DNA from: Dicyema japonicum
Lineage: Eukaryota > Dicyemida > Rhombozoa > Dicyemidae
Direction of reading: 5' to 3'
Length of the DNA stretch: 60,069 nucleotides
NCBI GenBank assembly: GCA_011109175.1
Contig: RDEW01000049.1
Location: 97,146-157,214 of the forward strand
Under the pieces are notes generated by a model, which had not been told where the DNA came from, did no database searches, and saw only the letters and a program-made list of their open reading frames with translations. The position numbers and the translations under genes were made by a program. Below, in pieces: positions 1 through 60,069 of this stretch (its first letter is position 1; every line of letters starts with the position of its first letter).

Positions 1-2
1 AT

Positions 3-152
3 TCAATATTAAATTTAGACATTAGCGTTAACCTGATTTACTCTGGTGATTTACTGAAACTGAAAGAAATTGTCATGAAAAACACGGATAAGGTTATGAC
101 TGCGGGGGAACTTGTTCTTGTTTACAGTCACTCCCAATTTAACATTATCTAA
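3..152 (+). CDS. Open frame entering the window, 49 codons, unrecognised
   Basis: The frame is open from the first bases to a TAA at 150-152, with no start inside the window. Composition is mixed and protein-like (for example DLLKLKEIVMKNTDKVM). I recognise no domain. It may be the 3' exon of a gene outside the window or part of the decayed coiled-coil region that follows. An opposite-strand frame further right (168-407) has no recognisable content. Confidence 0.22.
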   Translation, partial: SILNLDISVNLIYSGDLLKLKEIVMKNTDKVMTAGELVLVYSHSQFNII

Positions 153-392
153 GAACTAATTTTTGATTTATCGAGGATAAACTAATGTTCGATTCCCCTT
201 ATTTCTTAGTGGCGTAAAAAACAACTCGTCGACTTCGACGACTTTCCTTGCCTCTCCTCTTACATTGTAGAGACAGCCATGACGATTTGATTGACACTTT
301 GAAGACGCATAGGGACATTTGGTAGAAAAGAGAAGTGATCTACTGACCAAGTATACTTTTTCTGTGCTCTCATTTGACGGAAACCGTGATAT

Positions 393-575
393 TTGCAGGA
401 AATACAAAATGTTTTGTTGTATATTGAGATAACCGATGGTAATTCACTTTCTTTTACTTTCAGTTCCTTGAAAACAGTTGAAAACCTCAGAAGAGTTAAA
501 TGGTTACCTGTTGATAGAATAATAGTAGAGACAGGTCGTGATATCTATTTTCGGATTCTCCCTGCTGTTCAATGA
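393..575 (+). CDS. Small ORF, 60 codons, unrecognised
   Basis: ATG to TGA, 60 aa, with an LRR-like stretch (SLKTVENLRRVKWL) but too short to assign. A 25-nt GTAATT...TTTCAG segment at about 437-461 looks like one of the tiny introns seen elsewhere in the window. Removing it breaks the frame instead of joining it, so the unspliced reading is kept. It could be a relic exon. From about 580 to 1680 I see no sustained frame on either strand, only AT-rich sequence with short fragments. Confidence 0.2.
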   Translation: MQEIQNVLLYIEITDGNSLSFTFSSLKTVENLRRVKWLPVDRIIVETGRDIYFRILPAVQ

Positions 576-1679
576 AACGTATCTGGGAAGCAGACAAGTA
601 CATAAAAACGAGATGGCAAACACTCAAAATTAATAAATGGACAGAAGGATAACTAATTCAAGGACGGAATGGGCCTTCCTGCATAGTTCGGATTTTTATG
701 ATTTAAAGCAAAGTCACGACAATTATAGCTGCTTATAAGGGAATGGACCTCATTGGCAGAAGTGATTATGTAATATTACTTATTCATTGTTCTTTGGGGG
801 GAAAAGATAGACTCGATTAAAATGTGAAATTAAAATTGTTTCTGTAAAATAAAGTGGTAGTTATGTTAGATTCTTAGAAGATGCTCTTAAAATTGATCTA
901 CGTGGTTGAGTAGCATTGAAAATGACTATATGTATGAAAGATAAAGTGGGAACTGACTGTCATACTGGAGACTTACAATATTTGGTTTTTCTATCGAAAT
1001 AGAGCATCTATTTATATTAATGAAGTCTTTTAACTCAACTTAGTATCTCAGAGAAAAAATACAGTTTTTATGTTAGAAAGACAGGCAAAAGACTACGCCG
1101 CTGACTGGTCCCCTATGACATCTGTCAACCATAGATAATTGGAATTTACATGCAATGCTTAGGCGATGAGTTAAAACTAGTTCTTCGCGAACAATCCTAG
1201 TTACCTCTGGAAGACTTATAACGACAAAGTGTCCTGCAACTACAGAGGTAGTGTCAAAATAACGAATTATATGACAATTAGCCTTCCATGCAAAAGTGCT
1301 TCTATTCAGGTCATATAGTTTAGATGAGAATATAAGGATTCCCTCTACTCATTCTCACCAAAGAGTCACTGATTTATTGCTTAAAACCGATCGTCTGCTT
1401 AAAATTGAATTTAAAGATCTATTTAAGTGATCCCATGTCAATATCGACTTATATCGAGCTTCCTCCTAAGATTGGTTTAGGAATCCTGGAACTTTCATAA
1501 ATGCTAAGATTTCTTCTTGTATCTCTCTATTTTTGATAAAAAGTAATATATTTATACAAACTAAAATTTAAACAAATAATTTAAATAATTAAATAAATTT
1601 ATAATTATTGTTTGATGGGCCCTTCGTTTACATCTGTATTTTTTAAATATACTCAGTCAATTAAAGATTTCTTAGTATG

Positions 1680-3050
1680 GAGGAAGAGCTGGAAGCTAAA
1701 TCATTTATCTTACATTGCAAGGATGTGACACGATCTTGGAATTTTACAAATCAATGACATAGCTAACTAATTAGACAGACGTTCACAGATTATATTCAGA
1801 AAGTGTCGACAAAATATTGAAAATCTATTCGTTCAAATGAGAGACATTTCGATTATTAACAGTGATAATAGTCTGTTTGACCGATCAAATTGAGACTCCC
1901 AAGTCGACAAACAGGAAAGTATGACAGATTTATTTATACGCAAGACTTCAAAGGGGGTAATGAATGGAAATGAGAACTTAAAAGCTCAGATTGAAAATTT
2001 GATTAACAAAACTTTGTGAAATCTTCGGAAATTAACAAATTAGAGACCAAAATAACCGAATTTGCTATAAAAAAGAGATTATGAGGAAAGGGCTGAAAAT
2101 ATTGTTAAGTAAGCTCGAGGAAAGTCATTTGGTTGAGTTGATCGAGAAAATGTATGAAAACAGCATTTTGATGGATAAGAACTAAAAATGGAGGAGAAAT
2201 TGGCAGAAATGGATAATTTAACATCCCAGTTGATAACAGTAAAATGACAATTTAGAGTATGATAGAGCCGTGGATCTGCTAAAAGAGAGATTTTACAGTC
2301 AACAGACAAAATAGCGGACTTGACTGTTTTGCGGGCAAAAGAATTTTGTTCGTTAACCATGCTAGTCGTTCAAAGGAATATGAGCTCGCCTCTAGAACGA
2401 TTGGCTAACAGACTGAAGAAATTGAGCTTCTGAAAGCAGATTTGACAACATTTTGAATATAAAACAGGAATATGAAATATTGAACCGAAAATTATTGGAA
2501 GATCAGTCACATTTCCTTTGAATGATGACTTGAAAAAAGCATGTCAGGCGTATTGTTGGAAGATGATAAAAAATTTGTTAGTTATTGGTGAAACTGAAAG
2601 GAATAGCTTATTAATATAGATTGACGGCCTAAAGGAGGCCAATGGAGAACGGAAGGGATGAGCACATATGAGCTTCTTGCTTTCTCAATTCTAACCAAGA
2701 ACAGTTGTTACTACAGTTTAATCAGCTGATGTCGAAAAAAAGTCTCCGAGGCCAAAATTAACTTTCATTAGATAAGAGTTCGGACAAGAGATTTGGGTGA
2801 ACAGGAAAGCTGTAGGTAGAAGATCAGTAGGTTATTCTCTCATAAGGAGGAACTCGTTAACAGTATGAATGTGCTAAAGGAAAGAATTTCCAATTGGCAT
2901 GCGAAATCTCTGAGAATAAGAACGTCAACCAACTAAGGAGCTTCATGAGATAAGGATAAACAAGGTGAGCATTTATTGACGCTGAACTACGAGCAGCTTT
3001 GATGTGACCAACGGGACAAAAGTTCTCTCAAAAAACACATATTTTTTCTC
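1680..3050 (+). pseudogene. Decayed coiled-coil protein gene
   Basis: All three forward frames alternate in encoding Lys/Glu/Leu-rich coiled-coil segments, each 15-40 residues, broken by stops and frameshifts. Examples are INKLETKITEFAIKKRDYEE near 2030, ELKMEEKLAEMDNLTSQL near 2190, DKIADLTVLRAKE near 2310 and EEIELLKADL near 2415. The alternation is what indels in a once-continuous long coiled-coil gene would leave. The parent family (golgin, kinesin-tail or myosin-tail type) cannot be told. I do not see phase-consistent tiny introns that repair it. From 3060 to 3695 there is only AT-rich DNA. Confidence 0.42.
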
Positions 3051-3694
3051 GAGGTGAGAATAAATCGAATTAAAAGACTGAAAAATTCTAAAATCTTCTA
3101 CCACACATTTCAGGTGGGAGTTCAACAAATCTTGGTACTAGTACCTCTCTATAACATTGACATATATGGCGGGATGATTTAAGCCAAAATGAGTCGTGCT
3201 GCCATTCAAGCCGAACTACTCTCCCTGTTGAGGATTCTGATGGGATTGTGCTCTTTAATATTATCTGTCTCTTTCACCTTATTAAGTTCAAATAGACACA
3301 AGAAATGATTGTGAATCTTCTCAGAATCCATTCCATATACCTCCACTATAATGTCACTATTAAAAACTGTTATTAGATAAATATTCGACACGTGACAACG
3401 ATTTTTTAAATTGTTTGAAAATGTTGGTTCTTGTACTGATTTTTGGAAGTAGTCAAGTGTATAATTCCCTTAGTCCCGGTTTTTTCACTTGACTAAATTT
3501 ATTACAATCATAATGGTGGTGGATTCGTGGAGTAACAACTTTTCCTGGTAATGTTGCAGTTTAATAAGCTATATTTTTTTCAAGAAAGTAAGAAATAATA
3601 AAATAATTAATTATATTATTAATTATATCAGCATATTTAGAGTAATTTTCTCTTTTATATTTTTTTATAATTAAAAAATTTATAAAAAAAACAT

Positions 3695-4235
3695 CACTTT
3701 TTGGTTGAGGTGGTGAGGTCCCTCTTGAAAAGTATGTCTGAAAAACACGAAAATTGCAACCTAAATGACTTCTCTCTTTTAACATTCAATGTCAGAGGAC
3801 TCTCTAGTGCATGGAAAAGAAAAGAACTTTGTGAAGACCTTTCAAAATACAAGATATCAATCGGATGTCTCCAAGAGACAAAAATATCGAAGGAGTTTGA
3901 AATCTTATACAAGAGAACATGAACTGAGCCAATATCATGTTAGATTATTGATTCAAGATGGATGCTCTTTGGACACATACTCCGCCACGATATGGGGACC
4001 CCTGCCAACATAGCAATAAAGGAGTATTTTGTCTTAGAAGCTTCTCGTTTCCGCGGCCGGCCGAGGACAACACTGCCGGTTATTCTAGATGAAGATCTCA
4101 GGATACGCTACGGAACATGGCAACGGATCGAAAAAGATGGGGGACGTTAATTAGATTGTTTACTTTTCGTGTTGCACATGCTTTGTCATGATCTTGGCAT
4201 CGCGTACGTGCCTATAATAATAATAATAAATATCA
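3695..4235 (+). mobile_element. Short internally deleted LINE (endonuclease start joined to 3' end)
   Basis: The left half encodes the beginning of an AP-like endonuclease ORF: ATG at 3734, then LLTFNVRGL, a Lys/Arg helix, and IGCLQETKI (the conserved QET). After about 3905 the frame changes and the sequence jumps to the C-terminal end of a LINE ORF2: LFGHILRHDMGTPAN and RFRGRPRTTLPVILDEDL, ending WQRIEKDGGR and a stop at 4148-4150. A 3' tail of (ATA)n at 4212-4230 follows. The whole reverse transcriptase is missing. A second copy with the same architecture and the same 5' motif (GAGGTGGTGA) lies at 34946-35423. Flanking ATCAC-like bases may be a degraded target duplication. Confidence 0.7.
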
Positions 4236-4364
4236 CAATTTTAAGAAACACACTAATAAATATCACCAAAAAGCGCCAAGAACTCAGAGAAAACGCGATG
4301 TCGGTCTATTACGTTCTGCAAGTCCCTCACTGAAATTCTCCAGATATATTCATGAAGATATGCT

Positions 4365-4490
4365 ATGTTGTCCAATTTAGTCGTGTCCGACCCTTGGAGA
4401 TCTCATGAACGAGTTTCGTCCACTCTCCCCGATCCGTTGCAATTTGGAGTAGCCTTGATATAGGCATTCTCGTAACGTCTTCATTCATGA
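4365..4490 (-). mobile_element. 3' end of an RTE (BovB-like) LINE
   Basis: The reverse strand matches, with few differences, the 3' terminal coding region of the RTE element at 17565-18790 (both contain the block ATCCGTTGCAATTTGGAG). It codes for the usual C-terminal RTE stretch of the type LLQIATDRGEW. About 120 bp remain, with no reverse transcriptase domain. The stretch 4490-5110 to the right holds one unremarkable 61-codon ORF at 4616-4801 and AT-rich DNA. Confidence 0.65.
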
Positions 4491-5109
4491 AGATAACTCT
4501 TGAATAATTGATTTGATGTTCCTTTATGCAATTAGAATCAAATTTATACCATATTGTTGACGACTTTTTCTTTTAGCACGCTGCCATAGCTACTCGATGG
4601 ACTGAGTGTGGAAATTTGGATCGGTGGGATCAACAAAATTTTGGGAGTGATTCACCCAAGAATGGCTGTATATACCGTCATCCCATTGTGGGATTGACTG
4701 ATATGCCAACCACCCATCAGTTATTTCTCGTCCCAGTAAGTATGTGTTTTGTAATTACATCTTTCAATGTTTCCGTCGATCTACAATGTTCAATATTTTA
4801 AAATAAACCTATCGTGAACCTCTGCGAGAAACAGCGCCCTGTTATATTTACGTATTTTATTAACGTAAGACGAAATCACATCAATAGCGTGCTTTCTTAT
4901 TAACTTTTAATAAAAATTAATATATACAAAAATATATACGATTTTGGAATAATTGAATAACTTTCAGCTTTAAAGTAAGTTAGGCTCCACAGTATTATTG
5001 AATATTAATTATATTAATTTATCTAAAAATATATCAAAAAAAATATTATTAATTATGATTTAATTATATATTAATTTGAAATTATTATTATTAAAAAATA
5101 AAACTTAAA

Positions 5110-5168
5110 TAAAGGTTCGGACCCCTTGGAATTTTTCGCGGATCCCAGGTTGAGACCCACCGATCTAA
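5110..5168 (-). mobile_element. hAT-type transposon terminus
   Basis: Read on the minus strand it begins CGGTGGGTCTCAACCTGG, followed by GATCCGCGAAAAATTCC and AAGGGGTCCG. This is the characteristic start of many hAT elements (C-A-G-T-G-G-T-T-C-T-C-A-A-C-C type). I did not find the partner terminus or an 8-bp target duplication, so this is a fragment or a solo end. Confidence 0.55.
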
Positions 5169-5539
5169 TAAATAAGAACCACCAGATTAACCATTAGAGA
5201 ATATTCCAGTTACCCTTAGTTTTGGAATAATTTTAATTTTTTTATTTTTTGCTGAAGATCCATATTAAAATGTGTAAAAGGTTTTGAACAAAAAGTATAT
5301 TATTATTTTGTAGGAAATTGTTGATTGTCGTGTTGTTATTGTGATTTACTATCACAAAAATATCAAAAAAAGTGATTTATTGAAAATTATGAACCTCGAA
5401 TGTATGGTCAACGATTCTTAATCATTTTTCCATCTTCTTTTCATTCGCATTTTTTCTGCAGCTACCAAAGTATGTCTTCGTGCTGAATCCCGTGACAAAG
5501 AGGTCTACACCTTTTTATAGTATGGTAATCTATTTAAGC

Positions 5540-6165
5540 GTTCATCAGAAATTTCTGGCGGATAATCGACTCGATTAAATATATTGAAAGGAGCAAGTTT
5601 GATGGTCTCGTGAATGGTAATACTGTATCTGAATACAATATCTCCCAGACTGATTGATATTTTCACAGAGTTCCATCAGTAGAAAAAACGGATGATAACC
5701 ACTTTTAAGAGTTTGATTTAACCTATACATTATCATATAAATGATACCTCTCTATCTGGCCTTGAACCCACGGTGCTCTCGGTCGTCCAAAAATATGTTT
5801 AATTTAGCCTGTTACATATTTCTCTTTGAAAAGAGATTCTGAACTCAAAACTATTGTCTGTTTGAAATATAATAGGTGGTCCATAGGTATAAAAAAATTT
5901 CTGGCAGGCAAAAATACTATTATCAATTGTTGTTTCAGTTTTGCTCCTCCCTCGCAAAAAATTGCTGAAATAAATTGTTGCCCTAATCTTATTATAATCG
6001 AATTACTCTATAATAGACTATATCGTCCTCGAAAACTAGCAATGGGGCTAATCTCCAAATGCGCTGTTTACTCTTTCTTGAAAGCAACGCATCAAGATAT
6101 CTGTTTTCTAGATATTCGATTATCTGACACAACTCATCCATGTTCAACTTGAAGCTTAAAACCAT
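5540..6165 (-). pseudogene. Integrase-like fragment (Ty3/GIN/KRBA2 type), decayed
   Basis: On the minus strand, residues from about 6140 read MDELCQIIEYLENRYLDALL, then SRKSKQRIWRLAPLLVFEDD and IVYYRV, as in the region just before the H2C2 zinc finger of retrotransposon-type integrases. Further along, near 5770, IFGRPRAPWVQGQIERY matches the end of the integrase core (HGRPRHPQSQGSIER); here the last catalytic acidic residue (E in QIER) is kept. Stops and frameshifts separate the parts, and the central core is not visible. It could come from a Ty3-like element, a Maverick/Ginger-type element or a domesticated integrase. Confidence 0.55.
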
Positions 6166-6479
6166 GTGCAGAAACAAATAATTTTTTTTTATTTTTTAAT
6201 ATTAATAACGTTTTTTGTTAATTAAGAGTAATAAAATATCATTAAAATGACACTCTATCATATTGACTAATTTTTTTGCTACTTTATGTTTTTAAATATT
6301 AACGAATTTAACTAAAAATTACACTATTCAACTCAGAATGTTCTGAATTATCCAGATAACTAATTTTTATTTTGATTAGTTCTTGTGAAGTTCCACGTAT
6401 GACGGAGTTCCACGTACGGACGGTGACAAATATTATTTTTGATGTTTTCTGTTAATGGTAAAATTCATATTGAAAGGGA

Positions 6480-7440
6480 TAACGTTAATTATACGCTGGG
6501 GTTCAGGAGAGTTCCAGCTACCAATGGCTCTTTAAGCCTTGATACGAATAAACCATGGAACGCGCAGTCGTGACCACGAAGATCCTTGAGCCAACTCATC
6601 CAAGACATGAAGGAAGTTTGCATGTTACTATTTTATTATGATTTTTAGATAATTATTATCTAATGCAGATTTTAATATTTTTAATTATTAATGTCCGCTG
6701 AACCAAAAAATTAATTTGAGATTCCATTACAGTTAATGTAGGAAATGTTATAAAACATTAAAATCCCAGTTCACGCAAGCAAACAGGCCATCCAAAACCT
6801 GTGCATCACCATTGTTCCACTGCCGAACGGAAGTGTCTTCATTGATCTTTGCCGAGGAAGCCGATTGCGTGAAACAGTGATAGGCCGAGAGGATGTCCAT
6901 CTTCCTCGTAAATACGGAAAAATCCAGAACCACATATACGAGTTGTAGATTCCATCTGCAAGGAAGGAATTTTTGTTCAACACTGTGGTCCCAGCATACG
7001 TATTGTTTTTCTTTGCAGTAAGTTTAGCTTTTGGACAGTGACCTATCATGGACACAATCCACTTTCTTCTGTGCGAGTGAGACTGCTTCTGATGTCGAAC
7101 TGCTTATTGTTGCAATAATAATGTCATCATAAGAAAGCAGTAGGAAATCCTTGTCAATGTCTGCTGGCAGGTCGTGGAGAAAAAAGGTTGAATAGATTAG
7201 GGGACAAAGGAAAACCTTGGGGCACTCTGTTTTGTAATAATTCTTAATATTTGTTTAACGAAAGAGTGTCTTTTATTTTGGGAGAACATTTGGAAAGAAT
7301 AGCCGAGCAATGAGAACACATTTTCAATGAACATTCGAGTGACTGGAGCAGAAGACACATTTATAGACTTCAGCAAATAAAGCATCTCCGAACCGGAGAG
7401 CTAGCGGATGTGGTGGATTGTAAAACTTCTTTCTCAAAAA
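6480..7440 (-). mobile_element. Jockey-like LINE fragment: reverse transcriptase palm and C-terminus
   Basis: Reading leftward from 7440, the frame that starts near 7200 gives LFNLFFLHDLPADIDKDFLL followed by SYDDIIIATISS. This is reverse-transcriptase motif C with YADD altered to SYDD. It is followed by SLAQKKVD, as in Jockey-type LINEs. Near 6510-6615 the same strand carries the C-terminal block shared with 22040-22400 and 31650-31890 (GSWNSPE, then a conserved Arg-rich block). Several frameshifts; no intact ORF. It lies back to back with the plus-strand LINE at 7470. Confidence 0.65.
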
Positions 7441-7469
7441 ATTCACATCGATTCCTGATTACTTTGTGA

Positions 7470-7840
7470 AGAGGTCTCATAGTTAATACACGAGAAGTAT
7501 ACTCCAGATGAGTGGTTGTACACAGGAGTCACATATCTCATCCAGAAGAAAGACCTATACCCCAAAGAACCTAAGACCAATTACGTGTATACCCAAAGTT
7601 AAAAGTTGGTTACGAAGTGTGTGAACAGAAAATTATCAGACTATTTTGAGGCATACTATCTGATCAGTTACAATCAAGTGGGAACACGAAGGATGTGGAA
7701 AGGGGGTAAGGAGCAGGCACTATTAAACCAATGCATCAACCAGCAGAACGGGAGTAATTTGGTCACTGCGTGGATAGACGTTAAAAAGTACTTGGATTCG
7801 GTGAATCATGATTATGTGTACAGTGAGTGACAAAATGATC
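7470..7840 (+). mobile_element. LINE reverse-transcriptase fragment, same family as 22560-23262
   Basis: Forward frames encode DEWLYTGVTYLIQKKDLYPK and YKLVTKCVNRKLSDYFEAYY-like finger motifs. These are followed by EQALLNQCINQQNGSNLVTA and WIDVKKYLDSVNHDY, which is motif A (normally IDVKKAYDSVDH) with its first catalytic Asp retained. One frameshift lies near 7600. The family resembles R2/NeSL-superfamily LINEs; that placement is tentative. The next 600 bp (7840-8445) hold nothing I can assign. Confidence 0.68.
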
Positions 7841-8449
7841 AACAGTCTTTTTGTTTTTCTTGCAATGGTTACATAATGTACCCACGTAGAAACGAACAAG
7901 TCCTGCGATTGTAGCTAAGTGCCAATTCCGTTATTTAATTACTCGCAGAATCTCCGACCTCCCCAAACATATAGCCAATCCTTTCCAGATTTTTATGGAA
8001 CTGGAAGAGCATCAGTTCTCTTTTTAAAGTGACTGAAGTAAGTTCTCTTTCAAAAGTCTTCCTGCTTAAATTAACCTCTCTTTATTTGCAGGTTTGAGGT
8101 GCAACCTCAATGAGTAATTTCCGTGGAAATTAAACCCACACAAATTCCTATCTTTCATAAAGCTGAATATCAAGTTATAAATCCTCTCAGAAGCTTTGCT
8201 TATATGTGTCAAAGTTGTCACTTTCCCTGAAATTTCAAGACTACACAACCATCTGAGAATATGCCTTCAGGCGGGGAGGAGTGATCACTACTCTCTGAGA
8301 TCTGTTACAAGAAGACTAATAATAATTTCCCATTGTCCGCGTAATATTTTAAAATCTTAGTACCGATGAATATTGAAAAAATTTACAATTGTGATTTTTA
8401 CCGAGTATTTATCGGTTTTTGTCAAAAAAAGGAATTACAAAATTATCAA

Positions 8450-8750
8450 TGTCAAATGCGGATCATAGCGCTGTCCAACGAGGACTGATGGTCCCTAGTT
8501 CAAATCTCGCTGCTGTATATTGGGGTTGAAGGTTCCACGTTTCTACGATGCTTTGCCATGACGAATGACGCCGTAATCAGTGAACATATCACTGCGGAAC
8601 GGGTCGTTTATAAAAAAAACATACACACAACAAAATGAAAAAAAAAGTGAGAGCATTTTTTGGTTTTCCCTTTACGATTAGTTATCATAACTGTTCTTTA
8701 CTTAAATGGCTCTCCTTTAAAGTGCTGTTATGGATGCGGATCATCTATTC
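8450..8750 (+). mobile_element. tRNA-derived SINE, full copy
   Basis: The head resembles a tRNA: a box A-like segment CATAGCGCTGTCC near 8464 and a box B-like AGTTCAAATCTC at about 8498-8509, spaced as in pol III promoters. The body (GACGCCGTAATCAGTGAAC near 8549, an A-rich GAAAAAAAAAGTGA segment near 8638, and AACTGTTCTTTACTTAAATG near 8689) recurs in opposite orientation at 45053-45310, 47165-47400, 56815-57060 and 58040-58290. No coding capacity. This is the only copy on the plus strand. Confidence 0.68.
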
Positions 8751-9039
8751 TGGTACAGGAAACCTAATTTTAATACGGATAACCTTGTAATTCTCAAAAA
8801 TAACAAATATCATAGCATCATTACCTAATCTTAAACTGACTTTCCCACAAGCTACAGTTGACAATTGTCTTGTATCGAAGTGACCAAACACCATAGCTAA
8901 AAAAACATTTTTTGACCTGAAAAATGTTAATCATAATAAATTTGTTGACAAATCATCAACAAGAAGTCTAACAAGTAAATTAAAACCAATGTCAGAAATG
9001 ACATTAACGCACTGGTAAAGACTCAAGTCGACTCTAAGC

Positions 9040-9900
9040 AAACAAAACGTGACTTCAAAAACGAAAGAAACAGGAAATGACCTCAACTATTGGCAGAACA
9101 ACTTTGGTGATCGAAGGAGTCTGAATCAATTATGAAAATCTACGCCGATGATATTGATTTCGTCTGCTTATTAGCAATTATCTTTTTTTTGAAAATGAAA
9201 TTGCCTATGTTACCCAACATTGTATGAAATTGCCATTTTTTAGAAAATGAATTGGATACTAAACTGAAGTGCATCGGGGTATGACAAGAAATTAGATCTT
9301 AGTCATTTTGGTAGAGATTCGCTATTCTCTAAACTAATAAAAATCCACTATTCAGTAACGAGGTAAGAGAGTGATCTCTCAATGCGTACCAGTAAAATTG
9401 ATGAATTATTTCTTAGAATAATGCTATTCAACAAATAAAAAGGTTTTCTATACAAAAGGCTAGGTTTAGGATTAGGTTGAAGTTCATGTTAACGGTTAGA
9501 AGTAAGGGTTGAGGATTGATACAGGGTATATGTTGGAAGTTAAAATATCTTAGACAACTAAAATTTGTTCATCACCCTGAATTTCAGTCTCTTTTGTTAA
9601 TGCTTTTCCATTTTAAAAGAGACGTCAAATCGCAAGTCCAATATTCTTAAAACTATTTTTGTAATCCAAACTGATCGTACAAATCCACTTTGACACCCTT
9701 TTCTCTGCGTCTTGCTTTCAACATTGTATGAGAACTAAACTCCTATGATGCAAAAATTCTTTAACCATGTTGGTCGTACGAGACTGAGTTAACCGTGGCT
9801 TTGAAAACAGTTTTGTGCTTAAACGAATATATCAGAGATTCAAGGATCATATCCATTCCGGGAACCAATAAATCACGAGATTTACTAGTTTAGCGTTTCC
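9040..9900 (+). pseudogene. Decayed LINE reverse transcriptase with YADD motif
   Basis: Near 9131 the frame reads IMKIYADDIDFVC, a reverse-transcriptase motif C with the catalytic YADD. Downstream fragments (ELDTKLKCIGV) sit where the LINE primer-grip and thumb would be. No frame is longer than about 50 codons. The YADDxDF variant also occurs in both arms of the large inverted repeat (16100 and 50895), which suggests one family. Lineage not assigned. Confidence 0.4.
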
Positions 9901-11080
9901 GCGGAATTTGGAATTTTTTCATTTCATTATTCATTTCAAAATTAGATCTGACTGCATTTCATATAGCGCCTAAAATAATCTCTAAATTCTTTGCTATATT
10001 ATATACTTTTTATTTACAAAACTCCAAACGCCTTCCCTTTCGGCTATTTAAAATTTGGCATATTTTGATGTGGGTTTTCACCTCTACAAATCTTCATTCA
10101 AGAATAGATCTTAAATTTAGTTTTTATTTAATATCCAGGGACATATGGATAGAGATTATGAGACACGTCCAGATCCTACGATCAGTTTTAAAAAGGCACG
10201 AAACATGACAGAATCCTAATTTTACTTTAACATAATTATTGTTTGCGTACAGAATTCCAAAATAATTAAAAATTTATATAAATATTATATAAAAACTTTA
10301 ATTTAATTAACAAAAATAATAAAATACCGCCACTATTTTTGAGTTTGTGATGGACAATTTAGCTTGCTCATTGTTAGTAATTTTTTTGGACAATTTAGCT
10401 TGCTCATCGTTAGTAAGGTTTTTTGATTATTCGACATTCAATTTTTTATCCGATTTCTATCGTGATTTCTATTATGTTAGATTATTTTTTATTCATAAAC
10501 GTTATGATTTTTTACGTTATGACTATAAAGAATTTATAGCGGCAAACCTAAATTTCTAGCGTGATATTTAGCTTGGAAGATCATTTTGTTGTAATGGGTC
10601 ATAAATGGGTTTTGTGAAAGACTGCGTGGAATAAATCTGTATAGACTCTATGTTGTAGGTTAGTACGTGGATGTAATTTTAAGAGATGCTTTGGATGTAA
10701 ATTTCTCGTAATTTTCCGAGACACTGTTAATAAGATAGAGAATGTTTCTATTATCAATGAAAGCTATTGTAAATGTGCAATAAATGTAAAGATCTGAAAT
10801 ACACTGATCTCAAGTTAGTCATATCTCTGGTGAATGAAACCCTAATGGAGTTCGTGGCGAAATCATTAAACGAGTTTTCACACTGAAGATTAAATAAAAT
10901 TGAGTATGAATGTCGACAAAGATACTTCACTGTAGATAGTTAGATCATCAGAAAAGTCATTCGAAATTGTGAAGTTTGAAAATTTTCGCGTCCTTTAAAA
11001 GTATGATTTCTTTTAATTGTAGATTGGAGATATTAATCAACATGTGGTCGCTTTTGTACAATTGAACGTTTTCAGATTGA
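9900..11080. other. AT-rich stretch; one 70-codon ORF with a short direct repeat
   Basis: The plus-strand ORF at 10347-10559 is Phe/Tyr/Asp-rich and contains two copies of a 27-bp block (GACAATTTAGCTTGCTC) at about 10350 and 10389. I see no family match and think it is probably not a gene. The rest of the stretch has no sustained frame. Weak protein-like pieces just before 11080 lead into the integrase fragment. Confidence 0.3.
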
Positions 11081-11104
11081 TCTTATAATCTGAGATTGTC
11101 AATA

Positions 11105-11560
11105 ATAAATCAAAATTTCAAATTGATTTTAACGGTCACTATATATATACTAGGTTGGTTATTTTAAACAATTTTTGTAGATTCGCATTCGTCAGACCAC
11201 TTTCTAATAAGTCTGGAAAAGAAGTGTGTGAAAACCTTAGATCTATGTTTTGTCTGAATCGGCCATGCAAAAATCTTCAGTCAGACAATGGGTCTGAATT
11301 CAGAAATCGAGAAATAAAAAGCAAATTCACGGAAAGCTTAACAACCCTTGGGCACAAGAGATCGTCTAAAGATTCAATCAAACGATGACGAGAAAGTTGT
11401 CCAAAATGCTGGATAACAGTGAAAAAATTGGCTTGATAAAATAGAAATTGCTGTGTACAGTCATAACATTTCTGGCCATTCATTTTCTAACGAAAGTCCT
11501 TCGAAGGATATCGAGGAATAAAGGGAATAAATTTAATAATTCATCGTTACACATATATCA
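11105..11560 (+). pseudogene. Integrase core fragment, copy 1
   Basis: The frame starting near 11110 reads KFQIDFNGHYIYTRLVI, then LNNFCRFAFVRPLSNKSGKE and LQSDNGSEFRNREI. These are the first two acidic residues of an integrase DDE core (IDF and SDNGSEF). The third, expected in GSIER, is replaced: the sequence reads DSIKR followed by a stop at 11386, so the catalytic Glu is lost. Similar to KRBA2/GIN and Ty3-type integrases. A near-identical copy follows directly across a single N at 11562. No LTRs or gag seen. Confidence 0.72.
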
Positions 11561-11563
11561 CNT

Positions 11564-12021
11564 AATAAATCAAAATTTCAAATTGATTTTAACGGTCACT
11601 ATATATATACTAGGTTGGTTATTTTAAACAATTTTTGTAGATTCGCATTCGTCAGACCACTTTCTAATAAGTCTGGAAAAGAAGTGTGTGAAAACCTTAG
11701 ATCTATGTTTTGTCTGAATCGGCCATGCAAATATCTTCAGTCAGACAATGGGTCTGAATTCAGAAATCGAGAAATAAAAAGCAAATTCACGGAAAGATTA
11801 ACAACCCTTGGGCACAAGAGATCGTCTAAAGATTCAATCAAACGATGACGAGAAAGTTGTCCAAAATGCTGGATAACAGTGAAAAAATTGGCTTGATAAA
11901 ATAGAAATTGCTGTGTACAGTCATAACATTTCTGGCCATTCATTTTCTAACGAAAGTCCTTCGAAGGATATCGAGGAATAAAGGGAATAAATTCAATAAT
12001 TCATGGTTACACATATATCAC
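11564..12021 (+). pseudogene. Integrase core fragment, copy 2
   Basis: This repeats 11105-11560 with only a handful of substitutions that I can see (for example AAAATC to ATATC near 11730, and AGCTTA to AGATTA near 11798). The altered third catalytic residue (IKR) is the same in both. Either this is a recent tandem duplication or the N joins two contig ends that overlap. The next stretch, 12022-13558, contains no gene I can support; ORFs at 12335-12562 and 13226-13417 (minus) are short and featureless. Confidence 0.72.
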
Positions 12022-13559
12022 ATTAAGTTTAAACAATTTAAATGATGAATGTGTGATTCCAGAGCAAATGGGAAATTAAGTTAATTGTTCGATTCCAGTA
12101 TCTATTGAAAAATCACGTAATTCAATTTAAAAATAAATAAGTTCGAGTTGAAAAGGACATTGGAACAAATTCTTGGATGCAGAAATAATTAATATTTTTC
12201 CGAATAAAAAGTTGAGGTAGTTTTAAATATTTTAATTTAATAGATAAAAAATTCGAAAAGAGAAAATTCGACTGTAGGAATTGCGAGACAAAAAAATTAG
12301 TTATTTAAAAATTTCCGAAGACGGAAACAATCTTTCAGTTCTCTGAGGGAAAATTGGTAGTATCAGAGTGTATTTGTGTGGATTCTTTTTCTAACACTGT
12401 GATGCTCACTTCGGCGCAAGAGAAGGACACAAAACAATTATTTTCAATGCTTAAAATAACTTGTTGGCGATTGCTTTGAATAATTCTTATAGTTGGCTGG
12501 CAACTCTTCTGATCATGTGCACTTTCTGCCTTTATTGTTGTTTTTGGGGATATTGTGTTCAAAAATCACATTTCAAATTTAAACCAGAACAAACGAAAGA
12601 AAATCAAACCAATTTAGATTGAGCTCTCAGAGGACTTGAAATGACAAGTTACGGATAGAATCTTTTTTAGTTGAACCAGCTTTCTGAAATTTTTATTTTT
12701 TTCTGAAATATCGGTTAACAAGGAAAGTCTGCTTTCGTTGAATAAGGTTGAAAAAGCATATACTTTTCGCTTTACTTCTCAAGTTAGCAAACGGCAATTT
12801 TCATAATTACAAATGAAGTAAAAGTACAATCAACAATATTAATGAAGTGACATAGCCAAAGAATATATTCATCTATAATCTTTCCAAATTGTTTGTAAAA
12901 TAATAAATAAAATTAATGACAAAAAAGCCTACACTCATGGCTAGTTCGGTTCTTTGAATAATCTTGGAAACCACACTTCTCTCTAGCAGATCGGTTCCGA
13001 GCGAATGTTGACCATTGGAGGGCACGTAAGAACTCGACACTTCCTTCTTTCAATTACTTGCAGTTGTCCCTATTATGTATACATGTGATCAAAAAATCAC
13101 ATTTTCTGAATCCATTCAATCAAAAAATAACATCCTTATATTTATAAAACAATTTTATTGAAAACCTCAGTAGGAGTAGAAGGGTTGATGTTCAAAGGAA
13201 ATGATTTCAGTTTCCCTACAGTTTGTTAAAGAATTTGCAATGTTAGGAGAACTCTATAAAATCTACAACACACACGGCGTTGAAAGAAATCTTTAGACGA
13301 TCTATGGAAGATGCCAAACACCCTTCTTTGGTCAAACCAGTCTTTTAATGGGGGAAACATCTTATGGGATGACCATCTTCCCTTTGAAGCGGCGAAATCT
13401 TTTGCTGGGACCGCCATCTTTCCCTTAATACCATATCAAAGTCCACTTAATTTATTTTAAAACCACAAGACCACCAAGAATAAAGAATTAACTCATTAAA
13501 AATTTTACTACATCACAAAAAATGATTTCCATTAATTTAGATTAATTTTCCATCATCAA

Positions 13560-13960
13560 AAACAATTGGGTCTGACTTTCGATACTAACGTGCTGAACAA
13601 ATGTGAAAAGAAATGCCTAACAGGTCTGTGGAAAATTGGACATCACCCTATACATAAAACGCTATACTAACAGTACATTAAACCATGCATTTCATATGCG
13701 TGTACTTCATGGGGACCACTGGCCTTTTATACGAAGACTCAGAAAATCTACGCAACTCAGAAAAAAGCCATCAAACTAACTGAAAGATTATATACAGGAG
13801 AAATATCAAATCACCGACGCTTTAAGTTTGTTCTTCAAATTAGTTCGTCTACCAAAAAATCCTCAACTTCTTGGATCTCCACTGCTCGATGGTCTTTCAA
13901 ATCAAAGTTTTTTAAATTCTTGGTAGGAGTGTCTTTTTATACTGGATTTCAAGGATTTGA
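13560..13960 (+). mobile_element. LINE ORF2 C-terminal fragment (CR1/Jockey-like)
   Basis: Forward frame: QLGLTFDTNVLNKC, then KKCLTGLWKIGHHP, then QYIKPCISYACTSWGP and KKAIKLTERLYTGEI. This is the usual post-RT region of CR1/Jockey LINEs (LGVTFD ... YISYGCTVWGP ... QKKAIRLI). One in-frame TAA and later frame loss make it non-functional. It ends where the inverted repeat begins at about 13979. Confidence 0.7.
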
Positions 13961-14126
13961 GTGAACGGAACAACAATAGTTAATTATTCAAAAGAAATTC
14001 TCAAAGATCATCTCTCTGAGGACTTCCCCGCTGAATTACATTCTGAACTACACATTAGTTACGATTTGGCAGATTCAAGTTAGTGTAAGACGGACCTTCA
14101 ATGGGGTGCTGGAGCTCGTGGCGTAG

Positions 14127-14495
14127 ATGTCGTGCGCATTTCATTCTCAAGTTGAACTTGGTGTGATTCAAGCTGTCGCTGTGTTCCTGTATGTTTGTGG
14201 AGAAGGATCTAGTTATGTTTGGTTTTGTTTTGGAGAATTTGATAAGGGTTATTCGAATTGGTGTTCTAGAAAGAAGGTATGGTTGGTTTTTATTAATTTT
14301 GTGCTTCGTTTTACTGTGTTCTTTATAGGAAGGAAGATAAATTTCTTGTCTTCATGGAGTGTTTTGATCAATTTCGGAGTCTATCGAAAAAAGTTGCATA
14401 AACCATTCTGGTCAAAATATTTTATTAGACAACTCTATTTTGGTTTATCTTGCACTATTCGCAGTAAAATGAAGATGTTCCATATGAGTCTATAG
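14127..14495 (+). CDS. ORF of 122 codons inside the inverted repeat, unrecognised
   Basis: ATG to TAG, rich in Phe, Trp and hydrophobic residues (WLVFINFVLRFTVFFIGRKI), which could form one or two membrane segments. The other arm of the repeat contains the same amino-acid stretch around WLVFINFVLRFTVFF but is interrupted there, so the frame is not conserved along its length. I recognise no family. It may be a chance frame in repeat DNA. Confidence 0.2.
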   Translation: MSCAFHSQVELGVIQAVAVFLYVCGEGSSYVWFCFGEFDKGYSNWCSRKKVWLVFINFVLRFTVFFIGRKINFLSSWSVLINFGVYRKKLHKPFWSKYFIRQLYFGLSCTIRSKMKMFHMSL

Positions 14496-15797
14496 TCCCA
14501 TCATCGTTCTCAACTGTTTGAACATATTCCTCTTCATTGAGAGTAATCGTGTGTGAGTAAAGCTAGTTGTTTAAGTCCTTATATGATTAATTATGATAAT
14601 GCATACTCTGTTCTGCATAAATCTGAGGAAAACCGTCCGTTCTTTAACACCTATCAAAGTCGATTTTTTCTGTAATCGTTTTTTTAAGTGAAATTATTCT
14701 TTTAGAGACAAAAGTATAGCTGTGTGATTCAGTTGTCCAACCAGGATAATAATTAAATCATAATAAATTTGAATTAATTAACACAATTTATATCCCAGAA
14801 AAATGAACTATTAAGTTAGTTAAATGTTAAATTGAACTCCGCAAGTTCCAAGTACATTATACTTGTTTTTATTGGCACTGCAGACTGAAATAACATTATT
14901 AATTACGTAATTCACTTGTCGGCCTGCCGTCTTTTCTAAATATATTATTTTCTAACATATACAATTTATTATCTTCGAGATATAATACTCCATTAGTTGA
15001 TACTTTATATCTATACTAAATATAATATCATACGCCTCTGGATTTCCGAATGAATCAATACAAACGATAACACTATATTATTATCATTAAAAATACTCAT
15101 TTAAATAAATAAGGTTAGAAGTAATTTTAAAAATTTGAATAACATTTATTCCTCTAGGAAAGTTACTACATTAATTATAAATTCGTACATATTGTTAAGT
15201 AATGATAAATTTTCCGCAAATTCGATCGATATGAATTTGAGAGAATGACAGTATTCAAAATATCTATAAATTTAAAAATATATGTAACATGATGAAAATA
15301 GTAGGCGGGAATGTTTGGTTGTCTACAGATTTTAAACTTTGATCATTATTACCACAACTACTATAAATAATTAATAATTAATACAAACCATCTAACTTCA
15401 TTCTTATTAATGAAAAGTTGACATCAGGTTCAAATTTAATATTTTGAACAACTAATCCAATTATTTTAAAATCAGATAGGCCAGTTATCGAAACTGTACA
15501 ATTATTCCAATATCTTAATAATTTATATTTAATACAGAGCTCTATTTCTTATTGAATCGTTTTTGCATAAATTCTGTGATGTCAAAATATCGAATGACAA
15601 GTTTAACACGAGAAAAGTGAACATCTATAAGATTAAATACCAAAATAATGAATATATGATAACCACAAGAAATAAAAAATACTACATGAAATACAGTCGT
15701 CATAATTAATAATAATTTTATTAAATAAAGTGTTGGATTAAATAAATAAAATTAAAAAATAGTTTAATTAAATTCACACAATTAACATGGTATTCCT

Positions 15798-15945
15798 ATT
15801 TGTTTAATAATTTTACCATAAAATTTAATAAATTTGTCAATAATATCTAATAACTTTGCCTTAATGTTTAGTAACTTTATCAAAATGTTTAAAAATTGTG
15901 TCAAAAAGTTGAATACCTTTTGAATAATGTTTAATTACAGGTAAA
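15798..15945. repeat. Degenerate short-period tandem repeat in the inverted-repeat arm
   Basis: A unit of about 24-25 bp based on GTTTAATAACTTTGTCAAAA recurs six or so times with variation. The same array is present in the opposite arm at about 51080-51215, so it predates the duplication. No coding potential. Confidence 0.55.
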
Positions 15946-16019
15946 TTAGCGCGAAAATCAAATTTTGTGTGAATCCGAAGAGAGGCTACGCACATTGACA
16001 CTTTAGAAGTTGACTCACA

Positions 16020-16140
16020 ATAACCAATCCTTTTGTTGTCTATCTGGAAGCTGCTCTTCGTAATCTGAGAGCTAAAAATTGTCCTACTTTTATCTAGGAA
16101 TTAAGATATGCAGATGACCTGGATTTTGGTTTTGAAGTAT
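16020..16140 (+). pseudogene. Reverse-transcriptase remnant (YADD) in the inverted-repeat arm
   Basis: Forward frames give FVVYLEAALRNLRAKN and, after a stop, ELRYADDLDFGFE. This is motif C of a LINE reverse transcriptase with YADD intact. In the opposite arm (minus strand, near 50895) the equivalent reads IYADDLDFGFEASMISNS and stays open longer, which supports it as real coding sequence rather than chance. It resembles the motif at 9131. Confidence 0.5.
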
Positions 16141-16974
16141 GATGATATCTAATTCTTTTTTAGACAAGAGTACTGCAGGGTAAATGAAATTATATTTTTT
16201 CAGACAAGAGTACTGCAAAGTAATTTAATTGGTCTAATTTTGGAGGATTAGACGTGAAGTTAACACAAAGCTGTATGAAGTAGTTAGCCTGAGTATGATG
16301 GAAGAATCTTTTGCCTTTTTTAGAATCAAATAGATGATATTGTTCTAAGTAACGAATTATCGTCATTCGCTCTACTGATTTGATTTTATGTGAAATATCG
16401 AAAAATCGAATAAGGTAATCGTTTGATGACATATGAATGTTTCTGTGCGATTTTGGCTACAGATTGATCTATCAGGACTTATAGCTTTTCAACCTCCGAT
16501 CTTCTTTTTTACTTGAAAGTAAAAATAGGTCATATTTCTTCTTGACAGTTAAATTAGGTCAACCGTTGAAGTACTTTTAAATATACATTTGATGACTATT
16601 GATGCCATTAGTATCCTTAATATTATTCGCAACCAAATGTGGATGCCTTTGGTTTATTCTGACATTACCACTTTTCTTATTTCTTGATCTGTGGACGATT
16701 AGGAGGACATTTTTTTAATGATCTAAATGACCGAATTAATCTGAAATCACATTAAGATATGTTTTTGAAAAATAAAGAGTTCATTGAGACCAATATGATA
16801 CTGGAGGTTTGCTTCAAAACGAGTAGAAATTAATCAACAAATGCTTGGTTGAATGTTTATCAATGTGGTAAAATTGGCAACGTTCTGACGACGAGGCAGT
16901 GAGAATAGCTACCTAGCTCCGTTTTGACCATAATTTTGTGTTAATGAAAATGCATCTGTGGACGCTGAATCGAT

Positions 16975-17560
16975 GGTTATCAGTCTTTAAGCTGATTTAT
17001 GGCTGGTCCCCGACACTAACTTGACTTTAAAAAATGTTTCTTTCTTTGCGATGGCAACACCCCGAAGGGATAACGATACTCCCATTCGCTAATGGTCGAA
17101 ACATTGCTGCGGCGTTCACATGTTAAAAAATACTCTCCAACAAATTTGGCTGGAATCCAGTTTATGACACCGAAGATCATAAAACTAGACTTGTTCCACA
17201 AAGTTCAGCTGTAAAAAAACAGGAACTACTTGGCCCACGAGAAATCGAGAAATGCATTATTTAAGAGATGTAGCACTATACCTATCAGTTTAGAATTACT
17301 GGAATCCAGAAGGAAGCTTTTCGGACACGTGCGAGGATGGAATTAACATCCCCACCTAACAAATCTATGGAAACATACTATGTTAGTCAAGAAGGCCGCT
17401 ATCGTCGAAGACCAAATACAACAATGCCAACAGTTTTACAAAAAAAAAACCTCGTTAAAATTAAAAGAAATTTAAAAACTGCCGACGACCTTGACACTAT
17501 GGTCCACATAGATGGTGGCAACTCTGAAATAATGATTATATGTTGTGTTGTTTAATTAAA
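16975..17560 (+). mobile_element. LINE 3'-terminal coding fragment
   Basis: Near 17316-17520 the plus strand reads KLFGHV, a frameshift, then ELTSPPNKSMETYYV, GRYRRRPNTTMPTVLQ and a final DDLDTMVHIDGGN before a stop. It lines up with the C-terminus of the short LINE at 3962-4150 (LFGHIL, TPAN, RFRGRPRTTLPVIL), so it is the same or a close family. It abuts the minus-strand RTE element tail-to-tail at about 17560. Confidence 0.6.
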
Positions 17561-17564
17561 TCGT

Positions 17565-18790
17565 GTCCTTTGAGATCGCATGAACGAGTTTCCTCAACTC
17601 TCCCCGATCCGTTGCAATTTGGAGTAGCCTTGATATAAGAATTCCCGTAACCTCCTCCACCGTGGATAGCTACCAAGTCTTTGGTCGGCCAGGTCTTCTC
17701 TTCCGAGTGATATTGCTCAGCATATTGGTTCTTTCAAGGGAATCAAAGCGGACAACATGCCCAAAAAACGCCATTCTGTGTTTTACGATTCTTCCTTTAG
17801 CGAAATGTCCGTTTCCACCCGTTTGAGTACATCAATGTTTTTAATTTAAAAGTCCAATGGATTCTTACTAACCTCCTTCAGTACCACAGCTCAAAAGCAT
17901 CAATTTTTCGTCTATCCACTTTTTTCAGTATCCATGATTCTCCGCGGAATAGGAAAACCGGTAACACGATTACATTAACCAGTCTGCATTTGGTCCTTAA
18001 TCAAACATCTTTGCTTTTCCAAATTCTATTCATTCTCTGGAAGGTGTCTCGTCCCATGGCAATTCGCCTCTTGATTTCCAAACCTCCGTCATTATTCCGA
18101 TTAATTAGACTTCCCAGAAAGACAAAATTATCTCAAATCTCTTGTTTCTTATTCCCAATTTTTTAGTTCCATTATTAGCAGTAGTCATAATTTCGGTCTT
18201 CTTGATATTTAGCAATAAACCAAAGACGACGCTCTATTCTCTGAATCTTAGAATCAACTCCCTGAGGCCATCCTCTGTTTCAGCCAGTAAGGTTGCATCG
18301 TCAGCATAGCGCAAATTATTGATGTTGCTTCATCCAATTTTAATCCCTTTTTTGATACAGTATCCAATTTAGTCATGATCATTTCGGCATAAATATTGAA
18401 TAGGATGGGAGATAATAAGCATCCTTGTCTTACTCCTTTACTAATTTTAAACCAATCGGTATCTCCATACACTGTTCTAACAGTAGCTTCTTGATCCTTA
18501 TAAAGAGATTTGATAAGCAATATCAGATGGGCATCGAATCCAAATTCTTTTAAAGCGGACCACAGCTTGTCATGTATAACGGAATCAAAAGCTTTCCGAT
18601 AGTCAATGAAGCACATGTATACACTCTTTTGGGATTCATGGGCTTTCTCCATAATCCACCGGACATTTGCTATATGGTCACGTGTGCCTCGTCCCTTCCT
18701 GAATCTTGCTTGGACATCCGGTAGAATCATTTCGGCATTTGGCATTAGACGATGTTGTATAATGTCACAGGCGCAACAGTTTATCAAATT
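17565..18790 (-). mobile_element. RTE-clade LINE, 5'-truncated, reverse transcriptase to 3' end
   Basis: The minus-strand ORF 18254-18787 carries finger and palm motifs: RFRKGRGTRDHIANVRW, motif A FIDYRKAFDSV and motif B GVRQGCLLSPILFNIYAE. After a frameshift near 18330 the next frame gives motif C, LRYADDATLLAETEDGL. Then come KTEIMTTA, LGSLINRNGG, the LPVFLFRGESWIL segment and the C-terminal LLQIATDRGEW near 17590. This order is that of RTE/BovB elements. The endonuclease half is missing. All catalytic Asp residues of the polymerase are present, but frameshifts make it dead. A second copy of its last 120 bp lies at 4365-4490. Confidence 0.85.
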
Positions 18791-19040
18791 AATGATTTAA
18801 TTTATCAAATTAATATATATAATTTGACCAAACTAGTGCAACAACAACAACAACGATTTATTGACAAAAGAGTTAAGGAGATTTCTGGAGGGTATTACAT
18901 CTGAGTCCTACCATAAGGCTTGGACTCCACACCTGGACCCTTCCTCCTTTTTTTTATTATTAATCTTTTTCGGAACGTTTCTCCCAGCTTTTTAATCTTT
19001 ATTCTCCCAGCTTTATGTATGTGTCCTGGACCTTTGATCT

Positions 19041-19256
19041 CCTCCTGAAACCATTGATCCGATCCTCCACAATCTTGCTAATCGGTTCCAGGAGCTTGTT
19101 TTCGTCCTCGTTTAGACAGTCTTTCAGTTTCATTTTTAAGGAGAGCTTAATTGCAAACCATTGATCCGATCCTCCACAATCTTGCTAATCGGTTCCAGGA
19201 GCTTGTTTTCGTCCTCGTTTAGACAGTCTATCAGTTTCTTTTTTAAGGAGAGCTCA
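19041..19256. repeat. Tandem duplication of about 110 bp within the LINE C-terminus
   Basis: The block beginning AACCATTGATCCGATCC occurs at about 19041 and again at about 19157, both followed by TTGTTTTCGTCCTCG. It duplicates the C-terminal codons and 3' part of the minus-strand LINE. Few differences between copies. Confidence 0.85.
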
Positions 19257-19333
19257 ATTGCAGCTCTTCTAGTCTTCTCTAGGAGGGATAAGATCTTGTC
19301 CCTTTTCGGAGAGAAGAACCACCCCTCGCACCC

Positions 19334-19672
19334 ATAAAGTAGGCTAGGGAGAATAACTCCCTTGAAGATAAACAGGTAAGTGTCACGGCTAACGTGTAAC
19401 TTCCGTGTACATAAGAGCGACTAAAAGGCTCTCTTTCTCCTCCCCTTTATGTTGTCCATGTAATCTCCTGCGTGTCCATAGTCGACCCCCAGGTAGCGCA
19501 GAATGTGTGGATTAACTCCCTTGAAGATAAACAGGTAAGTGTCACGGCTAACGTGTAACTTCCGTGTACATAAGAGCGACTGAAAGGCTCTCTTTCTCCT
19601 CCCCTTTATGTTGTCCATGTAATCTCCTGCGTGTCCATAGTCGACCCCCAGGTAGCGCAGACTGTGTGGATT
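19334..19672. repeat. Tandem duplication of about 170 bp within the LINE C-terminus
   Basis: The block with AACTCCCTTGAAGATAAACA occurs at 19350 and 19515, each continuing through GGTAGCGCAGA. It duplicates the RYLGVDYGHAGDYMDN coding region, so the minus-strand frame reads the same 55 residues twice. Nearly identical copies, no N at the junction. Confidence 0.88.
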
Positions 19673-22039
19673 GTTTACTCACAGTGTGTTTTCTTGTTTC
19701 AGGTGCTTTTTCTAACTGCTTATTCGGAGTGCGCAAGATTTTTCAGCAGAGACTTTTAGCCCTCTCAAGTTGCACCAATGCTCAATCTGGTCGACATACT
19801 CCCGGATTCTTCCTTCGGATATAGAAGATTTTAGAGATGTGTCCACAACGATTACGTCATCTGCATAAATAAGAAGACTAGTATTAATATTCCTCGGACG
19901 TGGAAAACTCGCCATAAATATATTAAACAAAATAGGGCTCAATACTGAACCTTGAGGGACTCCTCTTTTGAATGATATTGCATCAGATATATATCCACAC
20001 ACCTTCACAAAAAATTGTTTTTCCTGAAGATAATTTCTTAGCCAAACAAATAGGTATCTTGGAACATATGCTGATACAAGCTGCTTTAACAACGCTTCAT
20101 GGCATACACTCTCGAATGTTTTAGAGATATCAAGACATAATAAGTTTATTTTTCTCTTAGAATCCTTTGCTTTCATGATCTCAGAATTCAGTAGAAAGAA
20201 ACAGTCTGTACAGCCTCTTCCGGGACGAAAACCACACTGCTCCGGAATCAGAAAGTTGTTTTCTTCTATATGTCTACTTAGCCTTTTGAAAATGATACGT
20301 TCAATCACTTTCGCGAAAGAACATATTAAGCTAATTGGTCTGTAGCTTGTCGGATCTCTCTTTGGCTTCCCTGGTTTTGGAATCATCCTCGCAACAGCTA
20401 TCTTCCATATTAAAGGCAAGTGGCCAAGTCGCAAACACCCATCATAAAAACATCGCAGATAGTCAAACAAACTATCCGGACACTCTTTGATAAGTTTCAT
20501 TGATATGTGGCCATATCCTGGAGCATTGACCTTGCATTCCCTGATAGCTGTCATCACTTCAAAGATGCTGACAGAGCTAACAGCAATAGGTAGTTCTCGT
20601 CGGAGTGTTCAAATATATCGGCAGACACCTTTTTTTGTCATCAGGGATCAAACTCCACGGATCCACACCCTGAATTTTTTGGAGCTGATCCCTGAATATC
20701 GAAGGTGTTTCCTTCGTTATGCATACTCCCCCGTCTGGTTTATCCAGTATAATTTTTTCTGGACCCGACTTCGGACACATTATCTTCTGACAGCATTTCC
20801 AAAAAAAGGGATTCTTCATATCAATTTTTGCAGCCTCAGCCTTTCCCCTCATAGTTGTTAAAATAACGATAGAAGAACTCGATAACCTTAAAAAAAACTT
20901 ACTCCCAGTTAGAAACGAGGTACTTACTAAGTAACCGAATAAGACCATTTCCGAGAAGGACTGGACTGACTTTATTGAGAATGCCTACACAAATCTATTG
21001 AGTCTACGGACGACTTTATTTTTCGATCATTTGTACCATTCTGTTTCACATAAGGACTTAATTTCGTAAATTTTTAAGATCCCCACCACGTGACGCTCCC
21101 GTGTGATAAAGAAGGCGACAAATATACAAGAGAATGCAACCCTTCTGACAATGAAGTAAATGAGTTGGTGAAAAGATCCTCTCAGGTTGTCATTGTCGCT
21201 TGAACTCATCGATAATAATGATAATATAAAAGACCTTGAAAATTGTATTGAGAATCTGGAGTTTTTGTTAAATGACGATTAGTTTTTTGATGTTTTTGTT
21301 AGATTTGCTTCCATATTTAAATTCGGTGATTTTTAGTCCGGTAGTTAAGTTTTTTACCGATGTTGCCTGACAGCCAGGGACATTCTACGGAGACATTGAT
21401 TTGGAGTTGTCTCAGAGGGGGAAACGATTAGATGGACTATAAGAAGGACAGTAATGGAGGGTACACTGCTTTCTATTTGTCAGGTTGCAACGCTTTTGCA
21501 TGACAGTTCCATTGTGAATGTGCTTTTGCATGACAGTTCCATCGTCTTCTCTGGGAGCGTCCAAACTGACTGGCATCACTAGTTCAATTACCATGTAAAG
21601 TGACATACTCACTAAACCAACTTAATATGAGGTCATTTAAAACAAACACTTGATAAACTCAGGGTTATGATAATTTCAACATTTCCAGAACTTTTGGGCA
21701 ATCTCACTAACACGATCCACCAACGTACGAAATACGTTTGGAATACAATTTTGAGACAGACATTGTTTAAGAGCAAAATCAGTTCAGAGATATAAATAAA
21801 CAACATTTAGATCACTATACAGAAATTATTTCACCAGCATCTAATATGGAAACAATTTAGATTGTCTTGTTACGTAATAAATCGTTTTTGTTCCAAAAAA
21901 TTATTGTGATAAAAAGTCTAGAAAAGTAGCTATTCGTTTATGAAGTTAATTTTTATTTTTTTATCATATTTTTAATTTATGTTTTTAAAACATTCAATAT
22001 TTTTTCCTAGTGATTGAAGTTGCTTGCGTTTTTTGTATT

Positions 22040-22400
22040 CTAATGAGCGATTGGCTGAATGACTAGATCTTCGTAGTCACAGAGGCGCGTTCCATAGTTC
22101 ATTCCTATCGTGGCCTCGAGAGGCATTGGTGTCTGGAACTCTCCAGAAATCCAGCGTTCCGGATTTTGAAGGCTCTTTTTCAACAAGCATCGATCTTCAT
22201 GACATTTGTCCAAGAGATGAATTGGCCTAAAAATTACATGCGTAAGAAATCATTGTTCAATGTATTGTTTGTATATAGTACATAAAATTGGATGATTTCT
22301 GTACTTCCATTAGCAAGTGAGACTGTTCAAGACATAGACTTCTTTTTTGCATTTTGTTATAACGTTTTCTACATATCTTACCATTATTACGACACTCAAG
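22040..22400 (-). mobile_element. Jockey-like LINE C-terminal fragment
   Basis: The minus strand matches the C-terminal block of 31650-32060. It encodes a LINE tail around GQFISWTNVMKIDACLKRAF and Arg-rich residues, with the conserved ATCCAGCGTTCC and TCGTAGTCAC bases. It is decayed, without an intact frame. Confidence 0.6.
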
Positions 22401-22559
22401 AAGCTATCAATCGCATGCATTTGAATAGCTGAGACAGAAAATTCTGTATTTGACCATAAACTGTCAGGTTGGGGGTCTTCTTTATTATAAGAGAGTTTAT
22501 TGTATTCAATAGTCTGCTGAGGACCATAAAATCAACGAAAATGTTTAATAGTGTTCCTT

Positions 22560-23262
22560 TTCGAACTACAAACAGACGATTGATCTTTTTGAGAAGCTGT
22601 GTGCTGAGAATCAGTATTATTGGCTCATCACTAGGGCGATTTTTATGAAGTCAAAAATTCATATGTTCTTTAAAATTCTGTCTCACGGAACAAGTGCCTT
22701 TCTGTGTCTCACGAAAACTCACTTTTGTCTATGTGGGTGGATGTGAAAAAGCTTACGATTCAGTTGATCATTTTTACCTTGTCGAGTGCCTACACAGTCT
22801 GTGTATGCCTGTGTGGTTCATCAACTTTGTAGTGGCTGTGATGAATAGGTGGAGTATTTATCTGAACTATAATGGGCACCGGATAAGCGAGGTAAAACTC
22901 AAGAGGGGGATCCTTCACGGGAATAGCTGCTCTTTGTTCTCTGTTTGGAGCCATAGAGTCGCCGTCCCAATGACCGGTTTGAACAAATACCAGTTCATTG
23001 TGAGGGGGTTTGTTTCAGTACAGATCACCTTCACTTTATCGATGACCTGAAGATGTATGCTCTACTCCATAAGGGTCTGTGCCAGGGAAATCTTTGAGAG
23101 TATACGACTAGATTTGAATTATTCAAAATCTGCGACTAACACGAAAGTATGTAGCGAGATAGTAAGAGTCCTAGAAGAACACGAAGGATATAAGTATCTG
23201 GGTGTTACCTTTAACTTTTTTCTCAGTGTATCCGGGGTTAATAAATTAAATTAATAACGTGC
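22560..23262 (+). mobile_element. LINE reverse transcriptase with 3' end (same family as 7470-7840)
   Basis: ORF 22694-23050 carries motif A VGGCEKAYDSVDHFYLVECL (the first Asp position altered to Gly), RWSIYLNYNGHRISEVKLKR and motif B GILHGNS. After a frameshift, FIDDLKMYALL at about 23035 is motif C (FIDD for YADD). The next frame carries SIRLDLNYSKSATNTKVCSE and EEHEGYKYLGVTF. It ends in a terminus CGGGGTTAATAAATTAA at 23232, a tail also seen in other LINE fragments here. 23265-23905 to the right is AT-rich with one short ORF. Confidence 0.78.
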
Positions 23263-23910
23263 TTATTATTTAATTGGTAAATCAGTTGGTTCTTAGCAGA
23301 CTAAATAGACATTTTACATCCAAGCATCCGGACTATTCCAAAAAATCTGTGGATTATTTTATGCATTTGAAAAACAACACAAATTTTATTTAGTTTTTAT
23401 TATGCATTTTAGATCCAGTCAAATGTCGTTTAGTGATACTATTGAGTTCAACTGAATCATTAAAATGTTCATATCTGATTTTTGAATTTATTTCAAAATT
23501 ATTGAAACCTCATACAATTATAAAAATGATAATCCCTGATTGTCGTATCACATTCTGACTATGTTTGGTCATAAATATGAGCAAAAATAATGATATACCT
23601 TTTTCAGATAATACTGTTTAATGTAAGATTTGTTATTTGTCGGAGAATATTGAAAACAATGTTTTATTTTCTATTAAGAAACTCGTTTTTCATTACAACT
23701 TGTCCATTAAATTGCCAATTTTTGTACTCACTTTTACGTAGCCGAAAAAATTTAAATTTTCATTTTTACGATTAGTCTCCCGCGAGAATTATTTTCTGAA
23801 AACCTCTGATTTAAAGATAAGATATTTTCTGTATTTTTTCATGGATGAAGTGCTATACAATTAATCAAATAAATAATCTCAAAATTGTGACATAGAAAAC
23901 AAATTAAATA

Positions 23911-24775
23911 TTAATAATTTAAATTGTTACGTCTTAATGAATTGTAACGTGTTCGCCGTCGTTTAATTATAAAAAAGATTCCACAGATAATTGTAATTCC
24001 ACCAATTACACAAATTTCCATTATATATTTGTTATCTAAAGTTATATATTTATGTACTTTTTTGAATAATAATAGTTGTTGAAGTATATTTTTTGCTTTT
24101 TGATGTGAATAGTGCCGTTGACTGTAATTTGAGATTTGTTCTTATATCATTTTGACATTCAAGTTCTAAATAATGATTAATTTAAAATAACTATTTCCGG
24201 TAAAACTTGTTCTATTATCTATAAATGATAATTTTATTTTCAAATCACTTATAATGACTTTATCATATGGAGGGAAATATAGAACACTTTTGCTACATTT
24301 ATAATAACTGTTATTTGTAAATTTCTCAGGAAAATCAAATAATCTATCAGGGTCTAAGTTAATAAACAAATTTCTTTACATTTATGGTTGTATGCTAATA
24401 ATTCTAAACGAACAGATAATAAACGTTCTGTAGTAAAAGATTTGCTAGTAAATATCAATTTTATGTCAATTTTTCTTCCATAAAAACATAACTTCACCAT
24501 ATTCAGTATTTTTTAATTCAAATTTTGCATCATTTAAATTTTCATGTAAAATCTTTTTTAATATAATGAGATTACAGTATTATTGATATTGTATGAAACA
24601 TCAATTCTTCCTTTAAATAAAACTAAACGCTAGTATCCTCTCTAGCAACCCACATTGGCACTCCATTATCAATTATTTTTGAAATTATAATTTCACTCAT
24701 CATTGATTTATAAATGATTATACATGAAAATACTGGTAATATTATTAATTATTATAAACCTATTAATTGGAACAT
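23911..24775 (-). CDS. LAMP-like type I membrane protein, seven exons with tiny introns
   Basis: Exons (minus strand): 24760-24775, 24650-24732, 24576-24629, 24380-24552, 24192-24353, 24058-24165, 23911-24035. Introns are 27, 20, 23, 26, 26 and 22 nt, all GT-AG. Joining them gives about 239 residues. These comprise a signal peptide (MFQLIVFSCIIIYKS), a luminal domain with FKGRIDVSY, NNSYYKC and LECQND, a membrane helix (ICVIGGITIICGIFFII), a KRRRTR stop-transfer and YNSL, a YxxPhi sorting motif. Cys spacing, NSYxC and the tail match lysosome-associated membrane proteins. That family call is mine and moderate; Ac45/ATP6AP1 is a relative. One flaw remains: exon 24380-24552 is one base too long, and a T-run at 24471-24514 is the likely indel. 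Exons 1 and 2 occur again at 24806-24975. Confidence 0.72.
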
Positions 24776-24975
24776 TCACACAACGTTATTGTCACAATTA
24801 ATCACAATCTAGCAACCCACATTGGCACTCCATTATCAATTATTTTTGAAATTATAATTTCACTCATCATTGATTTATAAATGATTATACGTGAAAATAC
24901 TGGTAATATTATTAATTATTATAAACCTATTAATTGGAACATTCACACAACATTATTGTCACAATTAATCACAAT
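24637..24975. repeat. Tandem duplication of 169 bp covering exons 1-2 of the LAMP-like gene
   Basis: 24637-24805 and 24806-24975 are near-identical (about two differences, for example CATGAAAA versus CGTGAAAA). The unit includes the likely upstream region, the start codon, the signal-peptide exon and the first tiny intron. Copy 2 has no exon 3 following it, so only the left copy can be used by the gene. A substitution in copy 2 turns a signal-peptide Cys into Arg. Confidence 0.9.
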
Positions 24976-25087
24976 TTTTATTAAAATAAAATCAAATAAA
25001 TTTAATAAAATATTATTTAATTATTAACATAATTAGTTAATGAGATCCCTCAAAGTCAAACATAGAGTTATATTACAAGTAGATTCT

Positions 25088-25369
25088 TCAAATTGTAAAC
25101 AAACGATATTATCAATTCAATAAAATTAAGTTAAACAGTGATAAAATCTGACCAAGAAAATTGTTGATTCTTCACAGAAGACAGAGATCTGGGATTTTTA
25201 TTTAAATTTATGTTTTCTAATAATTATAATCAAATTGTAAACAAACGATATTATCAATTCAATAAAATTAAGTTAAACAGTGATAAAATCTGACCAAGAA
25301 AATTGTTGATTCTTCACAGAAGACAGAGATCTGGGATTTTTATTTAAATTTATGTTTTCTAATAATTAT
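25088..25369. repeat. Tandem duplication of 141 bp, non-coding
   Basis: 25088-25228 and 25229-25369 are essentially identical, starting CAAATTGTAAACAAACGAT. No N at the junction. They lie upstream of the LAMP-like gene. I see no gene in them. Confidence 0.9.
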
Positions 25370-28195
25370 AATTTTAATTTTTAAATATCAATTAAATCAT
25401 TCTTTTTTGTGGAAGGTGATGTTTGTTATGTGACAAATCAATTCCTGACTGAGGAGATAGTCGACCTGGAAAAGGAAGAAATTTAAGTCAGTCCTCTTAA
25501 TCATTTACTCAGGCAGTCTGCCAGAACAAACAAGTATTGATAAGCTCCGAAACAATGAGAAACCGTTAGCTAGAGCGAAGGCATTGTTATAGGTTTGCTA
25601 CTCTTGGGTCATTCAGGCACTATAATATGACAGATGATATATTAATTTGGAATATTTTGTGTGGTAATGATATTGCTAAAATGTGAGATAATTTCTATTC
25701 ACTATTGTAGTCTTGATGGCGCATGTAATTTGGTTTATCAAAAAAAGACAAAATCAATTTTTATATTAGCGAAAATAATGCCATTAATCAGAATGAATAT
25801 CATTGGCTTAAAATACGTTTCACAAATACAAATTTAACAACAAAAAATATTTATTTTATCTCAAAAGGCTAATTCTAATTAAAATGTTCTCTATCCAATT
25901 CGTGATTACAGCTTTCAAGTCTAATTTCAATAGCTGAAGATTGTCGATATTATTCAAAAAAATGAGGTAGGAAAAAATCTTTATGTTGCATACAAAGAAA
26001 TCAATTGAAAAGATGTCCTACAAATATCATTTATTGAAAAATCGTGGACTCGACAACTGTAAACTGTTTCAAACATGCAAAGTTGAGTATTAGGACATCA
26101 AAGTTTATTAGGCAGATCGAGTAGCCTCTCACGATTGCAACAGATCAACTGGAGATGCCGTCGAGTCTCACGTTCGTCGAGGATAACTCAAATGTAACTG
26201 TAAACTCAATCTTATCCTCAATCTAATCAACCATTTTAACACACCTAATACGATTTCTTCTCATTAGTCCCAGTTAGATTGGAAACATTAACTATTAATT
26301 TGGTCCTTGTGCATAACTGTCATATTGTTCAGACTTTTTTTCAACACCTCTGATTCAAGTCCGTTGTTTAATTCCTTTATTTTTTAGAACCAAAAGTATT
26401 AGAAGGTAGGATCTACCATGGTAGACAATAAATTATGAGATCAGCCAGTAGATGTTACATGTTAGTTTTTGAGTTAAATAAAATTGGTTTGTTTTGAAAA
26501 ATAAAAAAAACTAATTAATTAAAAATTGTATAATTGATAATGATGCAATATACAAAGGTATCCACTATATAATATTTTGGATAGTCTGAAGTACTGGGCA
26601 GTAGAGCAAAATTATCAAATTTATTAAATTGAACCAGAAAATAGCTACGAAATTACAGATTGAATATATATTTCCCGCCGACTTGAATTAATTGAATATT
26701 TTTTTGAGTTAACATTTCGACAATAATTAAATTTATTACAAAAACGTCTTATACACTAATGTTTTGAGCTCAACTCTTAGGACAAAATTTTGAGAAATCG
26801 ACGTTGTAATAATTTTGATGATTGTACTCTTGTGTTAAAAATGATAAGAACAAAACATTGATTGTACTTATCATGAATTTGCGTCAATTTAAAGTCGATC
26901 CCATACATGCTTCTAATATCATCCTCTAGTAATGTTACTTAAGTTATTCGGCTACCAAGTGGATGGGTTCACTTCAGTTATTAATATGATCTAATCTGGT
27001 ATATTTTCTGCGGGAATTAATGGCTAGATAGAACCGAGGAGACATTCATACCTTTTTTAATTCATTGAGTCACAAATGTTTATTTACTTTCCTCTTGTCT
27101 TTGATGGACTTCTGCGTAATTTTGATAAGCATATCATTTTACGTTTGAAATCCTAGAAACAGGATATTCTTAATTTCTGCTATTAAATCTTTTTGCTACA
27201 ACGAACAGTATCGAAGATTCTATTTATGAATTAATAATATCTGTAGTAATTCTCACTTGGCTTCTCAGAGCGGATAATTCATCATGATTCTTATATTAGA
27301 AGCCCTTCTTCACTATGTTCAGAACGTTTTGTAGTAGTAAATTTTAAATTCGCTGTCCGCCTATTTCGGCTTGTCGTTCTACAGACAAGATTGATATTCA
27401 AATAGATATTCTCAAGTCATTAGTTGCTTTATAGCACAAATAGCCAGATGATGTGTTTTCTGAAAAGTTATTCGGGTGTAACTATCATAAAGGTGGGTGT
27501 TACTCACAGAATCGCTCTACGACTGTGATGGTTGGAAAATGGAATTGATTATATCTCCCAAACAAATTGTTAATAAAACAATAAACTCCTTGTTATTTCT
27601 TATGACTGAGGTTGCTACTACTTTCAGAGAAAGAACTCAAAACACTAATAAGTAGCTGGAAATAACCACACATAGAAGTAACTGTGGCACTCCAAAAATA
27701 TCTGTACTCGACCAATATGATCAAGTCAATTCATGCAAACAACTACACAAGACGCAAATAAAAAGCTATAAAACGAAAATGCCACAAAAAATATCATTAA
27801 GTGAATATTATCAATTAGTATAGTCACTTTCACTCGGGAGAGACTATTAACGGGACAATCCATCAGCCCCAGAAAATCATTGAGTTTCTCATTCCTCATA
27901 GCTTTCTCAGATCTGTCAACAGAAGAGCAGACAAAAGTCATCAATAACTGAACAAATCTAAGTATTTCCACTGACGCAGAATTTCTAGTAAGAATAAGAA
28001 CACCCTAACTTCGTCATCCCACGTCGACAGACATACTCAAAATATATTTGGTTCGACTGAGATAAAAACTTCAAAAACAGTTAATAAGTTCTTCTCGACT
28101 GATATAGTCCATTTAATTCAGAAAATCAGACACACGTTTGAATTTTTCCCACAACTCCAATGCACGTGGGTCAACCGACAGATCGAATAGAACAA
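25370..28195. other. AT-rich stretch without a supported gene
   Basis: Short frames alternate on both strands without sustained coding. The minus ORF 27726-27971 (81 codons) has a hydrophobic C-terminus and may belong with the coiled-coil relic to its right. I find no transposon motif, tRNA or phase-consistent set of tiny introns here. Confidence 0.4.
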
Positions 28196-28199
28196 TTCA

Positions 28200-29030
28200 T
28201 AAGTTTTACTACAGTTCATGGCGTTATTATTGTATTCCATCATGTTCTCAATACTAATATATTCTTCGAGTAATATTTATCTAGCGTACTCCATTATCAG
28301 AGCTTCCACTACCACCATGTCCGCAATAATCCACTGTTTCGCATTCTTAGCTCAGCAATTACGATCTTATTCTCAATTCGGCTCCTTAAATCACACTTCT
28401 ATGAAATAATCAATCGTTGTATACAGCTTTCCTTTCTGCTGATGCTTGCTGAACCTGCAGAGAATCGCAAGTCATCTTCCCAATCCTTTCAGTATCCTCA
28501 TCAATCTTCCTTTTCAGGTCTTCCATCATAGAAAGCACTATCAGTTCTTCACGTTCTTTCAGCCTCTCCTTCTCACCATTAATTTCCTCAACTCTCATTT
28601 GGAAGTACACCATTAGTTCATCCCACTGAGTGTCTCAATATTCCACAGAAATAAGTTAGCATATTCAATAGTTTGACTTAACAATTGCCGGTTTTCATTC
28701 TACTTTAAATCAGAAGTCGATTTAATTTGGCGTATTTTCTTAGTCCCTCTGTATTCTCGTACTTTCATGCATAATAATTGAAAACCTGTCATAATATCTT
28801 ATTGATATTCTAATAATATTCTGAAATTTCATCAAAGGCTTTTCTGCTACTCACATTCTCGGAGCACTCATATACAAGTTCCTCCAGCTGTCATATTTTT
28901 TCAGTATATGTTAGTATTTTAATATCTTGAGGGTTTCTTCTACCATTTTTAGAGTTTCGGGTTTCAAGGTCTCGCACGTGTATTTAACTGTTAAGCATTT
29001 GTTGTGAATTTTTTGGAGATATAACTATAG
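28200..29030 (-). pseudogene. Second decayed coiled-coil gene
   Basis: The minus ORF 28410-28613 reads FQMRVEEINGEKERLKEREE, then MMEDLKRKIDEDTERIGKM, a strong heptad pattern. To its right, other frames carry LEELVYECSENVSSRKAFDE (near 28890) and ENRQLLSQTIEY (near 28690). To its left, coil-like pieces continue toward 28200. Stops and frame changes indicate decay. It resembles 1680-3050 in style, but I cannot show that they are the same gene. Confidence 0.4.
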
Positions 29031-29269
29031 TTAAAATAATAGACTCACTCGTGGAGGATTAGGTTCATGTATGCTAATGTGGTCGCTTCCATTCCTGCCT
29101 TAGTGAGTGAGCACGTAATTAGTCCAGTCTAAAAAAAGGAGTGGTTTGTTAGCGACACAAACCGACCATGCTGCTTACATTATTATTAATATTATTAACC
29201 AAAGAACAGCAATAGTTAATTTAATTACTAAATTAATTAAGTAATCTCGAAAGCCTCAATCAGAATTCT

Positions 29270-29650
29270 CATTTTCTCCTTGTGCGCCTTCTGTGATCAA
29301 ACACAATATCTCTGTGAGTGGGGTGGTTTCGGGAATAGGAATTAAAGAGGTGTGATGTATACCCTTCTCATAAGAAACGTCGTGGCTGTGTATTGTTGAG
29401 AGTTAACTGCTTGCACAAGGTAGCAAATCCCTATCCATTTTGTTGGATAAGGTCTTCAAATGATGAAGGTATTAGTTTTTCTAGTATCCCGAGAATAGTA
29501 AAAGTACTGGCTGTTAAGGCCTAAATGTCCCAGATTCTTTGTTTGTTCGTCCAGGACAGATTGATTCCCCATGACGTACAGGCATAGCTGACAGATGGCT
29601 CAATGACTGTTTGATGTCTCATGAACTCCGGATACGTCATTAATCTATGA
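29270..29650 (-). mobile_element. LINE C-terminal fragment
   Basis: The minus strand from about 29640 reads QTVIEPSVSYACTSWGINLS and WTNKQRIWDI, the post-RT block (IEP-VSYACTSWG) of CR1/Jockey LINEs. GILEKLIPSSFEDLIQQNG follows after a frame change. No polymerase motifs remain. The flanks 29040-29270 and 29650-30050 hold nothing I can assign. Confidence 0.55.
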
Positions 29651-30051
29651 CTGGGAGATTATATTTGAAGTACCTGTGAAATTAATATCGTGGAACTGTG
29701 GGACATCCAACTGACAATATCATGGAACCAATAATAATTAGTAATAATAAGGCAAATTTCCACCTATCTAACATATATATTTGGTCTCCAATCAAATTCA
29801 ATAAAACAGTCAAGAAAACGACAATATACAACTAAAATGGTTTTGAGAGGGAATAATCAGGCAGTCTGGGCAGCCACTATTTGACCATTTGCTAACGATT
29901 TTTTCCTAAATACATTTTTAATATGAGTTTTAAATCTTTACTTCCAAACAAATTTAATTTAAAAGTTAAGTTAAAATATTTGCTAAGAAAAAAGAGTTTA
30001 AAATAATTTTAAAAATAATTTTAAAATAATTAATTTTAAAAATTCAAATGT

Positions 30052-30473
30052 ATGATTTGTATGAGCTGTGATGACGAAAAATTTGAGATTCAAAGGAGAC
30101 AAGTAATAAATAAAATATAAGTAAATAGACCGATAGGTAAAGAGAAATACAGCAAAAATCGTAGAAAGTGATTCGAAGAGGCACCACAAGAACCAGACAC
30201 AGTGGAGCATGGTTTATTTTTTTGCATATGACCACATGCGGGTGGAGACTTATAAAAAGCGTAAATGGAATCCAGTCATACTTCAACGTCACTTTAGAAC
30301 TTCGACCAAGTTAATATCTACGTTCAATCGACAACGGAAAAACTGTTCCTGGCCAAATTCACGAGCTCGGTATTTAAAATTCTTTACTTTCTTAGGAGAA
30401 GGACTTGTGTGAAAATCGACCATATAATTGCGCTGATAACTGGATATGGAAAACATTTGGGAGTCGATCTTAA
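30052..30473 (+). CDS. Candidate small gene, four exons with short introns
   Basis: Exons 30052-30102, 30137-30274, 30298-30369 and 30396-30473 join in one frame (all phase 0) across GT-AG introns of 34, 23 and 26 nt, giving 112 residues and a TAA. The product starts MICMSCDDEKFEIQ, continues TQWSMVYFFAYDHMRVETYK and NFDQVNIYVQSTTEKLFL, and ends with CENRPYNCADNWIWKTFG. It has several Cys but no domain I recognise. Without splicing the exons lie in different frames. A 26-nt version of intron 1 would hit a stop, so the 34-nt version was chosen. Chance GT-AG pairs are common in AT-rich DNA, so this is moderate evidence only. Confidence 0.42.
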
Positions 30474-30503
30474 AAATCAGAGCGTTGTGGGGATTGCTGA
30501 TAT

Positions 30504-30974
30504 TTACACTGAAAATTGTATGCTATTTATATGTGAAAGATTACAATTGTATAAATTATCCCAAGAGTGTCCGGGAGTAAAGTTGAATACCTTTCCACAA
30601 CACCAGTTTATCTCTTCTCTATAAATGCTGCGTGGGAATGGTATATAGGAAAAGTCGATCATAAGCCCTAAGTTCATATTATACCTTATATGACAATGGA
30701 TTGCATCGTTACTAATTTCAGTAGTTGTGACGGTTGAAGGTTGATAGAAATATACTCGCATACAAAAATCAACTGTGCTCAAAAAACCCTTGAAAGTTTG
30801 TCCAGTTATCTTTCCTATCACCCTACTCAAGCTGTCCGCCGTATAAGAAGCAGGCAAAACAGCGTTGGACGGTTTGAGCTCACTCTTCTCAACAGACATT
30901 TTTGTTGAATAACAACGGAACTTATTAAAGTCGGACACCATACCAAACAGTCTCTGGAACAAAATCATGCTCAA
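30504..30974 (-). CDS. Single-frame ORF of 156 codons, unrecognised
   Basis: ATG at 30974 to TAA at 30504, uninterrupted. The start (ILFQRLFGMVSDFNKFRCYS) is Arg/Phe-rich and could be a mitochondrial presequence. The middle reads ADSLSRVIGKITGQTFKGF. It is the longest frame in the window that is not clearly transposon-derived. It converges on the split gene ending at 30473. The opposite strand also carries a fairly long frame here, so the coding strand is not certain. Confidence 0.35.
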   Translation of the reverse strand: MSMILFQRLFGMVSDFNKFRCYSTKMSVEKSELKPSNAVLPASYTADSLSRVIGKITGQTFKGFLSTVDFCMRVYFYQPSTVTTTEISNDAIHCHIRYNMNLGLMIDFSYIPFPRSIYREEINWCCGKVFNFTPGHSWDNLYNCNLSHINSIQFSV

Positions 30975-31383
30975 ATACCTTGAAACTTAATTAAAATTTA
31001 TGGTATTGTCAATAAAAAGAGTAATACAGGATGACGTCCACGTCAGATTCATATTTCGGATGATGGACTGGGATCACTTTAATAGGTGATGCTTTTTTTC
31101 TATCATGTTCCACTCGTGTTCATTCAAAATAGCCTTCAACCTTCCACGGTCATACGTCGAAAATCCCTCCAACCGAAATCCAACAAATTCATATTTGTGA
31201 AAACTAAGGAAAATGATTCGGCTTCGTGAGAAAGAGCAAATTATCTTTTTTGGTGTCGTCTTTAAACTGGGTGACTTTTTAAGAGAGATGAAGCCATGAT
31301 AATTTAACAAAGAAAGAAACAGAGTATAATAAAAAAATGTGATTTGCAATAATAATAATAACAACGAGACACGGTTACACAAA

Positions 31384-32170
31384 CTAATTACATGATCCCA
31401 GCATACACTAGCAGGGACCTCGATCCCACACAAACACTTATCGGCTGAATGACTGGATATTCGTAGTCACGACGGCGCGCTCCATGGTTCCTGCGTATCA
31501 TGCGACCAAGAGGAATTGGTGGCTGAAATAATCCAGAAATCCATCGTTCCGTGAATTTGGAGGCTCTTTCTTGGCTAGCCTCGATCTTCAAGGAGAATGT
31601 CGCAATAATAATAACACCAGAGACCACGATTACATAATCTAACTAATCACGTGATCCCAGCACGCTCTAGCAAAGACCTCATCTTTGCCCGATGCTCCTC
31701 CCTTGTTCCCACACGAGCACGTATCGGTCGATTGACTGGACCTTCGAAGTCACGACGGCGCGTTCTGTGGTTCATTCTTATAAAGGCTTCAAGAGCCATT
31801 GGTGGCTGGAGTTTTTCAGAATTCCAGCGTTTCGTGATTTTGGAGGCTCTTCATCGGCTAGCCTCGATATTCAAGACATTCGTCCGAGAGATGAGTGAAC
31901 TCCATATACCACATGCATAAGAGATACATGGTTCAATGAATTGTTTATATACAGTGCTAAAAACAAAATGCTTTCATATCTTCCATAAGCCTGTGAGGAA
32001 TTTCAGAACATTAGTTTTCTTTTCGCATTTCGTAATTACGTTTTCAACATGGGGAGAGAATGACATATGCATGTCAAAAGTCACCCCAAGGATCCTTTGA
32101 GATATTTGAAAGGAATAGCTTCATTGTTTGCCTTTAGTTCGACCGTCCGTCTTCCCAGTCTCTTGTCTGA
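31384..32170 (-). mobile_element. Jockey-like LINE C-terminus with partial tandem copy of its end
   Basis: From 32110 leftward the frame reads RILGVTFDMHMSFSPHVENV, CEKKTNVLKFLTGLWKI and QFIEPCISYACGIWSSLISR, then MALEAFIRMNHRTRRRDFEG. This is the typical post-RT end of Jockey-type LINEs. The last 230 bp (Arg-rich block, GTGCTGGGATCACGTGATTA and a TTATTATTATTG tail) are repeated at 31384-31640. The same C-terminal block occurs at 6510-6615 and 22040-22400. From 32170 to 32830 I see only a possible 5' LINE scrap near 32260-32350. Confidence 0.72.
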
Positions 32171-32837
32171 AGTAAATAGATTAAAATAATAAATAAAAAA
32201 AGATCAGGACATTTAAAAATTAAAAAAAACTGATATAATCCACAAATTTATCCAAAAAGGACTATTAGTCAACAACCATCCCGAGGACTTCCCCCTCGAC
32301 AAGACTTCCTTCAATTCCGAGCATCATTGCTGAAGGAGGCCTGATCAGATGCATTTTTTCTTTCTGGCTATAACGTTGGTTTGCTCGACCAAAAATGTAA
32401 TTTAAAGCTAACAAGCCAATTTTTGATTTGATGTAATGCACTTATTTTAAATCTTAGATGGAATTAGAGTAGAATGCACCAACGATTAACAGGATTTAAG
32501 TACATTTCCCTTACATTCCATGTCCCGCACAGATAAAGTACATATCCTCAGTTATTGAATGCCTGATGAAATGTATGTCTTATTTATTACGGCAGAGTAC
32601 AAACGGACTTTTAGAATGATAGAGAGGAACCGAGAAAACTTTAACCTTGCTTTCAGCGACATTTCGCGGTTTTACAACGATAAAAACACAACCAGAATAC
32701 TTTGTACCGCAGGGACGACAATTTTACAAAAATAAAATACATCTCCCTCACACATTCTCACTTGTCACGTGGTCGTTGAACTCAAGAGACAATATTTGCT
32801 AATTGTATACTTGATGGGAATATAGTAGTGAAGACGA

Positions 32838-33108
32838 GTGATTGTTTTGAGAGAACAAATATGCATTCATCCTGTCGTCAGGAAAGAAATTGGCAACAAC
32901 TCCTTGGTCAACATGTACAGACTCAAAGTGCGAGATCGCACGTGCACGTACTACAACAGAGTTGAAGGTAAAATTTTTTGTCAAAAATATTTTATTTATT
33001 TTTTTAAATATCAATGGAGATCTCCGCGAACGCCGCTGGTTGTTTGAGCGAATTTCGCTAGCAATTCTGAGAGGGAACAGCCACGCAGTGAGGGCGGAAG
33101 CTAACTGA
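32838..33108 (+). CDS. Candidate two-exon gene fragment, unrecognised
   Basis: Exon 32838-32967 and exon 33020-33108 join in frame over a 52-nt, very AT-rich GTAAAA...GGAG segment. The product (about 72 aa) includes CIHPVVRKEIGNNSLVNMYR, DRTCTYYNRVED and LRERRWLFERISLAILRG and ends at TGA. Both exons are markedly more GC-rich than their surroundings, as expected for coding sequence. There is no credible start codon (GTG at 32838), so upstream exons may be missing. No family recognised. The opposite strand also has a 119-codon ORF, which I regard as a shadow. Confidence 0.33.
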
Positions 33109-33109
33109 T

Positions 33110-34350
33110 GTTTTGTTCTTTTTTTTATTTGAGTTATGATCGTCCAAAAAATTATCAATTATTTTTAATATTATCATTTTTGAGAGAATTTTTAATTAAA
33201 TTTTATTGAAATTTTTCGTTTTGATCATTTCTTATTTTGCAAAAGTAAAATACGAGGATCTGGCTGCATGGACATTGATGATACCATACAGAAGGTAACT
33301 GAACTGACGTATTTAAATTTAGTAATACATAGATACTGCCATGTTACTTGGCTAAAGAAATGAAGGAAAGTGACCACATAATATTCTTATCTTATAACTT
33401 CTAATCGACCCAAGTGTTTTATGATCTGCTAATGTCTAGTTGAGATCGAAACGTGACGTTGAAATCAAAGGAAATTTCTAAATACTTGAAGAAGTCCATA
33501 ATTTGGTTGTTTTATAGGAGAGTGTTTGTGAGGAAATTATGTTGTTCGACCTTCCTTCTTCATTCTTGCTGTGGCTATTATTGAGTCGNAATAAATCATT
33601 TATAAAATTAATTGAAGTTAATCTTGGTTCAAGGTTAATGTAACAGGCTGCCCATAGGTAACGCTTGGCCCATGTGACATATTATACTACTCAGTCATAC
33701 TGCGAATGAAGTGATGCAGTTAAAAGTTGAAGCTATTTTATGGACATCTTTTCTAGTGCTATGTTCACGGGTCAAGTNTTGAGTCGACTACATTTATGGA
33801 ATTCTGGAGCGAATACTGGTGGAGAATGCAAACTCTGAGGAGTTTGTTGATCACCGATTGGGTATGGGATATTATACTACTTAGCCATACTGCGAATGAA
33901 GTGATGCAGTTAAAAGTTGAAGCTATTTTATGGACATATTTTCTAGTGCTATGTTCACGGGTCAAGTGTTCAGCCTATAATAGCCTTAAATGACGAAAAA
34001 CTGGTAAACCCAATGTCTTCAGCATTAATAGTATTAATATTATTCAGTCCGAAAAACCCTATCATATAAAACCTCGATGTGGAACAAAATTAATTAATTT
34101 TTATTTTACAGTTTATTTTATTCTCCTTAAACGTAAATTTTTACTTCAATCACATAAATTAGAAGACTTGTCACCTTTTTAATGAGTCCGTGTTAATGAA
34201 ATTATAATTCAAATTGACTTAATATTCTTGCTGCGTTCTATAAATGAGGCTAACACATTAAGAAAATATTGAAGACTTTAAGACAGTATTAAATTGTTGG
34301 ATAACAAAGTTCTCAATATCTTTCAGCATTTGAGACTGAAAAATGTACCT
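33110..34350. other. AT-rich stretch with one local duplication around an N
   Basis: A 97-bp block starting ACTGCGAATGAAGTGATGC occurs at about 33682-33777 and 33870-33968, with an N at 33778. Another N lies at 33589. No gene is supported, although the repeated block is open for about 35 codons on the plus strand. Confidence 0.5.
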
Positions 34351-34353
34351 TTT

Positions 34354-34521
34354 AGTGACCCATTCATTTAAAATCAGTAATCTCCATATTAAACTTAGAT
34401 TTAAACATTGCTCATAGATTTATTTATTAACCCCGGTTAGTGACCCATTCATTTAAAATTAGTAATCTCCATATTAAACTTAGATTTAAACATTGCTCAT
34501 AGATTTATTTATTAACCCCGG
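34354..34521. repeat. Tandem duplication of about 84 bp at a LINE 3' tail
   Basis: Two adjacent copies of TAGTGACCCATTCATTTAAA through TTTATTTATTAACCCCGG (one C/T difference). Each copy ends in the minus-strand LINE tail GGGGTTAATAAATAAA. Confidence 0.85.
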
Positions 34522-34770
34522 GATCACTGAGAAAGAAAGACAAAGTAATGTCAACTAGTTAGGTGATCCCAGTTCCCGCAACAAAAATTGTCATACGAAG
34601 TACCAAATGGTACAAGATTATATTTCTACTAGAGAACCTTCCTAAGATTGATGATAATAGTTCCTCTAATCGACTAACACAATCCTCTCTCCCGAGGGAC
34701 ATGCGGGTAAACCTGGCTCGTCTACTATTTGGCGACCACCCCTCTTTACCATCTACGTGCNCCTCTGAAA
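34430..34770 (-). mobile_element. LINE 3' end with GGGGTTAATAAATAAA tail
   Basis: Minus-strand frames near 34560-34770 read GKEGWSPNSRRARFTRMSLG and NIILYHLVLRMTIFVAG before a stop. Then come GATCACCTAACTAGTTGA, a pyrimidine-rich TTTGTCTTTCTTTCTC and GTGATCCCGGGGTTAATAAA. The same 3' UTR stands at 57735-57800 on the plus strand. An N interrupts the coding part at 34761. Confidence 0.65.
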
Positions 34771-34927
34771 CAGAAAACGCTTGTATTTAATTGGTTAGTT
34801 TAGTAACTCCGGAATCACTAGTTAGTTAATCAGCAACACGCTATTAGGTAATATTAACTTAAAATAAAATTTTTAATATTCACTTAAATTAATTTAAACC
34901 AATATATAATTAATAATTAATTAACAG

Positions 34928-36139
34928 GACCATCCATCCAAAGTGTATTTGCTGAGGTGGTGACGACACCTCTATTGCACTATGTCTTATTCATATTCCT
35001 TACCGACTTCTCCGTTCACTCTGGGATCTTTTAATTGCAGAGGACTTGATCGACCATACAAGAAACACCAACTGGTATGCAATCTAACTAAATATAACAT
35101 CACTGTCTGAGACAAAAACGACCGCACAATGTACAGGACTGTTTGTAAAATTCCACCTTTTCATTTTCCCGTCGGCCTGCCGGCATTATTGTTTCGGATT
35201 TGCAGTCTATCAGGACCTGATTCACTACGCTACAAAAGTGTGGACACCATCTGATAATATAATGAAAATGGCGGACGACCTGGACTACCTAAGAAAACGA
35301 CAGCGCAACAGAAGATCATGGTCGAAGCTAACTGAGAGGATGGTTCGGAATATGGCTCAAAGGAAACTTAACTAATTATATGTTTTCTCGGGAGTGCTTT
35401 TTAATAATAATAATAATAATAACCCATCCAAAGTGGACCCCGCAGACATTATTTGCGTTGCTTATAACGATCACAACAACTGGAGAAGCCACCGGGTCTC
35501 ACGTACGTAGTGACTTTTTACTTTAGCTAGGCGTCCAAGTTTGTTTAGGAATCGAGCGGTTTTCCAGTTATTTGTCTATTTGTCTCGACCACAATGCTAT
35601 AGAATGCAAATCGGTCGTAGCGCTTCGCATTTCTTTTCCATTGCCCTCATTGTTTTTCCGCAGAATGGAGTCTGTCTACCGCGTTCTTGACAATGTTGGA
35701 TGGGCAAAGTGAGTCGACACAAGTAGCATCCCATTTTTATTATTAAATTTTCATTCAAAAATTAGATATTAGTTTTTAAAATACAATATATTGATTTTTA
35801 TGCTGGATAGTGGCTACCCTTATTTAAGGAAGAGCCAAAAATTATGTATTCTAATATTTTTTCTACCCTTAACTGACAAATAGGAATCCTCTCCGGGTAA
35901 TTATGCAGACTGCTATTGTCTTCCCAAAAATAAAAAGAGAATCATGCCTACCTAGCATTCTACTTGGGACTGCTCCCAGCAATCATTATGCAGTTAGGGG
36001 CTATTTATCACAATCGAACGTTCCTTCTCTTCGCTGCTCCAGAACTGCTTTCAAGACGGTCCCAAGATGGGGTATTTTGCTTGGTTTACTTTCGAATTTT
36101 TCTATCTTGACCATTATTCAGAGTGTCCGCTTTAAGTAG
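34928..36139 (+). pseudogene. Split gene disrupted by a LINE insertion in an exon
   Basis: When the LINE at 34946-35423 and one target copy are left out, exon A (34928-34945 plus 35436-35502) follows a TTAACAG acceptor and encodes PQTLFALLITITTTGEATGS. A 24-nt GT-AG intron (35503-35526) joins it in phase to exon B (35527-35708: GVQVCLGIERFSSYL, RRMESVYRVLDNVGWAK). A 175-nt intron with a consensus GTGAGT donor (35709-35883) then leads to exon C (35884-36139: NPLRVIMQTAIVFPKIKRES to a TAG). Together this is about 170 residues, starting with a hydrophobic stretch. I recognise no family. The insertion would place LINE sequence inside the reading frame, so this allele is presumably inactive. Confidence 0.45.
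34946..35423 (+). mobile_element. Young 478-bp LINE insertion with 12-bp target duplication
   Basis: It is flanked by exact copies of CCATCCAAAGTG at 34934-34945 and 35424-35435. It starts TATTTGCTGAGGTGGTGA, encodes an endonuclease ORF beginning SPFTLGSFNCRGLDRPYKKH, then jumps to a short C-terminus (MADDLDYLRKRQRNRRSWSK and a stop) and ends in (TAA)n at 35403-35421. The polymerase is absent. It has the same layout as 3695-4235. An intact target duplication implies a fairly recent insertion. Confidence 0.82.
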
Positions 36140-36265
36140 AGTTTTTCCTATTAGTTAAAGAACCGGATGGTTTTCAATTATCAAATAAATTAATAATGTA
36201 GTAGTTATCTTCGATCTACTAGACACGCATTGGACGTCTTCGGAGTCAGATGAATTCCACGACGA

Positions 36266-36660
36266 TTCATAAAAATTGAAGAAGGCAAATAGAATAGGAT
36301 ACTTCGACGAAGCTAGTAGCACTGTATGAATCGATCTCATGGTTAAACCGCGACGTATCCAAATCATTAACTACTAAGGAATCTAGTGATCATCGATTGT
36401 TTTCTGTCGAGACTGATAGGGTTCAGTCTCTGGATAGATTGTAGAATCAGAATTTGATCATTNATTAAAAATTGAAGAAGGCAAATAGAATAGGATCCTT
36501 CGACGAAGCTAGTAGCACTGTATGAATCGATATCATAGTTAAACCGCGACGTATCCACATTATTAACTACTAAGGGATCTAGTGATCATCGATTGTTTTC
36601 TGTCGAGACTGATAGAGTCCAGTCTCTGGATAGTTTGTAGAATCAGAATTTGATCATTAA
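36266..36660. repeat. Adjacent near-identical blocks of 197 bp separated by one N
   Basis: The block AAATTGAAGAAGGCAAATAG ... AGAATTTGATCATT occurs on both sides of the N at 36463 with about six differences. Short frames cross it on both strands without recognisable content. Right of it, 36660-38240 is AT-rich DNA with no supported gene and one further N at 38056. Confidence 0.85.
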
Positions 36661-38266
36661 AAAAGGAATAATTCACTTCCTTTATGAATTAATAAATAAT
36701 AATTATTTATTAATTTTCGATTACAGATTTTATATGTAAATCACTGATAAATCTATTTAACAATATTCGAGATTAATTTATAAACTTGGAATATCGTTCC
36801 ACGTTTAATTGACAATTGGTAATAATTTAGCTGAATTAAATGTCGTTTATAAAATTTATAAATAATAAGAATATATAATTTATTTAAAAATTTTCATTTA
36901 ATTTACATTATAAATAATATAGTGATAACCAAATAATATCATTTCGAATTTGAGATGATTTATTATTCCAAGGAAATTTAGAATTTCATGTATCTATCGA
37001 TGCTCAGTGAATTCCCTTCACTATTTCATGGTAAGACTTCTCTTTTTTCCCGTATTCCTTCTCTTCTTTCCTTTTACTTGAAAAAATCATACGATTCACA
37101 CATCTAAAATGTGCATAGTCTATGAAGGCACAAAAAATAATCGTTTCTTTCCCCACTCATATAACTACCAACATTTTTTAGAGGGGACTGGCGTAAGACA
37201 GGAAACATGAAGTTTTGACAAATTTTTTTTATTGTGAGTAGACATTAATGAAATGATGTTTTTTTAAATATCTAGTTATTATCAGAGTATAATTGAATAT
37301 TAAATAATGGTTGTAAATAAAATCCGAATATTTATAACAAACAAAGCCCCTTGTAAATTTTAATTAAATTAGTATCACAAGTACCGGCAAAGCGATCACT
37401 CCCAATGATATTGAAAAGTAATGATTTGCAGACAAAGTCCTGCGTGAAGGATTATTTATCAGAAATAGTGTAGCGGTCGAGTCTACAATATAAATAATTA
37501 ATATAATTTTAAAAATAGATTAATAAATATTAATATTGTACCTTCAGTCGTTGATGTTGTCGTATTTGGTTCAACTAAATAATCGATGAAATATGTGAAT
37601 TAAAAATGTTCCAAATAAACGACATATTCTACTAATTAGTTATTTACCTAGAATAGGATCAGTAGATTCGCATTTAGCATTTTAAAATCATTAAATAACC
37701 ATCATAAGAAAAATTTGTGATTTGCACCTTATTTGTATTTTCATTTTATCCGCTGTAAATTTAAATAATTGTGAATTCGTCTTTCAAAAGTATCGCAATG
37801 ATAAACAGTTACGAAAAAGATAAAAAAAATTAAAATAATTACTAAAATTAATAATCATTTTTTTTATTATATATTAAATGACATTTACATTGGTTAACCA
37901 TTATTTATTAATTTTTTAATAACGTGCGCATCAACGTGCTTATGGTTAAATTAGTTCGTCGTTCTTATAAAGATATCTATTTGTCATTCGGATTTATGTG
38001 CAAAGATAAATATAAACAACCTCAATGTCTAATTTGCATAGAAATCTTGGCAAATNTCGGCCGTCATTAAACGTCTACAGCTATTGCTGGACGCTTTTAC
38101 AAGTCTCCGAAGTTCACCTGAGTTCCCGGACAGGAGTAGCTTTTTATAAAATCAATGATAATTGTTCGGTGGTGGAAACCAATAGCCCGAATACTCTTTA
38201 AGAAAGAAGTGTCCAGTGCATATTTCTACTAGGGTCCTCCTTGTTTTATTCGAGATTATTCTTAAG

Positions 38267-38587
38267 TCATCCACCAATTTCGAAGGCCACACAGCAGATT
38301 TTTCGGAGCCAGTCTTCGGATGGCTTTGATAGAAAGTGTTTATGTATTGTCTTTGACTTGGCTTTATGGAGCTCCACTTTGGAGGGGATCGTGTATTTCA
38401 AGGTGATTCTGATATATCGATTGTGGATTGTTCTAAGGGTTTCCTTCTCCTGGCCAAAGATGGATTCAGCCACGTGATAGAGGGCGTTTGTAAAATTCAC
38501 TAGGAATGATTTTATAGCGAAAATCTCAAAGCTAATTCGATTTCCTAATAGATCTTTGAACGGCTTTTTTAGAATTTGGAATAACAT
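38267..38587 (-). CDS. ORF of 106 codons, unrecognised
   Basis: ATG to TGA without interruption; basic and helical (IFGQEKETLRTIHNRYIRIT, KVELHKAKSKTIHKHFLSK, EDWLRKICCVAFEIGG). Codon content looks protein-like and GC is above the flanks. It could be the linker between endonuclease and polymerase of a LINE, or an exon of a host gene. Nothing identifies it further. Confidence 0.33.
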   Translation of the reverse strand: MLFQILKKPFKDLLGNRISFEIFAIKSFLVNFTNALYHVAESIFGQEKETLRTIHNRYIRITLKYTIPSKVELHKAKSKTIHKHFLSKPSEDWLRKICCVAFEIGG

Positions 38588-38775
38588 TTTGTGCGATATC
38601 TAGTTTCATATGATTTTATAGGAGACTGAGAATTTATCGATCCCCGAAAGGTTTGATGAACAAATTGTTAGTAAAATGAAGAAGACAGCTTCCTTAAATA
38701 CGTTGTACATTTATTAACAAGCAGCTAAAATGAGTTAACTCGAAAAGACCCAGTTTAAAGGAGATTATTGATTAG

Positions 38776-39175
38776 ATGAAGGACAGACGTGCGAACAACC
38801 CAGAAAATCCAGAAAAGGAAATGATCTATTTTGGAGTTAAAGGCGGTCTTATTTCATTACGATTTCAACATTATGTCACTTTTGGGGCGATGGACGTCTT
38901 GAATGGAACCTTTCCGGAATTCTCTTATTGTCTTTTTAAGAACTCCATGAAATTCATGGCACGTGGTACGTCATACCTCCCAAAACTAAAAAAAAGAAGT
39001 CACTCATATCGAGCGTTTCTTCTATAAGTTTTCTTCTGAAGACACATGGGACGCTGCAAACTATGAGAAAGTAGAATCCTCTCGGATATTAAAATTGTCT
39101 CAGATCAGAACTGTATCCTAGAAATATCAGAAAATACTCAACGACGCTCATCGGTCGACACCCAATGCCCCATAA
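38776..39175 (+). CDS. Candidate small gene with short introns
   Basis: Exon 38776-38965 (ATG, MKDRRANNPENPEKEMIYFG ... FKNSMKFMAR), 31-nt intron, exon 38997-39112 (VTHIERFFYKFSSEDTWDAA and YEKVESSRILKLSQIRT), 18-nt intron, exon 39131-39175 (KILNDAHRSTPNAP, TAA) join in one frame, giving 116 residues. The unspliced frames stop early. An 18-nt intron would be at the lower limit known for spliceosomal introns, so the last junction is the weakest. No domain recognised. 39176-40420 to the right holds no supported gene. Confidence 0.35.
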
Positions 39176-40448
39176 AGATCTTACTAAACTTTGGAGATTT
39201 AATGTCGAGTTTAGCATCATAAAACTATATTACTATTCATGCAATAAGTGAATATTGATATATCTATTTGAATTCAGGTTAGAGTTTTTTATAAATAGTG
39301 AATATATGTCAATACTATAAACTCATCTGGTTTCTAACTAACCTGCCTATGTGGAGATATTAAAATAAAATGTAAATTTTATGTTAGCTTGCATATTGTG
39401 TTTTTGTTTACAGTGGTTTTTGTTTAAAGATTAGAAAAGAAAGAAGTACCGTAGCATTGGGAATCAGTTCGCCTTCCAGCTGATCTCCATTTAGACGTAT
39501 AACATCTAGTCCCTAGTAGAACAAAGTTTTTCAAACGACTTGCAGGACTGAGGAAGCGAGACCCTAGAATAACACTATGGTTTTTCCTCAAATTAGTTTT
39601 ATTGTCCCAAACAATAAGTTTTTACGTTACTCAATAATTCTCTTATTCTTCAGCTGGGCCAATGTCGAGATAACTTTTATCCATAAAAGTGGGAGACAGC
39701 GGATCAGATTAAAAAACGACCATAAATGCACACTCTGGAAAAGTCAATTCTTCTAAACGGTGCAGTGACTAGGTGTTATTCAATATATACTATTATGTAT
39801 TCTCATCAGTTTCCGCAGAGATTTAATATTTTGATTCTTTTGAATTTTCATTAATTTCTGAATTTTGTTTTTGAATTTGATATAATTATAAATAGTACTG
39901 TTGTGAAATTATAGTTGATACCAATAATCTATAAGGTTAACAGAAATGAGCAAAATTTGCAGAATTTAAAGGCGTGCTTATTTGGTTTTGAATGCTGTTC
40001 ACGGATAGAGTAAATTTTGATATTAATTAGGAAATTAAGTTTTTACGTTATGTACGTTTCATTTGTAAAAGTTTCATAAAAATGTTGTTCAAGATTTATA
40101 AATAATATTCCAGAAACTGTACTTTGATGAAAAATGTATACGTTGCCTAATAATATTATAAACTGAGAAATTGTATTTAAGTGAATTATGTTGGCATTTG
40201 TTGACTTTTACGTTTACAATTAGAGTTAGTGAATGTTCAAATATCTATGAATTTGAGTTAGTTTATAAATTCGAGATTATTTAATTATTACGTTAATTTT
40301 AAAATTATCTAATATTTTCATAATTTTAATAATTTATTTTAAATTATCATAGATCACCAAATTATTTTAATAAAAACATTAGCAACAAATCAGGTTTTTC
40401 TGCATTAACATGGAATTTCTTGTCTATTTCAATTTGTGGACGTGACTC

Positions 40449-41300
40449 TTGTGCCGATTGGTTTTTGCTGTGAGTATGTTGATTTTTGGACAGTTTTTTA
40501 TGGGGATATTTGTTTTCAAGTATATGTTTTTCTTAACAAGTTTCTTGACTTCAAAAAGGAAGATGGTCATCCCATCGAATCTATTTGCGTCCGCCAATAC
40601 CCGTAAAAAGTACGGCGAGAAAATATCGAAACTGCTCAAAAAGGAAGATGGTCATTCCATCGAATCTATTTGCGTCCGCCAATACCCGTAAAAAGTACGG
40701 CGAGAAAATATCGAAACTGCTGGAAAATGTTGACACGAATATGTAACTTGGACTGCATTGGAAGAATATTTCGATCAGAGTTAGTCAGGCTGTTGTGATC
40801 GTACTTGGAAATCATCCAAGGATGCTCAAATGAACTTTTAACAAAGAAATAGAAAAATTGAAAAAAAACTAGTAGAGATTCCGACTCTTGATTAAGTCTT
40901 CAAACTTGACAAGGTTCACTGACCCTCTTAAAAGAGAACGCAACAGAACCATATCAAAATAAATAGAAGAGTGAAAGAATCGCCCGGCATATTTGGATAA
41001 CTTGGCAAGTGAATGTTTGATGTGGTTAAACAATTATCCCGCAATATCAGTTCTTGTAAATGACGGAAAGGATGATATTACTACATCATTAAATACTTCA
41101 TCTAAGGGCTACTTTCTACTTTTTGGCTCCATCAGTTCTCAAAAGGTCTCATCAGATCCATTTAAATCATAAGACGTCAATCCAAAAAGGATCTCTCTTT
41201 TCACCCACATCAGAATACTTTACCCGGATGTATATAATCAAACGTTCGATTGGATGATAATTTATTGAAAGATTTAAGCAAGTGAAACACCTGCTTCTCA
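40449..41300 (+). pseudogene. Degenerate coding-like region with an 84-bp tandem duplication
   Basis: ORF 40449-40691 has a hydrophobic start (LIFGQFFMGIFVFKYMFFL). It then runs through two copies of an 84-bp block (GAAGATGGTCATCCCATCG at 40560 and, with one change, at 40644). In different frames the block codes for NLFASANTRKKYGEKISKLL. Downstream to 41300, frames such as EIEKLKKKLVEIPTLD and PAYLDNLASECLMWLNNYPA alternate. I cannot find a consistent splice pattern and treat it as a decayed gene or element. Confidence 0.3.
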
Positions 41301-41605
41301 ATCAAAGGGAGATATAATATTCCAAATCCACAAATATTTTGATGATGTTTGGAGGAATCCTATTTATTTACCATGGAGTAATGATAAACTTAAATATATG
41401 GTTTATAATATTCATTATTGAAGAAAACAAAAAGAAACGTCGTGACCATAACTGTTGTGTTATATGTCTATCAAACTCTAACGCATCCAACTTGCATATT
41501 GACCTACACTGGCATCATGCTTAATTAAATAATTACTACAGACTCTCGACTTTTATATTTACTCTGAAACCCCATTTAACAAATAGAAAGCATTAAACTA
41601 TTTAT

Positions 41606-41959
41606 GCACGTTGTATCATCAGAATAAACACATTTGTTAATCTATAATCAAAAAAGTAGATAACCTTCTGTCGTTCCCTCTCCCAAATCATTACTAATTT
41701 TGGAGTTAATCCGTTTTTTTCGTGCCATCTTCTTGGCTCGATTTTTGCAAATAACATCTACAATGATGTAAAAATAAACCTGCGAACAATTGCTTTGATA
41801 TTCCCACAATCTCCCTTCGACCTATATTTTAATTAACAACAAACGTCCACTGTGAAGATAATCTATCTTTCACCATTAACTGTATCCAATCCTACAATAC
41901 TTACTCATTGGATTTTTTATGTCCAGGGGGTCCTATCTCTGAAATTACTATCCTTCCCC
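41606..41959 (-). pseudogene. Diverged partial copy of the 3' exons of the nine-exon gene
   Basis: This aligns with 41961-42312 at roughly 85-88% by eye. The equivalents of exons 7 and 8 remain open (REIVGISKQLF, then DVICKNRAKKMA ... LGEGTTED), and their tiny introns sit at the same places with diverged sequence (one 22 nt, one 23 nt). The exon 6 equivalent has a net 2-base loss and stop codons, so this copy is dead or partial. The pair is separated by an N at 41960. The divergence is too large for simple contig overlap of one allele. Confidence 0.6.
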
Positions 41960-41988
41960 NCGTTGTATCATCAGAATAAACACATTTG

Positions 41989-43293
41989 TTAATCTATAAT
42001 CAAAAAAGTAGATAACCTTCTGTCGTTCCCTCTCCCAAAACATAACTAGATTTGGGGTTAATCCGTTTTTCTGGTGCCATTTTCTTAGCTCGATTTTTAC
42101 GAATAACATCTACAATGATGTGTAAACAAACCTTCGAATGATGGATTTGATATTCCCACAATCTCCGTACCACCTATATTTTAATCAACAACAGACGTCC
42201 ACTGTTCAGATACTCTATCTTTTCACCAATAAGAGAATCCAATCCTAAAACCCTAACTTTTTTAGATCTTCTATGTCCAGTGGGTCCTCTCTCTGGGATC
42301 ACTATCCTTCCTCGAATTCCCTGATTAGACAATACCTAAAATATAAAAAACGGACAACCTCATTTATTCCACGGAATCTCTCTACCATTTCATCATAGTT
42401 TTCTAATTTCGTGAGTTTGATCATTGAATCATTCACTTTACGTCTTCTTTGTTTTTTATTATATTTTGGCTAAAATGAGCACAAATAAACTCTAATATTT
42501 TTCATATCACTCATCTTTATGTCAGTCATGACTTGTGCGTCTTTACAAGAAACACTACAGTTAGTTAATTTAATACATTTTCTTATTGGGAATATTCCGA
42601 ACAGTTGAATGTTCATTAACATCTGAGTGAATTGGCTTATCACGAGACATTGAACTTTTCATTATCTTTGGTATAACCAATCTATCATCTGGACTTCCGA
42701 CATTCCTTATAGGACTCACTAATACAACATAAATATGAATGGAACCTCTGGGGACAATAGAGTCATCCTCGATATTTTCCACTATCGTCTCTCTTCCAAT
42801 ATTATCATCCATAGTCTCCACCAGCATAGTATTCGCCCCAGTATTATCTTCTATAATCTCCTCTAATAGGGTACCTTTCCTAAAATTCTTCTCTGTGTAT
42901 CTTTCATTTCTTTGGTAATTTATTTTTTCCAAATATGCAGACTTTCTAGGAATTAAAACATCTTGTAGAGAAGACATCGAAGGTGATGGTATCCTAATAT
43001 CCCCACGACTTTCGATTTTGTTAGAAAATAAATTCAAAAATTGGATCTAAATATTATAAATAGGAATACAAAAGGAGGATCGTTATTTCGGGGATCTATT
43101 ATTTTATTAAAAGTTTCATCACTGTCGACAGGGATACTGCAGTAATTGCCGTAATGTTTATTAACAAGTTGTTGTTTATCATCAGTAATACCTGTAAATG
43201 TAAATAATATTAGTTACTGTCAAGACGTATCAGTTTGTGTGTCCTAGCTAACCTTCCATTTCTATATTTTTTAACACGCTCACTGTCTCTCAT
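41989..43293 (-). CDS. Nine-exon gene with eight introns of 21-26 nt; product unrecognised
   Basis: Exons: 43218-43293, 43070-43191, 42577-43046, 42491-42554, 42359-42469, 42197-42335, 42132-42173, 42017-42109, 41989-41993. Introns are 26, 23, 22, 21, 23, 23, 22 and 23 nt, all GT-AG and AT-rich. The exons sum to 1122 nt: exactly 374 codons from ATG to TAA, no internal stop, with phases 0, 1 and 2 all represented and matched. The 373-aa product is hydrophilic: MRDSERVKKYRNGRLARTH at the start, an acidic middle (ETMDDNIGRETIVENIEDD), a basic KYNKKQRRRKVND patch and SNPSFEDVIRKNRAKK near the end. There is no signal peptide or membrane segment and no family I know. The reading upstream of the ATG stays open for 13 codons, so an earlier exon is possible. 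The unspliced DNA shows only one 155-codon ORF. Confidence 0.8.
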
Positions 43294-43400
43294 CACAACA
43301 GAAAATAATGTCTGCCTAATTTTATTTATTTTATTAATTATTTTTATTTATTTATTTGACATTAATCAATTATTTTTATTTATTTATTTGACATTCTTTA

Positions 43401-43505
43401 ATCATGTGTGGTGATGTTGAACCTAACCATGGACCAGTTTCATTTCAGCCAAAGTTGAAGATACTCCAGTTGAGCATAAACGAACTTTCCAAAAAAATGT
43501 GTTGA
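43401..43505 (+). mobile_element. Start of a LINE ORF2 with a 2A-like peptide
   Basis: The frame reads IMCGDVEPNHGPVSFQPKLK then ILQLSINELS and stops. D-V-E-x-N-x-G-P is the 2A-like ribosome-skipping signature, here with His for the first Pro of NPGP. In many CR1/L2-type LINEs it sits directly before the endonuclease start (LKILQLNINGL). The rest of the element is missing or replaced by the fragment at 43512. Confidence 0.62.
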
Positions 43506-43511
43506 TTTACA

Positions 43512-44810
43512 CACATTTTTTGGCTTGAAACAGTGCAAACTTCGGACCTTTCAAGATGGCCTTGGCCTCAAATCTTTTGCCGAAATTTCGCTCCTTGCCT
43601 TACTTTTTCGCAATCGTTGTGTGGACGTTTTTTGGCACTCACCAGAAAGAGTTAAGATTACCTCGGATTGAAATTCTTAAGGTGCTATTCAGTTCAAACT
43701 CAAAGTGATTTTTTGTCTCCTGTGAGAGCATCAGGCTTCATAATAAATTTGTCCGACAAAGATATACTAAAACATGTATTTACTTGGTTCGTTTCTTGAA
43801 ATCCGCAATTGCTTCCTACACACCAAATTGGCATCAGGCTTCATAATAAATTTGTTAGACAAAGATATACTAAAACATCTATTTACTTGGTTCGTTTCTT
43901 GTAATCTGCAATTGCTTCCTACACACTAAATTGTTTATTAAATCTCCTAGCCTTCTAGAAGACAAAGAAATCTTGGATACGGATATTTACTACCCTAGCG
44001 ATTGGTTCGGACAGCAGAGTTGTCTTCGAAGATAATGTTGTGTGTTCTCTTTAGAGACTAGTTGCTTGGAGCACTCCTATTTGACCTGACTGTGGATGAT
44101 GTCGCATGCAAAGTGCTTTCTCTATTAAACGTATGGTATATGGATGAAGTGGAGGCCCTTATGACTCCGTCTTGATAGACATCTATGTCATTAACAACTC
44201 TAAGGAGACTTTGATTATCAACATCTCTATATGCGCCCAAGATTTAGTTTTCGTAGCCGGAGCTTTAGAGAACAGTTTACGAGATAAAGGATCGGGAAGT
44301 GGGTGAATTTTAATTCCTTAAGATTTGCTTTGGTGACGACAGAAAGCTCTTTTCTCGAAAAACTCTCTGCTACACTCTATATCAGAGAAACGCAAAAAAA
44401 TTTAAGGTTGAATCGACGATGCTTAGGATGTCCTATGCTAAGAATCCTTGATTCACACATGGGTTCTTCCTGCTGAAAAATTGTCTTTCTTACTCTTTGT
44501 TCTGGGATACTCGTCATCATTTAATCACAGGGACATCCTAAACACCATCAACTCAAATCCTTAGTGGAGGGAATTTTTTTATTTAGCTCAACGATCTAGG
44601 CTTGATACAGTGCAATCCCCGGACCTTTCAAGATGGTCTAGGCCTCAAATATTTGGCCGAAATTTTGCTCCTTGCATTTCTTTTTTCGTGTGCTTCATGT
44701 GTTTGCCTTTCGTCGAGATTTTACTCAACACTTTAAGATCTTTTCTTGAGAGTGTATCTCTAACTAGTCACGTAGCCGCTTTATTAGGGATAGATTTGTA
44801 GTGGGTGAAC
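43512..44810 (+). mobile_element. Fragments of a LINE reverse transcriptase of unassigned clade
   Basis: Around 44070 the frame gives LLGALLFDLTVDDVACKVLS then LNVWYMDEVEALM. This corresponds to a palm with motif B remnants and motif C (WYMDD, the second Asp now Glu). Near 44590-44800 frames give LNDLGLIQC, GLGLKYLAEI and a Cys-rich C-terminus. The same C-terminal block occurs at 43512-43690 (LGLKSFAEISLLALLF). In between, a 90-100 bp block (CATCAGGCTTCATAATAAAT) is duplicated at 43735 and 43834. All are degenerate. Confidence 0.55.
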
Positions 44811-45052
44811 AATTGAGAAATGATAATATGAGATTTCGTGTATTAATCTCAAACTTGGAATGCTGACAGTTACATGACAGATGGAATAATCATCTTTTTC
44901 GCGGCTGGGAAGCACCTAGTATGGAATGTCACGTGTATGAACAACTTCGCTTCAAATAACCTCCTTTAGAGTGTTGCCAATAACAGTTGAGCTCTGGGAA
45001 GGTCGAAATATTGCTGGAAGTATGCTAACTTCTTGGTGAGCATAATGAAAGC

Positions 45053-45310
45053 TATAATATCTATAGCACCGCATGGGTAGGACACGCATTTTATTTTAGA
45101 GTAAGGTCACGCAGTTATTTTAACTAAACATGGAAAAGTAGATAAAGCACGTTCATGACTTTTTCTTTTTGTTGTGTGTGAGCCCTTATAAACAATCTGG
45201 TACCGAGTGAGGTATCACTGATGATGACGTCCTTTGTCAAAACAAGAACCACCATATGTGGGTTGGACTCTCTGTCGGGATGGACAGCACCAAGATTTGA
45301 ACATTTGGAT
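45053..45310 (-). mobile_element. tRNA-derived SINE copy
   Basis: The reverse complement matches the SINE at 8450-8750. The tRNA-like head lies at the right end (TGTTCAAATCTTGG as box B at about 45290-45303), with the body ATGACGTCCTTTGTCAAAAC and the A-rich GAAAAAGTCATGAACGTG segment. Tail toward 45053. Diverged from the other copies. Confidence 0.6.
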
Positions 45311-45411
45311 TTTGTCCGAGATTTGAACACTGCGCAATACTCATGGTCAGAATAATATTTACTATCAGCATCACACGTGATCTTCAGAGTTTTTCAATTT
45401 TGGGCTGGACG

Positions 45412-45595
45412 AGGTTCAAACCGGATTTTTTGTTTCCTAAATCTCCCGAGTCCTTAACGTAGTCAATGCTCACTAGAAAAAAGGAAGATGAAGTTTCCAT
45501 AAGAGGTTCAAACCGGACTTTATGTTTCCTAAATCTCCCGAATCCTTAACCTAGTCAATGTTCAATAGAAAAAAGGAAGATGAAGTTTCCATAAC
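45412..45595. repeat. Tandem duplication of about 90 bp
   Basis: GAGGTTCAAACCGGA through GAAGTTTCCATA occurs at 45412 and 45505 with few changes. No gene. The following 45600-46270 has short frames only. Confidence 0.85.
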
Positions 45596-46270
45596 TCATG
45601 AAGCTAATTGTACATTTCGTTTAATACAATAGAATCAACTTATTAGAATATCTGCAACTTACGAATCTTTCCAAAGTCATACACAAGCCCACTTAGAACC
45701 AAGATGTTGGTACGTCAATACGTAACAGTTATAAAAATTCACAAAAAATGATCAATAAAGAATTGAGTGGTTTTATTTGGTGCCATCCGATCTTGAGACA
45801 TGTGAACCACATGACGCTGAGTTAACACCATCAGGACAAGGAAGATAAAACAGAATCTTTCACCCTTATTATCATTCGTGAATTGAATATATATAAATAT
45901 CATTATTGTTTGGTATTTCGCAACAAAAGCACTTACATTCATGTTGGATCGTCCATGTTCAAGTTTATCAGTGTTTTGAGAGTAAAAGAATCAAACTCGG
46001 AACGTTGGAGAAATTGATATTTTTCAAATTGCTCATTTATTCACTCGTTATGGATGCATGTTTCCTCTCTCAGATTCAATGTGGAAATTTCAAAGTGTGA
46101 CAAATTCTTGGACCACTCACCCAGACATATATATCATATCTATCCCACTCATTCAGAAAGACTTATGGGAGCGTATAGTAATCGTGGTAGGCATTTGGAA
46201 GTAGTTATCCATATGGTTAGTTTTAGTTAAGTAATTAACTAATATTTAACAAGTCAGATGGATAAATTCT

Positions 46271-46560
46271 TTTAAAGAATCATCATTAACACAACTCTCC
46301 ATTAATATCTAATAACACTTACCCTCTCACTTAACATTCATGGTTTATGCATCTTACTTCCCAGTTGAAAATCGTCGCACATACTCATTTTCCTTAGTTG
46401 GAAAGACTGCCCATATTAAAGAATCATCATTAACACAACTCTCCATTAATATTTAATGACACTTACCCTCTCAATTACCATTCATGGTTTATGCATCTTA
46501 CTTCCCAGTTGAAAATCGTGGCACATAATCATTTTCCTTAGTTGGAAAGACTGCCCATAT
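46271..46560. repeat. Tandem duplication of about 142 bp, non-coding
   Basis: TTAAAGAATCATCATTAACA through GGAAAGACTGCCCATAT occurs twice (46271 and about 46413) with about six differences and no N between. Confidence 0.88.
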
Positions 46561-46705
46561 AACAATAATAAACATTCCATAAAAAAGCGATTCAGCCATT
46601 TAAATAAATTAAATACATTAAAATCAAACAATAACAACAATCCTTTAATAACTTCAATTGGACGAAATTCGATACACTTTTTACTAATATATATGTATCC
46701 AATAT

Positions 46706-46915
46706 CTAGGAATCGTCTTTATGTGACAGGGAAGCCTCTTCCAATATCAACTTGGGAGAGGCCACTATGATAGAGATTACCTTCTGTCTCATTACTTCTA
46801 ACACATCTTCATCATCTCGCCTTCGCTCGGGAAAGAGTCTTTCCAGCTCCGTGATTCCTAATGTCTCAGAAAACCACACGTCTGTCCCAGTCAGCACATA
46901 GCTGCACGTGCCCAT
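46706..46915 (-). CDS. ORF of 69 codons, unrecognised
   Basis: ATG to TAG. Protein-like, with an acidic/basic helix: ITELERLFPERRRDDEDVLE then VMRQKVISIIVASPKLILEE. GC is well above the flanks. It could be a single exon. An alternative frame on the same strand upstream (VVEWLAQDDGHVQLCADWD) is also open. No family recognised. Confidence 0.3.
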   Translation of the reverse strand: MGTCSYVLTGTDVWFSETLGITELERLFPERRRDDEDVLEVMRQKVISIIVASPKLILEEASLSHKDDS

Positions 46916-46984
46916 CGTCCTGGGCTAGCCATTCAACTACAAATATAAACTCTAGCAAACTTGATAATCAATGGGATCATATAA

Positions 46985-47030
46985 GTCTCTTTAGCCTGAC
47001 ACCTAACCACTACGCCACCCGGATAAAATT
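46985..47030 (-). other. tRNA-like box A segment
   Basis: The minus strand reads CCGGGTGGCGTAGTGGTTAG then GTGTCAGGCTAAAGAG, an excellent D-arm/box A (TGGCGTAGTGGTTAG). No box B follows at the expected distance, and no acceptor stem can be formed. It is a truncated tRNA or SINE head, not a tRNA gene. Confidence 0.4.
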
Positions 47031-47164
47031 GATAAAATTATCTTATTTAAATGAATAAAACATGATAAAAATTACTTTTATCTTATTTTAATAAAATATA
47101 AAATAAAAAAAATTCTAGCGTTACAGCACATAAATAGCCCTTATATTACTACACTTTATGAAGT

Positions 47165-47400
47165 GCCATATTAGCTATAGCTCCTTCTAAGCATAACACA
47201 ATCTTAATGTTAAGTATAGAATAGTTATCATAACTAATCGATGAGAGAAAACCAAGGATTTTCATTTCTTTTTTCTTTTTGTTTTATAGAGACATTTTGT
47301 AGACGATCCGAGTCAGCTGGTAGAATCACTAATGACGGCGTCACTCTTCAAGTCAAAGCTGACACAATAGGAATATCAATGTTTGACAGTGAATCAATTT
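47165..47400 (-). mobile_element. tRNA-derived SINE copy, head truncated
   Basis: Shares with 58040-58290 the order GCTATAG..., AACTAATCGATGA, T-rich TTCATTTCTTTTTTCTTTTT, AGACGATCCGAGTC and GACGGCGTCACT. The head with box B is absent. The last part (from about 47326) is repeated after the N at 47511. Confidence 0.58.
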
Positions 47401-47697
47401 CTTCGTGTTAAAGATATTACAATTAAAAATATGATCCCAAATATAAAAAGCCAATAACTCAAAATAAAAAAATAATTAAATCAAATATTACAACACTAAT
47501 CAAATCATCTNCACTAATGACGGCGTCACTCGTCAAGTCAAAGCTGGCACAATAGGGATATCAATGTTTAACAGTGAATCAGTTTCTTCGTGTTAAAGAT
47601 ATTAAAATTAAATATATGATCCCAAATATAAAAAGCCGATAACTCAAAATAAAAAAAATAATTAAATCAAATATCACAACACTAGTAAAATCATCTT
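47326..47697. repeat. Adjacent blocks of 185 bp separated by one N
   Basis: CACTAATGACGGCGTCACTC through the AAATCATCTT end occurs on both sides of the N at 47511, with about eight differences. It begins inside the SINE copy. Confidence 0.85.
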
Positions 47698-47749
47698 ATA
47701 TTTATTAGCAGAAGTTCGAGTAAACACCACCAATTCCTCCCACCCTTCG

Positions 47750-48330
47750 CCTAATCACCCAATGAAAGTCTACAAAAACAATCGCATCTTGGTCCGCGAC
47801 GGCAAAAACGATCTTCCAACATCGGCTGATTGAAATTCGTTTTGAAGACCTCATCATTCTTGTTAAGTAAAAAGCCGACGTGACAGTATTTTAGCAAAAA
47901 TTTCATATTCCCCATAATTTGATTGTTCGCATTAATCATACCAATAAGTCATTACAACTCCTCCCTCCGTTTGTCCGTTAAACCGTGGATCCTCTTGAGC
48001 TTGCTTCTAATACCGCTCCTTTTCCTCTTTCTCTTTTTCAGCCTCCTCAATTCACGGATCCTCATCATTCATAAGCTACCTCATCATCCTAAGAACAGAT
48101 GTCCATTAGCCACATATAGCTAATTCAGTGGAAATATCCCCTCGGTTTTCATCTTCAATCATCCTTAACGTCGACTCCCTCTGGTCCTTAACGATATCTG
48201 ACGTATTTCAATCCTTCTCTCTAATTATTTCTTTTTCTCCAACTCCTGTAGACATTTCCTGTTTTCCCGTTGAATAAACACCGCTTTCAAAAGTGGAGAC
48301 GGTACAAAAATGCTTGTTTTATAATTTGAA
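47750..48330 (-). pseudogene. Decayed charged-protein gene
   Basis: One minus-strand frame over about 300 nt reads GVGEKEIIREKD, then DQRESTLRMIEDENRGD, IEEAEKEKEEKERY and KQAQEDPRFNGQTEGGVVMT, interrupted by five stops (TGA, TAA, TAG, TGA, TAG) but without frameshift. A second frame nearer 47751-47939 is open for 62 codons. Loss of function by substitution is likely. The stretch 48330-48780 holds nothing certain. Confidence 0.38.
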
Positions 48331-48779
48331 ACAATAATTTTCTCCACTACAAATAGAAAATGGAAAAGCTGTGGGATTGGAACATCTGGAGTGTGTTAAC
48401 CTTTTCGTTAATATAATAATCTTTCCGCAATGGACACCGTTGGAGCACTGAGACTTTGTTCCTACGATTATTTTTTAAAAATTCGCCAACCTAATCTCAT
48501 CCCACTCAGAAAAACTCAAAGAGCTATGATAGCTAAGAATTCCAACGGTTTTCTTTTCAATCCCAAAGGGGATTATTCACACTGTTAGTGCTTCGACTTT
48601 CTAACTCTTATTTTGTTTGTCGACTTTTGGAATGTCATATTCCAATATGGTTACACTAAAATAAACTTTACAATACTTAACTTTTTTTTTAATTTATTAA
48701 GCTAATTATATTATTTTTTTAATTTATTAAATAAGTTAATACAGCGGCCCTTATTTACCACCGTAACCGTATTGACAAG

Positions 48780-49450
48780 GGGTCACTTTTGATGGGGTGA
48801 ACAGTGGCGTAGGTCATTCGGAGAGGGTTGATGCTTCTCCAATAGAATCTTGTAAGTACTAGCGGTTGGATTGTGTGGTCCGCCTGAGAGTGAGAGGCCT
48901 TACAATGCGAGTCGGGTTCCTCCTTCAAGCAACTTCGATTGTACAGTCCTTCTTAGGCGAAAAATCTCCGTTTCCCTAGTTGAACTCAAAATCTGAGTTG
49001 AACGGATGCAAAACGATGGGAGGTCTGTAAAGTGAGTTCCATCCATAAAGGCGCGGATGTTGTTCTTCATTTCAATCGAGAGAGACTGTTTCCCATTGCG
49101 ATCTCGGGGGAGCCAAGTGCGAAAGTAGCAAAATAACACAGACGTACCCAGTCGTTTATAAAGTCGGAGTGGAGAACATCATCGATTGCTTTGGTTAAGG
49201 CTTCGGCAGCTAAGGGGTGTGCCGCTTTTGGGATCTTCACCGGGATACTCCTCAATGAACGGCGTTCATTGATAAGTTGAGTAGCGAATCTGGATCCAAT
49301 TGGGAAAGGTCTTTTCCGGAGGTGCATACACTCGCGTGACCATTTGGAAACCCCCAGCCATTTCCAAGGTACGAGCGTCAGTGCCATATCCCAAGGGCGC
49401 GGATGGAGGCCTGAGAGAGCTTCAAACATCCGAAGTGAAAGAAGCCTCAC
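48780..49450 (-). mobile_element. LINE region preceding the reverse transcriptase
   Basis: Overlapping minus-strand ORFs 49067-49450 and 48900-49139 read PFPIGSRFATQLINERRSLR, DDVLHSDFINDWVRLCYFA and RRTVQSKLLEGGTRLAL. A frame change then gives a HNPTAS...ILLEKHQPSPNDL stretch. In NeSL/R2-type and related LINEs the pattern VQ-KLLEGD-(K)GALR-LSS ... LLEKHP-PP-D directly precedes the polymerase, which is missing here. The 49450-49930 interval to the right is unassigned. Confidence 0.52.
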
Positions 49451-49934
49451 ATGGAGAACAAAAAATTCTGAACTTTCTCTACAAGGTTTTGAACTAAATC
49501 TTCAACAAGGTTCTGAACTACAGCGCTATGAACAGGTATTGCGTGAGGATTTGAAACTGTTGGATTTTTGGTTTAGAGGAGCTTCTTGGACCTAAGCAAA
49601 CAAAAAAAAGACGCACAGACAACTGCCATTCTTCTCAAAAGTGGATGATACCTAACTTGGGCATTACCCATGTATATGATTTCGGTTTATACATTTTGCG
49701 ATAACCGTACCTCATACTTAATTTTCAAAAGAAGGAAGTCTGCAAAATTGTATTTGATCGATCATCGGGAAAGAGACAAACTAGCCACATAGAACCACAT
49801 AGAGCCACGTGGCCAAAAATAAAATTATTAGCTAAATATTTTATGTAAAAACTGTGTATCCTTCGGCTTATTAACTAGATGGTTAATTAATATAGTTAGT
49901 CAACCTAACATGATATAATAGTGAATTATTATTA

Positions 49935-50178
49935 TTTAAGTCAAAGAAACACCGTCTACTGGATAAATACACGGATAAAGAAATTGCTCCCAGAACACTC
50001 GAGTCTATAATAGAGGCAACTGGAGGCAATTTCAAAAGAAAATGGAAAAAAGACCCCCGTGCATATAGAAAATGTGTGGGGTCACGGTCGGAGCATCGAG
50101 AAAAGATGGCCCAAACGGAGCAAGACAGCAATTCTCACTGCCTTGTCGTCAGAAGGTTGCCAATTATACCACATTGAT
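49935..50178 (+). CDS. Lys/Arg-rich open frame, probably LINE-derived
   Basis: A frame of about 80 codons without ATG reads KHRLLDKYTDKEIAPRTLES then IIEATGGNFKRKWKKDPRAY and ends LVVRRLPIIPH with a stop. Its last third lies inside the inverted-repeat arm; the equivalent in the other arm (minus, 16905-16830) also stays open. An 82-codon ORF on the opposite strand (49883-50131) is the alternative reading. Basic composition suggests the tail of a LINE ORF. Confidence 0.3.
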
Positions 50179-53029
50179 AAACATCCAACCAAGCATTTGT
50201 TGAATAATTTCTAGTCATCTTGAAGCAGACCTTCTAGCATCATATTGCCCTCAAGGATCTCTTTTTCCCAAAAAACATCTTAATGCGATTTCAAATTAAT
50301 TCGGTCATTTAATTGATTAAAAAAATGTCCTCATAAACGTCCACAGATCCAGAAATACGAATAAAAGGTAAGGTCAGTATAAACTAATAGCATCCACATT
50401 TGGTTGCGAATAATAGTAAGGATACTAATGGCATCTATAGTCATCAAATATATATTTAAAATTACTTCAACGGTTGACCTAATTTTACTGTCAAAAATGG
50501 ATATGACCTATTTTTACTTTCAATTAGAAAAGAACATCGGAGGTTGAACAGCTTTTAGTTCTGATAGATCAATCTGTAGGCAAAATCGCACAGAAAAATT
50601 ATTTTGTCATCAAACGATACCTTATTCGACTTTTTTAATATTTCACTTAAAATCAATTCGAGAGAGCGACTATATCATATATTTGATTATAAAGAAAACA
50701 AAAGATTCTCCTATCATGCTCAGGCTAACACTTCATAATGCTTTGTGTTAACTTCACGTCTAATCCTCCAAAGTTATACCAATTAAATTACCATGCTGAA
50801 CTCTTGTATGAGAAAAAAATAACTTCATTTGCCCTGCGGTACTCTTGTCTGAAAAAGAATTAGATATCATTGATGCCTCAAAACCAAAATCCAGGTCATC
50901 CGCATATATTAATTTCTAGATAGAAGTAGGACAATTTTTTAGCTCTCATATAACGAAGAGCAGCTACCAGATAGACAACAAGAGATTTGGTTATTGTGAG
51001 TTAACTTCTGAAGTGTCAATGTGCGTAGCCCCTCTTCAGATTCACTTGAAATTTGATTTTCGCGCAATTTGACCTGTAATTAAACATCACTCAAAAGGAA
51101 TTAAACTTTTTGACACAATTTTTAAACATTTTGATAAAGTTATTAAACATTGTGGCAAAGTTATTAGACATTTTTGACAACTTTATTAAATTTTATGGTA
51201 AAGTTATTAAACAAATCGGAAAACCATGTTAATTGTGTGAATTTAATTAAATTATTTTTTAATTTTATTTGATTAATCTAACACTTTATTTAATAAAATT
51301 ATTATTAATTATGACGACTGCATTTCATGTATTAATTTTTATTTCTTGTGGTTATCGTATATTCATTATTTTTGTATTTAATCTTATAGATGTTCGCTTT
51401 TCTCTTGTTAAACTTGTCATTCGATATTTTGACATCACAGAAAATTTGCCCAAACGAATTTACAGTAGGTACAACAATTCTGTATTAAACATAAATTATT
51501 AAGATATTGGATTAATTGCACATATTCGATAACTGGCCTACCTGATTTTGAAATTAGTACATTAGTAATTCAAAATATTAAATCTGAACCTGGTGTCCAC
51601 TTTTCTGTAATGGGAATGAAGTTACATAGATTGTATTAAGTATTAATTATTCATAGTAAATGTAGGAGAGAACAATGTTTAAAATCTGTTGATAACCGAA
51701 CATTTCCACCTACCATTTCCTTCATGTTATATATATTTTTAAATTTATAGAAATTTTTTGCAATGTGAGTCCCTCAGATTTATATCTATCGAATTTGCCG
51801 AAAATTTATCATTACTTACAGATCTGTACATTTTTTTGTAATTAATGTAGTGCCTTTCCTTATGAAATAAATGTTATTCAAATTTTTAAAGTTATTTCCA
51901 ACATTGTTTATTTAAATAAGTATTTTTAATAATTATAATATAGTGTTATCGTTTGCATTAATTCATTCGATATTCCAGAGGCGTATGAAATTATATTTAG
52001 TATAGATATTATTCAAATCAACTCCTCAGAAATAATGAATTGTACATGTTCGAAAATAATATATTTAGAGTATTCAAAAAGCCGACATGTGAATCACGTA
52101 ATTAATAATGTTATTTCAGACTGCAGTGCCATTAAGGACAAGTACAATGTACTTGGAACTTGCGGAGTTAAAAATACTAACAATTTACTAACTTGATCGG
52201 TTTTTTTCAGGTATAAAAAATTGGTGTTAATTAATTCAAATTTATTATGATTTAATTAATATCCTGGTTGGACTACTGAATCACACAGCTATACTCTTGT
52301 CTCTGAAAGAATAATTTCATTTCAAAAAACAATGAGAGAAGGAATCGACTTTGATAGGTATAAAAAAACAGACGGTTTTCCTCAGATTTATGCAGAACGA
52401 CGTAAGCAATATCCTAATTAATCATATAAGGACTTAAACTACTAGCTTTACTCACACAAGATTACTCTCATAATGAAGAGGAATATGTTCAAACAGTTGA
52501 GAACAATGATATGAGTATTGACTCTATTAGGAACATCTTTATTTACTGGAATACAGTAATATAAACCAAAATGGGCCATATAATAAAATATTTTGATAAG
52601 AATGGTTTATGCAACAATTTTTGAAAGACTCCGTAACTGATCAAAACACTCCTTGAAGACCAGGACGTTTATCTTCCACAACCATAAAGAAAACAGTAAA
52701 ACGAAGCACAAAATTAATAAAAACCAACCATACCCCCTTTCTAGAACACTAATTTGGGTAACCCGTATCAAATACTCAAAACAACACCAAACTGAACTGG
52801 ATCCTTTTCCACAAATTTACAGTTACACAGCGACAGCTTGAATCACACCAAATTCAATTTGAGAATGAAATTCGTACAACATCTAAGCCACGAGCTCCAG
52901 CACTTCATTGAAGGTCCGTCTTACACTAACCTGGATCTTCCAAATCGTAACTAAAGTTTAGTTAAGAATGTATTTAAGCGGGGAAGTCCTCAGAGAGATG
53001 ATCTTTGAGAAGTTCTTTTGAATAATTAA
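50105..53029 (-). repeat. Right arm of the 2.9-kb inverted repeat
   Basis: Reverse complement of 13979-16905. It includes the TACTTAAACTTTTTGACAC-type repeat array (51080-51215), the YADD motif (IYADDLDFGFEASMISNS, near 50895 on the minus strand), the conserved frame FCDVKISNDKFN (minus strand, near 51440) and, at the right end, GAGGACTTCCCCGC (near 52990, reverse complement). The block next to it at 53030-53080 has a short GAGGATATCGTATGTT duplication not shared with the left arm. Confidence 0.82.
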
Positions 53030-53109
53030 CTTGGGAAAGAGGATATCGTATGTTGGTAAAGAGGATATCGTATGTTTGTAGAGAGAAGTGATGGCCAGCA
53101 TTATTCGTT

Positions 53110-53630
53110 TATTATTATTATTATTCCCAGAATCACTGGGTCAAAGAGAAAAGAAATAAAATTCTCATTTTGCTAAGTGATCCCAGACCGACAAAGGAGA
53201 CAACGATTCCGGCGGGGTCAAGAATCCTAAACAGCTCTTCTCATTGGACATGGCATTGGCTCAAAATTTATGTATGAATCTAGATATTTCGATGCTCTAT
53301 GGAAAAGAGGGCAGCTCGATAATCTAGACTCCTTTAAGAGCTTCCGTGGTAATTCGATCATGAAATTTTCAATGATCTGGATTTTGTGCTCCTGTCAAAT
53401 TAATCTTTTTGCAGTATCCTCGAATCCGGATAGTTTCAATGAGGAGGATCGTGAAATCTGATTTACTACGGAGGACTTACATGTGTCACCGTTGGTCGCA
53501 AATTGTTCATAAATCGTGGCAAGGCCAACAGTTTGGTCTCTAAGTGTTTTTGAGAGCACTTTTAAAATTCTCATTTTCTTCAAGGCAGAAGTAACTTTGT
53601 TCTCAACGTGTGAGATAAGTGAATCCATGA
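53110..53630 (-). mobile_element. CR1-like LINE C-terminus with (TAA)n tail
   Basis: The minus frame reads MDSLISHVENKVTSALKKMR then ILKVLSKTLRDQTVGLATIY, the post-RT helix region of CR1/Jockey LINEs, followed by degraded C-terminal codons. Its 3' end near 53110-53150 is CCAGTGATTCTGGGAATAAT plus (TAA)n, like other LINE tails here. It abuts the inverted repeat. Confidence 0.65.
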
Positions 53631-53805
53631 ATTATTGGTTAACCAGTCTAAAATCTTATTTATTTAATTTATAATATTTTTATAATTTAAGACAATTTAT
53701 GAGTTATGTAATTTTATAACGAGATTCGAGATTCGGATGGCAGTTGGGTCTTTAGTGCAACATTTATGTAGAGTTCGTGAGATTTTGGACGCTTAAATCA
53801 CCTAA

Positions 53806-54055
53806 TTTGTGAGAAAAACCTTGACTAGTTCCAATTGAGCATCAACTAGATGGATAAACCCAGAACACGTCGTCAGGGAGCGAAATAGTCTCCAGTTGGA
53901 TAGTAAAAGGTATCCTTTTGAATTCAACCAGGCATTAGGCTCCAATTGAGCCTCAGCTAGATGGATAAACCCAGAACACGTCGTCAGGGAGCGAAATAGT
54001 CTCCAGTTGGATAATAAGAGGTATCCTTTTGAATTCAACCAGGCATTAGGCTTCT
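53806..54055. repeat. Tandem duplication of about 125 bp
   Basis: CCAATTGAGC(A/C)TC through CAACCAGGCATTAGGCT occurs at 53830 and 53942 with about five differences, plus a third, shorter, diverged copy to 54125. No gene. Confidence 0.85.
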
Positions 54056-54285
54056 CCTGAGTAAGGTGGATAGTCTCTAGTTGGATGAAAGGATTTTTTT
54101 GAATTCTGGCCTGGCAATGGGCTTCTCCTGACTAGAGGAAGACAACTATTCACGTATTTAGGCTAAGTGACACGGCGAACCTAATTCGCTAAAGGTAATA
54201 GTAAAAGAAGATACGCATTATCACGAGAATTATTTACTAATTTATAATTTTTTTGGAAGTTAATAAATAGTTCAATTAAAGGTGG

Positions 54286-54489
54286 ATGTACTTCTTCGAG
54301 ACTGTTCATCTCCCATATCCCCTTGCTAGTAGACGAGTCATAGATGAGGTGCCGGATATGAGTGACATCAGAAACTTAAAATATGATCACAGAAAAGAGT
54401 GGAAAGAGCAAATTATCTGTGTTCAAATCGCTCCGACCAACATTGGAGAGTCACGTGTCAGAGGCTTCACTTTTATAAAGTTAATATGA
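54286..54489 (+). CDS. ORF of 67 codons, possible exon
   Basis: ATG to TGA with protein-like content (RRVIDEVPDMSDIRNLKYDH, EWKEQIICVQIAPTNIGESR) and higher GC than the flanks. A 23-nt GT-AG segment directly precedes it (54261-54283), but upstream frames do not join in phase. Unrecognised. From 54490 to 55240 I see no gene. Confidence 0.3.
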   Translation: MYFFETVHLPYPLASRRVIDEVPDMSDIRNLKYDHRKEWKEQIICVQIAPTNIGESRVRGFTFIKLI

Positions 54490-55239
54490 ATATATACATT
54501 GTACAAAGTTGAGGTTATACTAGTCCAACAGATAATTGACGGAGACTCTTGATTAGGCATTGAACTTTTTTAATAATAATTGATTTTCAATATTGAATGT
54601 TTTAAAGAATCCGTCTATAGAAGATTTTCATGGTATCTAAGATGACGGGGGGTTGATAAATGGACCGAACTAAAAAACTTTATTATAAAGGGACAATTTA
54701 CAAAGAAGCACAAATGATTTGAAAAATACAAAGAATCAATGATCAATGTGTTCGATTCTCCCTGGTCGAAGGTTATCTATGTCCTTTCTATTTTTTGTAA
54801 AATTAGCGTTGTATCTCTTTATTCGGTATGCCTAGGATGTGGCAACGAAAAGATTATTTTTTCTTCACCACTCACTTAGCATTTATTGGACTGTCTTTCA
54901 TAACTGCCAGAACTGAATGTTTCTCTGCGTCTGCAACATTGGGGCTAAATACTTATGAGCTGTTTTTTCTATGCCAAAGGGATAAAAAAGCATATTCATA
55001 GAAGTAAAGCAAAAAAGTGTGATTCCAAATAATTTCTCACTATTTACTTGGGTTTTTTAAGCGAAAGCTTGATAGTGTTATTTTTGTAAATAGGTAGAAT
55101 TTGGATATTTTTTTGATTATTTAAAATAAATTAGCGTGCGTCATGTGGTCCGACTTGTCTGGTGGCGTCAGATACAAGCCAAAAGTGTACTTAAAAATAA
55201 CCATTTGTCAACGACCATCCTGAGATGTTCTCCTTGGAC

Positions 55240-56815
55240 AGCACTTCCTACAAATCCGTGCACTTTTTTGGAGGAGACTCGTCATGTCAGGAAATGTTGA
55301 AATGAATCAGAGACCAAAGGCATTAAAGATCTTAGCCTGAACATTAACGGAGTTAGAGGCAAGGCATCCGAACTGAGTATATTTTTGGAGAGGAATAAAA
55401 TTGACATCGGTTTTCTACAAGAGACCAAGCTTTCTGGGGAATCCATTACTTCTAAATTTACCGGCTTCAATGTATTGAGAGTCGNGGCATTAAAGATACT
55501 TAGCCTGAACATTAACGGAGTTAAAGGCAAGGCATTCGAACTGAGTTCATATTTGGAGAGGAATAAAATTGACATCGGTTTTCTACAAGAGACCAAGCTT
55601 TCTGGGGAATCCATTACTTTTAAATTTACCGGCTTCAATGTATTGAGAGTCGACTGACAATCGGGCCGAGTTGGAGGACTATTGAACGTCGTCAGGAGAG
55701 GCATTATGTTCGATATACACTCCTCCATATTCAGGAATCTGATAGAAGATGCAAACACAGAAGTTATTGGGATTTCGGTATAGATCTTTCTCGGAGCTAT
55801 CCCAACGTCTATCCTCCCCTCCAGGTTCCTGTACAAAAGGATTTTCTATGGATTTGTTTGCCCTAGATATGATGGAAAAATTGTTGTTGTCCAAGATTTA
55901 ATGCCAAGCACCCTTCATGGTATGAGAAACAACCTCCAGACACAAGGGGGTTTCATATTACTTCCCAGTTAGAAAATCTGTCCATTATTAACGACACAAC
56001 TAGGAATACACGAACCTCGTATAATAGCAAGGATTCGGTTACATCACCGGATATTACGTTATGTTCACCACGGCTTGCTTTGCTTATATGCTGGTCTGTA
56101 AACTATGACTTACGAAGTGACCATAATTCCAATCTGATCAAGATCAATTGTACACCAATGACGCGGTCAAAACTCATCATTTTTATGACTATATTAATTC
56201 TGAATGGACAAGATTCAGAAGATACGTGGATTCGGCACTAGTGAATTTCCATCAGAATAATTTCAACTCAATTGTAAAGCAGCCTATCACTTTAATAAAG
56301 TGATTTTGGAAGGGAGGAAACTATTTATCAGGAAAGGAATCGTAAAGCTCAGAAATATGAGGCAAGCACAATCAAACTAATAAAAGAAAGGAATCGTCTC
56401 AAACGTAAAAAGCACTTAACAAAACATGATACTAACAGAATCCGTGGACTGAACATGAAGATCAACGAAAAAACGAAAATTATCCAAAAACAAAACTGGG
56501 CCGAATTTCTAGAGCTATGAAGAAAATAGTTCACTTACCAAGATGTGGAGGATGCTGCGGAATGTTAAAAATGCAGAAAACAACATCAAGTTAGAACGTG
56601 AAAAAGAAGTGTATCTGAATAAATAAGCCACATACAATTCAAAAAATTGACATTCCCCCACATAAAAATCCGAAAGCGAAAAGGAGACACTCAACAATGT
56701 ATGTTCTATCGTAAGATGTCGCTTTGAAGATCTATTGAACAAAAACACATATTTCTGTGTGCCGGACGGGATCCCGGTTATTAATAATGATAATCAAGCC
56801 TTTTCACAAGAGCCA
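55240..56815 (+). mobile_element. LINE ORF2: endonuclease and linker, decayed
   Basis: From 55321 the frame reads LSLNINGVRGKASELS (one mutated base at the start), then RNKIDIGFLQETKLSGESIT and KFTGFNVLRVD. This is the beginning of an AP-like endonuclease (N-I-N-G and QET motifs). The 167-bp start is present twice, on either side of the N at 55485. Further right, GRVGGLLNVVRRGIMFDIHS, NTEVIGISV and long basic helices (to about 56700: KMWRMLRNVKNAENNIKLER) continue endonuclease and linker. Frameshifts and stops throughout. A SINE copy starts where it ends. Confidence 0.68.
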
Positions 56816-57060
56816 TAGTATTAATAGCTCCGCATAGGCAGGACACACACTTGATTTAAGTAAAGAACAGTTAATTTAACTAATCGTAGAACCAAGGAAT
56901 GATCTTCACTTCTTTTTTTTTCTTTTTCTTGTGTGAGTGTCCTTTCTAGACAATCCAGTTTCGCAGTGAGTATCCACTGATGACGTCGTCACTCGTCAAG
57001 CCCTTTCTGCATCGTAGATGCTTGGAACCTCAATTGACTGCTACCCCGGAGAAGTAGGTG
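56815..57060 (-). mobile_element. tRNA-derived SINE copy, possibly inserted in a LINE
   Basis: Shares GCTCCGCATAGGCAGGACAC, the T-rich block, TCCTTTCTAGACAATCC and GATGACGTCGTCACTCGTC with the copies at 58040 and 45053. LINE coding sequence lies on both sides (endonuclease/linker to the left, C-terminus to the right), so the SINE may have inserted into one element whose polymerase was already lost. Confidence 0.6.
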
Positions 57061-57069
57061 TCGACAATA

Positions 57070-57800
57070 TTCACGACAAACAGAAGAATAGGGAAAGTAT
57101 CAATTGACGTCACAATGGATGGGAAGATTATCTTGCAAAACAAATACCAGAAAATCCTGAGAGTCACATTGGACGCCTTCGTACCTTTATGAATATGTCG
57201 AAAATATGTTATTGAATTGTACGAGAAAAATCAACTTCCTGAAAGCGTTCTTGGAAAATCTAAGACATAAAAGATCTGAGTGGTCTGGATGTCATATACA
57301 AACAGTTAACAGAAGCTAAAATAGGATGCGCATGTAATATCTGGGAATCTAACCTTTCTGCAACAAAATCGGAGAAGATATGGAACATTCAAGTTGAAGG
57401 CAGCAAACCTACCAAGGAAATATTACCGAGTGGAAATACTGCCTAGAAACATATACGGCCAGATAATTGCGCCGGCCATGGAATGTGCCTCTGCTGCGTG
57501 GAGATTCGCGTTATCAGAGGCCACTATCCAAAAAAACTCGTAGATGTGGTTCCGGATTTTTTCCGGAAGATAGACACCCACTAAGCCTCTCACTGGTCCA
57601 CGCAAAAGAAAATTGGTTGACTAAGAAATTTCCATCCCCAATCGGCTTCTTCAGCAAAGATCAAAAAGGCATTCGGTTCGATAGTGAGAATGGAGACGCA
57701 AAGGCTTCTGATGGCACGATTGGTTTCGGGAAAAGTGATCACCTAACTAGTTGATTACTTTTGTTTCTTTCTCGGTGATCCCGGGGTTAATAAATAAATA
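57070..57800 (+). mobile_element. LINE C-terminus and 3' UTR
   Basis: Frames read GKIILQNKYQKILRVTLDAF (LGVTLD block), then LSGLDVIYKQLTEAKIGCAC and NIWESNLSATKSEKIWNIQV. These match the YK-LI-P---YAC-IW--NLS-T---K post-RT segment of Jockey/CR1 elements. The end carries GATCACCTAACTAGTTGATT, a T-rich run and GTGATCCCGGGGTTAATAAA at 57774-57793, identical in layout to 34430-34770 on the other strand. Confidence 0.65.
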
Positions 57801-58039
57801 TTTTTGTGATTGGTGCTACCTGATTGAGGATTTCTCTTCTTACCATTTGGTGACGTAATTCGATCCACTTAACTCAGAAGACGCCGAATGTCTGGCCGGT
57901 ATTTAAAAAGATCTATCTATTCATTGCACAGTAAGAAATTTCGGTACCTGGCGACGACTTCTGGAATCAACTCGGCTCGCCAGGAAACCACTCTCGACAT
58001 AATAATAAATAATATTTGCACTTTCGGAGAAGCTATATC

Positions 58040-58290
58040 AGCTATCGCTCCCCACAGGCAGAACACACACTTCATTTAAGCAAAGAACAGTTATAATAGC
58101 AATCGATGAATGATCAAGGAGTGCTCTTCAGTTTTTTTTCTTTTTCTTGGGTGTATGTCCTTTATAGACGATATGGATCCGCAATGAAGTTCACTGATAA
58201 AGGCGTAACTCGTCAAGCCAAAGCATATTGATGCGGGGAACCTTCAATCGACATGTGAAGTATCGACATTCGAACTAGCGATTATCAGGC
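58040..58290 (-). mobile_element. tRNA-derived SINE copy
   Basis: The reverse complement follows the 8450-8750 copy nearly throughout: box B-like GTTCGAATGTCG at about 58265-58276, the body (ACGCCTTTATCAGTGAACTT), the A-rich GAAAAAGAAAAAAAACTGA block, and AACTGTTCTTTGCTTAAATG. A further partial match lies at about 58505-58610 (TCCTTTTTAGACGATCCGG, CATCACTGATGACAG). Confidence 0.65.
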
Positions 58291-58699
58291 ATTTTTTGCA
58301 TGCAACCGTCTCGACATAATGTGAAATAAGATGAAAATTCAAAAAATCACAATAAACCATACAAACTACCCACGTGATCTTCACCTTATCTTTCACCAAT
58401 GTTCATTCCTCGAGTTCACATAAAGACATTTAGGGAACATAACCTGATGATTCGGGTATCAATTGTTGGATAGCAATTATTCTAATACTTGTTCATCCAA
58501 ACTGTTAGTCCTTTTTAGACGATCCGGTTCAACGTCAATCCAAAACATGGAACCTTCAGCCTGAATGTATATCAAGGAGGTTCTTTCTCCATCACTGATG
58601 ACAGTACGCCATCCCTACATATAAATACGACAGTCATTTAGTTCATTATTCGCGTATCCGTTTGGAATTAAAGTCATAGCACTCTGTAGGGTCACCCTC

Positions 58700-58950
58700 G
58701 GTCGAGAACGGAAACGCGGAGCGTCAGAACAAAGTAGTTTTCCATCGCCACGTTAACGAGGGTCCCCAGGTCCTGAAGAATCAATGTTTAAAATACATGA
58801 TAATTAAATTACTCGAAAATTTAGTCATTTATTGAATTTCTTGAAAATTTGTTTTTTACAAAATTTTTATTAATTTGAATTTTTCTCTCTAAATTATTGC
58901 AACAGAATTATAGCTGGAATACCAATTCTCAAATGTCTCTGATAATGAAA
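58700..58950. other. Intergenic DNA between SINE and pogo element
   Basis: No sustained frame on either strand; AT-rich toward the transposon. A GC-richer patch at 58640-58770 shows no gene that I can identify. Confidence 0.4.
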
Positions 58951-58952
58951 TA

Positions 58953-59974
58953 CCGTATTTGCTGGTGTATAAGTTGACCCCCTACTATTTACTTTGTAAC
59001 TCTGTGATATTACTCGCCAAAGAGACTAACAACAATGAATACTCCTAGAGTTCAAAATCCGTCTTCATCGTCACTATTTCCAAAATGCTCGTTCCATTCA
59101 TTTTTGTTTAGTCTGTCATCATAATGGGCATCTTCTTAGTCTTCTTTATCTTTAGTTTTCTACTCTTCTCAGATAAGGTCGTCTGATGTCACATCGAGAC
59201 CGTTGGAAGTGCAGCATTTCTTAAAGGAGCGTTTCACAGTAGACATCGACACATCATTTCACGACCGTTTAATCCATCCTGGTATTGTTTCTAACGAATG
59301 TGCTATTATAGCTCCCTCTTTAGTATACTGCTTCTCGTATTCTATCATCCAAATACTCCAATTACCTCTCAATATGTCTACTAATGTCATGTTCAAAGAA
59401 ACATCAAGTGGCTGCACAACACTTGTTAATACACCAGGAATAACGGCGACATCAGTGTTGTTGCATTTAAGTTTTATTTTGACGGAATCCACTGTAGATG
59501 TATTTTGAAAGAATCCCATACGAGAGTTTCATACTTTTTCTTCCAGATCTTGATTCCCTCTGCATCCATCCATCCTTTTGGACGATTGAAATTACTACAC
59601 CAGAAGGGAATTATCCTTTCGGTAGAGTTTTTCTTTTAAAAACGACGATCGGCTTCAGCTTTGTACCGTCAGCTAAGCAGGAAAGAACAACAATGAATAT
59701 AGAATTTTAGTGGCCTGTTGTTCTCACGAAAACAGTTTTTTCATTTTTGGCAGATACAGTTATCGATGTAGGCATATCAAACCATACCGGAGTTTCATTT
59801 TATACCATTCACTTCTATAATTAGATTAATCGTTGCAAGAATTTTTTTGTGAAGAGTGTAGCAATTACCATCACATTTGAAGCGATGAATAGGAAGTTGA
59901 ATTTCATGACTCGGTGTATGAGTCGAGGTCAACTTTTGATCTAAAAAGGTCGACTTATGTACCGGCAAATACGG
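58953..59974 (-). mobile_element. pogo/Tigger DNA transposon, 1,022 bp, internally deleted
   Basis: Terminal inverted repeats of about 27 bp (left CCGTATTTGCTGGTGTATAA, right reverse complement CCGTATTTGCCGGTACATAA, four mismatches) are flanked by TA on both sides, the target duplication of Tc1/mariner/pogo elements. The minus strand encodes the C-terminal half of the transposase in several frames: VWFDMPTSITVSAK, CLADGTKLKPIVVF, GWMDAEGIKIW, LVWDSFKIHL (second catalytic Asp) and NNTDVAVIPGVLTSVVQPLD (third Asp, QPLD). The N-terminal DNA-binding part and first Asp are missing. At least three frameshifts. Non-autonomous. Confidence 0.88.
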
Positions 59975-60030
59975 TAAATAGATATAAAATCAAAGTACAT
60001 GGTGGGAGTTTGTAGGCTATACTCTAAGCC

Positions 60031-60069
60031 AGGGGTTCTCAACCTTTTTTTACTCGTCGGCCCCTTGAC
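60031..60069 (+). mobile_element. hAT-type terminus cut by the window end
   Basis: CAGGGGTTCTCAACCTTTTT followed by ACTCGTCGGCCCCTTGAC is the hallmark 5' end of hAT elements. The element continues outside the window. Confidence 0.65.

Follow-up and report, generated by a model that had tools for sequence, protein, structure and literature searches.

The window analysed here, i.e., the whole stretch of 60,069 nucleotides of the Dicyema japonicum genome (C136:97146-157214), carries a spliced frame of nine exons on its minus strand, running from 43293 to 41989. Removal of eight GT-AG segments (26, 23, 22, 21, 23, 23, 22 and 23 nt in order) leaves 373 codons and a TAA, i.e., 374 from ATG to TAA. 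The eight introns and the exact frame given in a preliminary description of this DNA were thus regained, as was its statement that only 155 codons are open without splicing, the longest unspliced open reading frame being 155 aa at 42570-43037 (-). The features of this locus (hereafter the window copy) and of its immediate surroundings are listed below; L numbers denote other loci in the genome.

43218..43293, minus strand: exon 1, 76 nt, ATG at 43293
43192..43217, minus strand: intron 1, 26 nt; found at this position in five further copies, with a length of 20 nt in L013 and L014
43070..43191, minus strand: exon 2, 122 nt
43047..43069, minus strand: intron 2, 23 nt
42577..43046, minus strand: exon 3, 470 nt; contains acidic Ser/Thr repeats that are expanded in L048
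42555..42576, minus strand: intron 3, 22 nt; contains CTAAC
42491..42554, minus strand: exon 4, 64 nt
42470..42490, minus strand: intron 4, 21 nt
42359..42469, minus strand: exon 5, 111 nt
42336..42358, minus strand: intron 5, 23 nt; last G of the acceptor altered in the twin copy L009
42197..42335, minus strand: exon 6, 139 nt; holds the putative CENP-C motif
42301..42302, minus strand: site in exon 6 where a 24-25 nt intron of sister copies is absent; relative to L048 the loss is base-exact
42210..42272, minus strand: putative CENP-C motif, codons 303-323 (RRSKKVRVLGLDSLIGEKIEY); Lys at the place of human Arg 742 (codon 307)
42174..42196, minus strand: intron 6, 23 nt
42132..42173, minus strand: exon 7, 42 nt
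42110..42131, minus strand: intron 7, 22 nt
42017..42109, minus strand: exon 8, 93 nt
41994..42016, minus strand: intron 8, 23 nt
41993..41994, minus strand: deletion breakpoint; about 333 bp (L048 3704-4037) including the cupin region gone, in common with L009 and L010
41989..41993, minus strand: exon 9, 5 nt, up to the TAA
41960: single N, probably a collapsed assembly gap
41609..41870 (core), minus strand: partial duplicate of exons 6-9, with 90% identity to 41961-42222 at a spacing of 352

When GT-AG segments of 21-26 nt were chosen freely, the longest spliced frame in 60 dinucleotide shuffles of the locus was 64.5 aa at the median and 206 aa at most, and none of the 60 reached 373. Among 158 tiles of 1500 nt from both strands of the window, one reached at least 373 aa (446 aa, tile from 19501 minus) and overlaps a reverse transcriptase ORF, and the second best (352 aa, from 42001 minus) is the window copy itself, clipped by the tile edge. 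As no shuffle exceeded 206 codons and the sole tile reaching 373 overlaps a reverse transcriptase ORF, these tests argue that the 373-codon frame is not a product of chance. Alternative intron choices at the window copy give 377, 384 or 400 aa, and its predicted intron boundaries are not uniquely fixed by sequence alone.

The window holds nine single Ns that look like collapsed gaps, and the stretch of exons 6-9 that is duplicated here occurs as a single copy in L009. Tandem duplications flank the gene at 40551-40720 (85 nt, 99%) and 43728-43933 (103 nt, 94%). Upstream, on the opposite strand to the gene, 43404-43436 (+) reads MCGDVEPNHGP, which we take to be close to a 2A-like peptide; related sequence lies in the upstream flanks of L009 and L010, and the stretch is possibly the leader of a LINE fragment. 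Other LINE remains in the window are reverse transcriptase (PF00078) at 18254-18796 and 19712-20608 (-) and an endonuclease-reverse transcriptase domain (PF14529) at 55873-56241 (+). Rfam at gathering scores and ARAGORN returned nothing across the window.

Relationship to centromere protein C

The product had been described as matching no known family, a claim that did not survive comparison with its relatives: judged by the alignments given here, the window copy derives from centromere protein C (CENP-C), which contributes to the anchoring of chromosomes when cells divide. A putative CENP-C motif lies in exon 6 and the cupin in a fuller copy, L048, so that the window copy is CENP-C-derived rather than a complete CENP-C. 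Direct searches were silent. A Pfam scan of the spliced window protein gave nothing at E up to 10, a protein database search with the same protein gave 3831 candidates with none at E ≤ 1, a search with residues 415-601 of the L048 read-through gave 724 candidates and no match, and the L048 cupin had no match in NCBIfam.

Against PDB, the first L048 read-through had three CENP-C chains, matched at the CENP-C motif, among 7 matches (best E 0.28). With phmmer, the motif-plus-cupin read-through of L048 placed human CENP-C (7xhn_C) first of 5 (E 0.0062), with CENP-C also at ranks 2 and 4 and ribosomal proteins at ranks 3 and 5. The human match runs through the motif (719-774) and then the cupin (856-928), in the same order in both proteins; taken singly, the two domains are not significant against human CENP-C (i-E 1.2 and 62). 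A profile of the motif region, built from the eight copies in which it was used (copies with no readable motif region, e.g., L014 and L065, were not included), had CENP-C chains as the first four of its 6 matches (best E 0.022), and the reversed L048 read-through, run as a control, matched nothing at E up to 10. Residues 276-364 of the window protein align with CENP-C chain 7by0_K, the second of 6 matches (E 0.079), and this alignment spans junctions 5, 6 and 7. The best PDB match of the window protein is CENP-U (28op_U, E 0.036, residues 188-279; 7pb8_U, 0.65), which we take as chance in a charged stretch.

The cupin region of L048 contains two in-frame TAGs. With two GT-AG introns (27 and 26 nt) read out, it matches Pfam CENP-C_C at E 3e-4 and 21.4 bits, against a cut-off of 29. 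The reading with the 27-nt intron gives the value relied on here; with X at the TAGs E is 0.006 (0.064 for a longer piece), and with a stretch omitted and a different end it is 6.7e-6. None of the Pfam CENP-C_C matches lies above the curated cut-off (14-27 bits versus 29). PF11699 searched against the whole genome in six frames gave one weak match, L083 (E 0.016), and missed L048 and L042. L083 was rejected as a CENP-C cupin and attributed to chance, as no CENP-C motif was seen around it and only short repeat pieces are common to other loci. The individual CENP-C scores are weak; at the level of sequence, it is the order of the domains, the ranks and the reversed control that together make the case.

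In M18BP1/KNL2 the motif occurs without a cupin and together with a SANTA domain; this identity was rejected, as L048 and L042 have a cupin after the motif and Pfam, scanned up to an E of 10, showed no SANTA domain. A CENP-C-like motif has been described in M18BP1/KNL2 of some vertebrates (PMC4830207).

Weak matches in the genome-wide family search led to three further relatives, L042 (C1:650679), L044 (C34:1138756) and L046 (C158:179037). In a spliced alignment free to choose introns, L042 (introns of 24, 22, 37, 26 and 23 nt) and L044 (22-44 nt) have open spliced frames through both motif and cupin; L046 has 96% identity to L044 and contains one frameshift. L042 matches Pfam CENP-C_C at E 1.1e-4 (22.8 bits, under the curated cut-off), and CENP-C chains are the top two of its 5 PDB matches (E 2.9e-4 and 0.097). 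L042 and L044 are candidates for the working CENP-C of this animal, and better ones than the window copy.

Dispersed copies and their introns

Searches of the 64.67 Mb genome (191 contigs) turned up parts of the gene at no fewer than 17 loci, spread over 14 contigs, these counts being lower bounds: C136, C115 (two), C170, C87, C45 (two), C1:63k, C129, C131, C173, C89, C5, C96, C166 (two) and C126. Some of them could be uncollapsed haplotypes, though most differ by far more than the published heterozygosity of 1.24%. The nearest to the window copy is L009 (C115:838k), which differs at 38 of 1122 exon bases; the other places found in the first genome search are 66-82% identical to the window copy.

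The copies differ in two stretches. An extra GT-AG stretch of 24-25 nt in the middle of exon 6 is present in L010, L048, L013, L049 and L054 and missing from the window copy and L009, and about 333 bp after intron 8, wholly or mostly present in L048, L050, L054, L049 and L013, is missing from the window copy, L009 and L010. In L048 both stretches have a TAG at each edge, so that deletion by microhomology would be a simple cause. Exon 3 has an acidic Ser/Thr repeat of TERDSVSKETIKDT type, which has grown into a tandem array in L048 (2169-2700). Directly upstream of the ATG, 43294-43360 holds GGCGGACATTATTTT...TGTGATG in several copies; together with 41980-41988 this flank shows 30 differences in 316 positions across 7 alignable copies and seems better kept than the exons. 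A promoter or start-site element may lie here, unless the effect comes from where local alignments end.

The preliminary description regarded such short introns as known from few lineages. A dicyemid-type lineage fits, but the rarity was overstated, as they are normal in this genome. Actin and tubulin proteins were spliced onto nine loci, several of which also required a frameshift, and gave 14 distinct introns; 12 of these measure 22-31 nt and the other two 49 and 78 nt, so introns of 21-26 nt are ordinary here. Published reports give, for the Dicyema japonicum genome, 67.5 Mb with 4.1% gaps, a GC content of 36.7% and a mean intron of 38 bp (PMC6736024), and a median intron of 27 bp for Dicyema sp. 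(PMC6543705).

The introns of the window copy recur among its relatives. Introns 3-7 lie at the same places and in the same phases in L048 and L010, intron 8 aligns in L009, L010, L011 and L012/L048, and introns 1 and 2 align in L009, L011, L012, L013 and L014, with intron 2 also in L065; even in diverged copies the positions are the same and the lengths nearly equal. Exons and introns were compared across 15 copies, with 14 (without the twin L009) used for splice-base counts; the comparison left out C166:56321 (L038) and short 5'- or 3'-only fragments (C152, C166:110647, C81 and C111 among them), and for C45b (L076) the alignment covered just 11 exon bases. The GT/AG bases differ at 18 of 248 positions versus 236 of 1152 for other intron bases (Fisher p 1.6e-7, indicative only as the copies are related), and in L010 and L048 together the corresponding counts are 0 of 56 and 46 of 261. 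Outside the splice sites, intron bases diverge like exons (0.205 versus 0.22-0.23). As the splice bases changed less than the rest, the introns look real and would have been under splicing constraint during part of the family's history.

Probable decay of the window copy and spread of the family

Codon 307 is Lys in the window copy and Arg in L009, and the Arg base is kept in eight of the nine other copies aligned there, so the arginine of RxxxxP was lost on the window branch. The cupin is also gone: its region is deleted, and the L048 cupin peptide matches five places, none of them at the window copy. These two losses make a CENP-C function of the window copy unlikely.

The preliminary description held that a lack of codon periodicity in the joined exons would speak against a gene, and the outcome is divided. 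Exon differences fall evenly on codon positions 1, 2 and 3 (546/2392, 552/2392 and 538/2398 over all copies), with no periodicity over 14 copies together (p 0.63), which counts against present function; 12 of these 14 carry exon indels not divisible by three. A third-position excess is seen in L037 and L045, where mainly the motif exon aligns (47/118 versus 44/231, p 5e-5, a pair picked after seeing the table), and weakly in L010 (p 0.03). The positive control, L042 versus L044, has a clear coding pattern (55/36/110 differences by codon position in 178 codons). Periodicity in the motif exon and in L042/L044, and not in the pooled copies, points to an ancestor that was coding and copies that have decayed. 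When the differences between the window copy and L009 were placed with ten other copies as outgroups, the window branch received 16 nonsynonymous and 3 synonymous changes and the L009 branch 13 and 5 (one unplaced; random expectation 24% synonymous), so that no protein constraint is detectable on the window branch. In L009 the altered acceptor of intron 5 leaves the frame open only with a 17-nt intron 5. The spliced frame of the window copy has neither stop nor frameshift, which is unusual in a pseudogene; as 3.8% of random changes make stops, its 19 exon changes predict fewer than one. What had been called a gene is therefore one in its coding origin and nine exons, but it is one of at least 17 copies, truncated and without detectable protein constraint. 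It is structurally open and probably non-functional as CENP-C.

The best explanation, to which we give a probability of about 0.8, is that the window copy, C-terminally truncated and decayed, belongs to a set of at least 17 copies of a CENP-C-derived gene whose introns of about 20-30 nt are normal for the genome. The ancestral gene would have been a working kinetochore scaffold, its protein binding CenH3 nucleosomes through the motif and dimerising through the cupin. Duplication at the DNA level would then have scattered it with its introns, carrying neighbouring DNA along, and the scattered copies would have decayed. Even if transcribed and spliced, the window copy would most likely have no CENP-C function.

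An unlikely alternative is that a piece of a host gene was spread by a transposable element, for example beside a LINE with a 2A-like leader. It would account for at least 17 dispersed copies and for the 2A-like peptide, or its remnant, upstream on the other strand in the window, L009 and L010. However, the copies retained their introns, so no RNA step was involved in their spread, the ends of the shared stretch vary among copies, and in L048, L009 and L011 the shared unit is not bounded by inverted repeats. In the best inverted pair (L009 1340-1365/2296-2321, 26 nt, 96% complementary), one arm falls where exon 6 begins, and the pair resembles a partial inverted duplication next to the twin copy. 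Furthermore, a pseudouridine synthase gene follows L048 on the opposite strand (PF00849, E 2.5e-14, L048:4605-4856), and the stretch L048 4037-4679, which is also in L009 (77%), extends to the edge of the PF00849 match, which fits segmental duplication. A 41-aa piece within that stretch, presumably the end of the same domain, has no Pfam match at E ≤ 0.001.

It is rather improbable that the window copy is a young working paralogue, i.e., that it encodes a CENP-C-like protein of 373 aa, spliced and without a cupin, under relaxed or diversifying selection. Of the 11 other copies read (several partial), none has a spliced frame that stays open throughout with introns of at least 20 nt, the ratio of 16 to 3 is compatible with fast change, and the flanks are little changed among the seven copies. 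The same ratio is nevertheless the neutral expectation, the RxxxxP arginine and the cupin are gone, a partial duplicate and an N adjoin the copy, and better kept candidates (L042 and L044) exist elsewhere in the genome. Bolder and very improbable is the proposal that the animal scatters CENP-C copies and rewires its centromere interface, with the window copy a spliced, cupin-less competitor of the full protein. A chance GT-AG assembly in AT-rich DNA with no gene history has a negligible probability: other intron choices also give long frames and the pooled copies show no codon periodicity, but the shuffles fall far short, splice bases are conserved across copies and the CENP-C alignment spans three junctions.

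The centromere interface and comparison with known systems

The reading preferred here makes an apparent orphan gene recognisable as a copy of a centromere gene, and points to L042 and L044 as better kept CENP-C candidates, and to CenH3-like genes, in dicyemids. It also illustrates that homology can be masked by ultra-short introns and rapid change, given that Pfam on the window protein and the genome-wide cupin search both missed it. Decaying copies with introns of 20-26 nt furthermore form a natural series in which to see which intron bases matter. Short dicyemid introns are already known; possibly new are the many decayed copies of CENP-C and a motif lacking the tryptophan, and no report of dicyemid centromere-protein work or of this CENP-C copy family was found in searches of the open-licence literature.

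Three histone H3-like genes were found with Pfam Histone: L084 (C115:2077000-2077550), L085 (C45:34250-34750) and L087 (C110:221350-221900). By eye they resemble CenH3. Their loop 1 is about two residues longer than in the H3-like L088, and they stop right after the histone fold (LAQRLR or LAQRLRF), without a CENP-A-type tail. The core of L087 is tandemly duplicated in frame, and L084 and L085 seem to shift frame by one base close to a run of A.

The vertebrate CENP-C motif has the consensus RxxRxxxxPLxYWxGERxxY, in which the Tyr-Trp pair binds the nucleosome. In the dicyemid family the P, Y and W are replaced, whereas L048 keeps both Arg, the L, GER and the final Y. YW is absent from its place in all 12 readable copies (window, L009, L048, L010, L011, L013, L061, L054, L050, L037, L038 and L045; in L010 this site is out of frame), both residues are missing from L044 and L042 has only a Tyr, at the Trp place, so the interface of this animal may differ in general. 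The tail-less CenH3-like genes and the loss of the Tyr-Trp pair could go together.

Like CENP-C/Mif2 (motif and PF11699 cupin), L048, L042 and L044 have a C-terminal cupin after the motif; the window copy differs in lacking the cupin and the second Arg, and this genome in its many decayed copies. The introns are like those of dicyemids generally (Dicyema japonicum and Dicyema sp.), i.e., GT-AG, 20-30 nt and several in each gene; nothing essential differs, and the eight of the window copy (21-26 nt) lie at the short end. A parallel to the family as a whole is the Drosophila montium group, for which the available text of the report describes Cenp-C duplicates, relocations and pseudogene fragments (PMC12724597). 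There too the gene was moved or copied with its introns kept and fragments remained, but with one or a few Cenp-C copies per genome, as far as that text goes, versus at least 17 loci here.
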